This document shows, piece by piece, positions 1 through 64,000 of a stretch of 64,000 nucleotides of DNA. The position numbers and the translations under genes were made by a program. The notes below the pieces were generated by a model. It had not been told where the DNA came from. It did not search any database and saw only the letters and a program-made list of their open reading frames with translations. The stretch is from contig NZ_NFLT01000006.1 of NCBI RefSeq assembly GCF_002161055.1, forward strand, positions 62,001 to 126,000, given 5' to 3'. The stretch is from Tyzzerella sp. An114. GTDB lineage: Bacteria; Bacillota; Clostridia; Lachnospirales; Anaerotignaceae. Each line of letters starts with the position of its first letter. Within the stretch, counting starts at the first letter, position 1.

Positions 1-923
1 AAACGGGATTTTTTGAATATCAAGTTAATTTTGAACCAGACAATTTTATGAACACACAAAAAGAAATAGAAAAAATAAATGTATTTGCTGTAATATCAAA
101 AAGAGAAACAGAAGAAGAACCACTTTTAGTTCCAGCTTGTGGATATACTGACTTAAAAATAAATTGGAAAAACAGATTTAAAATATTTGATAAAAATTCT
201 ATCGAAAATATAAATGATGTAATGGAAATTGAGGATTATAAAGAATTAGAGAGTGTTTTTGAAGATAGTGATACTCAAGAAGAAATTGAAGATATATACA
301 AAGAAAAAACAATTTCAGCAGCAGAAAACCCAAATCATAACAATACAATTCATTCAACAGAATGTGTTGCAATTGACAAAATTTATAATCCTGAAAAAAT
401 AACATTAATGCCTGATATATCAGAAATATTAAAAATACCCTCAGCAGATATATTTTCAACAATAACAAAAAGATTTAAAGAAGAAATGGAGCTTTTAGAA
501 AAAAACGGAGTATTTACAAAAGAAGATATAGAAAATATAATGTCTTCCGGCAAAAAATCAAATAAATTAAGTAAAGCAAATAAATCAAATAACAAAGAAT
601 TAGATATAATATTTAAAGAAAATAAAAAAATAAATCTTCCCAATTCAGAAGTAGATTGGATAATATGTGACATAAAAGAAAGTATACTTTTACCACAAAA
701 CAACATATCAGAAATGAAAAATCCTTTTATATTATATAGCTATAAAAAATATGGTCATATAATAATAGGTCGAAACAATGAAAACAATATTTATTACATA
801 GGTATACCAGATTATTATAACAGTGATTACACTTTAACAGCTTCTCATTTAGGATTTAAAACATTTATACATAAAAATACAGATAACAAGGGATGGGGTT
901 ATTGGATAAAAGAAATATATTAA
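1..923 (+). CDS. Hypothetical protein, 5' end outside the window (DUF6128-like C-terminus)
   Basis: The reading frame is open from base 3 with no stop before the first ATG at 48, and the upstream codons read as plausible protein, so the gene most likely starts to the left of the window. About 306 residues are visible. The middle is Lys/Asn/Glu-rich and probably disordered. The last 65 residues form a compact aromatic domain: 'YGHIIIGR', then 'YYIGIPDYY', then a Gly-Phe turn and a final 'GWGYW'. This resembles the DUF6128 domain found at the C-terminus of Lachnospiraceae proteins of unknown function. That assignment is from memory of the family pattern and is tentative. No enzymatic motif is seen. 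A perfect hairpin terminator follows directly. Confidence 0.7.
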   Translation, partial: TGFFEYQVNFEPDNFMNTQKEIEKINVFAVISKRETEEEPLLVPACGYTDLKINWKNRFKIFDKNSIENINDVMEIEDYKELESVFEDSDTQEEIEDIYKEKTISAAENPNHNNTIHSTECVAIDKIYNPEKITLMPDISEILKIPSADIFSTITKRFKEEMELLEKNGVFTKEDIENIMSSGKKSNKLSKANKSNNKELDIIFKENKKINLPNSEVDWIICDIKESILLPQNNISEMKNPFILYSYKKYGHIIIGRNNENNIYYIGIPDYYNSDYTLTASHLGFKTFIHKNTDNKGWGYWIKEIY

Positions 924-925
924 AT

Positions 926-955
926 AAAGGTGTTTTCCATATGGAAAACACCTTT
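926..955. terminator. Bidirectional intrinsic terminator
   Basis: A perfect 15-bp palindrome (AAAGGTGTTTTCCAT and its complement) followed by an A/T run on both sides. It lies between the convergent ends of the first gene and the pseudouridine synthase, so it can serve both. Confidence 0.85.
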
Positions 956-974
956 AAAAATTTAACTATTAAAA

Positions 975-1703
975 TTATTCAATTTCAGCACCTATAAGTT
1001 TTACATCTTCATCAGATAATATTTTAAATTTACCTAACTGAATATTTTCATCAAGTTCAAGATCCCCTATTTTAACCCTTTTAAGATAAATAACATTTTT
1101 ACCAACAGCCTTAAACATTCTTTTAACCTGATGAAATTTACCTTCAGAAATAGTCAAAAGACTTTCAGATATATCACCATTTTTCAAAACACTTATTTTA
1201 GCCGGTTTACATTTATATCCATCGTCAATTACAACACCATTTTCAAAGGCATTAATATCATCATCACTAAACATTCCACCCTCAGCTTTAACAAAATAAG
1301 TTTTATCAACGTGTTTTTTAGGTGAAAGCATATTATGAGCAAATTTACCATTATTAGTTATAATAAGAAGCCCCTCTGTATCCTTATCAAGTCTACCTGC
1401 AACAAACAAATCTTTTTTTCTGTACTCATTCCCAATAAGTTCAAAAACTGTTTTTTCTTTTTTATCCTCATTAGCACTTACATATCCAGCAGGCTTATTC
1501 ATCATAATATAAATATATTTTTCATATTCCACTTTTTTACCACAACAGAAAACATCGTCATCAGTATCAATATACAAATCACCACTTTTTACAATTTGAC
1601 CATTGACAGTTATTTTCTTTTTCTTTATAAATTCTTTTATATCCTTACGACTTCCAAAGCCCATATTAGATATAAACTTATCAATACGCATTTTCTCTCC
1701 CAT
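975..1703 (-). CDS. rsuA: 16S rRNA pseudouridine synthase, RsuA/RluB/E/F family
   Basis: 242 residues. Residues 5-65 form an S4 RNA-binding domain ('RIDKFISNMGFGSR'). The catalytic domain follows with the motif 'GRLDKDTEGLL' around 103-113, where Asp106 is the expected nucleophile. 'SPKKHVDKTY' and 'EGKFHQVKRMF' are also typical of the RsuA branch, which isomerises U516 of 16S rRNA. The family is certain; the exact rRNA target is inferred from similarity. The ATG at 1703 is preceded by a GGGGGA ribosome-binding site. The ATG at 1691 is a possible alternative. The gene lies downstream of the wecB gene pair but behind a terminator. Confidence 0.88.
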   Translation of the reverse strand: MGEKMRIDKFISNMGFGSRKDIKEFIKKKKITVNGQIVKSGDLYIDTDDDVFCCGKKVEYEKYIYIMMNKPAGYVSANEDKKEKTVFELIGNEYRKKDLFVAGRLDKDTEGLLIITNNGKFAHNMLSPKKHVDKTYFVKAEGGMFSDDDINAFENGVVIDDGYKCKPAKISVLKNGDISESLLTISEGKFHQVKRMFKAVGKNVIYLKRVKIGDLELDENIQLGKFKILSDEDVKLIGAEIE

Positions 1704-1716
1704 AAAATCCCCCTTT

Positions 1717-1740
1717 AAAAAAGGAAGTCAAAAGACTTCC
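1717..1740 (-). terminator. Terminator after the Cys-rich protein gene
   Basis: On the minus strand GGAAGTC-TTTT-GACTTCC is followed by a T run. It lies between the Cys-rich gene and rsuA, separating the wecB unit from rsuA. Confidence 0.8.
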
Positions 1741-1748
1741 TCAAAAAA

Positions 1749-2606
1749 TTAAAATACATTTTCATCATTTCTAGGGTTTTTAACTATAAAGTCCCCTACT
1801 TCAGTTCCATTCTCCTTAGCAATTTTCTTTGCATATTCTTTGCCTTCATCGTCCCAACAGCAAGGAGAAAGTTTGCCACAATCCTCTTTCAAACCGCAAC
1901 AATGAACTTCTTTAAAGCATATATTTTCATCATTACAACAAGGCTCCTCATTTTTACACTCATAGCCATTTTCACCACAACAAGGCTCTGTACGATTACA
2001 GACAACTCTCTGTTCAAAAGATGTGCCTTTACAGTTTCCACAACTGTCACAGCTATCACAATCATCTCCACCGCAAGCAGATTGCATCATATCAAGAAAA
2101 TCAGAGTTTTCCTCAGCCGCCTTAAGCATATCAGCAATAGTATTCAAATAGGCTTCCTGAGTAAAATCCACAGATTTTTCTATATCTTCATCACTGTCAT
2201 CATTGCTGTTTTCATCACTATTCTCTGACTGATTTTCTTCATCATTACATTCAAAATCATCAGAGTCATCTATATCTTCTATATCCTCTAAATCATCAAC
2301 AGCCTCTTTAGCTTTTTTTCTTTTTTCAGCATAAGTTTTTAAATCATGTTTTAAATCAATAGCCTTATCAGCAATATCATTTACAGTTTTCTTTATAACA
2401 GGCTCAGCCTCTTTGGCTTTATCACCAACATTTTTAGCCACTGATGATAAAACATCTCCAGCCTTATTTATAACATCTCCAAGATGACTTAAAGCGTCAG
2501 AGTTTCTTGAAGGTTGAGAAAGAGCAACTATAAGTCTTTCAGCCTCATCAGCATTTATAACGCCCTTTTCAAGCATTCTTAAAACAGCCATTCTTTCTTC
2601 ATTCAT
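1749..2606 (-). CDS. Acidic Cys-rich protein with N-terminal SHOCT-like (YvlB-type) motif
   Basis: 285 residues, no signal peptide or membrane segment. Residues 1-32 ('ERMAVLRMLEKGVINADEAERLI') match the short helical motif at the N-terminus of YvlB/SHOCT-like proteins. Residues about 40-100 are a Lys/Ala-rich amphipathic helical stretch, and about 105-150 are very acidic (Asp/Glu/Ser). The C-terminal half holds 17 of the 18 cysteines, first as CxxxxCxxCxxCxxC and then as four CC doublets spaced by acidic loops. That pattern suggests metal or cluster binding, but it does not match a ferredoxin or zinc-finger pattern I know. The gene starts 15 bp after the wecB stop, so the two are probably co-transcribed. 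Function unknown. Confidence 0.8.
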   Translation of the reverse strand: MNEERMAVLRMLEKGVINADEAERLIVALSQPSRNSDALSHLGDVINKAGDVLSSVAKNVGDKAKEAEPVIKKTVNDIADKAIDLKHDLKTYAEKRKKAKEAVDDLEDIEDIDDSDDFECNDEENQSENSDENSNDDSDEDIEKSVDFTQEAYLNTIADMLKAAEENSDFLDMMQSACGGDDCDSCDSCGNCKGTSFEQRVVCNRTEPCCGENGYECKNEEPCCNDENICFKEVHCCGLKEDCGKLSPCCWDDEGKEYAKKIAKENGTEVGDFIVKNPRNDENVF

Positions 2607-2620
2607 AAAAATTCAGCTCC

Positions 2621-3775
2621 TTAATCGATTTTAAAATCCTCAGGTCTGTCCTCTCTTATACCAAAACTATGGAGAATAATTTGAACTATTCTTTCAGAAG
2701 CGTGTCCATCACCAAAAGGATTTTTAGCCTTTGCCATTTTTTCATATTCCTCTTTATTTGTAAGAAGTGTTTCAGTCATATTAAATATAGTTTCCTCTTT
2801 AACACCAGCAAGTTTGAGAGTACCAGCTTCAATACCTTCAGGTCTTTCAGTAACATTTCTAAGAACCAAAACAGGTTTACCCATAGAAGGAACTTCCTCC
2901 TGAAGTCCGCCACTATCTGTAACTACAAGATATGAGCGGCTCATAAGATTATGCATATCTTTAAGGTCAAGAGGGTCAAGAAGATGAATTCTTTCATTGC
3001 CTCCAAGTATATCGAAAACAACATCTCTAACAGCCGGATTTTTGTGAACAGCATATACAACTTCCACATCATCATACTTTTCAACTATACCTTTAACAGC
3101 ATTACATATATTTTTCAAAGGTTCGCCAAGATTTTCTCTTCTGTGAGCAGTCATAGCAATAACTTTTTTATTTTTAAAGTCTATATTATTAAGCTCATCA
3201 ACAGTGAATTTATAATCTTCCTCAATAGTAGTTTTAAGAGCATCAATAACAGTATTTCCTGTTATGTATATATCTTTCTCTGGAACATTTTCCAAAAGAA
3301 GATGCTCTTTAGCAAGTTTTGTAGGAGAAAGATGAATATCAGTTAAACCACCAGTAAGTTTTCTATTCATTTCTTCTGGGAAAGGCTGATATTTATCATA
3401 AGTTCTAAGACCAGCTTCAACGTGTCCAACTTTTATCTGATTATAATAAGCAGCCAAAGCACCAGCAAAAGTAGTTGTTGTATCACCATGAACAAGAACA
3501 AGGTCAGGTTTAGCCTCTGCCATAACATCGCTTAATCCCTCAAGAGCTCTTGTAGTAATTCCTGCAAGAGTTTGTCTCTGACGCATAATATTTAAGTCAT
3601 AGTCCGGTTTTAAATCGAATATTTCCAAAACTTGGTCAAGCATTTCTCTGTGCTGTGCAGTAACACAGACAATACTCTCAATATGTTCATTTTTCATAAG
3701 CTCCTTAACTAAAGGAGCCATTTTTATAGCTTCAGGTCGTGTACCAAAAACGCTCATAACCTTAATTTTATCCAT
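2621..3775 (-). CDS. wecB: UDP-N-acetylglucosamine 2-epimerase (non-hydrolysing)
   Basis: 384 residues. It interconverts UDP-GlcNAc and UDP-ManNAc in the cytoplasm, supplying ManNAc for wall teichoic acid linkage units or surface polysaccharide. Recognisable motifs are the N-terminal 'VFGTRPEAIKMAP', 'HGDTTT', 'GHVEAGLRT', 'MTAHRRENLG' and 'TDSGGLQEE', in the usual order and at the usual length. The ATG at 3775 follows AAGAGGTG at proper spacing; the in-frame GTG at 3784 overlaps that site and is unlikely to be used. The Cys-rich gene follows 15 bp after the stop. No other polysaccharide gene is nearby, so the pathway cannot be fixed from context. Confidence 0.95.
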   Translation of the reverse strand: MDKIKVMSVFGTRPEAIKMAPLVKELMKNEHIESIVCVTAQHREMLDQVLEIFDLKPDYDLNIMRQRQTLAGITTRALEGLSDVMAEAKPDLVLVHGDTTTTFAGALAAYYNQIKVGHVEAGLRTYDKYQPFPEEMNRKLTGGLTDIHLSPTKLAKEHLLLENVPEKDIYITGNTVIDALKTTIEEDYKFTVDELNNIDFKNKKVIAMTAHRRENLGEPLKNICNAVKGIVEKYDDVEVVYAVHKNPAVRDVVFDILGGNERIHLLDPLDLKDMHNLMSRSYLVVTDSGGLQEEVPSMGKPVLVLRNVTERPEGIEAGTLKLAGVKEETIFNMTETLLTNKEEYEKMAKAKNPFGDGHASERIVQIILHSFGIREDRPEDFKID

Positions 3776-3811
3776 AAAAAGCACCTCTTAAAAAAGTATT
3801 TTATTATAATA

Positions 3812-3840
3812 ATTTAATCATATATTTTAAAAAAAGTCAA
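3812..3840 (-). promoter_or_regulatory. Candidate sigma-A promoter for wecB
   Basis: TTGACT (3840-3835), a 17-bp spacer, then TTAAAT (3817-3812). The -35 is good and the -10 is weak; position upstream of the wecB RBS is right. Confidence 0.45.
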
Positions 3841-3921
3841 AACATAAACACTGTAATAAAATTATATTTTTTATATAAAAAATCTTAATTTTTAAGAAAA
3901 ATAACCATTTTTAAAGTATAT

Positions 3922-3972
3922 AAAGTTATAATTTTAATATAATATTCCGAAATTATATTTTTTTATAACTTT
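3922..3972. repeat. 51-bp imperfect inverted repeat upstream of the XRE regulator
   Basis: AAAGTTATAA (3922-3931) is the exact complement of TTATAACTTT (3963-3972). Inside it AATATAAT (3937-3944) pairs with ATTATATT (3953-3960). It sits between divergent genes, 4 bp before the -35 of the XRE gene. It could be an operator or a cruciform. A terminator is less likely because no gene ends here. Confidence 0.55.
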
Positions 3973-3976
3973 TTCA

Positions 3977-4005
3977 TTGACTTTTAAATATAAAACAACT
4001 ATCAT
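3977..4005 (+). promoter_or_regulatory. Candidate sigma-A promoter for the XRE regulator
   Basis: TTGACT (3977-3982), a 17-bp spacer, TATCAT (4000-4005), about 30 bp before the start codon. Confidence 0.6.
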
Positions 4006-4034
4006 TAAATTATAAAAAAGAGAGGTGAAATAAG

Positions 4035-4397
4035 ATGTTAGAAGGAAATATTGGTGAATTATTGAAACATTCAAGAAAAAGAAAAAAACTATCAGTAAAC
4101 AGTGTAGTAAATGAACTTTCATCTGTATATAACATAAATACAGCAGTAAAAACCCTTTATGGTTGGGAAGTAAACAGAAGTCAGCCTGATATAAGCACAT
4201 TTTTAGCTCTCTGTAATATATATGACATAAAACAACCGGATTTTGCTATTTTAGGTCACACAAAAAATTCAACCAAAGATAAATCTTCTTACACACTGCT
4301 TACAGGTGATGAAAAAAGACTTATAGATACATTCAGACAGTTTAACGAACAACAAAAAGAATATATATCTCATACATTTGATATGTTAAAAAAATAA
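4035..4397 (+). CDS. XRE-family HTH transcriptional regulator
   Basis: 120 residues. Residues 6-70 form a Cro/CI-type helix-turn-helix: 'IGELLKHSRKRKKLSVNSV' leads into the recognition region around 'TLYGWEVNRSQPDISTFLALCNIY'. The C-terminal 45 residues are a predicted helix ('TGDEKRLIDTFRQFNEQQKEYI') of the type that mediates dimerisation in short regulators of this kind. The start follows AGAGGTG. It is monocistronic, with its own promoter and the large inverted repeat just upstream, which suggests autoregulation (inference). The target is unknown; the neighbouring wecB and kinase genes are candidates only by position. Confidence 0.85.
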   Translation: MLEGNIGELLKHSRKRKKLSVNSVVNELSSVYNINTAVKTLYGWEVNRSQPDISTFLALCNIYDIKQPDFAILGHTKNSTKDKSSYTLLTGDEKRLIDTFRQFNEQQKEYISHTFDMLKK

Positions 4398-4411
4398 AAA
4401 TCCCTTCATAG

Positions 4412-4443
4412 AAAAAAGCGATGAAATTATTCATCGCTTTTTT
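4412..4443. terminator. Bidirectional terminator overlapping the 3' end of the first hybrid kinase
   Basis: A 14-bp perfect stem (AAAAAAGCGATGAA) with a 4-base loop. The minus-strand kinase gene stops in the loop (4427), so its last codons are encoded by one arm. T runs are present on both strands. Confidence 0.85.
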
Positions 4444-6970
4444 CATTAAAACTATTTTTTTCAAAAATATCAGACAAAATTTCTTTAAGTTTATTATAAT
4501 CAACAGGTTTAGAAATATGAGCATTCATACCAGCTTCAGAAGATTTTATAACATCATCAGCAAAAGCATTGGCAGTCATAGCTATTATAGGAATATTTTT
4601 TGAATATTTTGTATTAATATTTCTTATTTTTATTGAAGCGCCATATCCATCAAGAACAGGCATTTGAATATCCATCAAAATGGCATCAAAATAGTAATCA
4701 TCTTTTTCATTAAATATTTCAAAAGCTTCCTGACCATTATAAGCCGGAACAGTCTCAACACCTTCAATTTCAAGTATCTCTCTTGCAATCTCCATATTTA
4801 AAACATTATCCTCAACAATAAGAAATCTTTTTCCACTAAGGACATCATCATTTTCATTGACTTGCATACTTTCTTCATCAACAAATTCTTTATTGTCAAC
4901 AACCTCACAAGGAATAATGACAGTAAAAACAGAACCCTCTCCAAGTTTACTTTTAACATCTATCTGACCACCTAAAAGCTGAACAGTATTTTTAACGATA
5001 GCCATACCAAGACCAACTCCATTAACTTTTCCTGTCATGGAAGTTTCCTCACGCTCAAAAGGTGTAAAAAGCTTTTTCATAAAACTTTCAGACATTCCTA
5101 TACCGGTATCACTTATTATAAATTTATAAAGAGAATTGCCATTATCAATAGGATTTTCAATAACCTCAAATGTTATTTTTCCTCCAGGCTCTGTATATTT
5201 AACTGCATTAGATAATATATTATTAAGTATCTGTTCAAGTCTCAAAATATCAGCATTTATAATATGATGCTTAAATTCATTATGTTTAAACTCAAAGTCT
5301 TTTTGTTGTATATCACATTGTACTTTAAACATATCAGCAGTCTCACATATATGTTCTAAAATATTAACATTAGATTTATTTATATTCATTTTTCCCTGTT
5401 CAATTTTAGCCATATCAAGTATTTCATTAAGAAGATGCAAAAGCTGCTTTGATGCCGCTATAATTTTTACAAGACAATCTTTAACCTTGTCATGATTTTC
5501 TATATTATTTTCAGCAATTCCCGCAAAACCTATTACAGCATTCATAGGAGTTCTCATATCATGAGACATTCTTGAAAGAAAATCACTTTTAGCCTGAGCA
5601 GCATTTTTAGACATTTCCAAAGACTCCTCAAGAAGTTTTTGTTGTTCAAGGTTAGCAACTTTTTCAGAATGAATTTCTTTAAAGGCAAATAAAACTTCAG
5701 ATTTTTCATGGTCTAGAGTAAAAACTTCAAGACTAACCCACTTTGAACCTTCATTAAAAATTCTTTTATATTCCATATAACATCTTTCAATTTCACCTTT
5801 AAGAAGTTTATTAAAATTCTCAACTGTAAATTTTTTTTGAAATTCAAGTTTATAACTATCTTCTATAACTTCACAAGCTTTAATTTTAAACTCATCATAA
5901 GTCCTATATTCTCTACCTCTATCAATCTTATTATAAGATTTTATAGCAGTACAAATATCTTGTTCTATATCATATAAAACAACAGCATAATATGTATTTC
6001 CAAGTTTCTCAAAATATCCTATTGTTTTAACTGCGGATTTTGCATCTTTATAATTTAAAAAGCATAAGTATATTATTACAATCATAAAAACCACAGATAA
6101 TGTTATTATAACAATAAATAATTGTGTGGCATCATTTGTTATAGCATTATAATCAATACTAACGAAAGAAGTCCAACCATTATCATCAACATAATAATAA
6201 TAACGTGTTTTTCCAGTTTCAGTTTCAAGCATTACATTTCCACTGTCACCTTCAAAATTAGAAAGTAAACTTTTAAAATCTTCAGAAGTATAATTTTCAA
6301 ATTCACATTCAACATCATCTATATTTCCCAAAGGCCTATGATATATAACATTACCATCTTTATCAACAATAGTCTGGGAACCTATAAACTCACCTTCGTA
6401 AATATCCTGCCCCATATCTATATCATCAATATATATATCAACAGAGACAACACTTTCTCCATCATTAAGCATTTTTGATACACTTATTTTTTCTTTATTT
6501 CTACGTGTATCACGATAAACCCCAGTACATGAAACTTTTCCATTTTTCTCAATAGCATTTGTATACCATGGTCTTTCTGTGGGATTATAATTAGGATTTA
6601 AAACTCTTTCATCATCCCATAAAAATTCTCCATTAATATAAGCATACATTCCATATTCTTTATAATCAAAATTCCCAAGCATATTTTTTGTATACTCTTT
6701 AAACCACTCATCAAACATTACATTATCATTTTCATAAAGCTGTTCAATGGAGTAAGCAACTTGTTCAACTGCACGTTCATATTTCTCAATAAAAAGCATT
6801 TCTCTAAGCATAAGAGACTCAGCAGTTCGCATACCCCATTGGTTAGCATTTTTCATGGCACTTACACCAGTAACAACAACTCCAACAAAAGATATTGCAA
6901 TAACGGCAATAAAAAGAAATATACTTTGCTTTATAAAGCGTTTATTGACGCTTGCAAGTCTTTCCTTCAA
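4427..6970 (-). CDS. Hybrid sensor histidine kinase (dCache - HisKA - HATPase - REC)
   Basis: About 847 residues. A membrane helix (about 12-33) is followed by an extracytoplasmic region of about 240 residues that looks like a double-Cache sensor ('WYTNAIEKNG', 'SVDIYIDDI'). A second membrane helix (about 284-304) leads to a PAS-like linker, the HisKA domain with 'SHDMRTPMNAVIG' (His about 470), the HATPase domain ('SDTGIGM', 'GLGMAIVKN') and a C-terminal receiver with 'DAILMDIQMPVLDG' (Asp about 767). No Hpt domain is attached. The start is most likely TTG at 6970, 6 bp after GGAGGG; a TTG at 6988 precedes that site. It lies 30 bp downstream of a paralogous kinase and is probably co-transcribed with it. 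The ligand is unknown; Cache domains usually bind small metabolites. Confidence 0.92.
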   Translation of the reverse strand: MKERLASVNKRFIKQSIFLFIAVIAISFVGVVVTGVSAMKNANQWGMRTAESLMLREMLFIEKYERAVEQVAYSIEQLYENDNVMFDEWFKEYTKNMLGNFDYKEYGMYAYINGEFLWDDERVLNPNYNPTERPWYTNAIEKNGKVSCTGVYRDTRRNKEKISVSKMLNDGESVVSVDIYIDDIDMGQDIYEGEFIGSQTIVDKDGNVIYHRPLGNIDDVECEFENYTSEDFKSLLSNFEGDSGNVMLETETGKTRYYYYVDDNGWTSFVSIDYNAITNDATQLFIVIITLSVVFMIVIIYLCFLNYKDAKSAVKTIGYFEKLGNTYYAVVLYDIEQDICTAIKSYNKIDRGREYRTYDEFKIKACEVIEDSYKLEFQKKFTVENFNKLLKGEIERCYMEYKRIFNEGSKWVSLEVFTLDHEKSEVLFAFKEIHSEKVANLEQQKLLEESLEMSKNAAQAKSDFLSRMSHDMRTPMNAVIGFAGIAENNIENHDKVKDCLVKIIAASKQLLHLLNEILDMAKIEQGKMNINKSNVNILEHICETADMFKVQCDIQQKDFEFKHNEFKHHIINADILRLEQILNNILSNAVKYTEPGGKITFEVIENPIDNGNSLYKFIISDTGIGMSESFMKKLFTPFEREETSMTGKVNGVGLGMAIVKNTVQLLGGQIDVKSKLGEGSVFTVIIPCEVVDNKEFVDEESMQVNENDDVLSGKRFLIVEDNVLNMEIAREILEIEGVETVPAYNGQEAFEIFNEKDDYYFDAILMDIQMPVLDGYGASIKIRNINTKYSKNIPIIAMTANAFADDVIKSSEAGMNAHISKPVDYNKLKEILSDIFEKNSFNEKSDE

Positions 6971-7000
6971 AATTATCCCTCCAATCAACTTATTTTAAAA

Positions 7001-9499
7001 TTAAATATATTGTTCAAGAATTTTCATAAGAACATTAAAATCAATAGGTTTAGGAACATGAGCATTCATTCCCGCTTTCATGGACTTAGCAATATCATCA
7101 GAAAAAGCATTAGCAGTGACAGCTATAATAGGCACATTTGTGGCATCTTCCCTATCCAAAGCTCTTATTTTCTCAGTAGCACCGCAACCATCAAGTACAG
7201 GCATTTGCATGTCCATAAGTATTGCATCAAAGTATTCATAATCGGAATTTTCAAATATTTCAACAGCCTCTTGTCCATTCCAAGCTTTACAAACATTAGC
7301 ACCATACATTTCAAGAAGCTCTGTTGTTATTTCCATATTTATTTCATTATCCTCAACAAGAAGTATATTTTTATCTGTTAAATCAAAAGATTTTATATCA
7401 TTAATTTCTTTAACATTTTCATTATCATTTTTATTTTCATTTTCTCCAAAATGTAAAGGAATAGTTATTGTAAACTCTGTGCCCTCTCCAATTTTACTTT
7501 TAACATCAATTTTTCCATTCATAACATTAACAATATTTTTTACAATAGGCATACCCAAGCCAGTACCAGATATATATCCAGAAACAAATCTTTCTTCCCT
7601 CTCAAAAGGCATAAAAATTCTTTTCAAAAATTCTTCAGACATACCTATTCCATTATCTTTTATTATAAATTGATAAACACCATATTCACGATAATTTGAA
7701 GATGATTGTATAACTGAAATATCTATTACACCATCATCACTAGAGAATTTTATAGCATTTGATATTAAGTTATTTAAAATTTGAGAAATCCTCAAAGTAT
7801 CACCTTTAAGTTCTTTATTTTCCAAATCAAATATAAGATTTATAGTTTTATTATCATTCTGTTTTCTAAAAACAGATACAATATCACTAACAAGATTTAT
7901 AATATCAAAATTTTCCTCTTTAAGCTCTATTTTACCTTGCTCAATTTTAGCCATATCCAAAATATCGTTTATAAGAGCAAGAAGATGTTTACTTGAAAAA
8001 TTGATTTTCTTAAGATATTCACAAACCTCTGAATTTTTTTCAACTTTCATTTCAGCCAATTCAGAAAGACCTATAATAGCATTTAAAGGAGTACGCATAT
8101 CATGGGACATATTTGAAAGAAAATCATTTTTAGCTTTACTACTTGTCTGAGCCGCAACAAGAGATTCTTCAAGGAGTTTTTTCTGTTCAATCTCTTTAAG
8201 TTTTTCTTTATCTATAAGTTTAAAAGCAAGTATAGCTTGATTTTTATGAAGTTCATTATCATCAAAAAGAAGCTGTATATTAACCCACTTATATTCATCA
8301 GAAAATTTTCTTTTAAAATCTCCACCAAAATTTTTTATTTTATTATCCATAAGTTTTCGTACATTTTCTATACCAAAACTTTGGCAAAATTCATCTTTAG
8401 CCTCTGGCTCAACATACTTTGAGAGAACACTTATAAGTTTAGTATAAGTCTTATCATATCCCATATCATTCAAAACATCTGATGAAGGTTTTATCATACT
8501 ACAAGTATCATTCTTTACATTTATAAGATATATAGCATAATATGTATTACCTACAAAGTATAATATTTTCTGTGTATTTCTAGCTTCAGTTTGACTTTTA
8601 TAATTTCTCCACATAAATATGCCAAGTATACTACAATATATTGCTATAAGAATAACACTATTTCTTATTACACCCATAACTGATAATTCCATACTTCTAT
8701 ATGTAACACTAGCTACAGATAACCAACCTGTATCAGTAGATGAAACATAACATAATTGTTCAACATCATTAAAATCTTTATATCTAAATGTAGTATCTTT
8801 TTCTCTATATCTAGCTTCCTCAAGAAGTTTTGAAAAATAATTCTCATCATGATTACAGGAACTACCTTCCCAACATTTATGACCTATCATCTTTCCGTTT
8901 CTGTCAAAAGACACATATATATTTCCATCATTAAGAATATCTTTTTTAAGTAACTCTCTTATGCTTTTTAGACTGACATCAACACACACAACATCTGTAT
9001 CATTTATAAGTTTAGAAAGTGTTATAACTTCTTCTCCAGTTTTAATATCAGTATATATATCAGAATAATATACTTTGCCTTTAGAATTTACAGCGCCAAT
9101 ATACCATTGTCTTTCAGTCCAAGGAACATTCCAATCAGGGTTCCATTCAGCACCATTAACTATTACACCATCAAAAACACCATACAAATCAGTGTAAAAT
9201 AGATTATTTGATGAAACAACATCATTTGTAAACATTTTCATCCATTCATGTATATCATCAATAGACTTTCCTTCTTCTCTCATAGATTGTATTTTATAAG
9301 AGCCTATTTCAAGGACAACATTATATTCTGTAAATATTTTATCATCTTTCAATTTATAATTTTCAGCAATCTGTCTACTTATACTTTCAGATTTATTAAT
9401 AGAAACTTGAACAGCAGACCAAACAACATAAATAGCTACTATTAACAAAATTATTATAAATAAAACATTAGCAAATACTATTGTTTTTTGTTTCTTCAA
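7001..9499 (-). CDS. Hybrid sensor histidine kinase, paralogue of the downstream kinase
   Basis: 832 residues with the same layout: membrane helix about 8-30, Cache-like extracytoplasmic region, second helix about 277-296, HisKA with 'SHDMRTPLNAIIG' (His466), HATPase ('GLGMPIVKN') and a receiver with 'DAILMDMQMPVLDG' (Asp763). The catalytic parts of the two kinases are very similar while the sensor regions differ, so this looks like a duplication with altered signal input. Start is TTG at 9499 behind AAAGGGG. Like its partner it lacks an Hpt domain, so phosphate on its receiver needs a separate Hpt protein; one is encoded at 15203-15559. Confidence 0.92.
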   Translation of the reverse strand: MKKQKTIVFANVLFIIILLIVAIYVVWSAVQVSINKSESISRQIAENYKLKDDKIFTEYNVVLEIGSYKIQSMREEGKSIDDIHEWMKMFTNDVVSSNNLFYTDLYGVFDGVIVNGAEWNPDWNVPWTERQWYIGAVNSKGKVYYSDIYTDIKTGEEVITLSKLINDTDVVCVDVSLKSIRELLKKDILNDGNIYVSFDRNGKMIGHKCWEGSSCNHDENYFSKLLEEARYREKDTTFRYKDFNDVEQLCYVSSTDTGWLSVASVTYRSMELSVMGVIRNSVILIAIYCSILGIFMWRNYKSQTEARNTQKILYFVGNTYYAIYLINVKNDTCSMIKPSSDVLNDMGYDKTYTKLISVLSKYVEPEAKDEFCQSFGIENVRKLMDNKIKNFGGDFKRKFSDEYKWVNIQLLFDDNELHKNQAILAFKLIDKEKLKEIEQKKLLEESLVAAQTSSKAKNDFLSNMSHDMRTPLNAIIGLSELAEMKVEKNSEVCEYLKKINFSSKHLLALINDILDMAKIEQGKIELKEENFDIINLVSDIVSVFRKQNDNKTINLIFDLENKELKGDTLRISQILNNLISNAIKFSSDDGVIDISVIQSSSNYREYGVYQFIIKDNGIGMSEEFLKRIFMPFEREERFVSGYISGTGLGMPIVKNIVNVMNGKIDVKSKIGEGTEFTITIPLHFGENENKNDNENVKEINDIKSFDLTDKNILLVEDNEINMEITTELLEMYGANVCKAWNGQEAVEIFENSDYEYFDAILMDMQMPVLDGCGATEKIRALDREDATNVPIIAVTANAFSDDIAKSMKAGMNAHVPKPIDFNVLMKILEQYI

Positions 9500-9590
9500 A
9501 TTAATAGCCCCTTTCAGTATTTAATATGCTATAAATTATATTACAATAATATTACACTAGATACAATGCTTATTATAAATTACAAAAAAA

Positions 9591-9615
9591 GACTTCATCT
9601 TAAAAAGATGAAGTC
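9591..9615 (-). terminator. Terminator of the citrate synthase - isocitrate dehydrogenase operon
   Basis: GACTTCATCTT-loop-AAGATGAAGTC, followed on the minus strand by seven T. It lies just after the isocitrate dehydrogenase stop codon. Confidence 0.85.
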
Positions 9616-9633
9616 CAAAAAAATAATTTATTA

Positions 9634-10791
9634 TTATAATTTATTTATTGTATCCATTATGTAATCAGCCATTTCTGCTGAAGTAGCACCATCAGAACGA
9701 CCTGTTGTATAAATTTTCTTTTCAACATTAGTACATATATCAAGAGCTTTTTCAAGCTTATCAGCTTCCTCCTGATATCCTATATGAGAAAGAAGCATAA
9801 CAGAAGCACGAATAATACTACAAGGGTCTGCATAAATATCTCTACCCTCTTTAACCATACGAGGAGCAGAACCATGAATAGCCTCAAACATAGCATATCT
9901 CTTACCTATATTAGCACTTCCAGCAGTACCAACACCACCCTGGAATTCAGCAGCCTCATCAGTGATAATATCACCGTAAAGGTTAGGAAGAACAACAACC
10001 TGGAAATCCTGACGACGTTTTTCATCAACAAGTTTAGCAGTCATAATGTCAATATACCAGTCATCAGCAGAAATATTAGGATATTCCTTAGCTATTTCAT
10101 AGAATATCTTTAAGAATTTACCGTCAGTAGCTTTTATAATATTAGCTTTTGTAACAGCAGTAACTCTTGTTCTATTATTTTTTCTAGCATACTCAAAAGC
10201 AGCTCTTATAATTCTTTCAGTGCCCTCTGTTGTTGCAACAGTGAAGTCAATTGATATATCATCATCAACAGCAAATCCCTTGCTACCAAGAGTATAAGCA
10301 CCTTCAGTATTTTCTCTATAAAATACCCAGTCAATGCCCTGTTCTGGAACTTTAACAGGTCTAACATTAGCAAAAAGGTCAAGTTCTTTTCTCATTGAAA
10401 CATTGGCACTTTCAATGTTTGGCCAAGGGTCTCCAGCTCTAGGAGTAGTAGTAGGTCCTTTAAGAATAACATCACATTTTTTAATTTCTTCAAGAACATC
10501 ATCAGGAATAGCTTTCATAGCCTCAACACGTTTTTCTATTGTAAGACCGTCAATTTCTCTAATCTCAACTTTTCCCTTTTCAATTTCATCTTTAAGAAGA
10601 AATTCCATAATTCTTTCAGCCTGTTTTGTTATAGCAGGACCAATTCCGTCACCACCAGCAACACCGATAATAATTTTGTCTTTTTTGCTATAATCAACAA
10701 AATCTTTCTGAGCTTTCATTTTTTCAACTCTAACAAGCTGTTCCTCAATAAGTTTTGCAAACTTTTCCTTTGCCTCTGCAATTTTGTCCAT
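9634..10791 (-). CDS. icd: Isocitrate dehydrogenase (isocitrate/isopropylmalate dehydrogenase family, probably NAD+)
   Basis: 385 residues. Oxidative decarboxylation of isocitrate to 2-oxoglutarate. An N-terminal helix (1-35) precedes the core, which starts 'IIIGVAGGDGIGPAI'. 'GPTTTPRAGDPWPNIESANVSMRKELDLFANVRPVK' (shown in part: 'SANVSMRKELDLFANVRP') is the substrate loop, 'FYRENTEGAY' is diagnostic, and 'DIITDEAAEFQGGVGTAGSAN' carries the metal-binding Asp residues. The family also contains isopropylmalate and tartrate dehydrogenases. Isocitrate is favoured by the adjacent Re-citrate synthase, 37 bp upstream in the same operon. No aconitase is in the window. NAD+ rather than NADP+ preference is inferred, not shown. 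Confidence 0.88.
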   Translation of the reverse strand: MDKIAEAKEKFAKLIEEQLVRVEKMKAQKDFVDYSKKDKIIIGVAGGDGIGPAITKQAERIMEFLLKDEIEKGKVEIREIDGLTIEKRVEAMKAIPDDVLEEIKKCDVILKGPTTTPRAGDPWPNIESANVSMRKELDLFANVRPVKVPEQGIDWVFYRENTEGAYTLGSKGFAVDDDISIDFTVATTEGTERIIRAAFEYARKNNRTRVTAVTKANIIKATDGKFLKIFYEIAKEYPNISADDWYIDIMTAKLVDEKRRQDFQVVVLPNLYGDIITDEAAEFQGGVGTAGSANIGKRYAMFEAIHGSAPRMVKEGRDIYADPCSIIRASVMLLSHIGYQEEADKLEKALDICTNVEKKIYTTGRSDGATSAEMADYIMDTINKL

Positions 10792-10828
10792 AATACTATT
10801 GTCCTCCTTAGTTTAACTATTTACTCTC

Positions 10829-12205
10829 TTATTTGTTTTCATCTATTTCTTTCATAGCATCAAGTGTAACTCTTTCAAGCTCACCGTCTGTAATAACAGT
10901 AACACGACCGTCATTATACTGCTCATTAACCCAATTATACACTATTTCAACAACTTTGTCTTTCTTTTCAACAGCAGCCTCTCCAGTAAGGTGGAAATAA
11001 CTATTTATCCAATGAGCAATTCCACTTGTACCGGAAGTATTTGAAATAGCAATTCTAACAGGTCTTCTAAGAAGTTTTTCTGTATCAAATATATTATAAA
11101 TCTCCTCATTTTTAAGAAGACCGTCAGCATGTATTCCAGCTCTTGTAACATTAAAGTTCTTTCCAACAAAAGGAGTCATTGGAGGAATATTATATCCCAA
11201 TTCTTTTTCATAGTACTCTGCAATATCAGTTATTACAGTAGTATCCATACCATCAAGAGTTCCTTTAAGCTGAGCATATTCCATAATCATGGCCTCAAGA
11301 GGTGTATTTCCTGTTCTCTCGCCAATTCCCAAAAGTGAGCAGTTTACACCACTAGCACCATAAAGCCAAGCATATGTGGCATTATTTACAGCTCTATAAA
11401 AATCATTATGACCATGCCATTCAAGATACTCAGAAGGAACGCCAGCATGGTTATTAAGACCATACATAATTCCCTGAACACTTCTAGGAAGCATTGTTCC
11501 TGGATATGTAACACCATAACCTAAAGTATCACAAGCTCTAATTTTTATAGGAACACCAGTCTCACGGCTAAGCTCCATAAGAGCAGAAGCAAAAGGAACA
11601 ACAAAACCATAGAAATCAGCTCTTGTAATATCTTCAAAATGACATCTAGGAATAACACCTGTCTCAATACACTCACGAACAACAGCAATATAATGGTCAA
11701 GGGCCTGATGTCTTGTCATGTGCATTTTATGGAAAATGTGATAATCAGAACAACTTACAAGTATACCAGTCTCTTTAAGTCCAATCTCCTTAACAAGTTC
11801 AAAGTCCTTTTTAGAAGCTCTAATCCAGCTTGTAACCTCTGGGAACTCATAACCCTTTTCAAGACATTTATAAACAGCCTCTTGGTCTTTTCTTGTATAT
11901 AAGAAAAATTCACTCATTCTTATAATACCTTTAGGACCTGAAAGTTTATGAATAAGGTCAAAAAGGTGAGTCATCTGATTTACTGTGTAAGGTTCTCTTG
12001 ACTGCTGACCATCACGGAAAGTAGTATCAGTAATCCAAATATTTTCCGGAACGTTCATAGGAACAACACGGTGATTGAAAACAACTTTAGGAACCTCATC
12101 ATAAGGGAAGAAATCCCTGTAAAGATTAGGGTCTTTAACATCAATAAGTGAAAAGTCTTGCTGAGTATTCTCAAGCAAATTACTTTTTTTGCTATAACCA
12201 AACAT
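10829..12205 (-). CDS. Re-type citrate synthase (homocitrate/isopropylmalate synthase superfamily)
   Basis: 458 residues. A DRE-TIM metallolyase-like barrel: 'WITDTTFRDGQQSR' at the N-terminus, 'HFEDITRAD' and 'EWHGHNDFYRAVNN' in the barrel, and a conserved 'GIGERTGNTPLE'. These fit the anaerobe Re-citrate synthase first characterised in Clostridium kluyveri, which condenses acetyl-CoA and oxaloacetate with opposite stereochemistry to ordinary citrate synthase. It lacks the C-terminal regulatory domain of isopropylmalate synthase. The assignment over homocitrate synthase rests on motif resemblance plus the isocitrate dehydrogenase gene directly downstream. Start at 12205 follows GGAGGG; the longer frame to 12262 has no RBS. 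The pair would make 2-oxoglutarate and hence glutamate for the nearby arginine genes. Confidence 0.85.
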   Translation of the reverse strand: MFGYSKKSNLLENTQQDFSLIDVKDPNLYRDFFPYDEVPKVVFNHRVVPMNVPENIWITDTTFRDGQQSREPYTVNQMTHLFDLIHKLSGPKGIIRMSEFFLYTRKDQEAVYKCLEKGYEFPEVTSWIRASKKDFELVKEIGLKETGILVSCSDYHIFHKMHMTRHQALDHYIAVVRECIETGVIPRCHFEDITRADFYGFVVPFASALMELSRETGVPIKIRACDTLGYGVTYPGTMLPRSVQGIMYGLNNHAGVPSEYLEWHGHNDFYRAVNNATYAWLYGASGVNCSLLGIGERTGNTPLEAMIMEYAQLKGTLDGMDTTVITDIAEYYEKELGYNIPPMTPFVGKNFNVTRAGIHADGLLKNEEIYNIFDTEKLLRRPVRIAISNTSGTSGIAHWINSYFHLTGEAAVEKKDKVVEIVYNWVNEQYNDGRVTVITDGELERVTLDAMKEIDENK

Positions 12206-12542
12206 AATTAATATATCCCTCCAAAAACTAAATCTGAAAAACAGACAGTTAATAATATACATACTACATACATCAGTGTTTTTGTATCAAAAACAAATAT
12301 CTTTATAATACTGTATATTTTACACTTTTAGTAGGTTTAAAGTCAATATAATGTATATAAATTTATAATTATTCATAAATATAAATTTACATATAAAAAC
12401 ATATATCTTTTCGTCACTATTAAAAATACTGTATATACATTTTTAAAATACTACTGTAAATAATGTAATTAAACAGTCTACATTAGGTTATTTTTAATAA
12501 AAATTCAAAAAAATAAAAACGAACATTATAAAATGTTCGTTT
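12206..12542. other. Intergenic region with promoter and three short repeats
   Basis: 337 bp, A/T-rich, no ORF with an RBS. Reading the minus strand, TTGACT (12346-12341), 18 bp, TAAAAT (12322-12317) is a candidate promoter for the citrate synthase operon. The octamer ATACAGTA occurs near 12307-12323 and again near 12425-12440, and a variant TTACAGTA near 12450-12460. These could be operator copies. The phosphatase terminator closes the region. Confidence 0.45.
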
Positions 12543-12544
12543 TT
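12517..12544 (-). terminator. Terminator of the Pnkp-like phosphatase gene
   Basis: AAAACGAACATT-loop-AATGTTCGTTTT followed on the minus strand by a T-rich tail. The stop codon of the gene overlaps the stem. Confidence 0.85.
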
Positions 12545-13340
12545 AAATACATGAGAAATCTATTTTTTTTGAACCTCTATATTCTGCATAGGCTTTACCA
12601 TTAACCTGAACAATCTCTCTTTCAGGGTATCTAAAAGCAGTAAGTTTTCCTCCATAAACACACCCTGTATCAATATCAATAGTATTATTTATAATCTCAG
12701 CCTCTTTAACAGCAGTATGACCATAAACTATAAGAGATTTACCATTATATTCTTTAGCCCAATCATTTCTTATAGGTTTTCCATTTTCATCAAATTCTCC
12801 TGTAATGTCACCATAAAGACATCTTGTTTTTATACTTTTTCCAAAATTCCCAATATCCTTTTCTTTAAGGCAACCATGAACAACAATAAGTTTTTTATTA
12901 TCAAGCATAATATAATGACATCTACCCTCATAGCATTTAATAAATCTGTCCTTAAAAAGTTCTTTCTCGTCAGAAGGAAGATTATTAAACTCTTTTACGG
13001 TTTTTTCAATACCATGAGTAAGTTTAACTTTATTTCCTATAAGGTACCTATAAAATTTAAAACAATGATTTCCATAAACCCACATACCACCGCCATAATT
13101 AACCTGATTTATCCAGAAATTAAGGCTATCGATATTTTTATCACCTTTGTCTGCTATATCCCCAACAGATACAAGTCTTCTGTCATCAGGGTGAAAATAT
13201 GCCATACCCCTTTTAACATATCCAAGTTTATGTACAAGTTCAATCAATTCATCATAACAGCCGTGTATATCTCCTATTATATCGAAACGGTTGGTTTTAA
13301 GGTTTATGGTTTTATAATCCTGCATGTATTTTTTTATCAT
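12543..13340 (-). CDS. Calcineurin-like metallophosphatase related to the bacterial Pnkp phosphatase domain
   Basis: 265 residues. Metallophosphoesterase motifs in order: 'GDIHGCYDE' (about 24-32), 'GDIADKG' in place of GDxxDRG, 'YGNHCFKF' in place of GNHD/E, 'VHGC' and 'YGHTAV'. The second half ('LYGDITGEFDENGKPIR', 'DIDTGCVYGGKLTA', 'RYPEREIV') closely follows the central 2',3'-phosphatase domain of the bacterial RNA-repair protein Pnkp. The kinase and ligase modules of Pnkp are absent. Diadenosine tetraphosphatase and protein phosphatase are other family activities, so the substrate is open. Start at 13340 follows GGAGG at 6 bp. It is transcribed alone. Confidence 0.85.
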   Translation of the reverse strand: MIKKYMQDYKTINLKTNRFDIIGDIHGCYDELIELVHKLGYVKRGMAYFHPDDRRLVSVGDIADKGDKNIDSLNFWINQVNYGGGMWVYGNHCFKFYRYLIGNKVKLTHGIEKTVKEFNNLPSDEKELFKDRFIKCYEGRCHYIMLDNKKLIVVHGCLKEKDIGNFGKSIKTRCLYGDITGEFDENGKPIRNDWAKEYNGKSLIVYGHTAVKEAEIINNTIDIDTGCVYGGKLTAFRYPEREIVQVNGKAYAEYRGSKKIDFSCI

Positions 13341-13533
13341 TCGTAACCTCCATAAGTAAAAATATATTGTCAAAAGACATGCATGGGATTTTTTAAATAA
13401 AACCCCTCACCTCCATAATGCACTATTTTAACACAATAAACGGGATTAGTAAATTGACAATAACAGCCTTATACATAAAAGGCCACAAACAATAATATAA
13501 TTTATAATAACAACAAGGAGGATTTTTAAAATA

Positions 13534-13776
13534 ATGAGAATAGAGAGATGGAATACAATACCTGAGCAATTTAGATATGACCTATGTGACGAAAGTATAT
13601 CAAACAATGAAAATTCAGAAAAAACAGAAGAAAAATGTGAAGCTATAATTCCAATCGAAGAACAAACTCAATGTGACAAAGTGTGCAAACCACAAGAAAG
13701 AACATCAAACCACATGAATAATTTGATACTTCCTATTTTACTTATTTTAATATTAAACAATAATAATTGTATATAA
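13534..13776 (+). CDS. Small hypothetical protein with C-terminal hydrophobic tail
   Basis: 80 residues, preceded by AAGGAGG at a long (about 12 bp) spacing. Residues 1-55 are polar and acidic with four cysteines ('LCDES', 'KCEAI', 'QCDKVCKP'). Residues about 63-74 are a short Leu/Ile stretch ('LILPILLILIL') followed by Asn-rich residues and Cys-Ile. The tail could anchor in the membrane or mediate assembly. I recognise no family. The downstream small gene begins 50 bp later, so the two may be co-transcribed. Confidence 0.55.
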   Translation: MRIERWNTIPEQFRYDLCDESISNNENSEKTEEKCEAIIPIEEQTQCDKVCKPQERTSNHMNNLILPILLILILNNNNCI

Positions 13777-13826
13777 ACCACCATTATGATATTCTTAATA
13801 ATATCAAAAAAGAAAGTGGTGTTACA

Positions 13827-14072
13827 ATGGAAGAAAAAATATTAAAAGATGTACTAAATGCAGTTTACACAATATGCAAAAATGGTAATGACACAAGCAC
13901 ATCAGAAATTTCAAATCTTATAGGCAATATATCACCAAGAGAAATATTTGACATTATTGAAGAAGCTGACAGCAAAAATTTTATATATGCAGTTTTAATA
14001 GAAATGTGCTGTGATGAAGATTATATAATAAAAGGACTTACAGAGGAAGGTAAAAAATTTATAGAAAAATAA
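13827..14072 (+). CDS. Small hypothetical protein, possible winged-helix fold
   Basis: 81 residues, start at 13827 behind AAGTGGTG; the open frame reaches back to 13767 but has no RBS there. The sequence reads as four helices with a pattern like a small winged-helix or MarR-like module: 'VLNAVYTICKNGNDTSTSEISNLIG' then 'SPREIFDIIEEADSKNFIY' then a short wing and 'KGLTEEGKKFIEK'. The 'LTEEGKKFI' ending is common in winged-helix proteins. DNA binding is only an inference. A strong bidirectional terminator follows. Confidence 0.6.
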   Translation: MEEKILKDVLNAVYTICKNGNDTSTSEISNLIGNISPREIFDIIEEADSKNFIYAVLIEMCCDEDYIIKGLTEEGKKFIEK

Positions 14073-14075
14073 ATA

Positions 14076-14105
14076 AATCCGTCAAATTAATATTTGACGG
14101 ATTTT
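14076..14105. terminator. Bidirectional terminator
   Basis: AAATCCGTCAAAT and its complement form a stem with T runs on both strands, between the small protein gene and the convergent HD-GYP gene. Confidence 0.85.
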
Positions 14106-14110
14106 CATTA

Positions 14111-15181
14111 TTAAGCTCTATAAAATTTATCTTTTATATCTTTTTCAAAGCTCTTTATACACTCCATAAGTTTTGGATTGAAAACTCCACATTTTCCTTC
14201 AACAATCATACTTATAGCAGTGTCGTGGTCAAAAGCCTTTTTATATACACGTTCAGCAGTTAAAGCATCATAAACATCAGCCACAGCTACAACCTGAGAC
14301 CATATAGAAATATCATCGCCCTTAATTCCATCAGGGTATCCCTTTCCGTCCCATCTTTCATGATGATGTCTACAAATATCATAAGCATATTGATATATAG
14401 GATTTTTGCTATACTGTGGAATTTTCTCAAGTATCTCACAACCTTTAACAGTGTGAGTTTTCATAATATCATATTCCTCAGAAGTAAGCTTACCTGGCTT
14501 ATTTAATATAGCATCAGGAATAGCAATTTTACCAACATCATGCATAATTGCAGCAGTTGCAATTTCCTCTATTGTCTCATCATCAAAATCAACATTTTTC
14601 ATTTTTCCTCTAAGTTTTTTGAGAATAAAAGAAGTAAGGTCGTGCATACGATGGACATGTTCTCCAGACTCACAATCACGGAATTCTATGGCTGTTGAAA
14701 GGGTTTCAATAAGTGAATAGTTAAGTTCAATAATCTCTTTAGATTTATTTACAATCTCCTGTTCTTGAATTTCAACAACATGAGTAAGTCTCTCTCTAGC
14801 CTGATAAAGCTCAATAACATTTCCTATACGTCTTCTTACAAAATATGGGTTGATAGGCTTCTGTATAATATCAACAACCCCTAAATCGTAACCATATTTC
14901 ATAGTATCTTCGGAGTTATCTGCTGTTATAAAAAACACAGGGATTTTATTTACAAATCCTCTTTTATTAATCTCTTCCATAGCCTCTATACCGCCCATAA
15001 CAGGCATAATAATATCAAGAAAAACAGAAGCAATTTTATCTTGATATTTTTCTATTAAATCAAGAGCCTCCGCACCATTTTCGGCCTCAATTATTTCATA
15101 CTCGTCTTTAAATATTTCAGCTAAAATAGCTCTATTCATTTCAATATCATCAACAACGAGTATGGTGTTTTTTGGTTTCAA
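14111..15181 (-). CDS. Response regulator with HD-GYP output domain (probable c-di-GMP phosphodiesterase)
   Basis: 356 residues. Receiver domain 1-125 with phospho-acceptor Asp56 ('VFLDIIMPVMGG') and the conserved acid pair 'VDD'. A helical linker (about 128-158) leads to an HD-GYP domain with 'IMHDVGKIAIPD' (HD at 214-215) and 'HHHERWDGKGYPDG' (GYP at 281-283). Proteins of this RpfG-like design hydrolyse cyclic di-GMP when active. TTG at 15181 is the likely start, 8 bp after GGGAGG; the in-frame GTG at 15190 overlaps that site. The Hpt gene lies immediately upstream in the same operon, so this regulator is a likely end point of a phosphorelay from hybrid kinases. Confidence 0.93.
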   Translation of the reverse strand: MKPKNTILVVDDIEMNRAILAEIFKDEYEIIEAENGAEALDLIEKYQDKIASVFLDIIMPVMGGIEAMEEINKRGFVNKIPVFFITADNSEDTMKYGYDLGVVDIIQKPINPYFVRRRIGNVIELYQARERLTHVVEIQEQEIVNKSKEIIELNYSLIETLSTAIEFRDCESGEHVHRMHDLTSFILKKLRGKMKNVDFDDETIEEIATAAIMHDVGKIAIPDAILNKPGKLTSEEYDIMKTHTVKGCEILEKIPQYSKNPIYQYAYDICRHHHERWDGKGYPDGIKGDDISIWSQVVAVADVYDALTAERVYKKAFDHDTAISMIVEGKCGVFNPKLMECIKSFEKDIKDKFYRA

Positions 15182-15202
15182 AAAACACACCTCCCAACTA
15201 GT

Positions 15203-15559
15203 TTATTCAAGACATGATATAGCATCAATAGCTTTTTGATAAACAGATTTAAGTGTAACAAAAAGTTCACCTATATCATCATATTTTTCATTTCTTACAG
15301 CAATAACAATATTGTCACTGAAAGACTGAATTTCAGAAAGACCAAGATTTGCAGCAATACCTTTAAGGGTATGAGCACTAGTCTCAATAGCTTTATAATC
15401 TTTATTTTCAACAGCTTCACATAAAGCACTATAAGTTTTATCATTAGGAAATTTTTTAATAAAACGAACAAAAAGCATCTCATTATTTCCAAATCTAGCA
15501 ACTGTTGTAGCAAGGTCTATATTAAGTATTTCTGATAACTCTTTTAATATCATAGGCAT
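15203..15559 (-). CDS. Hpt (histidine phosphotransfer) domain protein
   Basis: 118 residues, a single Hpt four-helix bundle. The phospho-acceptor is His63 in 'SAHTLKGIAANLGL'. Such proteins shuttle phosphate from the receiver of a hybrid kinase to the receiver of a response regulator. Start at 15559 follows AAGGAGA; a second ATG lies two codons on. It is first in an operon with the HD-GYP regulator, 21 bp apart. The two hybrid kinases at 4427-9499 lack Hpt domains and are the obvious candidate donors within the window; that link is inferred. Confidence 0.93.
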   Translation of the reverse strand: MPMILKELSEILNIDLATTVARFGNNEMLFVRFIKKFPNDKTYSALCEAVENKDYKAIETSAHTLKGIAANLGLSEIQSFSDNIVIAVRNEKYDDIGELFVTLKSVYQKAIDAISCLE

Positions 15560-15601
15560 ATTTCTCCTTATTGTTAGATTACAATATTAAACTATGTTTT
15601 T

Positions 15602-15630
15602 AGTATACCTCCTGTGTCAAATTATTTCAA
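15602..15630 (-). promoter_or_regulatory. Candidate sigma-A promoter for hpt - HD-GYP operon
   Basis: TTGAAA (15630-15625), a 17-bp spacer and TATACT (15607-15602) on the minus strand. Confidence 0.6.
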
Positions 15631-15655
15631 TATAATTAAATTTATTATAATAAAA

Positions 15656-15681
15656 AAAGGACTGATTAACAGTCCTTTTAA
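15656..15681 (-). terminator. Terminator of the argJ-argB-argD unit
   Basis: AAAAGGACTG-loop-CAGTCCTTTT followed by a T run on the minus strand, just after the argD stop codon. Confidence 0.85.
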
Positions 15682-15685
15682 AAAA

Positions 15686-16879
15686 TTAAAATTCACTTAA
15701 TACTTTGTCAATAATATTAATAGCCTCATCAATCTCAACACTTGATATTATAAGAGGAGGAACAAAACGAACAACATCAGCTCCAGCTCCAACAACTAAG
15801 AGACCATTTTCAATACATTTTTTAACAACTTCTCCAACAGGAACAGTAATCTGTATACCCTGCATAAGTCCCATACCTCTTACATCTTTTATAATTGAAT
15901 ATTTATCTTTAAGACCATTAAGTTTTTCAGTAAGATAAACACCTTGTTTTTTAACATTATCAAGAAGTCCATTGTTAAGTAATTCATCAATAACAACAGT
16001 TCCAGCAGCAGTAGCAAGGGAGTTTCCACCAAATGTAGAAGCATGGTCACCAGGATTAAAACCTTTAGCAGCATTGTCAGTAGCAAGCATAGCACCAATA
16101 GGAACACCGCCTGCAAGACCTTTTGCAAGAGTGGCAATATCAGGAGCAACACCATAAGCCTGATAAGCAAAAAGTTCACCTGAACGACCTACACCAGTCT
16201 GAACCTCATCAAAAACAAGTAAAATATCATTTTCATCACAAAGTTTTCTTACTTCTTTAAAATATTCTTTATCGGCTGGTATAATACCACCTTCACCCTG
16301 AATAACTTCCATCATAATGGCACAAGTATTTTCATCAACAACAGCCTTTAAAGACTCAATGTTATTATACTCAGCATATTTTATTCCCGGAAGGAGAGGG
16401 TCAAGACCTTTATGGTATTTATCCTGTCCAGTAGCAGTTACAGCACCATAAGTTCTTCCATGGAAACTTTTAATCATTGTTATAATATCGCTACCCTTTT
16501 TATTTTTAAGTTTAGCATATTTACGACAAAGTTTTAAAGCAGCCTCATTAGCCTCAGCACCACTATTACAGAAGAAAACTTTATCAAAATCACTATTTTT
16601 AACAAGCATATTAGCAAGCTGAATTTGAGGCTCTGTATAATAAAGGTTTGAACAATGTATGAGTTTAGCCGCCTGTTCACTTATCTTTTTAACAAGTTTT
16701 TCATTATTACAACCAAGAGAGTTTACAGCTATACCGCCAACACAATCAACATATTTTTTACCGTCTATATCCCACATATAAGCACCTTCACCGTGGTCAA
16801 GAGCCACAGGATAGCGAGTATATGTATTCATAACGACTTCTGAGCCTAATTTAACAAGTTTATCCATTTTTTCAGACAT
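15686..16879 (-). CDS. argD: Acetylornithine aminotransferase
   Basis: 397 residues, full length for class III PLP aminotransferases. Transfers the amino group of glutamate to N-acetylglutamate semialdehyde, giving N-acetylornithine. 'DIDGKKYVDCVGGIAVNSLG' marks the N-terminal substrate region, 'FHGRTYGA' the phosphate-binding part, 'FDEVQTGVGRSG' carries the PLP-binding Asp, and 'ATLAKGLAGG' carries the Schiff-base Lys. 'HASTFGGNSLA' is typical of ArgD. Start at 16879 follows AAGGAGG. It is the last gene of argJ-argB-argD, 13 bp after argB. Confidence 0.95.
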   Translation of the reverse strand: MSEKMDKLVKLGSEVVMNTYTRYPVALDHGEGAYMWDIDGKKYVDCVGGIAVNSLGCNNEKLVKKISEQAAKLIHCSNLYYTEPQIQLANMLVKNSDFDKVFFCNSGAEANEAALKLCRKYAKLKNKKGSDIITMIKSFHGRTYGAVTATGQDKYHKGLDPLLPGIKYAEYNNIESLKAVVDENTCAIMMEVIQGEGGIIPADKEYFKEVRKLCDENDILLVFDEVQTGVGRSGELFAYQAYGVAPDIATLAKGLAGGVPIGAMLATDNAAKGFNPGDHASTFGGNSLATAAGTVVIDELLNNGLLDNVKKQGVYLTEKLNGLKDKYSIIKDVRGMGLMQGIQITVPVGEVVKKCIENGLLVVGAGADVVRFVPPLIISSVEIDEAINIIDKVLSEF

Positions 16880-16892
16880 ACAAAGGACCTCC

Positions 16893-17774
16893 TTATTTGG
16901 AAATCATAGTTCCAATACCTTTCTGAGTAAATATTTCAAGTAAAAGACAATGTTCAACACGACCATCAAGAATATGAACATTTTCAACACCAGCTTCAAC
17001 ACCAGCCATACAACACTGTACTTTTGGTATCATACCACCAGATATAGTTCCGTCATCAATAAGAGCCTGTACTTTATCAGCTCTTATAAAACTCATAATT
17101 GAATCAGGGTCATGAACATCTCTCATAACACCTTCAACATCTGTAAGGAATACAAGTTTTTCAGCTTTTAAAGCACCAGCAATAGCAACAGCAGCATAAT
17201 CTGCATTAATATTATAAGTTGTTCCTGCATCATCCTTTCCGATAGGAGCAATAACAGGTACAAAATCATTGTTTATAAGAGACTCTATAAGTGATGTATC
17301 AACTTCCTTAACATCACCTACACAACCATAGTCTATTCCGTCCTTTTCAATCTTTTCAGCTTTTAAAATTCCGCCGTCCTTACCGCTGATACCAACAGAC
17401 TTAACACCCTGAAGTTCAATATCTGTAACAATAGATTTATTGAGTTTTCCTGCAAGCACCATCTCAACAATCTGCATTGTTTCAGGGTCAGTAACACGAA
17501 GTCCATTAATAAACTCTGATTTAATATCCATTTTTTTAAGGAATGCATTTATATCCGGTCCCCCACCATGGACAATAACAGGTTTCATTCCTACAAGTTT
17601 CATAAGTGCAATATCCTTTATAATAGTTTCTTTTATTTCAGGATTTATAAGAGCACTTCCGCCGTACTTTATAACAACAGTCTTTCCGTAAAACTTCTGA
17701 ATATAAGGAAGTGCTTCAATAAGCACTTCAGCCTTTTCTATAAACACTTTCATTGTGCTATTTTCATTTATCAT
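16893..17774 (-). CDS. argB: N-acetylglutamate kinase
   Basis: 293 residues. Phosphorylates N-acetylglutamate, step two of arginine synthesis. The amino-acid kinase fold shows 'VIKYGGSAL' (phosphate-binding Lys), 'VIVHGGGPDIN' and the C-terminal 'GGMIPKVQCCMAGVEAGV'. There is an extra N-terminal helix (about residues 8-28, 'VFIEKAEVLIEALPYIQKFYG'-like, given here in short as 'LIEALPYIQKFYGK'). This helix is present in the arginine-inhibited hexameric enzymes and absent from the insensitive E. coli type, so feedback inhibition by arginine is likely. That fits the acetyl-recycling pathway implied by argJ. Confidence 0.95.
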   Translation of the reverse strand: MINENSTMKVFIEKAEVLIEALPYIQKFYGKTVVIKYGGSALINPEIKETIIKDIALMKLVGMKPVIVHGGGPDINAFLKKMDIKSEFINGLRVTDPETMQIVEMVLAGKLNKSIVTDIELQGVKSVGISGKDGGILKAEKIEKDGIDYGCVGDVKEVDTSLIESLINNDFVPVIAPIGKDDAGTTYNINADYAAVAIAGALKAEKLVFLTDVEGVMRDVHDPDSIMSFIRADKVQALIDDGTISGGMIPKVQCCMAGVEAGVENVHILDGRVEHCLLLEIFTQKGIGTMISK

Positions 17775-17815
17775 AATTAAATTCCCCCAAATTTAATTTT
17801 TTAAGCTATTTTATT

Positions 17816-19039
17816 TTATGAACGGTAATCTCCGTTAATTTTTACATAGTCATAACTAAGGTCACAGCCCCAAGCAGTAGCCTTTTCTGTACCCTCACCG
17901 ATTTTAATATCAACTGAAATTTCTTTTTCTTTAAGAATTTCTTTAGCCTTATCCTCATCAAAAACAATAGGAGTACCTTGTGTCATAAGGTCAATATTTC
18001 CTTTATTACTTCTGTAAACAATATCAACCTTAGAAGTATCAAACTGAACACCAGAATAGCCCATAGCACAAAGAACACGTCCCCAGTTAGCGTCCTCTCC
18101 AAACATAGCAGCCTTAACAAGACTTGATGTCACAACAGACTTAGCCATAGTTTTAGCATCAGCCTCAGTTTTAGCACCATCAACATTTATTTCAATGAAT
18201 TTAGTAGCACCTTCACCGTCACGAACAAGCTCTTTTGCAAGTCTTTCATTTATATAATAAAGAGCCTCAGCAAAAGTATTATAATCATCATTTTCAGTAT
18301 CAATCAAAGTATTTTCAGCCATACCATTTGCAAGAACAACAACAGTATCATTTGTACTTGTATCGCCGTCAACACTAACCATATTAAAAGTCTTAGGTAT
18401 AGTAACCATAAGAGCTTTCTCTAAAAGTTCCTGTGAAATATTAACATCAGTAGTAATAAATCCAAGCATTGTAGCCATATTAGGATGTATCATACCAGAA
18501 CCCTTAGCCATACCGCCAATAGTAACTTTCTTACCACCAATCTCAATTTCAACAGCAACTTCTTTTGAATATGTATCAGTTGTCATAATAGCTTCAGCAG
18601 CAACATGACCATCTTTTCTTTCATATCCCATCATAGGAAAAGTATCATTTATACCTTTTTTAATAGTGTCAATAGGGAATGTAGCACCAATAACACCAGT
18701 TGAAGCAGTTAAAACAGTGTCAGCAGGAACATTTAAAAGTTTTGCAAACTCCTCAGCCATCTGCTGATTTCCCAAAACACCAAGCTCACCTGTACAAGCA
18801 TTAGCATTTCCACTATTTACAGCAATACCATTTATTTTATTTTTTTTATTTTTTACAATTTCAATATTTCTTAAAACAGATGTTGCCTTAACAACATTTG
18901 TAGTAAAAGCACCAGCACAAACAGCAGGAACATCACTAGCAATAAGGGCTAAATCTTTAACACCGTTTTTTATACCAACAGCATTTCCAGAAGCTTTAAA
19001 ACCTTTAGGTGATGTAACGCCTCCATCTATAATATTCAT
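17816..19039 (-). CDS. argJ: Glutamate N-acetyltransferase / ornithine acetyltransferase (bifunctional ArgJ)
   Basis: 407 residues. Transfers acetyl from N-acetylornithine to glutamate, recycling the acetyl group. ArgJ is made as one chain that cuts itself before a Thr; here 'HPNMATMLGF' gives Thr190 as the nucleophile. The oxyanion region 'ASTGVIGA', 'VNSGNANACTG' (Asn75) and 'VDGDTSTND' (Asp226) all match the family. Start at 19039 follows AGGAGGAA. It begins its own transcription unit with argB and argD, separated from the paralogue upstream by a terminator and about 190 bp that carry an ArgR-like box. Confidence 0.95.
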   Translation of the reverse strand: MNIIDGGVTSPKGFKASGNAVGIKNGVKDLALIASDVPAVCAGAFTTNVVKATSVLRNIEIVKNKKNKINGIAVNSGNANACTGELGVLGNQQMAEEFAKLLNVPADTVLTASTGVIGATFPIDTIKKGINDTFPMMGYERKDGHVAAEAIMTTDTYSKEVAVEIEIGGKKVTIGGMAKGSGMIHPNMATMLGFITTDVNISQELLEKALMVTIPKTFNMVSVDGDTSTNDTVVVLANGMAENTLIDTENDDYNTFAEALYYINERLAKELVRDGEGATKFIEINVDGAKTEADAKTMAKSVVTSSLVKAAMFGEDANWGRVLCAMGYSGVQFDTSKVDIVYRSNKGNIDLMTQGTPIVFDEDKAKEILKEKEISVDIKIGEGTEKATAWGCDLSYDYVKINGDYRS

Positions 19040-19196
19040 AATTATTCCTCCTGTGATTATTTATACCCAAAAAATGTATATTCATGTATATAAAATATAT
19101 AGAGATTATAAACCTTTTTTTTATATTTTAATAGACTAAAAATCTACAAATATTAATAAAAATACAGAGTATTTTTTTATATTTTTACATATATAC

Positions 19197-19210
19197 TGAA
19201 TATTTATACA
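19197..19210. promoter_or_regulatory. ArgR-like box upstream of argJ
   Basis: TGAATATTTATACA matches the palindromic ARG box TGAATWWWWATTCA with one mismatch. It lies in the argJ upstream region, about 160 bp from the start codon. On the minus strand it reads TGTATAAATATTCA, the same form as the boxes near argG and argC. Confidence 0.5.
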
Positions 19211-19228
19211 ACACTATAAATAAAAATA

Positions 19229-19265
19229 CCGCTTTCATCTACATATAATACATAGATAAAAGCGG
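19229..19265 (-). terminator. Terminator of the argC-argJ2 unit
   Basis: CCGCTTT and AAAGCGG enclose a second pairing (ATCTATGTA/TACATAGAT-like), followed by TATTTTTATTT on the minus strand. It ends the argC-argJ2 transcript before argJ. Confidence 0.8.
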
Positions 19266-19271
19266 CAAAAA

Positions 19272-20498
19272 TTATGTTCTTGAACGATATTCACCGTTTA
19301 TTCTTACATATTCATGTCCAAGGTCACAGCCCCAAGATTTTGCATTAAAATTACCGTCAGAAAGTTCAGCTACAATTTTAATATCTCTCTCGCTCAAAAC
19401 TTCTGCTGCATAATTTTCATCAAAATTAATAGGTCTACCCTTCTCCATCATAAGAACACAGCCTTTTTCACTTTCAAAAAATATATTCAAATTATCAGGA
19501 TTAAAATATGCACCAGAGCCACCCATAGCCGCAGCCACTCGTCCCCAGTTAGCATCTTCTCCATAAAGTGCAGTTTTTACAAGGTCATTTGTAACAATAC
19601 TTTTTGCAAGTATTTTTGCATCATTTTCAGTTTTAGCATTTATAACAGCGGCTTCCATAAACTTTGAAGCCCCCTCACCATCATGAACAATGTCTTTTGC
19701 AAATTTTAAATGTATTTTATAAAGAGTTTCTTTAAAAATTTCAAAGAACTCATTTTCCTCATCAATAATAGGATTTCCAGCTTTACCATTAGCAAGTATA
19801 ACAGCCATATCATTGGTACTTGTAGCACCATCAACACTTATCATATTATATGTTTCTTTTATACTATAACTTAAAGCCTTCTGTAAAAGTTCCTGAGTAA
19901 TATTAATATCAGTTGTTATAAAAGAAAGAACTGTTGCCATATTAGGGTGTATCATACCAGAACCCTTAGCCATACCGCCTATTCTTACAGTTTTTCCACA
20001 AATATTAAGTTCAACAGCTATTTCTTTAAGGAATGTATCAGTTGTAATAATTCCTCCAGCAGCTTTTTTAGCATCATCACGACTTCTTGATAAAAAAGGA
20101 ACAGTCTCTTTAATACCCTTTGAAATTGTATCCATAGGCATTTCAAGACCTATAATTCCTGTGGCTGCTGTGATAATTTCGTCTTTGTCAGCACCAATTT
20201 CAGAAGCGAAAATTTCAGCCATTTTCTCATTATCACGGATACCCTGTTCACCAGTGCAGGCATTAGCATTACCACTTACAGTTATAATACCTTTAACTTT
20301 TTTTCCACTTTTAACTATATTTTCATCCCATATTATATGGGCAGCTTTTACAATATTCTGTGTAAAACAACCGGCACAAACAGCAGGAGTATCTGTTGTA
20401 ACAAGAGATATATCTTTTTTAATACGTTTTATACCTATATGACTTCCAGTAGCCTTAAACCCTCTCGGTGCTGTTATTCCTCCATCAACAATATTCAT
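19272..20498 (-). CDS. Second ArgJ paralogue (ArgJ2), divergent at conserved positions
   Basis: 408 residues, colinear with the neighbouring ArgJ from end to end. The self-cleavage site is kept ('HPNMATVLSF', Thr189), as are 'ATGIIG', 'HDGEGASKF' and the C-terminal 'WGCDLGHEYVRINGEYRS'. Two normally constant residues differ: the Asn of the VNSGNAN motif is Val74, and the second Asp of VDGDTSTND is Ala225. The enzyme may have altered kinetics, a single activity, or another acyl substrate; the sequence does not say which. Start at 20498 follows AAGGAGGA. It follows argC by 21 bp and ends in its own terminator. Confidence 0.88.
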   Translation of the reverse strand: MNIVDGGITAPRGFKATGSHIGIKRIKKDISLVTTDTPAVCAGCFTQNIVKAAHIIWDENIVKSGKKVKGIITVSGNANACTGEQGIRDNEKMAEIFASEIGADKDEIITAATGIIGLEMPMDTISKGIKETVPFLSRSRDDAKKAAGGIITTDTFLKEIAVELNICGKTVRIGGMAKGSGMIHPNMATVLSFITTDINITQELLQKALSYSIKETYNMISVDGATSTNDMAVILANGKAGNPIIDEENEFFEIFKETLYKIHLKFAKDIVHDGEGASKFMEAAVINAKTENDAKILAKSIVTNDLVKTALYGEDANWGRVAAAMGGSGAYFNPDNLNIFFESEKGCVLMMEKGRPINFDENYAAEVLSERDIKIVAELSDGNFNAKSWGCDLGHEYVRINGEYRSRT

Positions 20499-20519
20499 AT
20501 ATAAACTGTCCTCCTTAAA

Positions 20520-21563
20520 TTATGCAGGGAAAACAGGAACAAGCTGAAGACCTGTATTTTCAGGAAGTCCAAAAAGTATATTCATATTTTGAACAGCCTG
20601 TCCGGCAGCACCTTTCACAAGGTTATCAATAGCACCGATAACAATAATTCTTCCTGTTCTCTCGTCAATCTTAAATCCTATATCAAGGAAGTTAGAACCT
20701 TTAACCCATCTTGTTTCCGGGAGAACTCCTTCTTTTGTAAGTCTTATGAAATATTCATTTCCATAATATTTTTCATATATTTTTTTAATATCATCATAAG
20801 TATAATTTCCTTTTAATTTTGCATAGCAAGTAGCAAGAATACCTCTATTCATAGGAGTAAGATGTGGAGTAAATATAAGATTAATATTTTTTCCACAAGC
20901 ATATCCAAGCTGTTCCTCAATTTCAGGAGTATGTCTGTGAGAAGCTATTTTATAAGCCTTTATTGTCTCATTAACTTCACAGTAAAGACTTGTTGTATTA
21001 AGTCCTCGTCCTGCACCTGTAACACCAGATTTTGCGTCAATTATAATACTGTCTTCCTCTATAATACCTTCAGCTAAAAGAGGTCTTAAAGAGAGTATTG
21101 AACAAGTTGTATAGCAACCAGGATTTGCAATAAGACTAGCATTCTTAATATCTTCCCTATTAACTTCACAAAGACCATATACAGCTTTTTTAAGAAGTTC
21201 TCTACCCGTATGTTCAACACCATACCATTTTTCATAAACATCAGCGTCTTTAATACGGAAGTCAGCACCAAAGTCAATAACCTTTGTTTTAGAAAGAATT
21301 TCTTCATCAACAACTTTAGCAGCAACACCGTGAGGAAGTGCCATAAATATTACATCACATTCCTCAGCTAATTTATAAATGTCCATCTCCTCACAGACAC
21401 TTTCATTTATATCTCTGTAATTTTCATAAATTTCATTATATTTCTGTCCAACATAACTCTTAGCTGTAAGAGTTTTAACTTCAACCTGTGGGTGCTGCAT
21501 AAGTATTCTTAAAAGTTCACTTCCTGCATATCCAGTAGCACCTACAACTCCAGCCTTTATCAT
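20520..21563 (-). CDS. argC: N-acetyl-gamma-glutamyl-phosphate reductase
   Basis: 347 residues. Reduces N-acetylglutamyl phosphate to the semialdehyde with NADPH. 'AGVVGATGYAGSELLR' is the nucleotide-binding loop, 'NPGCYTTCSILSLRPL' contains the catalytic Cys, and 'HRHTPEIEEQLG' the conserved His region. The C-terminal 'NLVKGAAGQAVQNMN' is typical. The ATG at 21563 follows GGGGGAA; the frame to 21578 begins inside the RBS. First gene of the argC-argJ2 unit, divergent from argG. Confidence 0.96.
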   Translation of the reverse strand: MIKAGVVGATGYAGSELLRILMQHPQVEVKTLTAKSYVGQKYNEIYENYRDINESVCEEMDIYKLAEECDVIFMALPHGVAAKVVDEEILSKTKVIDFGADFRIKDADVYEKWYGVEHTGRELLKKAVYGLCEVNREDIKNASLIANPGCYTTCSILSLRPLLAEGIIEEDSIIIDAKSGVTGAGRGLNTTSLYCEVNETIKAYKIASHRHTPEIEEQLGYACGKNINLIFTPHLTPMNRGILATCYAKLKGNYTYDDIKKIYEKYYGNEYFIRLTKEGVLPETRWVKGSNFLDIGFKIDERTGRIIVIGAIDNLVKGAAGQAVQNMNILFGLPENTGLQLVPVFPA

Positions 21564-21603
21564 GGTTATTTCCCCCAATTCATATTTATATATTCATATT
21601 TAT

Positions 21604-21640
21604 TTAATAATTATACACAAATTTTAAATAATATGCAATT
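21604..21640 (-). promoter_or_regulatory. argC promoter overlapped by an ArgR-like box
   Basis: Minus strand: TTGCAT, a 17-bp spacer, then TATAAT within GTGTATAATTATTAA. The -10 sits inside TGTATAATTATTAA (21617-21604), which matches the ARG box at 12 of 14 positions. Repression by ArgR binding over the -10 is the inferred mechanism. Confidence 0.6.
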
Positions 21641-21655
21641 ATTTTTAAAAAGTTA

Positions 21656-21689
21656 TTGAAATATGTAAAAAAAGGTGTATAATAATTCA
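21656..21689 (+). promoter_or_regulatory. argG promoter overlapped by an ArgR-like box
   Basis: TTGAAA (21656-21661), 16 bp, TATAAT (21678-21683). The -10 lies within TGTATAATAATTCA (21676-21689), 13 of 14 positions to TGAATWWWWATTCA. The arrangement mirrors the divergent argC promoter. Confidence 0.65.
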
Positions 21690-21783
21690 CATAAACGAAA
21701 AAGACAAAATTTAACTAAAAATATATATTAGTTTTAATACTATTGTTATTATTTGTCAATGAGAATTTTAGGGGGAAATAGAT

Positions 21784-23004
21784 ATGAAAGAAAAAATCGT
21801 ACTTGCCTACTCAGGCGGACTTGATACAACAGTTATTATTCCATGGTTAAAAGAAAACTACAACGATGCAGAAGTTATTGCAGTATGTGGTAATGTAGGA
21901 CAGGGAAATGAAACAGAAGGTCTTGAAGAAAGAGCATTAAAAACAGGTGCAAGCAAACTTTACATTGAAGACCTTACAGAAGAATTTATAACAGATGCAA
22001 TTTATCCTTGTGTTAAAGCAAACGCTGTATACGAAGGTAAATACCTTTTAGGAACATCAATGGCAAGACCAATAATTGCAAAACGTCTTGTTGAGATAGC
22101 TCGTAAAGAAGGAGCAACAGCAATATGCCATGGTGCAACAGGAAAAGGAAATGACCAGGTTCGTTTTGAACTTACAATAAAAGCATTAGCTCCAGACCTT
22201 AAAATCATAGCTCCTTGGAGACTTGATACATGGAAAATGGACAGCCGTGAAGCAGAAGTTGCATATCTTGAAGCAAGAGGAATTGAAGCACCAGTTAAAA
22301 AAGGTGACAGCTACAGCCGTGACCGTAACATCTGGCACTTAAGCCATGAAGGTCTTGAACTTGAAGACCCAGCAAACGAGCCAAACTACGAACATCTTTT
22401 ACAGCTTGGTGTATCACCTGAAAAAGCTCCTGACAAACCAACATATGTTGAATTAGAGTTTGAAAAAGGTCTCCCTGTAAAAGTTGACGGAAAAGAAATG
22501 GGACCAGTTGAACTTCTCACATACCTTAACAAAGTAGGTGGAGAAAACGGTGTAGGTATACAGGATATCTGTGAAAACCGTGTTGTTGGTATGAAATCTC
22601 GTGGTGTATATGAAACACCAGGCGGTTCAATACTCTACTATGCACACAGAGAGCTTGAATATCTCTGCCTTGACAAACAGACACAGAGCTTTAACGAAAT
22701 TGCAAGCAACAAATTTACAGAGCTTGTATACAGTGGAGAATGGTACACACCACTTCGTGAAGCATTATCAGCATACTTTGACAGTGTAAACGAAACAGTT
22801 ACAGGTAAAGTTAAATTAAAACTTTACAAAGGAAACATTATACCAGCAGGTTCAGAAAGCCCATACTCATTATACAATGAGTCAATAGCAAGCTTCACAA
22901 CAGGCGAACTTTACAACCACAAAGACGCAGACGGATTTATTAATCTCTTTGGTCTTCCATTAAAAGTTCGTGCTATGATGAAACAGGCAAACGAAAACAA
23001 ATAA
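21784..23004 (+). CDS. argG: Argininosuccinate synthase
   Basis: 406 residues. Condenses citrulline and aspartate with ATP. The N-terminal PP-loop '[16 protein letters not shown]' is exact. '[11 protein letters not shown]' , 'PWRLDTW', '[15 protein letters not shown]' and '[12 protein letters not shown]' follow in order. Start follows AGGGGGAAA. Codon choice is visibly richer in C-ending codons than in neighbouring genes, consistent with high expression. argH follows 76 bp later behind a hairpin. The carbamoyltransferase gene (argF) that makes citrulline is not in the window. Confidence 0.97.
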
Positions 23005-23026
23005 TTATTAATAACTATTAAAAAAC

Positions 23027-23055
23027 GGACTGCAAAGGAAATTCCGATGCAGTCC
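23027..23055 (+). terminator. Intercistronic hairpin between argG and argH
   Basis: GGACTGCA and TGCAGTCC form an 8-bp stem with a 13-base loop. No T run follows, so it is more likely an mRNA-processing or partial attenuation element than a full terminator. Confidence 0.45.
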
Positions 23056-23080
23056 TAATTTGTATAGGGAGGAAAATATA

Positions 23081-24457
23081 ATGAAACTTTGGGGTGGAAG
23101 ATTTACAAAATCAACAGACAGTTTTGTAGACCATTTTCATTCTTCAATATCCTTTGACCAGAGAATGTACAAAGAGGACATTGAAGGAAGTATTGCCCAT
23201 GCGGGAATGTTAGGGAAACAGGGTATAATTCCTGAAGATGACGCAAAATTAATACAGAAAACATTAAAAGAAATACTTTCTGATATAGAAGAAGGCAAAG
23301 TTGAATTTGACGAAAAAGCCGAAGACATCCACATGAACATAGAGACAATACTTATAAGTCGTATTGGAGATGTTGGAAAGAAACTTCACACAGGAAGAAG
23401 CCGTAATGACCAAGTAGCTTTGGACATTCGTATGTATGTTAAAAAAGAAATTGTAAATATACAAGGTCTTTTAAAAGAACTTATGACTGTACTTAACAAT
23501 ACAGCAGAAAAAAACCTTGATACAATAATGCCAGGCTACACTCATTTACAGAGAGCACAGCCTGTAACATTAGCACATCATGTTACAGCATATATAGAAA
23601 TGTTCAAACGTGACTATGACAGACTTTCTGACACATATAAACGTACAAATGTACTTCCTTTAGGTTCAGGAGCACTTGCTACAACAACATACAATCTTGA
23701 TAGATACAATGTAATGGAAGCTCTTGGATTTGACAGTGTAACATTAAACAGTATGGACGGAGTAAGCGACAGAGATTTCTGTATAGAGCTTTTATCAGCT
23801 CTTTCAATAATAATGATGCATTTAAGCCGTTTCTGTGAAGAAATAATACTTTGGAGCAGTCACGAATTTAAGTTTATAGAGCTTGATGACAGCTATTCAA
23901 CAGGCTCAAGCATAATGCCACAGAAAAAAAATCCTGACATGGCAGAGCTTATAAGAGGAAAAACAGGACGTGTATACGGCTATCTTATGGGACTTTTAAC
24001 AACAATGAAAGGACTTCCTTTAGCATACAACAAAGATATGCAAGAGGATAAAGAAGGCGTATTTGCTGCCATAGATACATTAAAAATGTGTCTTCCTGTA
24101 TTTACAGCAATGATAGACACAATGACAGTAAACAAAGACAATATGCTCCATGCAACAAAAGGCGGATTTACAAATGCAACAGATGCAGCAGACTGGCTTG
24201 TTAAAAATGGAGTTCCATTCCGTGATGCTCATGCAATAATAGGACAGCTTGTACTCTACTGTATAAACAACAATACAAATCTTGATGACCTTTCAATAGA
24301 AGAATACAGAAAAATATCACCTGTATTCAATGAAAGTGTTTATGATGCAATAAAAGTACAGAAATGTGTTGAGGCAAGAAATGTAGTAGGTGGTCCTTCA
24401 AAAGAATATATGTCAAAACTTGTTGAAGAAAACAAAAAATATTTAGAAAATCTTTAA
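23081..24457 (+). CDS. argH: Argininosuccinate lyase
   Basis: 458 residues. Splits argininosuccinate into arginine and fumarate. Starts 'KLWGGRFTK', with '[13 protein letters not shown]' and the family signature '[12 protein letters not shown]' that carries the catalytic Ser loop. 'TRAQPVT' appears here as '[12 protein letters not shown]'. The ATG at 23081 follows GGGAGGA; an in-frame start at 23060 lacks an RBS. Probably co-transcribed with argG. Confidence 0.97.
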
Positions 24458-24463
24458 TAAACA

Positions 24464-24489
24464 AAAAACCTCGGATATATCCGAGGTTT
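24464..24489. terminator. Bidirectional terminator
   Basis: AAAACCTCGGATAT and its complement, with A and T runs on both sides, between convergent argH and the TraX-like gene. Confidence 0.88.
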
Positions 24490-24492
24490 TTA

Positions 24493-25203
24493 TTATATTC
24501 TAAATATTATTCTTATAACAAAAATAAACAAAAGATGTGCGGGATAGAAAACATAAAAGAACATTTTAGGTATTTTTATATCTGTATTCATTTTTATATA
24601 TATTAAAGGTACACACAATATAGCAAATATCTCAAATCCTATACAAAAATCTCCTATACATAAGCTTAAAGGGTTGTCCAAAGAACCTGTAAATATAGCA
24701 CTTATATAGCATAAAATATATAATATCATACCTATGAAAGGCTTGTTCCTAAAAACATAGAATACAATCATAAGAACAAGACCTGTAATGCCATAATCAA
24801 AATTAAAAAATAACAAAAGTATTATTGATATTATAAAAAATATAATTTTTCGCTCTTTAAAAGACCAAATACCCAAAAGACTTATAAAAAGTGTAAAAAA
24901 TATATTAAAGTTAAAAATATTACCTAAAAAATCATTATAATTAAAAGCTAAAACATAAAAAGGCTGTGATATAATAGCAAAAAGACCAATTCTAGCCAAA
25001 TAATTTTTAATATCGTGAGTGTATAACACACCGACAGTCATACAATAACAAAACAGCGGAAAAGCCAATCTTCCAATCCATCTAAAAACAGGATATTGAG
25101 GAAAAAACACTGCTCCAATATGGTCTATAAACATACTTATAACTGCAATAATTTTCAAAAAATCCGTATCAAGATTTGTTTTAAGTCTATCTCCGAACAT
25201 CAT
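24493..25203 (-). CDS. TraX-family integral membrane protein
   Basis: 236 residues with about seven or eight hydrophobic helices. The N-terminal 'DFLKIIAVISMFIDHIGAVFFPQYPVFRWIGRLAFPLF' region (key parts 'MFIDHIGAVFFP' and 'RWIGRLAFPLFCY') is characteristic of TraX. The family was named from F-plasmid pilin acetylation, but chromosomal members are widespread in Firmicutes and their role is unknown; some resemble acyltransferases. There is no conjugation gene nearby. Start at 25203 is the first of two adjacent ATGs, 8 bp after AAGGAGG. It follows the HAD phosphatase by 13 bp, so the two form an operon. Confidence 0.85.
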   Translation of the reverse strand: MMFGDRLKTNLDTDFLKIIAVISMFIDHIGAVFFPQYPVFRWIGRLAFPLFCYCMTVGVLYTHDIKNYLARIGLFAIISQPFYVLAFNYNDFLGNIFNFNIFFTLFISLLGIWSFKERKIIFFIISIILLLFFNFDYGITGLVLMIVFYVFRNKPFIGMILYILCYISAIFTGSLDNPLSLCIGDFCIGFEIFAILCVPLIYIKMNTDIKIPKMFFYVFYPAHLLFIFVIRIIFRI

Positions 25204-25216
25204 AAGAACCGCCTCC

Positions 25217-25858
25217 TTATAATAATACATCTAAAATATTATACGAATTAACAGCGGTATAATCTGCATTTTCAATGTCGGAATTTTGTCCATAACCATA
25301 AAAAACGCCTAATGATTTTATTCCTGCCTCCTTTGCTCCCTGTATATCATACTTTGTATCCCCTACTATCACAGCATCATCTCTATTTTTTATATAAGCT
25401 CTCTCAAAAGCATACTCAATTACTTTAGCTTTTGTATTTCGTTTTCCTTCAACATCACTTCCGCATATATAATCAAAATAATTTGCTATTTTATTATATT
25501 CAAGGACTTTAACAGCAAGATATTCAACTTTTGATGTTGTTACAATAAGAGTTTTTCCAGCCTCTTTAAGTTTTTTAAGAACATATTCAATTCCCTCAAA
25601 AGTTTCACCCTCATACATTCCTCTAGGAGTATAATTTTCTCTGTAAAATTCAATAGCCTTTTTTATATTTTCATCAGCAACACCAACAAACTTAAAGCTA
25701 GCTTCAAGAGGAGGACCTACAAAAGTAGTTAAAACTTCATCAGAAGGTATATCTATATTCATTTTTTCAAGAGCATATTTAAAAGAATTTTTGACACCTA
25801 AAGCCGAATCAATTAAAGTTCCGTCAAGGTCAAAAAGTATATATTTAAAATTTTTCAT
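25217..25858 (-). CDS. HAD-superfamily phosphatase (phosphoglycolate phosphatase-like)
   Basis: 213 residues. Motif I 'FDLDGTLIDS' with the nucleophile Asp, motif II 'IVTTSK', the Lys of motif III in 'KAKVIEYAF', and motif IV 'IVGDTKYDIQGAKEAG'. An alpha-helical cap (about residues 20-80) includes 'TFVGPPLEASF', common in the PGP/5'-nucleotidase-like subgroup. Substrate is probably a small phosphate ester; 5'-nucleotidase is an equal possibility. Start at 25858 is chosen because the HAD N-terminus begins here behind AGGGAAG; the frame stays open to 26044 but without an RBS or family match. Confidence 0.9.
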   Translation of the reverse strand: MKNFKYILFDLDGTLIDSALGVKNSFKYALEKMNIDIPSDEVLTTFVGPPLEASFKFVGVADENIKKAIEFYRENYTPRGMYEGETFEGIEYVLKKLKEAGKTLIVTTSKVEYLAVKVLEYNKIANYFDYICGSDVEGKRNTKAKVIEYAFERAYIKNRDDAVIVGDTKYDIQGAKEAGIKSLGVFYGYGQNSDIENADYTAVNSYNILDVLL

Positions 25859-26175
25859 AAGCACTTCCCTCTTTTCAAAATTATGTACAAACATTAAAAT
25901 TTCCAGAAAAATTATAATTATATTTTTAGCATGATTTTTCCATATATTAAATGGTACAACAACACACATATAAAAATCAATAGCTTCAAAAAATACCTTC
26001 AAAATTATAAAATTCAAAGAGATACCATCGTTGAAAACTGACAATTATTTCTATTTATTTTATCATATTTTTAATAAAAATCACCTCTTATGTTTAATAA
26101 TAATAGATAATATACCAAAAAAATATTATAATAAAAATATAGTTAAAAGTATAAAATTAAGTGGGGGTGTTTATT
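25859..26175. other. A/T-rich intergenic region between divergent genes
   Basis: 317 bp with no convincing ORF, RNA or paired -35/-10. A TATAAT lies about 40 bp before the start of the stalk-domain gene but has no matching -35. The minus-strand frame open to 26044 reads as hydrophobic low-complexity residues and lacks a ribosome-binding site. Confidence 0.5.
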
Positions 26176-27075
26176 ATGTTAAATAGTTTCAAAAAAAATT
26201 CTGCACTTTTAATATCACTTATTTTAATTTTTCCACAGACAGCTTTTGCATATACACAGCCAAATCCTCAAATATCAATAACAAATGTTAATGATATTAT
26301 AGAAGTTGAAAAGACAAACCCAGACACATTAACACAAGAAAAATATATATATTCAAGTTTAGTAGAACCGCTTGTAATGGTAAACGGTGAATTTAAACCA
26401 CAGTATAAGTCAGCCTACGACATAACATTAAACTATACTCTTATACCTGTAAATCTATTATCTGAACAGTTTGGATTTACTGTAAGAATTGATAATACAA
26501 TAATAATAATAGAAAAAGACGGACATAAATATATATTTACAGTTGGAAGTACTCAGTATTTATCTGACGGAATTAGAAAAGAAGCTCCAACAGCTCCATT
26601 TATAAAAAACCATGTTCAATATATTCCTGTAAGAACAATATGTGACGAGACAGGTTTAGAACTTTCATTTTTTGCATCAACAGGACTTTATGATAAATTT
26701 AGTATAATATCAATAGACTCAAAAATAAAAGATGAGCCTACTATAACAATAACTGACGCTGTGGAAACAGTAAAAACAATGGTATACAATGATTTATATG
26801 TAAATAAAGACATGAGAGACCGAATTGAGGAAATGTATAAAATAGATTTTCCTGATAATCTCTCAAAAGACACTATACAAAATTATATTAAGAGTATAAA
26901 TATAGAATACAAAGGAACTCTTGGAAAATACTATATTATAAATATATTGAAAGATTGTAATGAAGGTTTTCTTATTGACAGATACAGTGGAAAGATATAT
27001 GGTCTCCATGATTGGAGTGTAGTAATTCTCAATATAAACGAGAGTACTAATACATTCATGTTATATTTCCAATAA
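26176..27075 (+). CDS. Secreted protein with copper-amine-oxidase-N-like (stalk) domain
   Basis: 299 residues. A signal peptide (about 1-26, ending 'QTAFAYTQ') precedes two copies of the stalk-domain pattern: 'LVEPLVMVNGEFKPQYKS...LIPVNLLSEQFGFTVRIDNTIIII' and 'VQYIPVRTICDETGLELSF' (only key parts are given). This beta-rich domain, named after the N-terminus of copper amine oxidase, is common in clostridial surface proteins and does not itself imply an oxidase. The C-terminal 100 residues are unassigned ('GKYYIINILKD', 'LIDRYSGKIYG'), resembling a PepSY-like beta-alpha pattern. Start at 26176 follows GTGGGGGTG. Monocistronic. Confidence 0.8.
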   Translation: MLNSFKKNSALLISLILIFPQTAFAYTQPNPQISITNVNDIIEVEKTNPDTLTQEKYIYSSLVEPLVMVNGEFKPQYKSAYDITLNYTLIPVNLLSEQFGFTVRIDNTIIIIEKDGHKYIFTVGSTQYLSDGIRKEAPTAPFIKNHVQYIPVRTICDETGLELSFFASTGLYDKFSIISIDSKIKDEPTITITDAVETVKTMVYNDLYVNKDMRDRIEEMYKIDFPDNLSKDTIQNYIKSINIEYKGTLGKYYIINILKDCNEGFLIDRYSGKIYGLHDWSVVILNINESTNTFMLYFQ

Positions 27076-27083
27076 TAATAAAC

Positions 27084-27112
27084 AAAAGGCATCTTTAAAA
27101 GATGCCTTTTTT
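27084..27112. terminator. Bidirectional terminator
   Basis: AAAAGGCATCTTT and complement followed by a T run, between convergent stalk-protein and GH18 genes. Confidence 0.85.
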
Positions 27113-27122
27113 ATTTTTTAAA

Positions 27123-28829
27123 TTAATTTTTCATATAACTATTTATAATACTCCAAGTATTATCCGTTTCAAGATGTCTTTTCCAACCGGCACAACCTGC
27201 AAGATTATATTTTTCAACAAGCTCCATTCTTTTTCTCAATGAAAGTTCATCTTCAAGCCAAATTTTATAGGTAGTTCCATCTTTTTCAATAGATGAATAA
27301 TTTTGACCACTCTCCTCATCATATACTATTTCCATATTATTTTCATTTATATAATTTAAAGCAGCCTGCATTCCCAATGATGAAGAAGAAACAGTTAAAT
27401 TTCCATCAACATTTTTTTCTTCCCATAATCTTGTATAAAAAGGTATGCCAAGAATAACTTTTTCAGGTGAAACCATATCAAGAGTAGAAGTTATACTTTC
27501 TTCTGTCCAACCCATAGAGGCAACAGAACCACTTTCAGGACTAGTTCCCCAATGCTCATCATAAGCCATAAGAACAACATAATCCACAGTCTCTCCTATC
27601 TCCTCCATGCCATAATAATAATTCCAACCTTCAGGTCTTGAAAGGTCTACACTTACAGTCAAGCCTTGAGCTTTTAAATAAGGTGTTATCTCTCTTACAA
27701 ACTGAACAAAATATTCTCCGTCATCACTTCTTATAGTTTCAAAATCTATATTTATTCCGTCAAGCTCATAAAGTTCAGCATAAGCAAGAACCTGTTTAAT
27801 AATTTTCTCTCTTATTTCAGGGCTACTCAAAGTATTATGAGTTATATCAGGGTCAAAACTGTTTGATAAAAGACCCCAAACTTGATAACCTTGAGAATGT
27901 GCCCAATCAACATAACTTTTATCAGCAATATTAGAAACATTACCTTCATTATCAGAAATAGCAAACCACGTTGGAGATATAACATCAAGATTTTCTATTG
28001 CTGTAAATTTACTATCATTTTTATTTTGAGATACATTAAAAACTTGGTCCCAAACCATTGTTATTTTACCATTTTCAGGAGTAAATCCCAAAGATACATA
28101 ATTTTCTTCATTATTTACAAAATTAGTTTTAACAATATCAGTAATATATTTTTCCTCAATATATCCGACATACTCATTAAACCTAACTTTATAAAAACCA
28201 TTTTCATTACCAAAAATAGTTATCTCACTACCCTTTTTAACCCTCGTTACAGTATGACTTTTTATATCCGGTTCAGAATACATTTTAACATTTTTCTGTA
28301 ATACAGAAGTTGAAATTTCTTCTCCATAAAAGTCTATTACAGCAGTTTTTTCATCATCAATATACTCTATATTAAGATTATAAAGTGAAGCTGTAAGATT
28401 ACAAGGAATAAGCATAACTTCATCTTTTGTGATTATAGGCATTTCAAGAGATAAAGGTTCACTATTCACATAATATGTAAGTTCATCAGTGCTAAGTCTT
28501 ATAACACTATTTTCATTAGTTATAGTCAAAGTATTATCATCAGCTTCAGGAAAGACAGTATCATCAATATATTCTTTTAAAAAATCAACAGAGAAATATT
28601 TTTCATTATCAACAATGTATATAGAAAGTTCATCGGGAACAATTTCATCTTTAACAATAACATCTATTCTATTAGGGTCTCTACTTAAATTATCAATAAC
28701 ATTAATACCAAATTTCCCAATCAAAAACACAATACATAATATAATCAAAATAAGTACTATTATAATTTTAAATGGATTAGATTTATTTATTTCATTTCTC
28801 CTTCTTTTTAATTCAAATTCACTCTCCAT
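27123..28829 (-). CDS. Membrane-anchored glycoside hydrolase family 18 protein with SH3 and stalk domains
   Basis: 568 residues. Short basic N-terminus, one membrane helix (about 20-43) acting as anchor, a stalk-like beta domain (about 60-170), a bacterial SH3 domain (about 180-232, 'VTRVKKGSEITIFG', 'YVGYIEEKYI'), then a GH18 barrel (about 245-568). The catalytic strand is 'LDGINIDFETI', the form DxxxxDxE found in the YaaH/SleL-like subgroup rather than true chitinases. 'VDYVVLMAYDEHWG' and 'GIPFYTRLW' also fit. Likely acts on peptidoglycan or other GlcNAc polymers at the cell surface. Start follows AAAGGGG. Confidence 0.9.
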   Translation of the reverse strand: MESEFELKRRRNEINKSNPFKIIIVLILIILCIVFLIGKFGINVIDNLSRDPNRIDVIVKDEIVPDELSIYIVDNEKYFSVDFLKEYIDDTVFPEADDNTLTITNENSVIRLSTDELTYYVNSEPLSLEMPIITKDEVMLIPCNLTASLYNLNIEYIDDEKTAVIDFYGEEISTSVLQKNVKMYSEPDIKSHTVTRVKKGSEITIFGNENGFYKVRFNEYVGYIEEKYITDIVKTNFVNNEENYVSLGFTPENGKITMVWDQVFNVSQNKNDSKFTAIENLDVISPTWFAISDNEGNVSNIADKSYVDWAHSQGYQVWGLLSNSFDPDITHNTLSSPEIREKIIKQVLAYAELYELDGINIDFETIRSDDGEYFVQFVREITPYLKAQGLTVSVDLSRPEGWNYYYGMEEIGETVDYVVLMAYDEHWGTSPESGSVASMGWTEESITSTLDMVSPEKVILGIPFYTRLWEEKNVDGNLTVSSSSLGMQAALNYINENNMEIVYDEESGQNYSSIEKDGTTYKIWLEDELSLRKRMELVEKYNLAGCAGWKRHLETDNTWSIINSYMKN

Positions 28830-28936
28830 AAGAATACGCCCCTTTCAATTATAGCTATATATATTATAACATCTACATTCTTAAGAACTTCAAATAGTAT
28901 TATTAAAAATATCTTAAATAGTGACACGTAAAGACC

Positions 28937-28965
28937 TTTACAGATTAACGATAAAAGTATATTAT
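28937..28965 (+). promoter_or_regulatory. Candidate sigma-A promoter for gltX
   Basis: TTTACA (28937-28942), 17-bp spacer, TATTAT (28960-28965). Confidence 0.5.
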
Positions 28966-29011
28966 ATTTATTGAAAATTACGTTTAATATCTAATGAAAG
29001 GACGAAATTTA

Positions 29012-30460
29012 ATGGAAATAAGAACTAGATTTGCACCAAGCCCAACAGGTTATATGCATATCGGAAATTTAAGAACAGCACTTTATGAGTTTCTTATTGC
29101 AAAATCACAGGGCGGTAAGTTTATACTTAGAATAGAGGATACAGACCAGGAACGTTATGTTGAAGGTGCTACTGAAATAATTTACAATACACTTAAAATG
29201 ACAGGACTTAAACATGATGAAGGTCCAGACATCGGCGGAAATTATGGTCCATATATTCAGAGTGAAAGAATGGGAATGTATCTTCAGTATGCTCTCCAGC
29301 TTGTAGAAAAAGGTGAAGCATACTACTGTTTCTGTACAAAAGAAAGACTTGAAAGTCTCAAAGTAAGCAACAAAGAAGGTGACGCTTTCGCAAAATATGA
29401 CCGTCACTGTCTTTCACTTTCAAAAGAAGAAATACAGAAAAACCTTGATGCAGGTATGCCTTACGTTATTCGTCAGAAAATGCCTAATGAAGGTACAACA
29501 ACATTCCACGATGTTGTATATGGAGACATAACAGTTGATAACTCTGAACTTGATGACCAGATACTTATAAAAGCTGACGGTTTCCCAACATACAACTTTG
29601 CAAATGTCGTTGATGACCATCTTATGGAAATCACACACGTTGTAAGAGGAAGCGAATATCTCTCATCAACACCAAAATACAATCTTTTATATGATGCTTT
29701 TGGTTGGACAGCTCCAGAATACGTTCATCTTCCACCAGTAATGAGAGATGCTCACAACAAACTTTCAAAACGTCATGGAGATAAATCTTTTGAAGACCTT
29801 GTAAGAGAAGGTTTCCTTGTAGAAGCAATAGTAAACTATATTGCTCTTCTTGGTTGGAGTCCATCAGACAATCAGGAAATATTCTCACTTGATGAACTTA
29901 TAGAAAAATTCACAATTTCAGGTTTAAGCAAATCACCATCAATATTTGATATAAAGAAACTCACATGGATGAATGGTGAATACATTAAAAACATGGAATT
30001 TGAAAAATACTTTGAATTAGTAAAACCACGTCTTGAAGAAGCAGTTAAAACAAAAACATTAGACCTTAGAAAAATTGCTGCACTCTTACAGAAAAGACTT
30101 GAGACATTAAACGATATTCCACGTCTTGTGGATTTCTTTGACACACTTCCAGAGTATGGAACAGAGCTTTATATTCACAAAAAGATGAAAACAACAGAAG
30201 AAATTGCACTTACAGCTCTTAAAGCTGCTGTACCTGTAATTGAAGGTATTGACACTTGGAACGAAGAAACAATACACGATAAACTTTTAGCTCTTGTTGC
30301 TGAACTTGGAATGAAAAACGGACAGCTTTTATGGCCAGTAAGAACAGCTCTTTCCGGTGAGCCTACATCTCCAGGTGGAGCAATAGAACTTGCAGACATT
30401 CTTGGAAAAGAAGAGACATTAAGAAGAATTGCTGTTGGTATAGAAAAACTTTCAAAATAA
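29012..30460 (+). CDS. gltX: Glutamyl-tRNA synthetase
   Basis: 482 residues. Class I synthetase that charges tRNA with glutamate. The HIGH-type motif is in '[15 protein letters not shown]', the KMSKS-type motif is '[10 protein letters not shown]'. A zinc-binding set (CxC ... HC) is visible in '[10 protein letters not shown]' and 'DRHCLS'. Clostridial enzymes are often non-discriminating and also charge tRNA-Gln, but the sequence alone does not settle that. Start at 29012 follows GAAAGGA; the in-frame ATG at 28994 overlaps the RBS. Codon choice suggests high expression. Monocistronic, with its own promoter and terminator. Confidence 0.97.
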
Positions 30461-30471
30461 TATTTTAAAAA

Positions 30472-30493
30472 AACAGGCTTATGCCTGTTTTTT
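30472..30493 (+). terminator. gltX terminator
   Basis: AACAGGC-TTAT-GCCTGTT followed by a T run. Confidence 0.88.
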
Positions 30494-30596
30494 TATTGTC
30501 AACAAAAACCTTTAATTTAAAAGGATTTTAGAGTATTTATGCACAAAAATAAATTATAAAAATAAATTTATATGTTAAAGTTTTTGTAAAAAACCA

Positions 30597-30624
30597 TTGA
30601 CAAAGTTAAAAATAGTACTATAAT
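30597..30624 (+). promoter_or_regulatory. Promoter of the riboflavin operon
   Basis: TTGACA (30597-30602), 16-bp spacer, TATAAT (30619-30624), about 25 bp before the FMN riboswitch. Confidence 0.75.
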
Positions 30625-30647
30625 GTACTTGTAATTAAATAACGGAT

Positions 30648-30757
30648 AATCTTCAGGGCAGGGTGTAATTCCCGATTGGCGGTAAAGTCCGCGAGCATTT
30701 TTGCATGATTTGGTGCAATTCCAAAACCAACAGTTAAAGTCTGGATAGAAGAAGATA
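30648..30757 (+). ncRNA. FMN riboswitch (RFN element)
   Basis: The conserved elements of the RFN aptamer are all present in order: ATCTTCAGGGCAGGGTG, ATTCCCGA, TGGCGGTAAAG, GCGAGC, GATTTGGTGCAATTCC, CCAACAGT, AGTCTGGATA and GAAGAT, which closes the P1 stem with the first bases. Binding of FMN is expected to favour the downstream terminator and lower riboflavin synthesis. Confidence 0.96.
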
Positions 30758-30827
30758 GCAACTTTTTTGTATGTATAATTTTATTTTTTATTTATTTTAT
30801 ATACATTTATTTTTGTTAAAATTTTGC

Positions 30828-30856
30828 CCTGAGAAAATGTTTTCTCAGGCTTTTTT
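30828..30856 (+). terminator. Riboswitch-controlled terminator
   Basis: CCTGAGAAAA-TG-TTTTCTCAGG followed by CTTTTTTATTTTT, about 70 bp after the aptamer. This is the expected attenuator of the rib operon. Confidence 0.85.
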
Positions 30857-30899
30857 ATTTTTATTTGTATAAAATCTAAAATAGATAAATAGACATACA

Positions 30900-30950
30900 A
30901 CCTTATTATAAGGTATTTTTTGTAAGCCCTGAGATTTTTTCTCATGGCTT
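30900..30950 (+). promoter_or_regulatory. Two further hairpins in the rib leader
   Basis: ACCTTA-TTA-TAAGGT (30900-30914) is followed by ATTTTTT. AAGCC-C-TGAG ... CTCA-T-GGCTT (30924-30950) is followed by a T-rich tail and reuses the CCCTGAGA sequence of the first terminator. They lie between the main terminator and the ribD RBS. Their role is unclear; both look terminator-like. Confidence 0.55.
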
Positions 30951-30980
30951 TTATTGTTTTATTTTGGGGGTGTTTTATAT

Positions 30981-32060
30981 ATGGAATACATGAAAAGAGC
31001 CATAGAACTTGCAAAAATGGGAGAAGGAAAAGTAAATCCAAATCCTCTTGTTGGAGCTGTAATAGTAAAAAACGGAAAAATAATAGGTGAAGGTTTTCAC
31101 AGATATTTCGGTGGACCTCATGCAGAAATAGATGCAATAAACAATGCAACAGAAAGTGTTGAGGGAGCTGACATATATGTAACATTAGAACCTTGTTCCC
31201 ATTACGGCAAAACTCCACCCTGTGCTCTTGCTCTTGTAAAACATAAATTCAACAGTGTATTTATAGGCACAAAAGACCCAAACCCTCTAGTAGCTGGTAA
31301 AGGTATAAAAATATTAGAAGATGCAGGAATACACGTTTTTTGTGGAATATGTGAACAAGAGTGTATAAAGTTAAACGAAGTATTTTTAAAATATATAGAA
31401 ACCAAACTCCCCTTTGTAGTAATGAAAACAGGAGTAACTCTTGATGGAAAAATAGCAACAGTAACGGGAGAATCTCAATGGATAACAAATGAAAAATCAA
31501 GAGAATATGTACATAAACTTAGAAACAGTCTTTCCGGAATAATGGTAGGTGTAAATACAGTTATAGCCGACAATCCAAAATTGACATCAAGAATTGAAGG
31601 TGGAAGAAACCCTATAAGAATAATAACAGACAGCACATTGAGAACACCTGAAAATTCAAATGTTCTTGATATATCAACAGGAAGATGTATTATAGCCGTT
31701 TCAGAGAAAGCGGACTCTGAAAAATGCCGAAGATTTGAAGAAAAAGGAATTGAAATTATAAAAGTCGGAAAAAACCAAGTTGACCTTAAAGAGCTTATGA
31801 AAATACTTGGTAATATGGGAATTGACAGTATATTAATTGAAGGTGGTGGAGAACTTAATTTTTCAGCTTTAAAAGAAGGTATTGTTGATAAAGTTATAAC
31901 TGTTATAGCTCCAAAAATATTAGGTGGAAAGGAAGCAAAAACATCTGTTATGGGAAAAGGTATAGAACATATTTCAGATGCAGTTGAGCTTTCAGATATA
32001 ACAGTTAAAAATATTTTTAATGATACTGTAATTACAGGTTACGTCAAAAAGAAACAGTAA
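30981..32060 (+). CDS. ribD: Bifunctional riboflavin deaminase / reductase RibD
   Basis: 359 residues. Deaminates the first pyrimidine intermediate of riboflavin synthesis and reduces its ribose side chain. N-terminal deaminase (1-145): 'GPHAEIDAI' and 'EPCSHYGKTPPC' give the zinc ligands His, Cys, Cys and the catalytic Glu. C-terminal reductase (about 146-359): 'VVMKTGVTLDGKIAT' and 'ILIEGGGELNFSAL'. Start at 30981 follows GGGGGTG. First gene of ribD-ribE-ribBA-ribH. Confidence 0.96.
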   Translation: MEYMKRAIELAKMGEGKVNPNPLVGAVIVKNGKIIGEGFHRYFGGPHAEIDAINNATESVEGADIYVTLEPCSHYGKTPPCALALVKHKFNSVFIGTKDPNPLVAGKGIKILEDAGIHVFCGICEQECIKLNEVFLKYIETKLPFVVMKTGVTLDGKIATVTGESQWITNEKSREYVHKLRNSLSGIMVGVNTVIADNPKLTSRIEGGRNPIRIITDSTLRTPENSNVLDISTGRCIIAVSEKADSEKCRRFEEKGIEIIKVGKNQVDLKELMKILGNMGIDSILIEGGGELNFSALKEGIVDKVITVIAPKILGGKEAKTSVMGKGIEHISDAVELSDITVKNIFNDTVITGYVKKKQ

Positions 32061-32072
32061 GAGGTGACATAT

Positions 32073-32732
32073 TTGTTTACAGGAATAGTTGAAGAAATCG
32101 GCACTGTTCTAAAAGTAATTGATGGAGAGTGCGGAAAAATAGGAATAAAGTGCAACAAAATAATTGAAGATATGAACATAGGTGATAGTATAGCTGTAAA
32201 CGGAGTATGTTTAACAGTGACAAGTTTTGAAAAAACTACAAAAAAAAGTTTTACAGCAGATGTCATGGCAGAGACAATGAGAAGAACAAATTTAGGTATG
32301 CTTTCAACAGGAAGTAAAGTAAACCTTGAGCGAGCCATGAAAGCCAATGGAAGATTTGGAGGACATATAGTAAGCGGTCATATTGACGGCAGAGGGAAAA
32401 TAGAAAGTTTCAAGGCAGAAAAAAATGCTGTTTGGGTAACAATCTCAGCAGACAGTTCAATATTAAAATACATAGTCGAAAAAGGTTCAATTGCCATAGA
32501 CGGTATAAGTCTTACAGTTGCCTATGTTGACAATAATTGTTTTAAAGTTTCATTGATACCTCATACAGGAGAAGAAACCACCCTACTCTCAAAAAAAGTT
32601 GGTGATATGGTTAATCTTGAAAATGATGTTATTTCAAAGTATGTTGAAAAACTTTTAGGTTTTAACAAAGAAAAAGAAGAAAAAACAAGTTCATCAATAA
32701 GCATGGATTTTTTACAAAAATGTGGATTTTAA
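32073..32732 (+). CDS. ribE: Riboflavin synthase alpha subunit
   Basis: 219 residues. Dismutates two 6,7-dimethyl-8-ribityllumazine molecules to riboflavin. It starts with the canonical 'FTGIVEE'. Two internally similar lumazine-binding halves are visible ('[13 protein letters not shown]' in the first and '[15 protein letters not shown]' in the second), with '[11 protein letters not shown]' between them. The start is TTG at 32073 behind AGAGGTGA. The GTG at 32064 overlaps that site. Lies 12 bp after ribD. Confidence 0.95.
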
Positions 32733-32745
32733 GGAGATGTTAAAT

Positions 32746-33951
32746 ATGTTTGAATTTAATACAGTTGAAGAAGCCCTTGAAGATTTAAAAGCAGGAAAAA
32801 TGATACTTTGCACAGATGACCCAGACAGAGAAAACGAAGGTGACCTTATATGTGCAGGAGAATTTGCCACAGGAGAAAATATAAACTTTATGGCAAAATA
32901 TGCAAAAGGTTTAATATGTATGCCTTTAAGCGAAAAAGAAGCTGACAGACTTGGACTTTATCCAATGGTTGCAAAGAATACAGACAATCACGAAACAGCC
33001 TTCACAGTTTCAATAGACCATGTTGACACAACAACAGGAATATCAGCCTATGAAAGGTCTTTAACAATAATGAAAGCCACAGAAGATAGTGCAAAACCTG
33101 AAGATTTCAGAAAACCGGGACATATGTTTCCACTTATAGCAAAACCTAATGGAGTTTTAGAGAGAGACGGACACACAGAAGGCACAGTTGACCTTATGAA
33201 ATTAGCCGGACTTAAAGAGATAGGCGTTTGCTGTGAGATTATGGCAGATGATGGAACAATGATGAGAAAAACAGAGCTTATAGAATTTGCAAAAGAACAT
33301 AATCTTAAATTTATAACAATAAAAGACCTTCAAAATTACAGAAGAAAACGTGAAAAAATAATGGAAAGAGTTGTTGAAGCAAATCTTCCAACAAAATATG
33401 GAAAATTCAAAATTTATGGCTATCAGAACAAAAGAAACGGAGAACATCACATTGCCCTTGTAATGGGAGATGTATCAAAAGGCGGTCCAGTATTAACAAG
33501 AGTACATTCAGAATGTTTGACAGGTGATGCTTTAGGCTCTGCAAAATGTGACTGTGGCGACCAGTACGACGCAGCTATGAGAAGTATAGCAAAAGAAGGA
33601 CGAGGAATTTTAGTATATTTAAGACAGGAAGGACGAGGAATAGGACTTATAAATAAACTCAAAGCCTATGCCCTTCAGGATATGGGTATGGACACAGTAG
33701 AAGCAAATGTTGCTTTAGGTTTCCCACCTGATTTAAGAGATTATACAGTTGGAGCACAAATTTTAAAAGACTTAGGAGTAAATCAAATTCGTCTTTTAAC
33801 AAACAATCCACAAAAAATATATGACCTTGAAGTATACGGTCTTGAAATAACAGAAAGAGTTCCAATTGAAACAGTACATAAACCAGAATGTGAATTTTAC
33901 ATGGAAACAAAAAAACATAAAATGGGACATATTCTTGAAACATTCCAATAA
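32746..33951 (+). CDS. ribBA: Bifunctional DHBP synthase / GTP cyclohydrolase II
   Basis: 401 residues. The N-terminal half makes 3,4-dihydroxy-2-butanone 4-phosphate ('[11 protein letters not shown]', '[26 protein letters not shown]' in part: '[16 protein letters not shown]'). The C-terminal half opens GTP ('[20 protein letters not shown]' holds the zinc Cys ligands, '[10 protein letters not shown]' the catalytic Arg region). Together they supply both precursors of the pathway. Start at 32746 follows AAGGAGA, 13 bp after ribE. Confidence 0.97.
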
Positions 33952-33996
33952 AAAATTTTAAAAATAAAAATATTAATACATAGGAGGTATTTTAAA

Positions 33997-34458
33997 ATGA
34001 ATATAATAGAAGGAAAACTTATAGCACAAAATCCAAAGATAGGAATAATAGTAGGAAGATTTAATGAGTTCATAGGTGGAAAACTTCTTTCAGGAGCTGT
34101 TGACGGTTTAAAGAGACATGGAGTTGAAGATGATGACATAACAGTTGCATGGGTTCCGGGAGCTTTTGAAATTCCTGTAACAGCAAAGAAAATGGCAAAA
34201 TCAGGAAAATATGACGCTGTAATATGTCTTGGGGCAGTTATAAGAGGAGCTACAAGCCACTATGATTATGTATGTGCAGAGGTTTCAAAAGGAATTGCCT
34301 CTGTAAGTCTTGAGACAGAAATACCTGTACTTTTCGGAGTTTTAACAACAGATACAATAGAACAGGCAATTGAGAGAGCAGGAACAAAAGCTGGAAACAA
34401 AGGCTTTGACTGTGCAGTATCTGCAATAGAAATGATAAACTTAATGAAAAGCTTATAA
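33997..34458 (+). CDS. ribH: 6,7-dimethyl-8-ribityllumazine synthase
   Basis: 153 residues. Joins the two branch products to lumazine, the substrate of RibE. '[10 protein letters not shown]', '[13 protein letters not shown]', '[17 protein letters not shown]' (with the conserved His) and '[24 protein letters not shown]' in part. Start follows TAGGAGGT. Last gene of the rib operon. Confidence 0.97.
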
Positions 34459-34473
34459 TTAAATAAATTTATT

Positions 34474-34503
34474 AAAAGACCATATTTAAAATATGGTCTT
34501 TTT
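34474..34503 (+). terminator. rib operon terminator
   Basis: AAAAGACCATATTT and complement followed by a T run. Confidence 0.88.
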
Positions 34504-34756
34504 TATTTTTATATAAAATATATCATTTTTAAGACATTATTTTAATAAACTTTATATTAATTTTAGTTAGCATACTAAGTTATTTATTGTATATTTTTAC
34601 TTCATATAAGTTAATAAAATAAACATAATATTTTAGTTAATGTTGTTACTGGGTATTATTAGAAATATAGTTTATAATTAAATCATAATTATTTATGTAT
34701 ACAGTTTTCTGTTTTCATAAATATATTAAATACAAATTGAAAGGAATGATGACAAT

Positions 34757-36751
34757 ATGGAAAGTATGATTTATGTTGCACCTGTAATGGGTATTATCGC
34801 CCTACTTTTCGCCTTTGTACTAGCCTCAAAGGTAGGAAAAATGGACGAAGGAACAGACAGAATGAAAGAAATAGCATGGTCAATACGCGAAGGGGCAAAT
34901 GCATTTCTCACAGCAGAATATAAGATACTTATTATATTTGCCATTGTTTTATTTATACTTATAGCAATAGGTATCAATGTTATAACAGCTGTATGTTTTA
35001 TTGTAGGTGCTATATTCTCTACTTTGGCTGGGTATTTTGGTATGAATGTTGCAACAAAAGCTAATGTAAGAACAGCAAATGCAGCTAGAACAAGTGGAAT
35101 GAACAAAGCTTTGTCAATAGCATTTTCTGGCGGTGCTGTAATGGGAATGTCTGTTGTAGGCTTAGGACTTTTAGGAGTAAGTGCTGTATATATCATAACA
35201 AATAATGTTAATGTTCTTTCAGGTTTCAGCCTTGGAGCCTCATCAATAGCACTTTTCGGACGTGTTGGCGGAGGTATATATACAAAAGCGGCAGACGTTG
35301 GAGCAGACCTTGTTGGAAAAGTTGAGGCGGGAATACCAGAGGACGACCCAAGAAACCCGGCTGTTATAGCTGACAACGTTGGAGACAATGTTGGAGATGT
35401 TGCTGGAATGGGAGCTGACCTTTTTGAGTCATATGTAGGTTCAATAGTTTCAGCCATAACTTTAGGAGTAATAGGTGTTGCAGGTTCAAAATTTACTCTT
35501 GCCGGAGCGGTTTTCCCTCTTATTCTTTCAGCTGTTGGAATAATGTCTGCAATAATAGGAACATTCTTTGTAAGAGGAGATGAAAAATCAAATCCACACA
35601 AAGCATTAAAGACAGGTACATATGTAGCAAGTATAATTGTAGTTATATTATCTCTAATATTGAGCAATATGTTTTTTGGTACATTTAATTATGCAATAGC
35701 AATTATAGCAGGATTAATTGTAGGTATAATAATAGGAATAATAACAGAAATTTACACATCAGGAGATTACAAATCAGTAAAGAAAATAGCCGAACAGTCA
35801 GAGACAGGACCAGCAACAACAATAATAAGTGGTCTTGCAGTTGGAATGGAGTCAACAGCCTTTCCAGTAATACTTATATGTGTAGGAATATTTGTTGCAT
35901 ATTTTTTTGCAGGTCTTTATGGTATAGCCCTTGCAGCTGTGGGAATGTTATCAACAACAGGAATAACAGTAGCTGTTGACGCTTATGGTCCAATAGCTGA
36001 TAACGCCGGTGGTATAGCAGAGATGAGCGGTCTTGACCATTCTGTAAGAGAAATAACAGATAAACTTGACGCAGTTGGAAACACAACAGCAGCCATAGGA
36101 AAAGGCTTTGCAATAGGTTCAGCAGCATTAACAGCCCTTGCTCTTTTTGTTTCATACGCTCAAGCTGTACAGCTTACATCAATAGACATTTTAAATTATA
36201 GAGTAATAATAGGTCTTTTCATAGGTGGAATGTTACCATTTCTTTTCTCAGCATTTACAATGCAGTCAGTTGGAAAAGCAGCTTTTCAGATGATAGAAGA
36301 AGTAAGACGCCAGTTTAGAACAATACCGGGAATTATGGAAGGCACAGCAAAACCAGATTATAAAAGTTGTGTTGCCATATCAACAACAGCAGCATTAAAA
36401 GAAATGCTTGTACCGGGAATTATGGCTGTTATATCTCCTCTTGTTGTGGGAATACTTCTTGGAACAAGTGCCCTCGGCGGACTTCTTGCCGGTTCTCTTG
36501 TAACAGGAGTACTTATAGCAATATTCATGTCAAACTCTGGTGGTGCATGGGATAACGCAAAGAAATATATTGAGGAAGGAAATCATGGTGGAAAAGGAAG
36601 TGAAGCTCACAAAGCAGCAGTTGTTGGCGACACAGTAGGTGACCCTTTCAAAGACACATCAGGTCCTTCAATAAACATTCTCATAAAACTTATGACAGTG
36701 GTTTCTCTTGTGTTCGCACCATTATTTATTACAATAGGTAGTATACTTTAA
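34757..36751 (+). CDS. hppA: Membrane-bound pyrophosphatase, K+-dependent type
   Basis: 664 residues, about 16 membrane helices. Couples pyrophosphate hydrolysis to export of H+ or Na+. The pyrophosphate site shows '[11 protein letters not shown]' and '[20 protein letters not shown]' (given whole at 20 residues); '[14 protein letters not shown]' and '[14 protein letters not shown]' form the second half of the site. '[10 protein letters not shown]' has Ala after GNTT, the mark of the K+-dependent class. H+ versus Na+ cannot be told here; Na+ is common in anaerobic Firmicutes. The 298 bp upstream hold no gene and no clear promoter. Confidence 0.96.
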
Positions 36752-36756
36752 TAAAA

Positions 36757-36792
36757 AAAGCCATAGTTCCATAGAATTGGAACTATGGTTTT
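36757..36792 (+). terminator. hppA terminator
   Basis: CCATAGTTCC-loop-GGAACTATGG followed by TTTTGATTTT. Confidence 0.8.
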
Positions 36793-36816
36793 GATTTTAA
36801 AGAAAGGAGTAAAACT

Positions 36817-37152
36817 ATGAAATATATTGAAGAATATGAATTTTTTGAACTAGAAAGCCTTGTAAAAAGATTTATTAAGGTAATAGATGTAAATATTACA
36901 GGAAATACTCCAGACTTTTATAATATACTAAAACGTATGAATAGAAATGTTGAAATGTGCATAAAAAGCGGCAGTGAATACTCCTATGAGCTTTTAGACC
37001 TTGTAAAATGGGATTGGAATAACGCAACAAAGCCAGGACTCGGAATGAAAGCCTACTATATATGGAAAGATAATTATGATGATAGAATAAGGATTAACAA
37101 TGAGATTAAAAATATTATTGAAGACATCGACAGTATTATATATGGATACTAA
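36817..37152 (+). CDS. Small hypothetical protein
   Basis: 111 residues, start behind AAAGGAG. Predicted all-helical and soluble, with no Cys pattern or signal peptide. Notable stretch 'LLDLVKWDWNNATKPGLGMKAYYIW' (key part 'KWDWNNATKPGLGMKAYY'). I do not recognise the family. It lies between the hppA terminator and a shared bidirectional terminator, so it may have its own weak promoter or depend on readthrough. Confidence 0.7.
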   Translation: MKYIEEYEFFELESLVKRFIKVIDVNITGNTPDFYNILKRMNRNVEMCIKSGSEYSYELLDLVKWDWNNATKPGLGMKAYYIWKDNYDDRIRINNEIKNIIEDIDSIIYGY

Positions 37153-37157
37153 AAAAT

Positions 37158-37192
37158 AAAAGTGCACTACAATTAAATTGTAAATGCACTTT
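37158..37192. terminator. Bidirectional terminator
   Basis: AAAGTGCA ... TGCACTTT with additional inner pairing (ACAATT/AATTGT) and T runs on both strands. Confidence 0.8.
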
Positions 37193-37198
37193 TTTTAT

Positions 37199-38440
37199 TT
37201 AATCTAAAGAATGTATAAAAAGACCACTTTGAAGTTTAGGCTCAAACCATGTTGATTTTGGAGGCATAATTTTATTTTCATCAGCCACAGCCATAAGTTC
37301 TTCCATTGAAGTTGGATACATAGCGAAAGCGGCAACCATTTCACCACTGTCAACACGTCTTTCAAGCTCAGAAAGACCTCTTATTCCCCCTACAAAATCA
37401 ATTCTTTTATTTGTTCTTATATCATCAATGCCAAGTAAAGGTACAAGCACATTATTTTGAAGTATAGAAACATCAAGACTTTCTATAACATCACCACTTA
37501 TAATTTCAGGTTTAGCCTTCATACTATACCATTTTTTATCTGTATAAAAACCAAAAGTATGTTTTCTTGAAGGTTTATATACACCATCAAAAGGCATAAT
37601 TTCAAATTTTTCTGAAAGTTTATCAATAAATTCGTCTTTTGATAAACCGTTAAAATCCTTTATAAGTCTGTTATAATCAAGAATTCTAAGTTGACTATCT
37701 GGGAATAAAACAGAAAGATAATAATTAAATTCTTCTTTTCCTGTATAATTAGGATTTTCTTTTCTTCTCTTAAGTCCCACTTTTACAGCAGAAGCATTTC
37801 TGTGATGACCATCTGCAATATATAAATTTTTAACATCACCGAAAAGTTTTACAAGATTTTCTATAACATCACTGTTATTTATAACCCAAACTCTCTGGGC
37901 TGTACCTTCATCAGTAACAAAATCATACTGACAAGGGTGAGTATTTTTCCAATTTTCAATAACAGTATCAATATCATAGCTATCTTTATATGCAAGGAAT
38001 ATAGGACCTGTATTGGCATTTAAAGTGTCAACGTGGCGAATTCTGTCCTGTTCCTTATCCTCTCTTGTAAGCTCATGTTTCTTTATTGTACCGTCAATAT
38101 ACTCATCTATTGAAGTACAAACAACTAAACCTGTCTGTTTTCTTCCGTCCATGACAAGCTCATATATGTATAAACAATCCTCGTCATCTTTAACAAGTAT
38201 TCCCTTATCAATCATACCATAAAGATTTTCTTTAGCTTTTTCATAAACGGCATCATCATATATATCAATATTTTTATCCAAATCAATTTCAGCCTTATCG
38301 ACATGAAGGAATGAATATGGTTTCCCCTTAACCATTTCCCTTGCCTCATCACTGTTTACAACATCATATGGAAGTGCTGCCACATCTTTTGCATACTCTT
38401 TTGCAGGTCGTATTCCTTTAAAAGCTTTTATAGTAGCCAT
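37199..38440 (-). CDS. DUF1015-family protein
   Basis: 413 residues. The whole length matches DUF1015: 'AFKGIRPAKEYAKDVAALPYDVV' at the N-terminus (shown in part 'KDVAALPYDVV'), the motif 'KHELTREDKEQDRIRH', 'FLAYKD', 'LYIADGHHRNASA' and a C-terminal 'ALYPTSMEEL'-type region. The 'DGHHR' and 'KHE' motifs suggest a nucleotide- or phosphate-handling active site. Family members often sit beside serine biosynthesis genes in anaerobes, but here serC-serA is 20 kb away. The biochemical function is not established as far as I know. Start at 38440 follows AAGGAGG. Confidence 0.88.
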   Translation of the reverse strand: MATIKAFKGIRPAKEYAKDVAALPYDVVNSDEAREMVKGKPYSFLHVDKAEIDLDKNIDIYDDAVYEKAKENLYGMIDKGILVKDDEDCLYIYELVMDGRKQTGLVVCTSIDEYIDGTIKKHELTREDKEQDRIRHVDTLNANTGPIFLAYKDSYDIDTVIENWKNTHPCQYDFVTDEGTAQRVWVINNSDVIENLVKLFGDVKNLYIADGHHRNASAVKVGLKRRKENPNYTGKEEFNYYLSVLFPDSQLRILDYNRLIKDFNGLSKDEFIDKLSEKFEIMPFDGVYKPSRKHTFGFYTDKKWYSMKAKPEIISGDVIESLDVSILQNNVLVPLLGIDDIRTNKRIDFVGGIRGLSELERRVDSGEMVAAFAMYPTSMEELMAVADENKIMPPKSTWFEPKLQSGLFIHSLD

Positions 38441-38520
38441 TATTTTTCCTCCTTATATAGACTTTATCTAATAATTTTATATTGTTTTTATTATATTTAC
38501 AACATAAAAACAGTAAAAAT

Positions 38521-39390
38521 TTAATTTTTAGCAGAAGCAAAAACTCCAGCCATAACAAGGCATATTCCACAAATTTTCATAAAAGATAAACTTTCAGAAA
38601 AAACAACTACACCTAAAATAGAAGCCACAACAGGCTCCAAAGACGCCATGACAGAAGCACTACTTGCAGGAACAGAAGTAAGACCTTTAGTATAAGCAAA
38701 ATATGGCAAAGCACCAGTTAATATACTTGAAAATATAAACTGAAGCCATACACCTTCATGATTTATATGATTTACAAGACTAAAAACATCTGTAAAAGGC
38801 AATATACCTATTGCAACAAAAAGAAATGTATATGTAGTTATAACGGCTGAAGAATAACCTCTTTTTATAGCAAACTTTCCAAATATAGAATATAAAGCAT
38901 ATCCAAGACCTGAACATAAACCTAAAATAATACCTTTTAATGATACAGAATTTCCTCCACCTATTCCTGTAACCATACAACAGCCCCCAAAGGTAATAGC
39001 AACTATTATTATTTTTTTATATGTAATTTTCTCATTAAAAAGTATTACAGATATAATCATAACAATAGCAGGAGCTGTATATAAAAGTATAGCAGCAACT
39101 CCCATACTTGTTTCAATAATAGCATTCATATAGCACATATTAAAAAAAAGATAACTAAAAATTCCTGTTCCTATAAAATACTTTATATCAGAAATTTTTT
39201 TAAGTTTAAGTTCACTACTATATTTTATAGAATAAGCTATAAAAGCAACTAAAAAAGTCACAACAGCTCTAACAAAAAGCAAATCCACTGTTGAAAAACC
39301 TAAAGAAGTAAGATTTTTTGTAAAAACGCCCAAAGTCCCCCACATAATAGCCGCCAAAAGTATAAGTATATAAGCCATATTTTTTCTCAC
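38521..39390 (-). CDS. DMT-superfamily permease (EamA domains)
   Basis: 289 residues with ten predicted membrane helices in two EamA repeats ('ILLAAIMWGTLGVFTKNL' and 'ILGLCSGLGYALYSIFGK'). Drug/metabolite transporters of this kind export or import small metabolites such as amino acids; the substrate is unknown. GTG start at 39390 behind GGGGAGAG. It begins 14 bp after the ABC ATPase stop codon and is therefore probably co-transcribed with the ABC genes. No terminator is visible between it and the DUF1015 gene. Confidence 0.9.
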   Translation of the reverse strand: MRKNMAYILILLAAIMWGTLGVFTKNLTSLGFSTVDLLFVRAVVTFLVAFIAYSIKYSSELKLKKISDIKYFIGTGIFSYLFFNMCYMNAIIETSMGVAAILLYTAPAIVMIISVILFNEKITYKKIIIVAITFGGCCMVTGIGGGNSVSLKGIILGLCSGLGYALYSIFGKFAIKRGYSSAVITTYTFLFVAIGILPFTDVFSLVNHINHEGVWLQFIFSSILTGALPYFAYTKGLTSVPASSASVMASLEPVVASILGVVVFSESLSFMKICGICLVMAGVFASAKN

Positions 39391-39404
39391 AAAACTCTCC
39401 CCTT

Positions 39405-40001
39405 TTACATATCTAATACATTAATACTTTCAATAGGGGTTTTATCTATACTTATAACAACATCAGCTATATTAAAAGCTTCATTAATATCATGAGTTAT
39501 AAAAAAACAAGTTTTACCCTCTGTAATACAATTTACAGTTTTTATAACATCTTTTTTAATATTTTCATCAAGCCCTTTAAAAGGTTCATCAAAATAATAT
39601 TCGTCACCACCAAAAGCCAAAGCTCTTGCAATAGACACTCTCCTTTTCATTCCACCGCTTAAGTTATTACAAAGAGTGTTCTCCTCCCCCGAAAGTCCCA
39701 TTTTTTTAATTATATCAACACAAAAATTTTTATCACTATTTACAGCCAACAAATTTTCAACAACTGTAAAATTTAAAAAAAGTCTATCCTCTTGAAAAAC
39801 AGCTGATTTTCTACATTTTTTATGTATTATGCTACCACAATCAATATTTTCAAGTCCCATAAGTATTCTAAAAAGTGTAGTTTTACCTATACCAGAAGGA
39901 CCAAAAAAGCAATATTTTAAACCTTCTTTAAATTGAAATGATAAATTTGAAATTACAATTTTATCATCATATTTTTTACATATATTTTTAAGTTCTATCA
40001 T
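39405..40001 (-). CDS. ABC transporter ATPase, nitrate/sulfonate/taurine type, short form
   Basis: 198 residues, about 50 shorter than usual members. All functional motifs are kept: Walker A 'GPSGIGKTTL' (about 34-43), Q-loop 'VFQEDRL', signature 'LSGGMKRRVSIARAL', Walker B 'YYFDEP' and H-loop 'FFITHD'. What is missing is the C-terminal extension after the H-loop. Its start overlaps the permease stop by 14 bp, indicating translational coupling. Confidence 0.92.
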   Translation of the reverse strand: MIELKNICKKYDDKIVISNLSFQFKEGLKYCFFGPSGIGKTTLFRILMGLENIDCGSIIHKKCRKSAVFQEDRLFLNFTVVENLLAVNSDKNFCVDIIKKMGLSGEENTLCNNLSGGMKRRVSIARALAFGGDEYYFDEPFKGLDENIKKDVIKTVNCITEGKTCFFITHDINEAFNIADVVISIDKTPIESINVLDM

Positions 40002-40767
40002 TATTTTTTAAATTCCTTTCAAAAATCTTTTTTATTAAATATACAATGATTTTTTCAAGAATAATACTTATTATAATAACAGTAAAAGTCCAAGTAAAAA
40101 GCTCTAAGGTTTCAAGATATACTTTACTGTCATATATAGCAGAGCCTATTGAAATTTTAGGAGAGCTTATAACCTCCGCTGCAATACCAGATTTCCAAGC
40201 CAAACCGGCAGACACTGTACAAGCTGCAGAAATATAAGGTATAAGGTTTGGAATATATATGTATTTCAATTTTTTAAATATATTAAACTCAAATATAAAG
40301 GCTGTCTCAATAAGTTCTTTATCTGTCTTTATTAAGCCTTCATATATATTAGTCCACACAATAGGCATTACCATAATAAAAACAATAAACACAGGCACAT
40401 TATCAGTTTTTATCCACACAAGAGCAAGTATTATAAAAGATGCAACAGGAGTTGATTTTATAACACTAAAAAAAGGATACACAAAATAGTAAAACCATTT
40501 AGCTTTATAGGATATAAAAGCCGTTATGACACCTAAAAATATACCTAAAAAATATCCTTTTAATATCCTTGATACAGAATAAAAACAAGTAATCCAAAAA
40601 TCAGCTTTAAAAAGTTTTTCATATAAATTCATAAACATATCAAAAGGAGATACTATAAGTATCTCCTTTCCCACAGCTTTATATATAAGCTGCCATATTA
40701 AAATCCATATGAATATAACAGATATCTTTATAAATCTTTTATTCTGAAATATAGTAGAAATTTTCAT
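39988..40767 (-). CDS. ABC transporter permease, SsuC/TauC/ThiX-like
   Basis: 259 residues, six membrane helices, with the EAA-type loop near 'ETAFIFEFNIFKKLKYIYIP'-like region (key part 'KKLKYIYIPNLIPYI'). The family serves nitrate, sulfonate, taurine and thiamine-precursor uptake. The start lies 29 bp inside the end of the binding-protein gene. Substrate unassigned. Confidence 0.9.
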   Translation of the reverse strand: MKISTIFQNKRFIKISVIFIWILIWQLIYKAVGKEILIVSPFDMFMNLYEKLFKADFWITCFYSVSRILKGYFLGIFLGVITAFISYKAKWFYYFVYPFFSVIKSTPVASFIILALVWIKTDNVPVFIVFIMVMPIVWTNIYEGLIKTDKELIETAFIFEFNIFKKLKYIYIPNLIPYISAACTVSAGLAWKSGIAAEVISSPKISIGSAIYDSKVYLETLELFTWTFTVIIISIILEKIIVYLIKKIFERNLKNNDRT

Positions 40768-41782
40768 CAGGAAGTTTACCTCCTACGGATTTAGGCTCAT
40801 AGCTATATAAAACCTCATAAAATCCTTCAATACTATTTTTCATTTCCTCATCATCAATATAAACTATATTACAATTTGGAATTGCTTTTAAAGCCAATTC
40901 AGCTTTTGGCATAATACCGTATTTAGCAACAAGCTGTGAAGCCTCATCACTATTTTCATTTACAAACTCGATAGAGTCCTCATACTCATCAAGGAAATTA
41001 TCAAAAGCCTCTTTATTATTATCAATAAAATCTTTTCTTGCAATTATTCCACCCATAGAAAGAACACTACCGTCAGAAACCTTATTCCACTCATCAGTGA
41101 TATTTAAAGCAATTCTAAGTTCAGGGTCAGCAGCAAGAGCAGCAGTAACATTTGGTTCAGGTATAAGAGCTATTGTAGCATCACCGGAAGTTAAAGCAGT
41201 TACAGCCTCAGCGTGTTCAGTTTTATAATCTATATTAACATCAGTAATTCCATTTTTCTCAAGTATATAGTTTATAGCATATTCAGGAACAGAACCCTTT
41301 CCAGAAGCAACAATACTTTTTCCTGAAAGGTCATTTATAGATTTAATTGTATCTCCCTTTTCAACAACATATAAAACACCCAAAGTATTTAAAGCGGCAA
41401 GTTCCACTTCTCCCTCTGTCTTATTATATAAAACAGCTCCAAGATTTGTAGGAACAGCAGCAATATCAACTTCACCATTTATAATTTTAGCGTTAATCTC
41501 ATCAGGAGAAGCAACTATTGTAAAGTTATAATCATTATCACAAGTGCCCTTTTCGTCATCCTCCATAAGTTTAACAGCACCTATACCCGTAGGACCTTTT
41601 AAAACAGCAATATTTATATTTGTTTTTTCACTATTTTCAACTTTATTTTCTTCTGTAACATTGTTTTGTGTTTGAGTTTCAGAAGAATTATTAGAATTAT
41701 TATTACTGTTTCCACAGCCAGCTAAAGCCCCCACAGTTAAAAAAGCTGTTAAAAACAATGCTGTAAATTTTTTTAACTTCAT
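40739..41782 (-). CDS. Substrate-binding lipoprotein of the ABC transporter (NMT1/TauA-like fold)
   Basis: 347 residues. Lipoprotein signal peptide with lipobox 'LAGC' (Cys about 25), then an Asn/Ser/Glu-rich linker and a type II binding-protein fold: 'AVLKGPTGIGAVKLM', 'VDIAAVPTNLGAVLYNK', 'GKSIVASGKGSVPEYA', 'IALIPEP'. The 'GPTGIG' and 'VPTN' sites bind the ligand, which could be a sulfonate, nitrate-like anion or pyrimidine; the sequence does not decide. Start at 41782 follows GGAGGG. It is the first gene of a four-gene operon and has a near-perfect promoter. Confidence 0.92.
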   Translation of the reverse strand: MKLKKFTALFLTAFLTVGALAGCGNSNNNSNNSSETQTQNNVTEENKVENSEKTNINIAVLKGPTGIGAVKLMEDDEKGTCDNDYNFTIVASPDEINAKIINGEVDIAAVPTNLGAVLYNKTEGEVELAALNTLGVLYVVEKGDTIKSINDLSGKSIVASGKGSVPEYAINYILEKNGITDVNIDYKTEHAEAVTALTSGDATIALIPEPNVTAALAADPELRIALNITDEWNKVSDGSVLSMGGIIARKDFIDNNKEAFDNFLDEYEDSIEFVNENSDEASQLVAKYGIMPKAELALKAIPNCNIVYIDDEEMKNSIEGFYEVLYSYEPKSVGGKLPDENFYYISE

Positions 41783-41869
41783 AACAAAACCCTCCAAATA
41801 TAAAATTTATAAATATTTTGATTTATTATAAAAAAATTATACTAAATTAACATTTATTCATTTGATGAA

Positions 41870-41898
41870 ATTATAACAATCTATATAATTAATGTCAA
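41870..41898 (-). promoter_or_regulatory. Consensus sigma-A promoter of the ABC operon
   Basis: TTGACA (41898-41893), exactly 17 bp, TATAAT (41875-41870). Both hexamers match the consensus fully. Confidence 0.85.
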
Positions 41899-41917
41899 GA
41901 TTACCCACAAATTAAAA

Positions 41918-41937
41918 AAGGAGGCAAAAGCCTCCTT
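41918..41937 (-). terminator. Terminator of the DUF2089 gene pair
   Basis: AAGGAGGC-loop-GCCTCCTT with a T run on the minus strand. Confidence 0.8.
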
Positions 41938-41941
41938 AAAA

Positions 41942-42244
41942 TCACTCTAAATCCTGCTTATTCATTTTATCAATTTCATCAATTTTAGATTTTGAATTTT
42001 TATCATCAATATAATACATAATAAAAAGAATTGCTGCAATAACAATTGTATAAAGTCCAAAAATTATTGAACAAGCCAAAACACCAATAGGAAAATACAA
42101 AGCTCCTTTTGATTTTTTCTTTATCAATTTACGCTGAACCAAAACACATATAATAGGTGTCAAAATCGTAATAATCAAATAAACTGCAATTATTATAGCA
42201 GCAGTATTCATTCCACCTGCATTTGTTATAGTTTCCATAAACAA
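41942..42244 (-). CDS. Small membrane protein, partner of the DUF2089 regulator
   Basis: 100 residues with two membrane helices (about 12-34 and 48-72) separated by a basic loop 'QRKLIKKKSKG', and a charged C-terminal tail 'DEIDKMNKQDLE'. The positive loop suggests both termini outside or a re-entrant anchor; topology is uncertain. It follows the regulator by 15 bp and is certainly in its operon. Similar regulator plus small membrane protein pairs occur in envelope-stress modules of Firmicutes, but no function can be assigned from this sequence. Confidence 0.75.
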   Translation of the reverse strand: MFMETITNAGGMNTAAIIIAVYLIITILTPIICVLVQRKLIKKKSKGALYFPIGVLACSIIFGLYTIVIAAILFIMYYIDDKNSKSKIDEIDKMNKQDLE

Positions 42245-42259
42245 CTCCCCTTCCCAAAA

Positions 42260-42550
42260 CTATTTATCTTTAATCTTTTTATATTCTGATATAAGTATTT
42301 TTGCAGTATCAAAATCAATTTTATCATTTATAGCTAAACGTTTTATAAGAGCTATATAAGGCTCATTAGCTGTATCTTCACTTATTTTTATTTTCTGAAT
42401 AAGTCTATCAAGTCTAAGTCTAACAGTAGGATATGTTACATTATATTCTGATGCAATCTCCTTTAAAGAACCTGAAGCCAATATAAATTTTTTAATAAAA
42501 ACAATGTCCTCATCTTCAAGATTATTCATCCAATCAGGTACAATATTCAT
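42260..42550 (-). CDS. DUF2089-family HTH regulator
   Basis: 96 residues. 'FIKKFILASGSLKEIASEYNVTYPTVRLRLDRLIQKI' (key parts 'ASGSLKEIA' and 'SYPTVR'-like 'TYPTVRLRLDRLI') is the DUF2089 helix-turn-helix. The usual N-terminal zinc ribbon of the family is absent, so only the DNA-binding half is present. The C-terminal 'INDKIDFDTAKILISEYK' is the short helical segment shared with SHOCT/YvlB proteins. Start follows AGAGGTG. It is autoregulated in all likelihood: a perfect inverted repeat spans its promoter. Confidence 0.88.
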   Translation of the reverse strand: MNIVPDWMNNLEDEDIVFIKKFILASGSLKEIASEYNVTYPTVRLRLDRLIQKIKISEDTANEPYIALIKRLAINDKIDFDTAKILISEYKKIKDK

Positions 42551-42566
42551 ACTATATCACCTCTTT

Positions 42567-42605
42567 CTTTAATAATATTAAGTATAAACTTTAATATTAT
42601 TAAAG
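42567..42605. repeat. Perfect 15-bp inverted repeat across the DUF2089 promoter
   Basis: CTTTAATAATATTAA (42567-42581), a 9-bp spacer, and its exact complement TTAATATTATTAAAG (42591-42605). It overlaps the -10, fills the spacer and touches the -35. The likely role is an operator. Confidence 0.8.
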
Positions 42606-42609
42606 TCAA
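42581..42609 (-). promoter_or_regulatory. Promoter of the DUF2089 operon
   Basis: TTGACT (42609-42604), 17 bp, TATACT (42586-42581). Confidence 0.75.
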
Positions 42610-42644
42610 TATTAAACAAATATCTTAATAAAATTTTAATAATA

Positions 42645-42676
42645 AAAAAACAGCCATAAAAATATGGCTGTTTTTT
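42645..42676 (-). terminator. addA terminator
   Basis: AAAACAGCCAT-loop-ATGGCTGTTTT with T runs on both strands. Confidence 0.88.
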
Positions 42677-42680
42677 TTTA

Positions 42681-45600
42681 TTAAATATATATCTCACAAT
42701 TATTTTCAAAGGAATATATTATACAGTCTTTAACGACTTTTCCTGTTATTCTCTCAAGAGCTTTTTTATAGAGTTTAAGCTGTATTTTATATCTCTTTTT
42801 AATTTCATCAACATCAGCTTTATCACTCTTATAGTCTACAAGAACAATACTATCACCTTCATAGAAATAACAGTCAATAATACCATGTATCATAATACTT
42901 TCATTCATATCCTTGTATTCATCTGTACCAAAGACCTCAAAAGGTGTAAGACTTAATGTAAAAGGAATTTCTTTAAACACCTTATTACTTTGTCTTATTC
43001 TCTTTCCCGTTTCAGATTTAAAAAATCTTACAAAAGGATAATTCTTTACAGCCTTAACCTCATCACTATCAAATATACCTTCATCAAAAAGACTATCTAT
43101 AAAATTTTGTATTTCCAAAATAGTATAATCCTTTGAAAAATCAATTTTCTCCATAACAGTATGAATAAGAGTACCTCTAGCCTTTTTTGAAATCTCTTTT
43201 TGTTTATTAAAATCAGGAATTTCAAAATCCTCATCTGTTGAGAATATACTGTCCTCTGAATACTCACTTATATAGGCATTTCTTTTTATCTCTGATATAG
43301 ATATATTTGAAGGAAGAACAGTAGCTTTTATATTAGGATAAGTCCAATTCATTCTGTCTCTTATTTCATTTTTATGACCACTGTAATCTTTTTCACTGTC
43401 AAAATTTCTAAAATCAAAATCATAAATATTTTCTGTATCATCTTTTTTAATCATGGACTCAATTTCACTTTTATCACGGAAGTATATACTCCAATTTGAA
43501 ACATCATCAAAAAGCTCTCTGTTAAAGGAAATATTTTCAGCACCAGCAATATTAAATATTTTCTGACCTTCTCTATGTCTAACGAGAGCAGGCACAACCC
43601 AATCCATATAATTTGAAGCTTTAAGCATTTTATAAGGTGAAAGTGTAAGACCAGCTCCCAATGTATCAGTAATATATCCCATACATTTTTTAGAAATATC
43701 AGATATACTTCCCATAAGTATAAGTTTTTCTTTAGCTCTAGTTAAGGCAACATATAAAACCCTAAGTTCTTCTGATATATTTTCTCTGTCAATTTCTTGA
43801 GCAAGTACAAATTTTGTTATATTTGAATATTTAGCTCTATTTTCAAAATCAATATAATCCCCACCAATTCCCAAATCTTGATGAAGAAGGAGACTGTCTC
43901 TTATATCAGTTTTATTAAAGTTTTTACCCATACCAGCAACTATTACAACAGGAAATTCAAGTCCCTTACTTTTGTGTATAGACATAATTCTAACTATATT
44001 ATCATTTTCACCTGTTATAGAAGCCTCTCCCGCCTCAATATCATTTTTTCTTACTCTCTCAATATATCTAACAAAGTGGAAAAGACCTTTAAAGCTACTA
44101 TTTTCATATTCTTCAGCTTTTTCAATCAAAAGTCTCAAATTAGCCTGTTTTATTTTTCCACCATAAGTTCCACCTACATAGTCAAAGTATCCTGTCTTAT
44201 TATATATCTCTCTTATAATCTCACTTACAGAAGTATACTCTGACAAATCTCTAAAATATTCAAGTATATCAAAGAAATGTTTAAGTTTTTCAGCTGTTTT
44301 ATTATTATTTTCATCAGCAGTTATATAATTTTTAGCACAGTCAAAGAAATTTTCACTTTTTCCTGCAAGTTTAATATCAACAAGTTCATCACCATTAAAT
44401 CTAAAAACAGGAGACCTTAAAACAGCTATAAAAGGTATATCCTGTAATGGATTATCAATTATTTTAAGAAAGTCCATTATAGTTTCAACTTCAACAGTGT
44501 CAAAATATCCGGCTGTCGCCTCAGCATAGGCAGGTATAAGTTCTTTTTCAAAAACTTCAGAAAAAGCATCAGTCCAATTTTTCTTACTTCTCAAAAGTAC
44601 AGTAATATCTCTATACTCTACTTTTCTATATTCCTTAGTTTTCTTATCAAAAACCATATATCCACTATCAATAAGTTCTCTTATCCTCTTTGCAGTGAAA
44701 TATGCTTCAATCTCAGCAGTTCCCACTTCTGCCACATCATCAGAAATATTTTCACTATTTTTCTTTTCTATAACATGAAGTTCAATATCTCCCCCCACAT
44801 TATATTCAGTTTCTGGAAAATTTGCACCGGGATATAAAGCTGCCCTGTCATCGTAAACAATCTCACCTAAATTTTTTGTCATAAGCTGACGGAACAAAAA
44901 GTTTGTGCCATATAGAATATTATCTCTACTTCTAAAATTTTTAAAAAGGTCAATACGTTTTTCAAGACCTTTACCCTCAACACTGAATTTTTCATATTTA
45001 TCCATAAATATTTCAGGTTTAGCCAATCTAAAACGATATATACTCTGTTTTACATCACCAACAAGAAATCTGTTATTTTCTCCTATATCTTTTTTAGATA
45101 TTGCAGACAAAACCATTTCCTGTATAAAATTACTGTCTTGATATTCATCAATAAGTATTTCATCATATCTTTCTTGAAGTTCTTTAGCAACCTTTGAAGG
45201 TATAGGATTATCTATTGTAGAACCTTCCTCAAGTAAAATTTTTATACAGAAATGACCATAGTCGTTAAAGTCCATAATCATTCTTTCACGTTTTTCATTA
45301 TTATATTTTTCAGTGAACACCATCGTTACACGAATAAGTTCTTTTATTACAGGTGCCATTTTTGATATAAGAGAAAGAGAAAATTCAGGTTCAACTTTAA
45401 AATACTTCTCTCCCAAACTGACAAAATTATCTTTAGCATCATTTCTCAATTTTTTTACCATTTCGGCAATATCTTTATACTCACCTTTATACATACCTAT
45501 CTTTTTTGCAAACTCAACATTTTGATAGGCATTATAGCATGATGAAAAAGTATCACCCATATTATTATAAAAATCCATAAGAGCATTATAGTCATCTGTA

Positions 45601-46358
45601 ACAGCATTTTTATAACCTTCAGGACCACTAGGGGAATTAATTATATTAAAAGCCCCCTTAATATCGTTAATTATTCCTTCTGTCTCAAACTTTATATTTT
45701 CACATATAAGTTTTCCCCATTTTGTATCATCAATAGAAATATTTTCATCAATATCAAAATCCTCAAGTATTTCATTAGCCCATTTTTCAGGATAAGGATT
45801 GCTCTGCAAAAATGTATAAACCTTCATAATAATATCACGAAGTCCCGTATCCTTTGTACCTCCACCATAGCTTTCAACAAGGGCTAAAAACTTTTCGTTA
45901 TCCTCACTGTTATAAAGTTCCTCGAAAAGTTCGTCCATAACTTCAGATTTTAAAAGCTCTGTCTCCGCAGTATCAGCAGTTCTGACAGAAGGGTCTATTC
46001 CTGCAATATTATAATTTTCTTTAACTATTTTAAGAAAAAATGAGTCTATTGTTTTTATATCGGCTCTATTTATATAAGTAAGCTGTTTTTGTAAATGTGG
46101 ATTTTCAGGGTCCTCATTAAGTTTTTTAATTATGGCATCGCCTATTCTCTCGCACATCTCACCAGCCGCCGCCTTTGTAAATGTAACAACAAGAAGTCGG
46201 TCTATGTCAAGAGGATTTTCACCCTCTGTTATAAGGCTTATTATACGTTCCACCAAAACAGCAGTCTTTCCAGAACCAGCCGCTGCTGCCACAAGAATAT
46301 CTCCATTTCTCTCATTTATAGCCTGCCATTGTTCATTTGTCCAAGTTCCCTGTCCCAT
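42681..46358 (-). CDS. addA: ATP-dependent helicase/nuclease subunit A
   Basis: 1225 residues, normal length for AddA. It resects double-strand breaks together with AddB. UvrD-type helicase motifs: 'VAAAAGSGKTAVLVERI' (Walker A, about 23-39), 'DRLLVVTFTKAAAGEM', 'LIDEYQDSN' (motif II), 'GDVKQSIYRFRLA', 'MSIHKSKGLEFPVV', 'VALTRAK'. The RecB-like nuclease at the C-terminus shows 'VLVDYKSDKAD' and 'QLKLYKKALE'. Firmicutes usually carry addB directly upstream; here that place is taken by an unrelated small gene. Start follows AAGAGGTG. Confidence 0.95.
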   Translation of the reverse strand: MGQGTWTNEQWQAINERNGDILVAAAAGSGKTAVLVERIISLITEGENPLDIDRLLVVTFTKAAAGEMCERIGDAIIKKLNEDPENPHLQKQLTYINRADIKTIDSFFLKIVKENYNIAGIDPSVRTADTAETELLKSEVMDELFEELYNSEDNEKFLALVESYGGGTKDTGLRDIIMKVYTFLQSNPYPEKWANEILEDFDIDENISIDDTKWGKLICENIKFETEGIINDIKGAFNIINSPSGPEGYKNAVTDDYNALMDFYNNMGDTFSSCYNAYQNVEFAKKIGMYKGEYKDIAEMVKKLRNDAKDNFVSLGEKYFKVEPEFSLSLISKMAPVIKELIRVTMVFTEKYNNEKRERMIMDFNDYGHFCIKILLEEGSTIDNPIPSKVAKELQERYDEILIDEYQDSNFIQEMVLSAISKKDIGENNRFLVGDVKQSIYRFRLAKPEIFMDKYEKFSVEGKGLEKRIDLFKNFRSRDNILYGTNFLFRQLMTKNLGEIVYDDRAALYPGANFPETEYNVGGDIELHVIEKKNSENISDDVAEVGTAEIEAYFTAKRIRELIDSGYMVFDKKTKEYRKVEYRDITVLLRSKKNWTDAFSEVFEKELIPAYAEATAGYFDTVEVETIMDFLKIIDNPLQDIPFIAVLRSPVFRFNGDELVDIKLAGKSENFFDCAKNYITADENNNKTAEKLKHFFDILEYFRDLSEYTSVSEIIREIYNKTGYFDYVGGTYGGKIKQANLRLLIEKAEEYENSSFKGLFHFVRYIERVRKNDIEAGEASITGENDNIVRIMSIHKSKGLEFPVVIVAGMGKNFNKTDIRDSLLLHQDLGIGGDYIDFENRAKYSNITKFVLAQEIDRENISEELRVLYVALTRAKEKLILMGSISDISKKCMGYITDTLGAGLTLSPYKMLKASNYMDWVVPALVRHREGQKIFNIAGAENISFNRELFDDVSNWSIYFRDKSEIESMIKKDDTENIYDFDFRNFDSEKDYSGHKNEIRDRMNWTYPNIKATVLPSNISISEIKRNAYISEYSEDSIFSTDEDFEIPDFNKQKEISKKARGTLIHTVMEKIDFSKDYTILEIQNFIDSLFDEGIFDSDEVKAVKNYPFVRFFKSETGKRIRQSNKVFKEIPFTLSLTPFEVFGTDEYKDMNESIMIHGIIDCYFYEGDSIVLVDYKSDKADVDEIKKRYKIQLKLYKKALERITGKVVKDCIIYSFENNCEIYI

Positions 46359-46388
46359 TTTAACACCTCTTTATTAATTACCTTTAAT

Positions 46389-46979
46389 TTATTCAACAAC
46401 TCTTTCAAGTCTTCTACTTATTGAAATATATTTTGTAAATGAATTATAGAATTCGTTAAAAGAATTATAACAGAAATTTTCAATAAAGGCTAATGCAAAG
46501 GGGCTAAGCTTATCTCTTTGAAAAACATATTTTGCTATTGTAATGGAAAAAAGTCTTTGAAACTCCATTTCATATTCCATTATACATTTATATAAAAGTC
46601 TATAAACTTTCTTTTCTCCCTCATTAAAAAGAAACACATTAAATATATATTTCTCCATAGATTTTGCATCTATAACTTTACTATCAAGTTTAACAGTTTT
46701 CAAAGCATTGTGAATTGCCATAACTTTAAAAAACCGTCTTCCTCTCTCCCTATCCATAAGAAATATATTGTCATAGAAAAAATTATTTTCACATTCTGTC
46801 TCAACAAAATACTCATATATATCAGCTTCAGTACTTTCTATTGAAAACTCAAAAAAATTCATAAAAAAACTATTTTTTATATTCAAAGCTCTATCCAAAT
46901 AAAATTGTTTTCCGCTTTCAATACTTTCACGTATAAACTCTGTCTTTTTTGTGCATATATTTAAAAGAGTAAGTATCAT
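46389..46979 (-). CDS. Hypothetical protein upstream of addA
   Basis: 196 residues, start at 46979 behind GGGAGG. Rich in Phe, Tyr, Glu and Lys, predicted largely helical ('LDRALNIKNSFFMNFFEFSIE', 'KYIFNVFLFNEGEKKVYRLLYKCIMEYEMEF' in part 'GEKKVYRLLYKCIMEYE'), with no signal peptide or membrane span. I recognise no family. It is 30 bp upstream of addA and probably in its operon. It bears no resemblance to AddB, which would be over 1000 residues with a Walker A motif and Fe-S Cys residues. Confidence 0.75.
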   Translation of the reverse strand: MILTLLNICTKKTEFIRESIESGKQFYLDRALNIKNSFFMNFFEFSIESTEADIYEYFVETECENNFFYDNIFLMDRERGRRFFKVMAIHNALKTVKLDSKVIDAKSMEKYIFNVFLFNEGEKKVYRLLYKCIMEYEMEFQRLFSITIAKYVFQRDKLSPFALAFIENFCYNSFNEFYNSFTKYISISRRLERVVE

Positions 46980-47137
46980 TTTTAAAAACCTCCCAAACAT
47001 TTATAAGACCATTTTAAACACATAAAAAACATCATTCAAATTTTTTGTTAGCGTAAAACACCACTATATATTACAAAGCTACTTTACATTACATAATACA
47101 TATTCAAAAAAACTTTATAAAACAATAACAAATAAAA

Positions 47138-47160
47138 AAAGACGGAAAAATCCGTCTTTT
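47138..47160 (-). terminator. Terminator of the downstream mgtE gene
   Basis: AAAAGACGGA-loop-TCCGTCTTTT with T runs, just after the stop codon. Confidence 0.85.
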
Positions 47161-47163
47161 ATT

Positions 47164-48510
47164 TTAGAATATAAATATATTTGAGAGATTAAAAAATATA
47201 AGAAGAGTAATAACATCAACAACAGTTGATATAAAAGGACCTGCCATAATAGCCGGGTCAATTTTTAATTTCTTTGCTATTATAGGCAATATACAGCCAA
47301 CAGTTTTTGCAACAACAACGACACAAACTATACTCAGTGAAACAGTAAAATTAATTAAAAAATTCTGATGACTGAATATCATAAGTCTTAAAAAGTTTAC
47401 ACTACCAAGACATAAACCACAGAGAACACCAACTCTCATTTCTTTCCATATTACTCTAAAAATATCTCTTGTTCTTATTTCGCCTAAAGCCATACCACGA
47501 ATTATAAGAGTAGAAGCCTGACTTCCTGCATTTCCGCCAGTATCCATAAGTAAAGGAACAAATGAGGCAAGTATAACAACAGAGGAAAGTATATCCTCAT
47601 ATTTTCCTATAATACTTCCTGTCAAAGTTCCAGAAACCATAAGTATTAAAAGCCAAAGTATTCTATTTTTAGAAAGTGTCCATACACTTGTTTTTAAATA
47701 CTCGTCTTCAGAAGGCACAAGACCGGACATTTTTTCAATATCCTCTGTACTCTCCTCATCAATAACATCAACAATGTCATCTATTGTTATAATTCCCACA
47801 AGAGCACCTTTCATATCTGTTACAGGCATAGCTATGAGATTATATTTTTTAAAAAGCTGTGCTACATACTCTCTATCATCATCAACATTAACACTTATAT
47901 AATCATCATTCATAAGATTTTTTATAATCTCATCACCTTTTGAAAATATAAGAGTTTTAAGATAAACAACACCTCTCAAATTTCTGTTATCATCAGTAAC
48001 ATAACAGCTATAAAGTGTTTTTTTGTCCTCACCTGTTACTTTTATTATTTTCATAGCTTCATCGACAGTATTTTTAATATTAAGCTCAACATACTCTACT
48101 GTCATAATACTTCCTGCTGAATTTTCAGGATAATTAAGAAGTCTGTTTATAATTTCTCGTCTTCCTGTGTCAGTATTTCTAAGAACCTTTGACACAAGTT
48201 CTGCTGGAGCATCTGATAAGAAATCAACAGCATCATCTATAAAAGCATTGTCTATAATATCTTTTAATTTTTCATCAGATATTTTTTCAACAATATCTTC
48301 TCTGATATCCTCGTCAATATATGTAAGAACTTCGGCACACTGTTCGCTATCCATAATATTAAAAACAAAAATTCTGTTTTCATCGGAAAGCTCCTCCAAA
48401 AATTCTGCAACATTAACAGCATTTGTATCAGCAATTTCTTTTACAAGAGTATCATAATCCTGTGACTGAAAAAGTCTAAAAAGTTCTTTGATAACAAGTA
48501 ATTTATCCAT
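47164..48510 (-). CDS. mgtE: Magnesium transporter MgtE (copy 1)
   Basis: 448 residues. N-terminal acidic helical domain (about 1-130), two CBS domains (about 131-250; 'MKGALVGIITIDDIVDVID'), a connecting helix and five membrane helices (about 285-448). The pore motif 'TGGNAGSQASTLIIRG' is present. The cytosolic domains close the channel when Mg2+ is high. The start at 48510 aligns with the second copy's start; the frame continues to 48561 but includes a hairpin arm and lacks an aligned N-terminus. It lies downstream of copy 2 with its own leader ORF and hairpin between. Confidence 0.93.
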   Translation of the reverse strand: MDKLLVIKELFRLFQSQDYDTLVKEIADTNAVNVAEFLEELSDENRIFVFNIMDSEQCAEVLTYIDEDIREDIVEKISDEKLKDIIDNAFIDDAVDFLSDAPAELVSKVLRNTDTGRREIINRLLNYPENSAGSIMTVEYVELNIKNTVDEAMKIIKVTGEDKKTLYSCYVTDDNRNLRGVVYLKTLIFSKGDEIIKNLMNDDYISVNVDDDREYVAQLFKKYNLIAMPVTDMKGALVGIITIDDIVDVIDEESTEDIEKMSGLVPSEDEYLKTSVWTLSKNRILWLLILMVSGTLTGSIIGKYEDILSSVVILASFVPLLMDTGGNAGSQASTLIIRGMALGEIRTRDIFRVIWKEMRVGVLCGLCLGSVNFLRLMIFSHQNFLINFTVSLSIVCVVVVAKTVGCILPIIAKKLKIDPAIMAGPFISTVVDVITLLIFFNLSNIFIF

Positions 48511-48532
48511 ATATGCCACCATATCTCTTTCC

Positions 48533-48597
48533 CACAGCATTAAAAAGCCTGTGGAAAACAAATATATAAATGTTTATAGAAGGCTTTTTTTGCTGTG
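48533..48597 (-). promoter_or_regulatory. Long hairpin between leader ORF 1 and mgtE copy 1
   Basis: Outer arms CACAGCA/TGCTGTG and inner arms AAAAAGCCT/AGGCTTTTT pair, with further pairing (AAACA/TGTTT) in the loop. The stop codon of the leader ORF (48574) lies within the loop region, and the hairpin ends 22 bp before the mgtE start. The T run is inside the stem, so it could act as an attenuator or as a translation-controlling hairpin. Confidence 0.55.
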
Positions 48598-48657
48598 TAC
48601 AATATTAAATTTTAACGTCAAAAAATAAATATAACTGCACCCATCACAGCCATCCAT
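48574..48657 (-). CDS. 27-residue leader peptide ORF of mgtE copy 1
   Basis: ATG at 48657 is preceded by GTGAGGTGA at correct spacing. The peptide begins 'MDGCDGCSYIYFL' and ends 'KKSLL', with the stop codon inside the hairpin that precedes mgtE. It is too short for a normal gene. Its position, RBS and similarity in start (Met-Asp-Gly, then Gly/Cys/Ser) to the leader ORF of the other mgtE copy suggest a regulatory leader peptide. It lies 31 bp after the copy 2 stop codon, so readthrough from that gene could also drive it. Confidence 0.55.
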   Translation of the reverse strand: MDGCDGCSYIYFLTLKFNIVHSKKSLL

Positions 48658-48688
48658 AAAACTCACCTCACATTTATTTAAACAATAT

Positions 48689-50035
48689 TTAAACAAGAAT
48701 ACCTGCTATATTAAAGAATATAAGTAAAGCAACAGAATCAACTATTGTAGTAATAAGGGGACCTGCCATAATAGCTGGGTCAAATCCGCATTTTTTAGCA
48801 AATATAGGCAAAGTACAACCTATTGATTTGGCAACCACAACAACACAAAGCATACTTACTGAAACTGTAATATTTACAAAGAATTGTTCTGGATGCATAA
48901 CAGTAAGTCTTATAAAGTTAACAATAGAAAGTATTGCACCACTTATTATACCTACACGGAACTCTTTCCATATTACTTTCAAAATATCTTTCATCTCAAT
49001 TTCGCCAAGGGCCATACCACGAATTATAAGGGTAGAAGCCTGACTTCCTGCATTTCCTCCAGTACCCATAAGTAAAGGAACAAATGTTGAAAGAGCAATA
49101 ACTTTAGCAAGAAGGTCATCATATAATCCCATAATAGCTCCAGAAATTGTACCAGAAATCATAAGAACCAAAAGCCAAGGTATACGATTTTTTGCCAGTT
49201 CAAAAACGCTTGTTTTAAGATATTCATCATCAGAAGGCAAAAGAGCGGACATTTTCTCAATATCCTCTGTATTTTCCTGTTCGATAACGTCCACAATATC
49301 GTCTACTGTAATAATTCCAACAAGTCTATTTTCCTTATCAACAACAGGCATAGCTATAAGATTATATTTCTTAAAAAGATGTGATATATACTCCTGGTCA
49401 TCAAGAGTTCCAACAGTAATAATATCATCATTCATAAGCTCTTTAACTATTGTGTCATCATCAGCTAAAATAAGTCTTCTAAGAGGCAAAACCCCTTGAA
49501 GTTTTCTTGAGCTATCTACAACATAACAAGTATAAATTGTTTCCTTGTCAACACCTGTTTTTCTAAGCTGTTCCATAGCCCTTGCAACAGTCATAAGCTC
49601 ATGAAACTGAACAAACTCAATAGTCATAATACTTCCTGCTGAGTTTTCAGGATAGTTAAGAAATTTATTTATAAGCTCTCTTTTGTTTTCATCTGTATTT
49701 CTAAGAACTTTTGTAACAAGATTTGCAGGAGCTTCACTTAAAAAGTCAACAGTATCATCCATGCAAAGCTCATCAACAATATTTCTAACCTCATTATCAG
49801 TGATAGATTTCACAATATGCTCCTGTGTGTCAGAGTCCATATATGAAAATACATCAGCTGCATTATCTTTTGTTAAGAGACGGAAAATAAAAAGCTGTTT
49901 ATCAGCAGGAAGCTCCTCAAAAAACTCTGCAAGGTTTGCAGCATTTTCATCATTAAGCTCCCTTTTAAGTTCAATATAATTTCCAGACTCCATAAGTTTT
50001 ATATATTCATCAAATACTACTTCCATTTCTTCCAC
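48689..50035 (-). CDS. mgtE: Magnesium transporter MgtE (copy 2)
   Basis: 448 residues, same architecture as copy 1: helical N-domain (about 1-130), tandem CBS ('ENRLVGIITVDDIVDVIE'), connecting helix, five membrane helices with 'TGGNAGSQASTLIIRG'. The two copies are clearly related along their whole length, so they arose by duplication. GTG start at 50035 behind GGAGGTGG. It is preceded by a 290-base leader holding a 40-residue ORF and an intrinsic terminator. Confidence 0.95.
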   Translation of the reverse strand: MEEMEVVFDEYIKLMESGNYIELKRELNDENAANLAEFFEELPADKQLFIFRLLTKDNAADVFSYMDSDTQEHIVKSITDNEVRNIVDELCMDDTVDFLSEAPANLVTKVLRNTDENKRELINKFLNYPENSAGSIMTIEFVQFHELMTVARAMEQLRKTGVDKETIYTCYVVDSSRKLQGVLPLRRLILADDDTIVKELMNDDIITVGTLDDQEYISHLFKKYNLIAMPVVDKENRLVGIITVDDIVDVIEQENTEDIEKMSALLPSDDEYLKTSVFELAKNRIPWLLVLMISGTISGAIMGLYDDLLAKVIALSTFVPLLMGTGGNAGSQASTLIIRGMALGEIEMKDILKVIWKEFRVGIISGAILSIVNFIRLTVMHPEQFFVNITVSVSMLCVVVVAKSIGCTLPIFAKKCGFDPAIMAGPLITTIVDSVALLIFFNIAGILV

Positions 50036-50094
50036 TTATGCCACCTCCGTTTATAGTTTATATTTTCTATCAACAGAGCACATAATATTAGTCA

Positions 50095-50127
50095 AACAAA
50101 AAAACATTTCAAAAATATTGAAATGTT
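50095..50127 (-). terminator. Terminator in the leader of mgtE copy 2
   Basis: Perfect 10-bp stem AACATTTCAA/TTGAAATGTT with a 5-base loop, followed by a T run. It is inside the transcript, 60 bp upstream of the mgtE GTG and after the leader ORF, so full-length mRNA needs antitermination. No gene other than the short leader ORF ends here. Confidence 0.85.
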
Positions 50128-50187
50128 GTGGCGAAATGATTTTCATTTAGACATAAAAAGAAAAAAATCGTACTGGTTAAAGACAGG

Positions 50188-50310
50188 TCAAAAAAGGGCA
50201 TACTGATAAAGGCGACCGTCCATGTACGCAGCTTCGCCGAAATTCAAACAATATATTATGTACTCACACAACGGTATACCATCACCGCAACTACTTCCAC
50301 TGCCGTCCAT
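50188..50310 (-). CDS. 40-residue leader peptide ORF of mgtE copy 2
   Basis: ATG at 50310 with GGAGGTGA 6 bp before it, a stronger RBS than most genes here. The peptide begins 'MDGSGSSCGDGIPLCEY' and ends 'RLYQYALF'. The stop codon is followed by a region that can pair with the ORF: CGTACATGG (50228-50220) with CCAGTACG (50176-50169), the latter followed by seven T; GGCGA/TCGCC also pair within the ORF. Such overlap of coding sequence and alternative hairpins is typical of peptide-controlled attenuators. No homologous family is known to me. Confidence 0.6.
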   Translation of the reverse strand: MDGSGSSCGDGIPLCEYIIYCLNFGEAAYMDGRLYQYALF

Positions 50311-50367
50311 GACTGTTCACCTCCGAATAAATTACTTTCAAAAAAGTATATAAACATACTTATTATT

Positions 50368-50396
50368 AGTATATTATCTATTAAAATTTACGTCAA
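50368..50396 (-). promoter_or_regulatory. Promoter of the mgtE copy 2 leader
   Basis: TTGACG (50396-50391), 17 bp, TATACT (50373-50368). Transcription would start near 50361, giving a leader of about 325 bases before mgtE. Confidence 0.7.
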
Positions 50397-50476
50397 CATT
50401 ATTATACACCAAAAATTTTTAAAATTAGGTTAAAAAAGCGTTTAATTTATATAAAATAAATTTAAGAAAAATTTTA

Positions 50477-50506
50477 TAGACAAAATGTATTTATATTATA
50501 TATAAT
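50477..50506 (+). promoter_or_regulatory. Candidate promoter of mscL
   Basis: TAGACA (50477-50482), 18 bp, TATAAT (50501-50506). Confidence 0.5.
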
Positions 50507-50547
50507 GTCATAGAAAAATATACTAAATTAAAGTAACAGGAGGAAAT

Positions 50548-50994
50548 ATGGAGAAAATTAAAACTACACTGGCAGAATTCAAAAAATTTGCCTTTAAAGG
50601 CAATGTAGTAGACATGGCAGTGGGTGTTATAATAGGTGGAGCATTTAGTAAAATTGTGACATCTTTGGTAAATGATATAATAATGCCAATAGTAGGTATA
50701 TTCACAGGTGGGGCAGATTTCAGCGGACTTTTTTATGCTGTTGACGGAAACAAATATGCAACAATAGCAGAGGCAGAAGCTGTTACAGATACAATAAATT
50801 ATGGACTTTTTATATCACAAGTTTTAGACTTTTTAATAATGGCAGCTGTAATATTTGTTGCACTTAAAATCATAACAAGATTTAAGAAAAAACAAGAAGA
50901 AGCACCAAAAATAACAACAAAAGAATGTCCTTACTGTAAAACAAACATACATATAGATGCTACTCGCTGTCCAAACTGTACATCAGAACTTTAA
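50548..50994 (+). CDS. mscL: Large-conductance mechanosensitive channel with C-terminal zinc ribbon
   Basis: 148 residues. Opens under membrane tension to release solutes on osmotic downshock. First helix 'VDMAVGVIIGGAFSKIVTSL' and 'NDIIMPIVG' are canonical; second helix about 88-108. The usual cytoplasmic helix is followed by a four-Cys ribbon, 'CPYCKTNIHIDATRCPNC', in the last 24 residues. That ribbon replaces the ordinary charged tail and would bind zinc. Start follows CAGGAGGA. Confidence 0.95.
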   Translation: MEKIKTTLAEFKKFAFKGNVVDMAVGVIIGGAFSKIVTSLVNDIIMPIVGIFTGGADFSGLFYAVDGNKYATIAEAEAVTDTINYGLFISQVLDFLIMAAVIFVALKIITRFKKKQEEAPKITTKECPYCKTNIHIDATRCPNCTSEL

Positions 50995-50996
50995 TA

Positions 50997-51028
50997 AAAA
51001 AGCAGACTAAAAATTTTAGTCTGCTTTT
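50997..51028. terminator. Bidirectional terminator
   Basis: AAAAGCAGACTAAA and complement with T runs on both strands, between convergent mscL and exonuclease III genes. Confidence 0.88.
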
Positions 51029-51032
51029 AATT

Positions 51033-51785
51033 TTATTTTATTTCCAACTCAACAGGACAATGGTCACTTCCCATAATTTCAGTATGAATTTTAGCATCAA
51101 CAAGTCTATCTTTAAGACTTTCAGAAACAATAAAATAATCTATACGCCAACCGGCATTATTTTTTCTTGCATTAAATCTATAACTCCACCAAGAATAAAT
51201 ACCCTCTTTGTCAGGATAGAAATATCTAAATGTATCTATAAAACCACTATTAATTAAATTTGTAAATTTTTCTCTTTCCTCATCAGAAAAACCTGCATTT
51301 TTTCTGTTTGTTTTAGGATTTTTAAGGTCAATTTCATTATGTGCCACATTAAGGTCACCGCAGAGTATAACAGGCTTTTTCTCCTCAAGTTTTTTCATAT
51401 ATAAAAGTATATCGTCTTCCCATTTCATTCTATAATCAATTCTTGCAAGTTTATCTTGAGAATTAGGAACATAGGCTGTAATATGATAAAAGTCATCAAA
51501 CTCAAGAGTTATAAGTCGTCCTTCATGGTCATGTTCATCAATACCCATTCCATAAAAAACAGATAAAGGCTCTTTTTTAGTAAATACAGCAACACCAGAA
51601 TATCCTTTTTTATCTGCATAGTTCCAATAACCAAAATATCCTTCAGGCTTAAAATCAATCTGTCCTTCCTGAAGTTTAGTTTCCTGCACTGAAAAAATAT
51701 CAGCATCTATATTTTTGAAAAAGTCCTCAAAGCCTTTTCCAACGCAGGCTCTAAGACCATTTACATTCCAAGAAATCATTTTCAT
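51033..51785 (-). CDS. xth: Exodeoxyribonuclease III / AP endonuclease
   Basis: 250 residues. Cuts DNA at abasic sites and degrades 3' ends. Motifs: 'ISWNVNGLRA' , 'VQETKLQ' (metal-binding Glu), 'GDLNVAHNEIDL', 'WWSYR', 'WRIDYFIVS' and 'GSDHCPVELEI' (catalytic His). Length and order match ExoA of Firmicutes. Start follows AAGGAG. Monocistronic and divergent from the nitrilase-family gene. Confidence 0.96.
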   Translation of the reverse strand: MKMISWNVNGLRACVGKGFEDFFKNIDADIFSVQETKLQEGQIDFKPEGYFGYWNYADKKGYSGVAVFTKKEPLSVFYGMGIDEHDHEGRLITLEFDDFYHITAYVPNSQDKLARIDYRMKWEDDILLYMKKLEEKKPVILCGDLNVAHNEIDLKNPKTNRKNAGFSDEEREKFTNLINSGFIDTFRYFYPDKEGIYSWWSYRFNARKNNAGWRIDYFIVSESLKDRLVDAKIHTEIMGSDHCPVELEIK

Positions 51786-51891
51786 AAATACATTACTCCT
51801 TAAATAAATTATTATTTTTTTAATTTTAACAGAAAAGTATATATTAATCTACATAAAAAAAGTATACTTATTAATAAAGGAGTGTGATAAT

Positions 51892-52674
51892 ATGAAAATA
51901 TCTTTAGGACAAACAAATATAATATGGGAAGATAAAGACAAAAACATTGAAAAATGCAAAACAATGATTGAAAAGGCATCAAAAAATAATTGTGACATAA
52001 TAGTTTTTCCAGAAATGAGCCTTACAGGATTTACAATGAATACAGAAAAAATGTCTGAAAATTTTGAAAACTCCAAAACAATAAAATTTTTCTCTGAAAT
52101 GTCAAAAAAATATAATATATATATTGGCTTTGGTTTATCAATAAAAGAAAATGAAAAATCATTAAACAAGTTTATTGTATGTGATGACAAAGGCAATATA
52201 ATTTGTAATTACAGCAAAATACACCCTTTCTCCTTCGGAATGGAAAAAGACTATTATATGGGCGGAGATAGTGTTGAAAGTTTCTCATTAAAAGGAATAA
52301 AATGCTCACCTTTAATATGTTATGATTTAAGGTTTCCCGAAATTTTTCAAATATGTTCAAAAGAAAGCCTTATAATATTTGTAATAGCAAATTGGCCTTC
52401 AGAGAGGATAAACCACTGGGATTTATTATTAAAATCAAGAGCTATTGAAAATCAATGTTTTATAGTGGGAGTAAATAGAACAGGAAAGGACATTACATTA
52501 AATTATAACGGTCATTCTAGAATAATAAATCCTTTTGGTGAAAGTCTGACAGAATTAACAGAAGAAGAAAGCCTTATAATATATGATATAGAACCTAAAG
52601 AAGCTGTTGAATACAGAAAATCATTCAAATTAAAATTAGACCGCAGAGAAGATATATATAAAAAGTATTATTAA
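51892..52674 (+). CDS. Carbon-nitrogen hydrolase (nitrilase superfamily, omega-amidase-like)
   Basis: 260 residues. The catalytic triad of the superfamily is visible: Glu in 'FPEMSLTGF' (about 43), Lys in 'YSKIHPF' (about 111) and Cys in 'LICYDLRFPE' (about 144). The sequence is closest in pattern to Nit2/YafV omega-amidases, which convert 2-oxoglutaramate or 2-oxosuccinamate to the oxo-acid. Other small amides are possible. Cytoplasmic, no signal peptide. Start follows AAGGAGTG. Confidence 0.9.
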   Translation: MKISLGQTNIIWEDKDKNIEKCKTMIEKASKNNCDIIVFPEMSLTGFTMNTEKMSENFENSKTIKFFSEMSKKYNIYIGFGLSIKENEKSLNKFIVCDDKGNIICNYSKIHPFSFGMEKDYYMGGDSVESFSLKGIKCSPLICYDLRFPEIFQICSKESLIIFVIANWPSERINHWDLLLKSRAIENQCFIVGVNRTGKDITLNYNGHSRIINPFGESLTELTEEESLIIYDIEPKEAVEYRKSFKLKLDRREDIYKKYY

Positions 52675-52678
52675 AAAA

Positions 52679-52695
52679 GGGGGATTTTATCCCCC
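52679..52695. terminator. Bidirectional terminator
   Basis: GGGGGAT-TTT-ATCCCCC with an A run before and T/A-rich bases after, between convergent genes. Confidence 0.75.
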
Positions 52696-52701
52696 TTATA
52701 A

Positions 52702-54237
52702 TTAATTAACCCCTTTATTATATTTACCTGCAAATATAATCTGTCCTGATGTTTTTTCAAATATATAATATGTAAAAGGCTTATCAATATTAATTTCAAC
52801 AATATTTTCAGGCACATCTCTGTAATATGTAGCTTCTGTGAAAGAACTAGCAGTAGTTCCCTCCTCGTTCACATCAATAATATTATGTTGTGTCAAAGAA
52901 GATATATTAATACTTTCATCTGTCATATTTGAAAAATCTGCACTATCTGTAAATATAGTATTTACACCCATATTTTTCAAACTTTCCTCCAAATCAACAG
53001 TATTATCAATTCTAAATTTAGGCATTTTAAGTTTTACATATCTATCAGTTGAATTATTGTTTATATTTTTAATGTCATCCGCTGTAATATTATCAGTTGA
53101 TGTGACAATAACCATTTTATAATCACCTTTGTTTGCATCTTCAACATAATCAAGAACAACAGCCTCAACATTATTATCTTTATAATACTGTGAAGTTGTC
53201 AAAAGTTTATTCATAAACATAACATCTGATTTTGTTCCATCAGCATTATTAAAGACACCTTTTTCTGTTGAATTAACATCAAATTTTTCAGTCCAATCAA
53301 AATCAATATAAACTGTACTTGTAAAAGAAGTATCAAAATTTTCAAAATCTTTATCAAAACCAGATTTCAAAATAGTTCCATTAGTTTTCTCACTTAAAAT
53401 TTTATCAAAACTTTCAGGGCTATCAATAGTCAATACATTTCCATTATAATAATTTTCAATATTTTCTTTATACTCATTTTTTATATTTCTATTAAAAGCA
53501 CTGTTTAAAACAACGGAGTTAAAAACATTTATAGTTCCATATTTTGAATTACTCATTTTAAGTTGAAAATCATTATAATTTTTCATATACTCTCTAAAAT
53601 CAACAATATTATCCGAACCAACAGCTTTCAAAATTTCGTTTCTAGTTTCACCATTAGAGCCTTCCGCCATAAGTCCCATAACAGTCATAATTCCATAAGG
53701 TGAAACAACTTGATTTTCACTATTTGAAATACTATTTATAGTTTTAGCAAAGAATGTTGAATATTTATCTTTATAACTTGAAACAGTTTTTCCCACTGTT
53801 ATAGGTATATAATTTACACCATTTTCATTTTTAAACCCAACAGAATAATCAAGAGCCTCAAAAAAATCTCTCAAAGGAACGTAATATTTATTATTATAAT
53901 ATTCAATTTTTTTCAAATCTGTTTTAACATCTGTTTTGTTTGTATCTTTATTATAAATCTCAACTTTTCCCTCTGACTTATAATATTTTACTATTTCATT
54001 TTTATACTTATAATCAAATGATATAAAATTCTCATTATCAGTAACAACACAATTAATAATACTATTTAAGTCATAAGGATTAATATACAGACTGCCATTA
54101 ATATTAACTACTGAGTTTGTCACCTCATGGGTAAAAGGTGTAAAATTAATAGCATATCTAGCATCAGCTCCAAAAACTGAAACTGAAGATAATAAAATAG
54201 AAGTGGTCATAATAATACATAATAATAATTTTTTCAT
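52702..54237 (-). CDS. Secreted serpin with N-terminal stalk (copper-amine-oxidase-N-like) domain
   Basis: 511 residues. Signal peptide (1-23, ending 'SVFGA'), a stalk-type beta domain (about 30-150, 'YYVPLRDFFEALDYSVGF'), then a full serpin domain (about 158-511). Serpin features: 'NQVVSPYGIMTVMGLMAEGS', 'VYIDFDWTEKF', the reactive-loop hinge 'VNEEGTTASS' (about 458) and the end signature 'DKPFTYYIFEKTSGQIIFAGK'. The hinge keeps Gly at P15 and Thr at P14 as inhibitory serpins do, though Phe at P9 is unusual. The scissile bond lies near 'YYRDVP' but cannot be fixed. Likely inhibits host or competitor serine proteases outside the cell. Start follows AAGGGGGG. Confidence 0.93.
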   Translation of the reverse strand: MKKLLLCIIMTTSILLSSVSVFGADARYAINFTPFTHEVTNSVVNINGSLYINPYDLNSIINCVVTDNENFISFDYKYKNEIVKYYKSEGKVEIYNKDTNKTDVKTDLKKIEYYNNKYYVPLRDFFEALDYSVGFKNENGVNYIPITVGKTVSSYKDKYSTFFAKTINSISNSENQVVSPYGIMTVMGLMAEGSNGETRNEILKAVGSDNIVDFREYMKNYNDFQLKMSNSKYGTINVFNSVVLNSAFNRNIKNEYKENIENYYNGNVLTIDSPESFDKILSEKTNGTILKSGFDKDFENFDTSFTSTVYIDFDWTEKFDVNSTEKGVFNNADGTKSDVMFMNKLLTTSQYYKDNNVEAVVLDYVEDANKGDYKMVIVTSTDNITADDIKNINNNSTDRYVKLKMPKFRIDNTVDLEESLKNMGVNTIFTDSADFSNMTDESINISSLTQHNIIDVNEEGTTASSFTEATYYRDVPENIVEINIDKPFTYYIFEKTSGQIIFAGKYNKGVN

Positions 54238-54294
54238 AAAATCCCCCCTTATATTTTTTTAGACGTAAAAAAAATAGATTTTATTTCAAAAAAA

Positions 54295-54320
54295 GAGAAA
54301 CAATTAAAAAATTGTTTCTC
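54295..54320 (-). terminator. Terminator of the amino-acid ABC operon
   Basis: GAGAAACAATT-loop-AATTGTTTCTC followed by a T run on the minus strand. Confidence 0.88.
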
Positions 54321-54342
54321 CAAAAATTTATTTATTATCAAA

Positions 54343-55083
54343 TTAAAGAACTTTAGCAAGGAAAGCTTTAAGTCTATCACTCTTAGGATTTTCAAAAATC
54401 TCATCTGGAGTTCCTTCCTCAACAATCTTTCCATCAGCCATAAATATAACACGTGTTGCAACTTCTCTAGCAAATCCCATTTCATGAGTAACAACAGCCA
54501 TTGTCATATCATTTTTAGCAAGGTCTTTCATAACTTCAAGAACCTCTCCAACCATTTCAGGGTCAAGAGCACTAGTAGGCTCATCAAAAAGCATAACTTC
54601 AGGCTGCATACATAAAGCTCTTACAATAGCAATTCTCTGTTTCTGTCCACCAGAAAGCATTGAAGGATAAGAATCAGCTCTATCTTTAAGACCTACTTTA
54701 TCAAGAAGCTCCATAGCAAGTTTTTCTGCATCCTCTTTACTTTTTTTCTGAAGTTTCATAGGAGCAATAGTCATATTTCTAAGTATAGTGAGATGTGGGA
54801 AAAGATTAAAATGCTGGAAAACCATACCCATTCTCTGTCTATGCATATTTATGTCTGTTTTTTTATCTGTAATATCAACACCATCAAAAAGTATCTGTCC
54901 ACCTGTTGGAACTTCAAGAAGATTAAGACATCTCAAAAATGTTGATTTACCAGAACCAGAAGGTCCAATAATAACCACAACTTCACCTTTTTTAATAGTT
55001 GTTGTTATATCATTAAGAGCTTTAAAATCTCCAAAAGCCTTTTCAAGATTTTTTACATCTATTAAAACATTATCAGTGGTCAC
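54343..55083 (-). CDS. Polar amino-acid ABC transporter ATPase (GlnQ-like)
   Basis: 246 residues, typical of GlnQ/HisP. Walker A '[15 protein letters not shown]', Q-loop '[10 protein letters not shown]', signature '[15 protein letters not shown]', Walker B '[16 protein letters not shown]', H-loop 'VTHEMGFA'. GTG start at 55083 overlaps the permease stop by 11 bp, implying translational coupling. Last gene of the binding protein - permease - ATPase operon. Confidence 0.95.
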
Positions 55084-55792
55084 TGTTTCTCAATCTCCTT
55101 TCAAGTTTTCCTATTGCTGTTGACATAAGAAGTGTTATTACAAGATATATTGCAGCTACACCAAAAAGAGGGAAAAATGCGTCATAAGTTTGACTTCTTA
55201 TAATGTCTCCACCTTTTGTAAGGTCCTGAATAGCAATATAACCTGAAACAGCAGTTTCTTTTACAAGTACAATCATTTCATTTCCAAGGGCAGGAAGAAC
55301 ATTTTTAACTGCCTGAGGCATTATTATAAGAAGCATAGTTTGGAAATAGTTAAAACCAAGACTTCTTCCAGCTTCCATCTGTCCTTTATCTATTGACATT
55401 ATACCAGAACGGAAAATCTCTGCAACATAAGCACCAGAGTTTATACCAAAACAAAGTATACCGGCAAGAATTTTATTATTATAACTTGCAAAAACAATAA
55501 AGTTTATAATAAGGAGCTGAACAACAACAGGAGTTCCTCTAATTATAGTAAGATAAATACCAAATATAAAATTAAGTATTTTAAATTTGCCTGTCATCTG
55601 ATGAGTTGAACGAACAACAGCCACAATAAAACCTATAAGAATACCTATAAGAAGTGCAAAAACAGTTATCTTAAGAGTATTTACAAGACCATCTGCAAGG
55701 AACATCCATCTGTCTTTTGCAATAAAGTCATTATAAAATTTTGTTGAAACATTATCAAAAAAACCGCCTGCAAGAAGCATTGAGTTTAACAT
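55073..55792 (-). CDS. Polar amino-acid ABC transporter permease
   Basis: 239 residues, about five membrane helices, HisM/GlnP type. The EAA loop reads '[31 protein letters not shown]' (key parts 'EAGRSLGF' and 'IIMPQA'), and '[11 protein letters not shown]' is the usual preceding motif. Start follows AAGGGGGA. The substrate cannot be read from the permease. Confidence 0.94.
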
Positions 55793-55832
55793 TTATATCC
55801 CCCTTTTTCAAATTATTTATAAAGCAAAAATA

Positions 55833-55853
55833 CACCCACCTTAAAGGTGGGTG
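55833..55853 (-). terminator. Intercistronic hairpin between binding protein and permease genes
   Basis: CACCCACC-TTTAA-GGTGGGTG followed by a short T-rich stretch. It probably stops part of the transcripts or protects the 5' message, giving more binding protein than membrane parts. Confidence 0.65.
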
Positions 55854-55874
55854 ATTATATTTATCTAAAAAATA

Positions 55875-56669
55875 TTACTCTGCAATGTATTTATCAATGA
55901 TTGACTGTATTGTTCCGTCTTCTTTAAGTTCTGTAAGAGCACCATTGATTTTTTCAACTAACTCTGTATTACCTTTTTTAACAGCGATAGCATAATCTTC
56001 TTCTGTGAAAGGCTCGTCAAGAACTTTAAGCTGGTCATTTCCCTCTGCAAGAGATTTTGCAACCTGGTCATCAATTACAACAGCATCAATTTTACCCTGA
56101 GCAACAGCCATTGCAGCTTCAAAACCTTTGTTGTATCTTTCAACGTTCTCTGTAACATCTCCAGCATACATATCACCAGTTGTTCCAAGCTGAACACCTA
56201 TTGTTTTTCCTGTAAGGTCATCAGCTGTTTTAATTTCTTCATTTGAAGCATTAACAATTATAGCCTGTGAAGCATGGCAATATGTGTCTGTGAAATCAAC
56301 ATTTGCAAGTCTGTCTTCTGTTACAGTCATACCAGCAGCACCAATATCAGCTTTGCCAGACTGAATAGCTGGAATAATTGAATCGAAAGCCATATCTTCA
56401 ATAGTAACTTCCATACCAAGTTTTTCTCCAACAGCTTTCATAATTTCAACGTCAATACCAACAATCTCCTGACCTTCATAATATTCATATGGAGGGAACT
56501 CAGCATTTGTAGCAACTACAAGAGTATCTTTTTCCTCTGTTGTTGTTCCTTCTGTATTAGCATTAGAACTTTCATCTGTTTTACTGTCTGAACTTCCACA
56601 TCCAGCAATTCCTAAAGCCATAACTGATATAACAGCCATAGCAGCAATTGATTTTAAATATTTTTTCAT
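55875..56669 (-). CDS. Amino-acid-binding lipoprotein of the ABC transporter
   Basis: 264 residues. Lipobox 'IAGC' (Cys about 24), an Asn/Thr/Glu-rich linker, then a bacterial extracellular solute-binding protein family 3 domain: 'ATNAEFPPYEYYEG', 'GIDVEIMKAVGEKLG', 'GAAGMTVTEDR' and 'DAVVIDDQVAKSL'. 'TEDR' binds the alpha-carboxylate of the ligand and 'VIDD' the amino group, so an L-amino acid is expected; basic or polar type is not decided. Start follows GGGAGG; consensus-like promoter upstream. Confidence 0.95.
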   Translation of the reverse strand: MKKYLKSIAAMAVISVMALGIAGCGSSDSKTDESSNANTEGTTTEEKDTLVVATNAEFPPYEYYEGQEIVGIDVEIMKAVGEKLGMEVTIEDMAFDSIIPAIQSGKADIGAAGMTVTEDRLANVDFTDTYCHASQAIIVNASNEEIKTADDLTGKTIGVQLGTTGDMYAGDVTENVERYNKGFEAAMAVAQGKIDAVVIDDQVAKSLAEGNDQLKVLDEPFTEEDYAIAVKKGNTELVEKINGALTELKEDGTIQSIIDKYIAE

Positions 56670-56734
56670 AAAATTTTTCCTCCCGTAAAATTAAGAAATA
56701 CACTCATAATTTTTTATTTCATTTATTAAAAGTT

Positions 56735-56763
56735 ATTATACAGTAATATGCATACCATTTCAA
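56735..56763 (-). promoter_or_regulatory. Promoter of the amino-acid ABC operon
   Basis: TTGAAA (56763-56758), 17 bp, TATAAT (56740-56735). Confidence 0.75.
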
Positions 56764-56895
56764 GTAAAAACCTTAAAACTGTGTACAAGTGTGAATATTT
56801 TTATTGTATAAGTGTATTTTATACAGATTTTATTTAATATCTTACAATTTTAAATGAAAATAAAATATAAAATCATATAAAATAAATAACATATT

Positions 56896-58503
56896 TTAAT
56901 GTTGTTCATCAAATTGAATATTTCTGTCAAAAAGTACAGAACCTCTCTTTATTGTTTTAATGACATTAATATTTTTTATATCTCTTTTATCAACTTTCAA
57001 AATGTTTTTATCAATAACAATGAAATCGGCATATTTACCTTTTTCAATACTTCCCTTTTTATCCTCCTCAAAGTATTGATAAGCAGCATTTATTGTAACA
57101 CCTTTTAAAGCATTATAAACATCTATTCTTTGACTTTCACCTAAAACTTCACCATTCTTTGTAATTCTATTTACAGCACACCATATTTCCTCTATAAAAT
57201 TAGGCATTATAACAGGTGTATCTGTATGCATTGTAAAAAGTATATTTTTATCTGTTGTTGATTTTATTGGACTTATATTTCTTGCTCTATCAATGCCAAA
57301 ATTCATTTTATGAATATCTCCCCAATAATACACATGAGAAACAAAATAGGAAGGTATAACATGAAGTTTTTTAACTTTTTCAAGCTGGTCTATACCTAAA
57401 AGCTGACCATGTATTAAAACAGGTCGTATATCTTTTTCGCCTTTATTTTCAACGGATTTTTCATAACAATCCAAAAATTGTTGACAAGCTCCATCACCAT
57501 TACTATGTCCCAATATTTGAATATTTTCCTCCACAGCTTTATCAAAAAACTCAACAACTTTATAATCATTGTAAACAGGATATCCCCTATAATCTCCACT
57601 ATCTTTATAAGGCTCTTTCATAAAAGCAGTCTTTCCCTGTGGAGAACCATCAAGAAATATTTTATATCCGCCCAATTTCAAATTATTTTTATATTTTTTA
57701 AGTATGTCATTATATTTTTCTGTTATATCAGAATTATTTTTCATATCTGCATACATAACAACATCAATATCAATCAAATTATCATTTGAAAGTTTATAAA
57801 GCAAATCAGCCTCACTGTAAGTTGCAAAACCTTCTTGAGCTGTAAGTATACCATTTTGAATATATATTTTTTCAGCCTCTTTAAATAGCTTTACTTTTTC
57901 ATCAAAATTTGGTTCAGGTATATTTTTTGAAACATTTATAAAGGCAGTCTCCTCCAAATATCCATTAGGCTCCTTTGAATTTTCAAATCTGCCTATAACT
58001 CCACCTTCCGGATTTTCACTGTTTTCATCTATTGAAAATATATTGAGAGCCATTGAATTTGCAACTCCCATATGACCTGATGTATGAGTAATTAAAACAG
58101 GATTTTCATTAAAAAAATCAAGAACAGTTTTATCAGGGTGTTTTTTCTCAATCAAAAAATTATTATCATAGCCAAAGCCTATAATCCATTCACCTTTTTT
58201 AATATTTCTTTTTAATTTAAAATCTTCAAGTATATTTTTTATATCATCAAAACAATTAGCTTTTGATAGATTACAAAGTCTAAGAGTATTTGCTAAAGAA
58301 GTAATATGACTGTGAGGGTCAATAAAAGCTGGACAAAGAGTTTTTCCACAAAGGTCAACCCATTCATCTTTATCATCACAAATTTTTTTAATTTCAGATA
58401 TTTCACCAACATACTCTATAATACCATTTTTTTCATAAACTCCTTCAGGGTATTCATTTTCACTTAAAGTTATTATATCTCCGTTATAATATATATGTCC
58501 CAA
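56896..58503 (-). CDS. YtcJ-like amidohydrolase
   Basis: 535 residues. Metal-dependent hydrolase of the amidohydrolase superfamily, amidohydrolase_3 branch. 'CPAFIDPHSHI' gives the first metal His pair, 'ILGHSNGD' and 'VLIHGQLLG' further ligands, and 'MHTDTPV' the last Asp. The C-terminal 'GSIEKGKYADFIVIDKNIL' is the usual beta-sandwich closure. Substrates of this branch are mostly unknown N-acyl or cyclic amides. TTG at 58503 is the likely start behind AAAGGAG; the in-frame GTG at 58512 overlaps the RBS. No terminator was seen after it. Confidence 0.9.
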   Translation of the reverse strand: MGHIYYNGDIITLSENEYPEGVYEKNGIIEYVGEISEIKKICDDKDEWVDLCGKTLCPAFIDPHSHITSLANTLRLCNLSKANCFDDIKNILEDFKLKRNIKKGEWIIGFGYDNNFLIEKKHPDKTVLDFFNENPVLITHTSGHMGVANSMALNIFSIDENSENPEGGVIGRFENSKEPNGYLEETAFINVSKNIPEPNFDEKVKLFKEAEKIYIQNGILTAQEGFATYSEADLLYKLSNDNLIDIDVVMYADMKNNSDITEKYNDILKKYKNNLKLGGYKIFLDGSPQGKTAFMKEPYKDSGDYRGYPVYNDYKVVEFFDKAVEENIQILGHSNGDGACQQFLDCYEKSVENKGEKDIRPVLIHGQLLGIDQLEKVKKLHVIPSYFVSHVYYWGDIHKMNFGIDRARNISPIKSTTDKNILFTMHTDTPVIMPNFIEEIWCAVNRITKNGEVLGESQRIDVYNALKGVTINAAYQYFEEDKKGSIEKGKYADFIVIDKNILKVDKRDIKNINVIKTIKRGSVLFDRNIQFDEQH

Positions 58504-58562
58504 AACGCTCACTCCTTTTTATCTTTATTTATTATGTGTAACTATATACGCATATAAACAAA

Positions 58563-58586
58563 AAAGGTACATATAAATGTACCTTT
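58563..58586 (-). terminator. Terminator of the ClC gene
   Basis: AAAGGTACAT-loop-ATGTACCTTT followed by a T run on the minus strand. Confidence 0.85.
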
Positions 58587-58593
58587 AAAAAAT

Positions 58594-59847
58594 TTAATTT
58601 ACTTTTTTGTCAATAAATTCAGGTTTTGTTTTGGAATACATTATTTTCTGTTCACTATAAAGACCATAATATCCAGATAACATATAACTTACACCACAGG
58701 CAAGGGCAAAAAATACAATTCCACTTCCTCCAAAAAGCTCTACACTAAGTATTATTGATGACATAGGACAGTTTGTAACACCACAAAATACAGCAGCAAG
58801 ACCTATTGCCGCAGCAAAAGATGGGTGAAGTCCCAAAATAGCACCAACAACACAGCCAAATGTTGAACCTACAAAAAAGGCTGGAACAATCTCTCCACCT
58901 CTAAATCCTGCACCAAGGGTAATAGCTGTAAATATTATTTTAAGTAAAAAAGCCTCCGGCTTAGCTTCACCAATCAAAGCTCTTTCAATAATATTCATTC
59001 CTGCACCATTATAATCATAACAACCAACAACCATAGTTAATCCAATAACTATAACTCCTCCTATAAAACCTCTCATAATACTGTCTGGTATATATTTTTT
59101 ATATAATCCTCCTGTCTCATGCATTACAACACAGAAAAAAATACTAAGTATACCACAAAGTATTGAAAGTATAATAACATTAGTAACAGCCATAATGCCA
59201 AAATCAGGCATAACAGAAATATCAAAAGATGTTGGAGGAATACCACAAAGCATAGCTATTTTTGTTCCCATTACAGCGGCAACCATACAAGGCACAATGG
59301 CAGAATAATGCATAACACCTACTGTTATAACTTCCATAGAGAATATAACAGATGTAACAGGAGTTCCAAAAAGAGCTGAAAAAGCTGCACTCATACCACA
59401 CATAGTCATTACACGCTCATCTTTTTCATCAAGTTTTAAAATTCTTCCCATTTTTGAAGCAAGGCTTCCTCCAAGCTGTAAAGCCGCTCCCTCTCTACCA
59501 GAAGAACCTCCCAAAAGATGAGTAACAGTTGTACTTATAAATATAAGTGGAGCAGTTTTAAGACGAAGTATATCATTATCTCTAACAGCAGACAAAACAA
59601 AATTTGTTCCTCTGTCTTTTTCCATTCCAGATACTTTATAAAGCCAAGCAATAAAAGCACCACCAAAAGGCAAAAGCCATATAAGCCATGGATTTTCAAT
59701 TCTAAATTCCGTTGCATGTTCAATAGCAAAATGAAAAAGAACACCTATAAATCCCACTATTATTCCAACAAATATTGATATTCCTGTCCACTTTAGAAAA
59801 GTATCAAAATTTTCAAGTGATTTTTCAACATATTTTCCTAATCGCAT
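58594..59847 (-). CDS. ClC-family chloride channel / antiporter
   Basis: 417 residues, about ten or more membrane helices. The gating Glu is in 'GGSSGREGAALQLGG' (about residue 118), 'AAFSALFGTPVTSVIFSME' follows, and 'GFRGGEIVPAFFVGSTFG' marks the second half. The canonical GSGIP anion-coordinating motif is replaced ('KDRGTNFVLSAVRDND' region), which places it in a less-studied bacterial branch; fluoride or other anions are possible. Fluoride riboswitch hallmarks were looked for upstream and not seen. Start at 59847 follows AAAGGGG; the frame to 59955 lacks an RBS. No adjacent partner gene. Confidence 0.9.
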   Translation of the reverse strand: MRLGKYVEKSLENFDTFLKWTGISIFVGIIVGFIGVLFHFAIEHATEFRIENPWLIWLLPFGGAFIAWLYKVSGMEKDRGTNFVLSAVRDNDILRLKTAPLIFISTTVTHLLGGSSGREGAALQLGGSLASKMGRILKLDEKDERVMTMCGMSAAFSALFGTPVTSVIFSMEVITVGVMHYSAIVPCMVAAVMGTKIAMLCGIPPTSFDISVMPDFGIMAVTNVIILSILCGILSIFFCVVMHETGGLYKKYIPDSIMRGFIGGVIVIGLTMVVGCYDYNGAGMNIIERALIGEAKPEAFLLKIIFTAITLGAGFRGGEIVPAFFVGSTFGCVVGAILGLHPSFAAAIGLAAVFCGVTNCPMSSIILSVELFGGSGIVFFALACGVSYMLSGYYGLYSEQKIMYSKTKPEFIDKKVN

Positions 59848-60116
59848 AAAAAAACCCCTTTTTAAATAATGCCTAAACCCCTTATTTTTTAGTATATCAT
59901 GTTTTAATAATAAAAACAAAAGTGAAAAAAATATCTTATTTTTAACAAATAGCATAATTAAAGACTATGTAATAAATATACAACACAAATTGTATGATTT
60001 CTGATACATACATTTGTTTTTTTACCAAAAACACTTACATTATTCAATTAAATACCATCATACTTTCCAAATATTTAAAAAACCTTGTTTTTCAAATAAA
60101 AAAACAGTTAAATCAG

Positions 60117-60145
60117 TTGACTTGAATAGTACATAAGTATATAAT
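60117..60145 (+). promoter_or_regulatory. Promoter of serC-serA
   Basis: TTGACT (60117-60122), 17 bp, TATAAT (60140-60145). Confidence 0.8.
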
Positions 60146-60176
60146 TTACAAATATATCTTAACAGTGTTATAAATA

Positions 60177-60210
60177 ATTCTGTAAACAGAATAACTATAT
60201 AGATATAGTT
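60177..60210 (+). promoter_or_regulatory. Two adjacent palindromes in the serC 5' leader
   Basis: ATTCTG-TAAA-CAGAAT (60177-60192) and AACTATAT-AG-ATATAGTT (60193-60210) lie end to end, 20-60 bp before the RBS and downstream of the predicted start of transcription. They may be protein-binding sites or RNA hairpins. Confidence 0.5.
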
Positions 60211-60244
60211 AAAAAAATAACAAAAAATCGGAGGTTAGTTGGAA

Positions 60245-61327
60245 ATGAAAAGAGTTTATAATTTTTCTGCTGGTCCTTCAATGCTTCCTCTTGAAGTACT
60301 TGAAAAGGCACAGAAAGAATTTGTATCTTACGGTGATACTGGTATGTCTGTTATGGAGATGAGCCACCGTTCAAAAGACTATGAAAAAATAATAAACAAA
60401 GCTGAAGCTGATTTGAGAGAGCTTATGGAAATACCTGATAATTACAAGGTTCTTTTCCTTCAGGGTGGCGGTTCAACACAGTTTGCAATGATACCTTTAA
60501 ATCTTATGAATAAAAATAATAAAGCTGATTATGTTAACACAGGACAGTGGGCAAAAAAGGCTATTGAAGAAGCATCACGCTATGGAAAAGTAAATGTTGT
60601 AGCAAGCAGTGAGGACAAAACATTTTCATATATACCAAAACTTGATAAAAGTAAATTCGACCCAGAGGCTGATTATTTTTATATAACACTTAACAATACA
60701 ATATATGGAACAAGATATACCGAACTTCCTGATACAGGAAATGTTCCTCTTGTTGGAGATATGTCTTCAAGCATACTCTCAGAAAAAATTGACATAACAA
60801 AATTTGGTCTTTTATATGCAGGAGCACAGAAAAATCTTGGTCCTGCTGGTGTTACAATAGTTATAATAAGAGAAGACCTTTTAGGAAATGCAATGGATTT
60901 CACACCTACAATGTTAAAATATGATATTCATGCAAAAAATGGTTCAATGTACAATACACCACCTACATACAGCATATACTTTGCAGGACTTGTATTTGAA
61001 TGGGTAAAAGAACAGGGAGGAGTTGCGGCTCTTCAGAAAAAGAACGAAGAAAAAGCAAAAATACTTTATGATTTCCTTGATTCTTCAGAACTTTTCAAAG
61101 GAACAGTTGTAAAAGAAGACCGTTCACTTATGAATGTTCCTTTTGTACTTCCAACAGAAGAACTTAACGCAAAATTCATTTCAGAAGCAAAAGAACATGG
61201 TCTTGTAAATCTCAAAGGTCATAGAACTGTTGGTGGTATGAGAGCTAGCATATACAATGCAATGCCTTGTGAAGGTGTTGTTGCTCTTGTTGAGTTTATG
61301 AAAAAATTTGAAGCTGAAAACAAATAA
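60245..61327 (+). CDS. serC: Phosphoserine aminotransferase
   Basis: 360 residues. PLP enzyme that converts 3-phosphohydroxypyruvate to phosphoserine with glutamate. 'YNFSAGPSMLPLEVL', 'EMSHRSKDYE', 'FLQGGGSTQFAMIP' and the Schiff-base Lys in 'YAGAQKNLGPAGVT' are exact family motifs. The ATG at 60245 is preceded by GGAGG at 10 bp; TTG at 60239 is only 4 bp from that site and less likely. First gene of serC-serA. Confidence 0.97.
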   Translation: MKRVYNFSAGPSMLPLEVLEKAQKEFVSYGDTGMSVMEMSHRSKDYEKIINKAEADLRELMEIPDNYKVLFLQGGGSTQFAMIPLNLMNKNNKADYVNTGQWAKKAIEEASRYGKVNVVASSEDKTFSYIPKLDKSKFDPEADYFYITLNNTIYGTRYTELPDTGNVPLVGDMSSSILSEKIDITKFGLLYAGAQKNLGPAGVTIVIIREDLLGNAMDFTPTMLKYDIHAKNGSMYNTPPTYSIYFAGLVFEWVKEQGGVAALQKKNEEKAKILYDFLDSSELFKGTVVKEDRSLMNVPFVLPTEELNAKFISEAKEHGLVNLKGHRTVGGMRASIYNAMPCEGVVALVEFMKKFEAENK

Positions 61328-61342
61328 GAGAGGTTTTTTAAA

Positions 61343-62527
61343 ATGTATAATATAAGAACACTTAATAATATATCTGAAAAAGGTCTCAATAAATTCCCAA
61401 AAGATGAATTTGAGATTTCTGACAGAATGGAAAATCCCGATGGAATACTTTTAAGAAGTTTCGATATGCATCAAATGGAAATACCTGAAAGTGTAAAAGG
61501 TATTGCCAGAGCAGGAGCAGGAACAAACAATATACCTATTGATGAATGTTCAAAAAGAGGTATTGTTGTATTTAATACACCAGGTGGAAACGCAAATGCT
61601 GTAAAAGAGCTTGTAATAACAGGTCTTCTTTTATCATCTCGTAAAGTTTCACAGGGTATTGAATGGGTAAAAACTCTCAAAGATGCTGAAGGAGATATAT
61701 CAAAAGCAACAGAAGCAGGAAAAAAACAGTTTGTAGGTCCTGAAATACAGGGAAAAACACTTGGTGTAATAGGTCTTGGAGCAATCGGTGTACTTGTTGC
61801 AAATGTTGCTCAGAAGCTGGGAATGGACGTAATAGGCTATGACCCATATCTTTCAATAGATGCAGCTTGGCATCTTTCAAGCCATGTACATAAAGCATCT
61901 TCAATGGAAGATTTAGTTTCTAAGAGTGACTATATAACAATACATGTCCCTCTTAATGACAGCACAAGAAATACATTTAACAAAGAACTTTTCTCAAAAG
62001 TAAAAAAAGGTGCAAGACTTTTAAACTATGCAAGAGGGGAACTTGTTGAGACAGAAGCGTTAATTGAAGCATTAAATGACGGTACATTATCATGCTATGC
62101 AACAGACTTCCCTATGAGAGAACTTATTGGAATGAAAAATGTAATAACAACTCCTCATCTTGGAGCATCAACTCCAGAAAGTGAAGAAAACTGTGCAGAA
62201 ATGGCAAGTAAAGAGCTTATAAACTTCCTCAAATACGGAATTATCAAAAACTCTGTAAACTTCCCTAACTGTGATGTACCATACACAGGAAAAACAAGAA
62301 TTTCAATTGCAAACAGAAATGTTCCAAATATGATTGGTTCAATAACAGCTGTATTTGCAAAAGAAAATCTTAATATCGACAATATGATTAATAAGAGTAA
62401 AGGTATGTGGGCATACACTCTTATTGATACAGATAACATTGATGGAAAAGCTGAAAGTGTTATTGAAGAACTTAAAAAAATTGACGGTGTAGTTTCCGCA
62501 AGAGTTGTAATTAAAGAAGCTGAATAA
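61343..62527 (+). CDS. serA: D-3-phosphoglycerate dehydrogenase
   Basis: 394 residues. First enzyme of serine synthesis. Substrate domain 'AGAGTNNIPIDECSKRGIVVFNTPG' in part ('GAGTNNIPIDECSKRGIVV'), NAD-binding 'GKTLGVIGLGAIGVLVANVA', catalytic Arg in 'NYARGELVE', Glu and His in 'TPHLGASTPESEENCA'. A C-terminal ACT domain (about 320-394, 'NVPNMIGSITAVFAKENLNI') would bind serine for feedback control. Start follows AGAGAGG, 15 bp after serC. The phosphoserine phosphatase gene is not in the window. Confidence 0.97.
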   Translation: MYNIRTLNNISEKGLNKFPKDEFEISDRMENPDGILLRSFDMHQMEIPESVKGIARAGAGTNNIPIDECSKRGIVVFNTPGGNANAVKELVITGLLLSSRKVSQGIEWVKTLKDAEGDISKATEAGKKQFVGPEIQGKTLGVIGLGAIGVLVANVAQKLGMDVIGYDPYLSIDAAWHLSSHVHKASSMEDLVSKSDYITIHVPLNDSTRNTFNKELFSKVKKGARLLNYARGELVETEALIEALNDGTLSCYATDFPMRELIGMKNVITTPHLGASTPESEENCAEMASKELINFLKYGIIKNSVNFPNCDVPYTGKTRISIANRNVPNMIGSITAVFAKENLNIDNMINKSKGMWAYTLIDTDNIDGKAESVIEELKKIDGVVSARVVIKEAE

Positions 62528-62536
62528 TAAAAAAAG

Positions 62537-62567
62537 TCCTGATTACAAATTGTAATCAGGATTTTTT
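62537..62567. terminator. Bidirectional terminator overlapping the end of the dehydrogenase gene
   Basis: TCCTGATTACAA-loop-TTGTAATCAGGA followed by T runs. The minus-strand dehydrogenase stops inside it (62543), so its last codons are part of the stem. Confidence 0.88.
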
Positions 62568-63469
62568 TTATTCAAAAAATCTTTTATATTTTTTAAAAAT
62601 ATATCAAAAAGTCTTCTATGATTTCCTTCTCCAACAAAAGAATTATGAGGGGTAATTATAACATTATCAAAATCCCAAAATTCACTATCAATACTTAAAG
62701 GCTCATCATAAAAAACATCGAGAACAGCACCTAATATTTTTCTTTCTTTTAATACACATTTAAGTTCATATTCATCTATAATTCCACCTCTTGCCATATT
62801 TACAAACACAGTATTATTATTCATAATATCAAAACACTTCTTATCAATAATACCTTTGGTGTCTGATTTTAATGGTATTAAAGTAATAATAATATCAGAT
62901 TGTGGAATAAAATTTTTAAAATCATTTATAGAAACACATTTTTCAAAACCTTTAGCAGGGTGTCCGGTAGTATTTACACCTATAACATCAACACCAAAAG
63001 CAGTAAGTCTCTTTGAGGTTTCACGACCTACATTTCCTGTCCCTATTATAAGAGCTTTTTTACCATAAAGCTCCATAAGATTTCTTTGTTTCTCCCATAA
63101 ATGTTTTTCAGCAGACTTAAAAAAATTAAAAGATTTTTTATAAATTTGAAGTATTCCTAAAATAATCATCTCAGCCATAGGAACACTGTATGTATAATCA
63201 GCATTATATATTTTAATATTATGTGATTTAATATATTCAATGTCTATTCTATCCATTCCTGCACTTGTAAGCTGTATAAATTTTAAATTACTAAATTTTT
63301 TAATATCGTTCCATAAAAATAATCCATTACATACAATCCCATCATAAATATGAGGTTTTTCAACAATATCTTTTTCATATTTATGAAAAAATATCTCAAT
63401 ACCCATATTTTTTAAAATATCAATTTCAAAATCAGATATTTGAAAAACTCCTGTAACAAGAAGTTTCAT
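62543..63469 (-). CDS. D-isomer-specific 2-hydroxyacid dehydrogenase
   Basis: 308 residues. NAD(P)-binding 'KALIIGTGNVGRETSKRL' (about 135-152), catalytic Arg in 'VNMARGGIIDE', Glu in 'LDVFYDEPL' and His in 'ITPHNSFVGEG'. It lacks an ACT domain and is shorter than SerA, so it belongs to the glyoxylate/hydroxypyruvate or phenyl/oxo-acid reductase type; substrate unknown. Proximity to serA is convergent, not operonic. Start at 63469 follows TGGAGGT. Confidence 0.9.
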   Translation of the reverse strand: MKLLVTGVFQISDFEIDILKNMGIEIFFHKYEKDIVEKPHIYDGIVCNGLFLWNDIKKFSNLKFIQLTSAGMDRIDIEYIKSHNIKIYNADYTYSVPMAEMIILGILQIYKKSFNFFKSAEKHLWEKQRNLMELYGKKALIIGTGNVGRETSKRLTAFGVDVIGVNTTGHPAKGFEKCVSINDFKNFIPQSDIIITLIPLKSDTKGIIDKKCFDIMNNNTVFVNMARGGIIDEYELKCVLKERKILGAVLDVFYDEPLSIDSEFWDFDNVIITPHNSFVGEGNHRRLFDIFLKNIKDFLNKKNPDYNL

Positions 63470-63490
63470 AGACAGTACCTCCATTACATA

Positions 63491-64000
63491 TTAAACCATA
63501 ATATAAAAAATATTCATTATCATTAAAATTATAGAAATTACAGGTATTAAAACATACCCCAAATCTCTCATAAAAATATAAAGTTCAGAAGGTTCTCCAC
63601 CTTTTACCCATAAATATTTTCTTCTCTCAAAAAAGTATAAAGGCTCTGTAATATTAATATAATTTATAATGTTGAACATTACAACAGCCACCAATAAAGG
63701 CAAAGCTAATACAGTATATGATTGTTCTTCATGGGCTATTGTTATAATATCAAAAGCTTCAAGACTATTGTTATTATCTAATTTTTCATCTTTATTAGTA
63801 GTTAATATTTTCTCACCATTTTTATAGACTTCAATATCATTGACACTGTTAAAATAATATTCTGTCACTTTATTATAATTTACATACTGTATATTATAAG
63901 TTCCATCTTGATTATTTTTAACAGTATAATAAATATTTTCACCTTTAAACTCTCTGCTATACTTCACAACATTTTCAGAGACAATATCCTTTTTAAAAAA
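63491..64000 (-). CDS. Membrane protein, 5' end outside the window (DUF6199-like C-terminus)
   Basis: The frame is open to the right edge with no stop upstream of the first possible start (GTG at 63967), so the gene probably begins beyond 64000. Visible part is about 169 residues: a polar beta-rich region ('NIYYTVKNNQDGTYNIQYVNY') and then two membrane helices (about 95 and 140 in the visible part) joined by 'FFERRKYLWVKGGEPSELYIFMRDLGY' (key part 'KGGEPSELYIFMRDLG'). The 'ePSelYi' pattern between two helices resembles DUF6199, from memory and tentative. It is 21 bp upstream of the dehydrogenase and may share its operon. Confidence 0.65.
   Translation of the reverse strand, partial: FFKKDIVSENVVKYSREFKGENIYYTVKNNQDGTYNIQYVNYNKVTEYYFNSVNDIEVYKNGEKILTTNKDEKLDNNNSLEAFDIITIAHEEQSYTVLALPLLVAVVMFNIINYINITEPLYFFERRKYLWVKGGEPSELYIFMRDLGYVLIPVISIILMIMNIFYIMV

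Follow-up and report, generated by a model that had tools for sequence, protein, structure and literature searches.

The closest described systems are two leader ORFs of enterobacteria. MgtL precedes mgtA in Escherichia coli and Salmonella (PMC11282234; Chadani et al. 2017 cited therein); when Mg2+ is low, ribosomes drop off at its EPDP motif, and the RNA changes its conformation (PMC11282234). MgtQ is an 8-codon ORF located between mgtC and mgtB of Salmonella, with Asp at position 2 and Glu at position 5, and the RNA forms either the pairings 1:2 and 3:4 or the pairing 2:3, with segment 1 lying in the ORF (PMC8092293). Ribosomes of B. subtilis are known to stall at Asp-Pro and polyacidic stretches (PMC11381351). 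Two further elements share single features with the locus described here. Like it, the Thioalkalivibrio mgtE motif is a candidate regulatory element upstream of mgtE, but it is a structured RNA whose stem includes the mgtE Shine-Dalgarno (SD) sequence and start codon, and it belongs to a single genus (PMC11109978). The uORF2/Rv1805A behind the pe20 M-box of Mycobacterium tuberculosis likewise has a conserved N-terminus with an invariant proline; however, it is restricted to mycobacteria, its role is unknown, and it is not known to engage in an attenuator self-pairing (PMC12810186). No earlier description of an mgtE leader of the type reported below was found in the open-access literature.

The leader analyzed here precedes a tandem pair of mgtE genes in a 64-kb stretch of DNA, referred to as the window. 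A first-pass annotation of this DNA had regarded it as an attenuator of a kind not recognised, which has to be revised, as it does resemble the leader ORFs MgtL and MgtQ. With MgtL it shares a short leader ORF in front of a Mg2+ importer gene (here for MgtE, not MgtA), acidic and proline residues early in the peptide, and an RNA conformation that would be set by ribosome progress. The phylum and the transporter differ, however, and the Rho-dependent terminator of MgtL contrasts with a predicted intrinsic terminator. The uORF is longer than MgtL and its own distal half represents the putative antiterminator, and a response to low Mg2+ is only inferred here. Furthermore, the window peptide MDGSGSSCGDGIPL does not possess an EPDP-type N-terminal motif, only a looser acidic and proline content: the acidic and proline residues of its N-terminal block are just Asp2, Asp10 and Pro13, which is weaker than the EPDP of MgtL. 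As this motif is missing and as both the transporter and the terminator type differ, the leader is not classed as an MgtL. The likeness to MgtQ lies in the predicted exclusion of 1:2 plus 3:4 by 2:3 at the level of the family, with segment 1 within the ORF, and in the Asp at position 2. In contrast, MgtQ is intergenic and frees the ribosome-binding site of mgtB, and thus acts on translation, whereas the clostridial leaders would mostly act on transcription termination; their uORFs are also far longer and occur in other organisms.

The best reading, drawn by analogy, is that the leader works like MgtL and MgtQ; how the signal is sensed, that it is Mg2+, and in which direction it acts on mgtE are inferred from these systems, as is the destabilisation of the ribosome. 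We think that a ribosome-operated leader-ORF attenuator of this type, which would raise mgtE expression when Mg2+ is low, is a reasonably probable explanation, which rests on sequence and analogy, without data on expression, ribosome profiling or Mg2+ dependence.

The leader region of the tandem mgtE pair

The leader of the first mgtE extends over positions 50368-50036 of the minus strand and comprises a promoter, the leader ORF (uORF 1) with its strong SD sequence CGGAGGTGAAC, alternative hairpins and an intrinsic terminator about 68 nt upstream of the gene (Table 1). The promoter, the 40-residue ORF with its very strong ribosome-binding site and a separate perfect terminator had been proposed in the first-pass annotation, and all three were borne out. 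A hairpin built on CGTAC and followed by seven T, which had been proposed as well, is indeed present in the window, but its exact form is not retained in the sister species, and it is not the key pairing. This role falls to the complementarity of the uORF SD and start codon with the distal uORF, which would exchange with a GGCGAA/TTCGCC pairing.

Table 1. Features of the two mgtE leaders and their positions in the window
Feature	Position	Strand	Remarks
Promoter TTGACG-17-TATACT	50368..50396	-	TTGACG 50396-50391, 17 nt, TATACT 50373-50368
Leader ORF (uORF 1), 40 codons, peptide MDGSGSSCGDGIPLCEYIIYCLNFGEAAYMDGRLYQYALF	50188..50310	-	Match to model R1, E 3.7e-16; homologous uORFs in relatives
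N-terminal block (proposed sensor), codons 1-14, M[DE]..G/S-rich..[IV]PL	50269..50310	-	In relatives, differences pile up at codon position 3, unlike in the distal codons
Segment 1: uORF SD, start codon and first codons	50293..50326	-	Complementarity to segment 2
Segment 2: distal uORF	50207..50244	-	Predicted to pair with segment 1, or via GGCGAA (50238-50233) with TTCGCC
Segment 3 in the window's genus: TTCGCC	50130..50135	-	Partner of GGCGAA; 3/3 genus members
Hairpin CGTACaTGG/CCAGTACG, then T7	50161..50228	-	Arms 50228-50220 / 50176-50169; inside a multibranch domain closed by GGCGAA/TTCGCC
Intrinsic terminator, 10-bp perfect stem AACATTTCAA/TTGAAATGTT and T-tract	50097..50127	-	Stem 50127-50103; -8.5 kcal/mol
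First mgtE copy of the tandem pair, with GTG start	48689..50035	-	NCBIfam TIGR00400, 481.5 bits, cut-off 232.75
uORF 2, MDGCDGCSYIYFLTLKFNIVHSKKSLL, before mgtE copy 2	48574..48657	-	Kept in sister species L002 as MEGCDGCSSINILKTGYCISVPKSLF
Terminator-like hairpin CACAGCAAAAAAAGCC..GGCTTTTTAATGCTGTG, between uORF 2 and mgtE copy 2	48531..48597	-	Ends approximate
mgtE copy 2	47164..48510	-	

The window, antisense strands and shuffled sequences served as controls. Just two ORFs in the 64-kb window combine a strong SD, an ATG start, Asp or Glu as second residue and a length of 15-60 codons, and one of them lies before each mgtE copy; shuffled intergenic DNA contained none that met this combination. 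In total folding energy the leader does not stand out (z -0.74); its signal is to be found in specific complementarities and in conservation. The uORF peptide matched no NCBIfam family, and the peptide of a relative gave one subthreshold Pfam match (E 0.1).

The second mgtE copy possesses its own leader ORF (MDGCDGCSYIYF..) and a terminator-like hairpin (window 48657-48510, minus strand), and this arrangement is conserved in the sister species L002. The tandem mgtE pair carries two putative attenuators.

No Rfam family matched the leader at gathering score, and nothing relevant appeared down to E 10. A covariance search for the M-box (RF00380, gathering score 44 bits) had been set beforehand as a test that could refute the proposal of an attenuator without M-box; it found no match in the window, in the leader (to E 10) or in the entire genome, with positive controls from B. 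subtilis and L. lactis, so that the proposal was not refuted. The M-box (ykoK leader) resembles the present element in being a terminator-based leader of mgtE in Firmicutes, and in many Clostridia it stands in series with the same type of uORF; it differs in that the sensor proposed here is a translated ORF and not an aptamer. The window's genome also lacks a CorA and an MgtA-type ATPase above the cut-off. As a separate observation, an FMN riboswitch is found at 30645-30760 of the plus strand (107 bits).

Conservation of the uORF in the Anaerotignaceae

Among named genomes, Candidatus Fimicola merdigallinarum (L032) is the closest, with an MgtE that is 92% identical. The mgtE leaders of the family contain uORFs of 25-58 codons, which are preceded by TTGACN-17/18-TATACT in 36 of 38 cases and by a variant in one more. 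In a listing that had not been filtered on residue 2, each of the 19 family leaders for which the sequence extends far enough contains a uORF with Asp or Glu at this position. A sequence-only model, R1, which covers the SD and 17 codons of the family uORF, gave a single strong match per genome in most of the 58 family genomes. Directly downstream of the best R1 loci lies mgtE in 29 of 30 cases, including genomes outside the model (G299, G300, G306), and the remaining locus sits at a contig end. A loss of the ORF or of the hairpins in close relatives, which would have spoken against the first-pass proposal, was looked for, but the ORF, the promoter and the alternative structures are retained both within the genus and in the wider family.

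The leaders with IPLEPE permit a separation of peptide and RNA conservation. In the conserved block, the differences at codon positions 1, 2 and 3 amount to 155, 15 and 379, with 304 synonymous and 157 nonsynonymous changes, and indels in the conserved coding part are in-frame. In the next 15 codons the corresponding numbers are 768, 863 and 791, with 135 synonymous and 1174 nonsynonymous changes. This pattern indicates that peptide selection is confined to the first half of the uORF (about 14 codons). The distal half, as far as can be judged from the sequence comparison, is selected as RNA and not as peptide. As the N-terminus is conserved as peptide and the distal half as RNA, the attenuator appears to be both peptide- and RNA-based, which supports the earlier suggestion of a peptide- or RNA-based attenuator without M-box, its Mg2+ response being inferred.

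These data bear on two other explanations. A metal-binding RNA aptamer distinct from the M-box, with an incidental ORF, could account for the alternative structures and the terminator, but the most conserved part is coding, as seen from the third-position changes and in-frame indels, a conserved aptamer core is not apparent and the Rfam search was negative; we therefore regard such a riboswitch as very improbable. It is equally hard to believe that the leader merely encodes a functional small protein without a role as cis-regulator. The conserved SD and N-terminus would fit a small protein, whereas its C-terminal half is not conserved as a peptide and holds the antiterminator sequence, and the strong R1 matches lie in cis to mgtE.

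Within the first 13 codons of the uORFs, serine is encoded by AGT in 63 of 77 cases, as compared to 17 of 65 in the rest (38 family leaders). Apart from a possible pairing with segment 2 or an avoidance of anti-SD sequence, this bias lacks an explanation. A tract of the form GCC(C/T)TTTTT follows the uORF stop codon in 11 of 38 leaders (e.g. L016, L040, L041, L044, L046, L048, L120, L121, L128). It resembles the NusG pause site TTNTTT (PMC12288461), and by analogy it may possibly time the ribosome against RNA polymerase.

Alternative pairings and the proposed switch

The complementarity between segments 1 and 2 exceeds that of 95% of shuffled sequences in 35 of 38 leaders (mean z -3.6), while the sequences themselves differ between lineages. 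For the leaders of the window's genus the shuffle p values are 0.13 for the window (L001), which is not significant alone, 0.02 for L002 and 0.000 for L003. Thirty family leaders have a terminator, which begins between roughly +92 and +244, and pairing 2:3, between the distal uORF and the 5' arm of the terminator, lies above shuffles in 16 of 30 (mean z -2.1); in Anaerotignum, for instance, GCCGTGT is matched by ACACGGC. When 14 leaders are aligned (A3), 85.5% of 1:2, 82.5% of 2:3 and 91.8% of 3:4 are paired, as compared to 20-56% when the segments are slid. Column 181 of this alignment (A or G) covaries with column 105 in 2:3 and also with column 223 in 3:4, which indicates that both alternatives are kept. 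A shuffle control of A3 backs 2:3 and 3:4; for 1:2 the excess over the shuffles is weak and is seen in the covariation score. The arrangement known from MgtQ, in which 1:2 and 3:4 exclude 2:3 and segment 1 lies in the ORF, is thus present at the family level. The coding signature of the uORF, the promoter, the terminators, the alternative pairings and the association with Mg2+ importers are all supported at the level of sequence analysis.

The effect of a ribosome was modelled by masking the RNA that it covers, either in the first part of the ORF or up to the stop codon. The median predicted terminator probability of 30 leaders is 0.87 for the naked RNA; it falls to 0.33 when the ribosome stands near the beginning of the ORF, and is 0.94 when it has reached the stop codon. 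Switching is predicted for 17 of these leaders, and the other 13 do not switch in this simple model.

For the window's genus, an antiterminator in which the uORF itself would pair with the terminator arm was considered and rejected, as this pairing is not above chance (L001 z -0.11, L002 z 0.28). L001, L002 and L003 all possess a GGCGAA in the distal uORF and a TTCGCC immediately upstream of the terminator. In all three species their pairing probability is predicted as 0.00-0.25 with segment 1 free, when segment 1 holds segment 2, and as 0.64-0.96 once segment 1 is masked. The alternative partner of TTCGCC in L003 is the mgtE SD (predicted probability about 0.9). For L001 and L002 the predicted terminator probability is 0.95-0.97 in every ribosome state. 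The exchange between 1:2 and 2:3 is supported as a prediction in this genus, whereas an effect on the terminator is not predicted for L001 and L002.

In the mechanism that we propose, segment 1 (uORF SD and start) would pair with segment 2 in the distal ORF, and segment 2 could alternatively pair with segment 3, which in most family members serves as the 5' arm of an intrinsic terminator that has segment 4 as its 3' arm. Without a ribosome, 1:2 and the terminator would form and mgtE would be off. Translation up to the stop codon would cover segment 2, again permitting the terminator to form and leaving mgtE off. If ribosomes instead paused on the conserved acidic/Gly/Ser/Pro N-terminus or fell off there, and others continued to load on segment 1, segment 2 would become free for 2:3 and mgtE would be switched on. 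The N-terminal peptide would render the ribosome unstable or slow at low Mg2+, as proposed in analogy to MgtL and MgtQ. In the window's genus, where 2:3 corresponds to GGCGAA:TTCGCC, the output could be the terminator, the mgtE SD, or both.

The held ribosome could in principle also reflect an arrest peptide, with stalling instead of dissociation at [IV]P when Mg2+ is low. The motif [IV]P[LP] does close the conserved block, and a ribosome that stops at this point is predicted to free segment 2 in many leaders. Arrest peptides tend to be longer, however, and to exert their effect through the C-terminus, and no arrest motif of a known type (such as RAPP) was seen in the uORF, so that we consider arrest improbable.

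Association with Mg2+ importers and the nature of the signal

Within the family, no more than 9 of the 58 genomes contain an M-box, and uORFs of this type are present in the leaders that lie behind it. In L212-L219 the M-box is followed by one or two such uORFs and then by genes for an MgtA-type Mg2+ ATPase, CorA or a distant MgtE. The MgtA-type ATPases (TIGR01524) have two uORFs, MDAGHPDNYN.. and MDAEGSSSTK.., CorA (PF01544) is preceded by MEGDSGASGN.. and the distant MgtE by MDNGQSSSYH... The gene behind the M-box and uORF of L212 (G123) is just a 44-codon frame start, and represents a broken gene or an assembly error. In other Clostridia, M-box/mgtE leaders also contain a uORF, e.g. MDSSPLP, MDSGPIP or MVDPGPLP, and likenesses closer to EPDP are found there, such as MEPHPEP and MDASPLPEEP. 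Outside the family, 38 of 95 mgtE leaders possess a uORF with Asp or Glu as second residue in sense direction, as compared to 1 of 95 in antisense. Since uORFs like these stand in front of CorA and of MgtA-type pumps, in most cases with an M-box upstream, the signal is probably Mg2+.

Two other types of uORF were observed upstream of mgtE. In L057, L058, L064, L071, L083 and L090 the stop codon of an MDSSPLP-type uORF touches the mgtE SD. In these leaders a hairpin that precedes the stop codon forms a three-segment alternative with the SD/start and the distal part of the ORF, probably of a translational kind, and the direction of control could differ here. A third type, MESGSSS.., lies 285-460 nt upstream of mgtE in L068, L080, L089 and L102.

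The same attenuator might respond to another signal, either the general translation state or a scarcity of charged tRNA, with the ribosome slowed at codons for Pro, Ser (AGT) or Gly in the way suggested for mgtP and its sensing of proline. A proline is conserved at about positions 7-14 and the N-terminal AGT bias described above would fit, but there is typically only one proline, residue 2 is acidic family-wide, and the downstream genes are not amino-acid genes but encode Mg2+ importers from three families, frequently with an M-box upstream. We consider such a signal unlikely, although it deserves to be kept in mind. A conventional amino-acid leader-peptide attenuator was rejected, as the downstream gene encodes a Mg2+ transporter and no single-residue run is common to the family.

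Mg2+ sensing through the ribosome is the reading that we prefer. Whether it extends to a widespread, undescribed clostridial class of leader peptides is in our view an evenly balanced question. In such a class the nascent N-terminus would destabilise the ribosome at low Mg2+ and control MgtE, MgtA and CorA, alone or in series with an M-box, and it would have evolved independently of the enterobacterial MgtL and MgtQ. If true, ribosome stability would be a general bacterial Mg2+ gauge beyond the enterobacterial mgtL and mgtQ, with a peptide sensor that is cleanly separate from the RNA actuator, and dozens of natural sequences would be available for learning which nascent peptides destabilise ribosomes. 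Transcripts that possess both an M-box and a uORF would then combine two Mg2+ sensors of different chemistry. For the organism studied here, the leader suggests how Mg2+ import could be controlled in a genome that has neither an M-box nor a CorA or MgtA-type ATPase above the cut-off.
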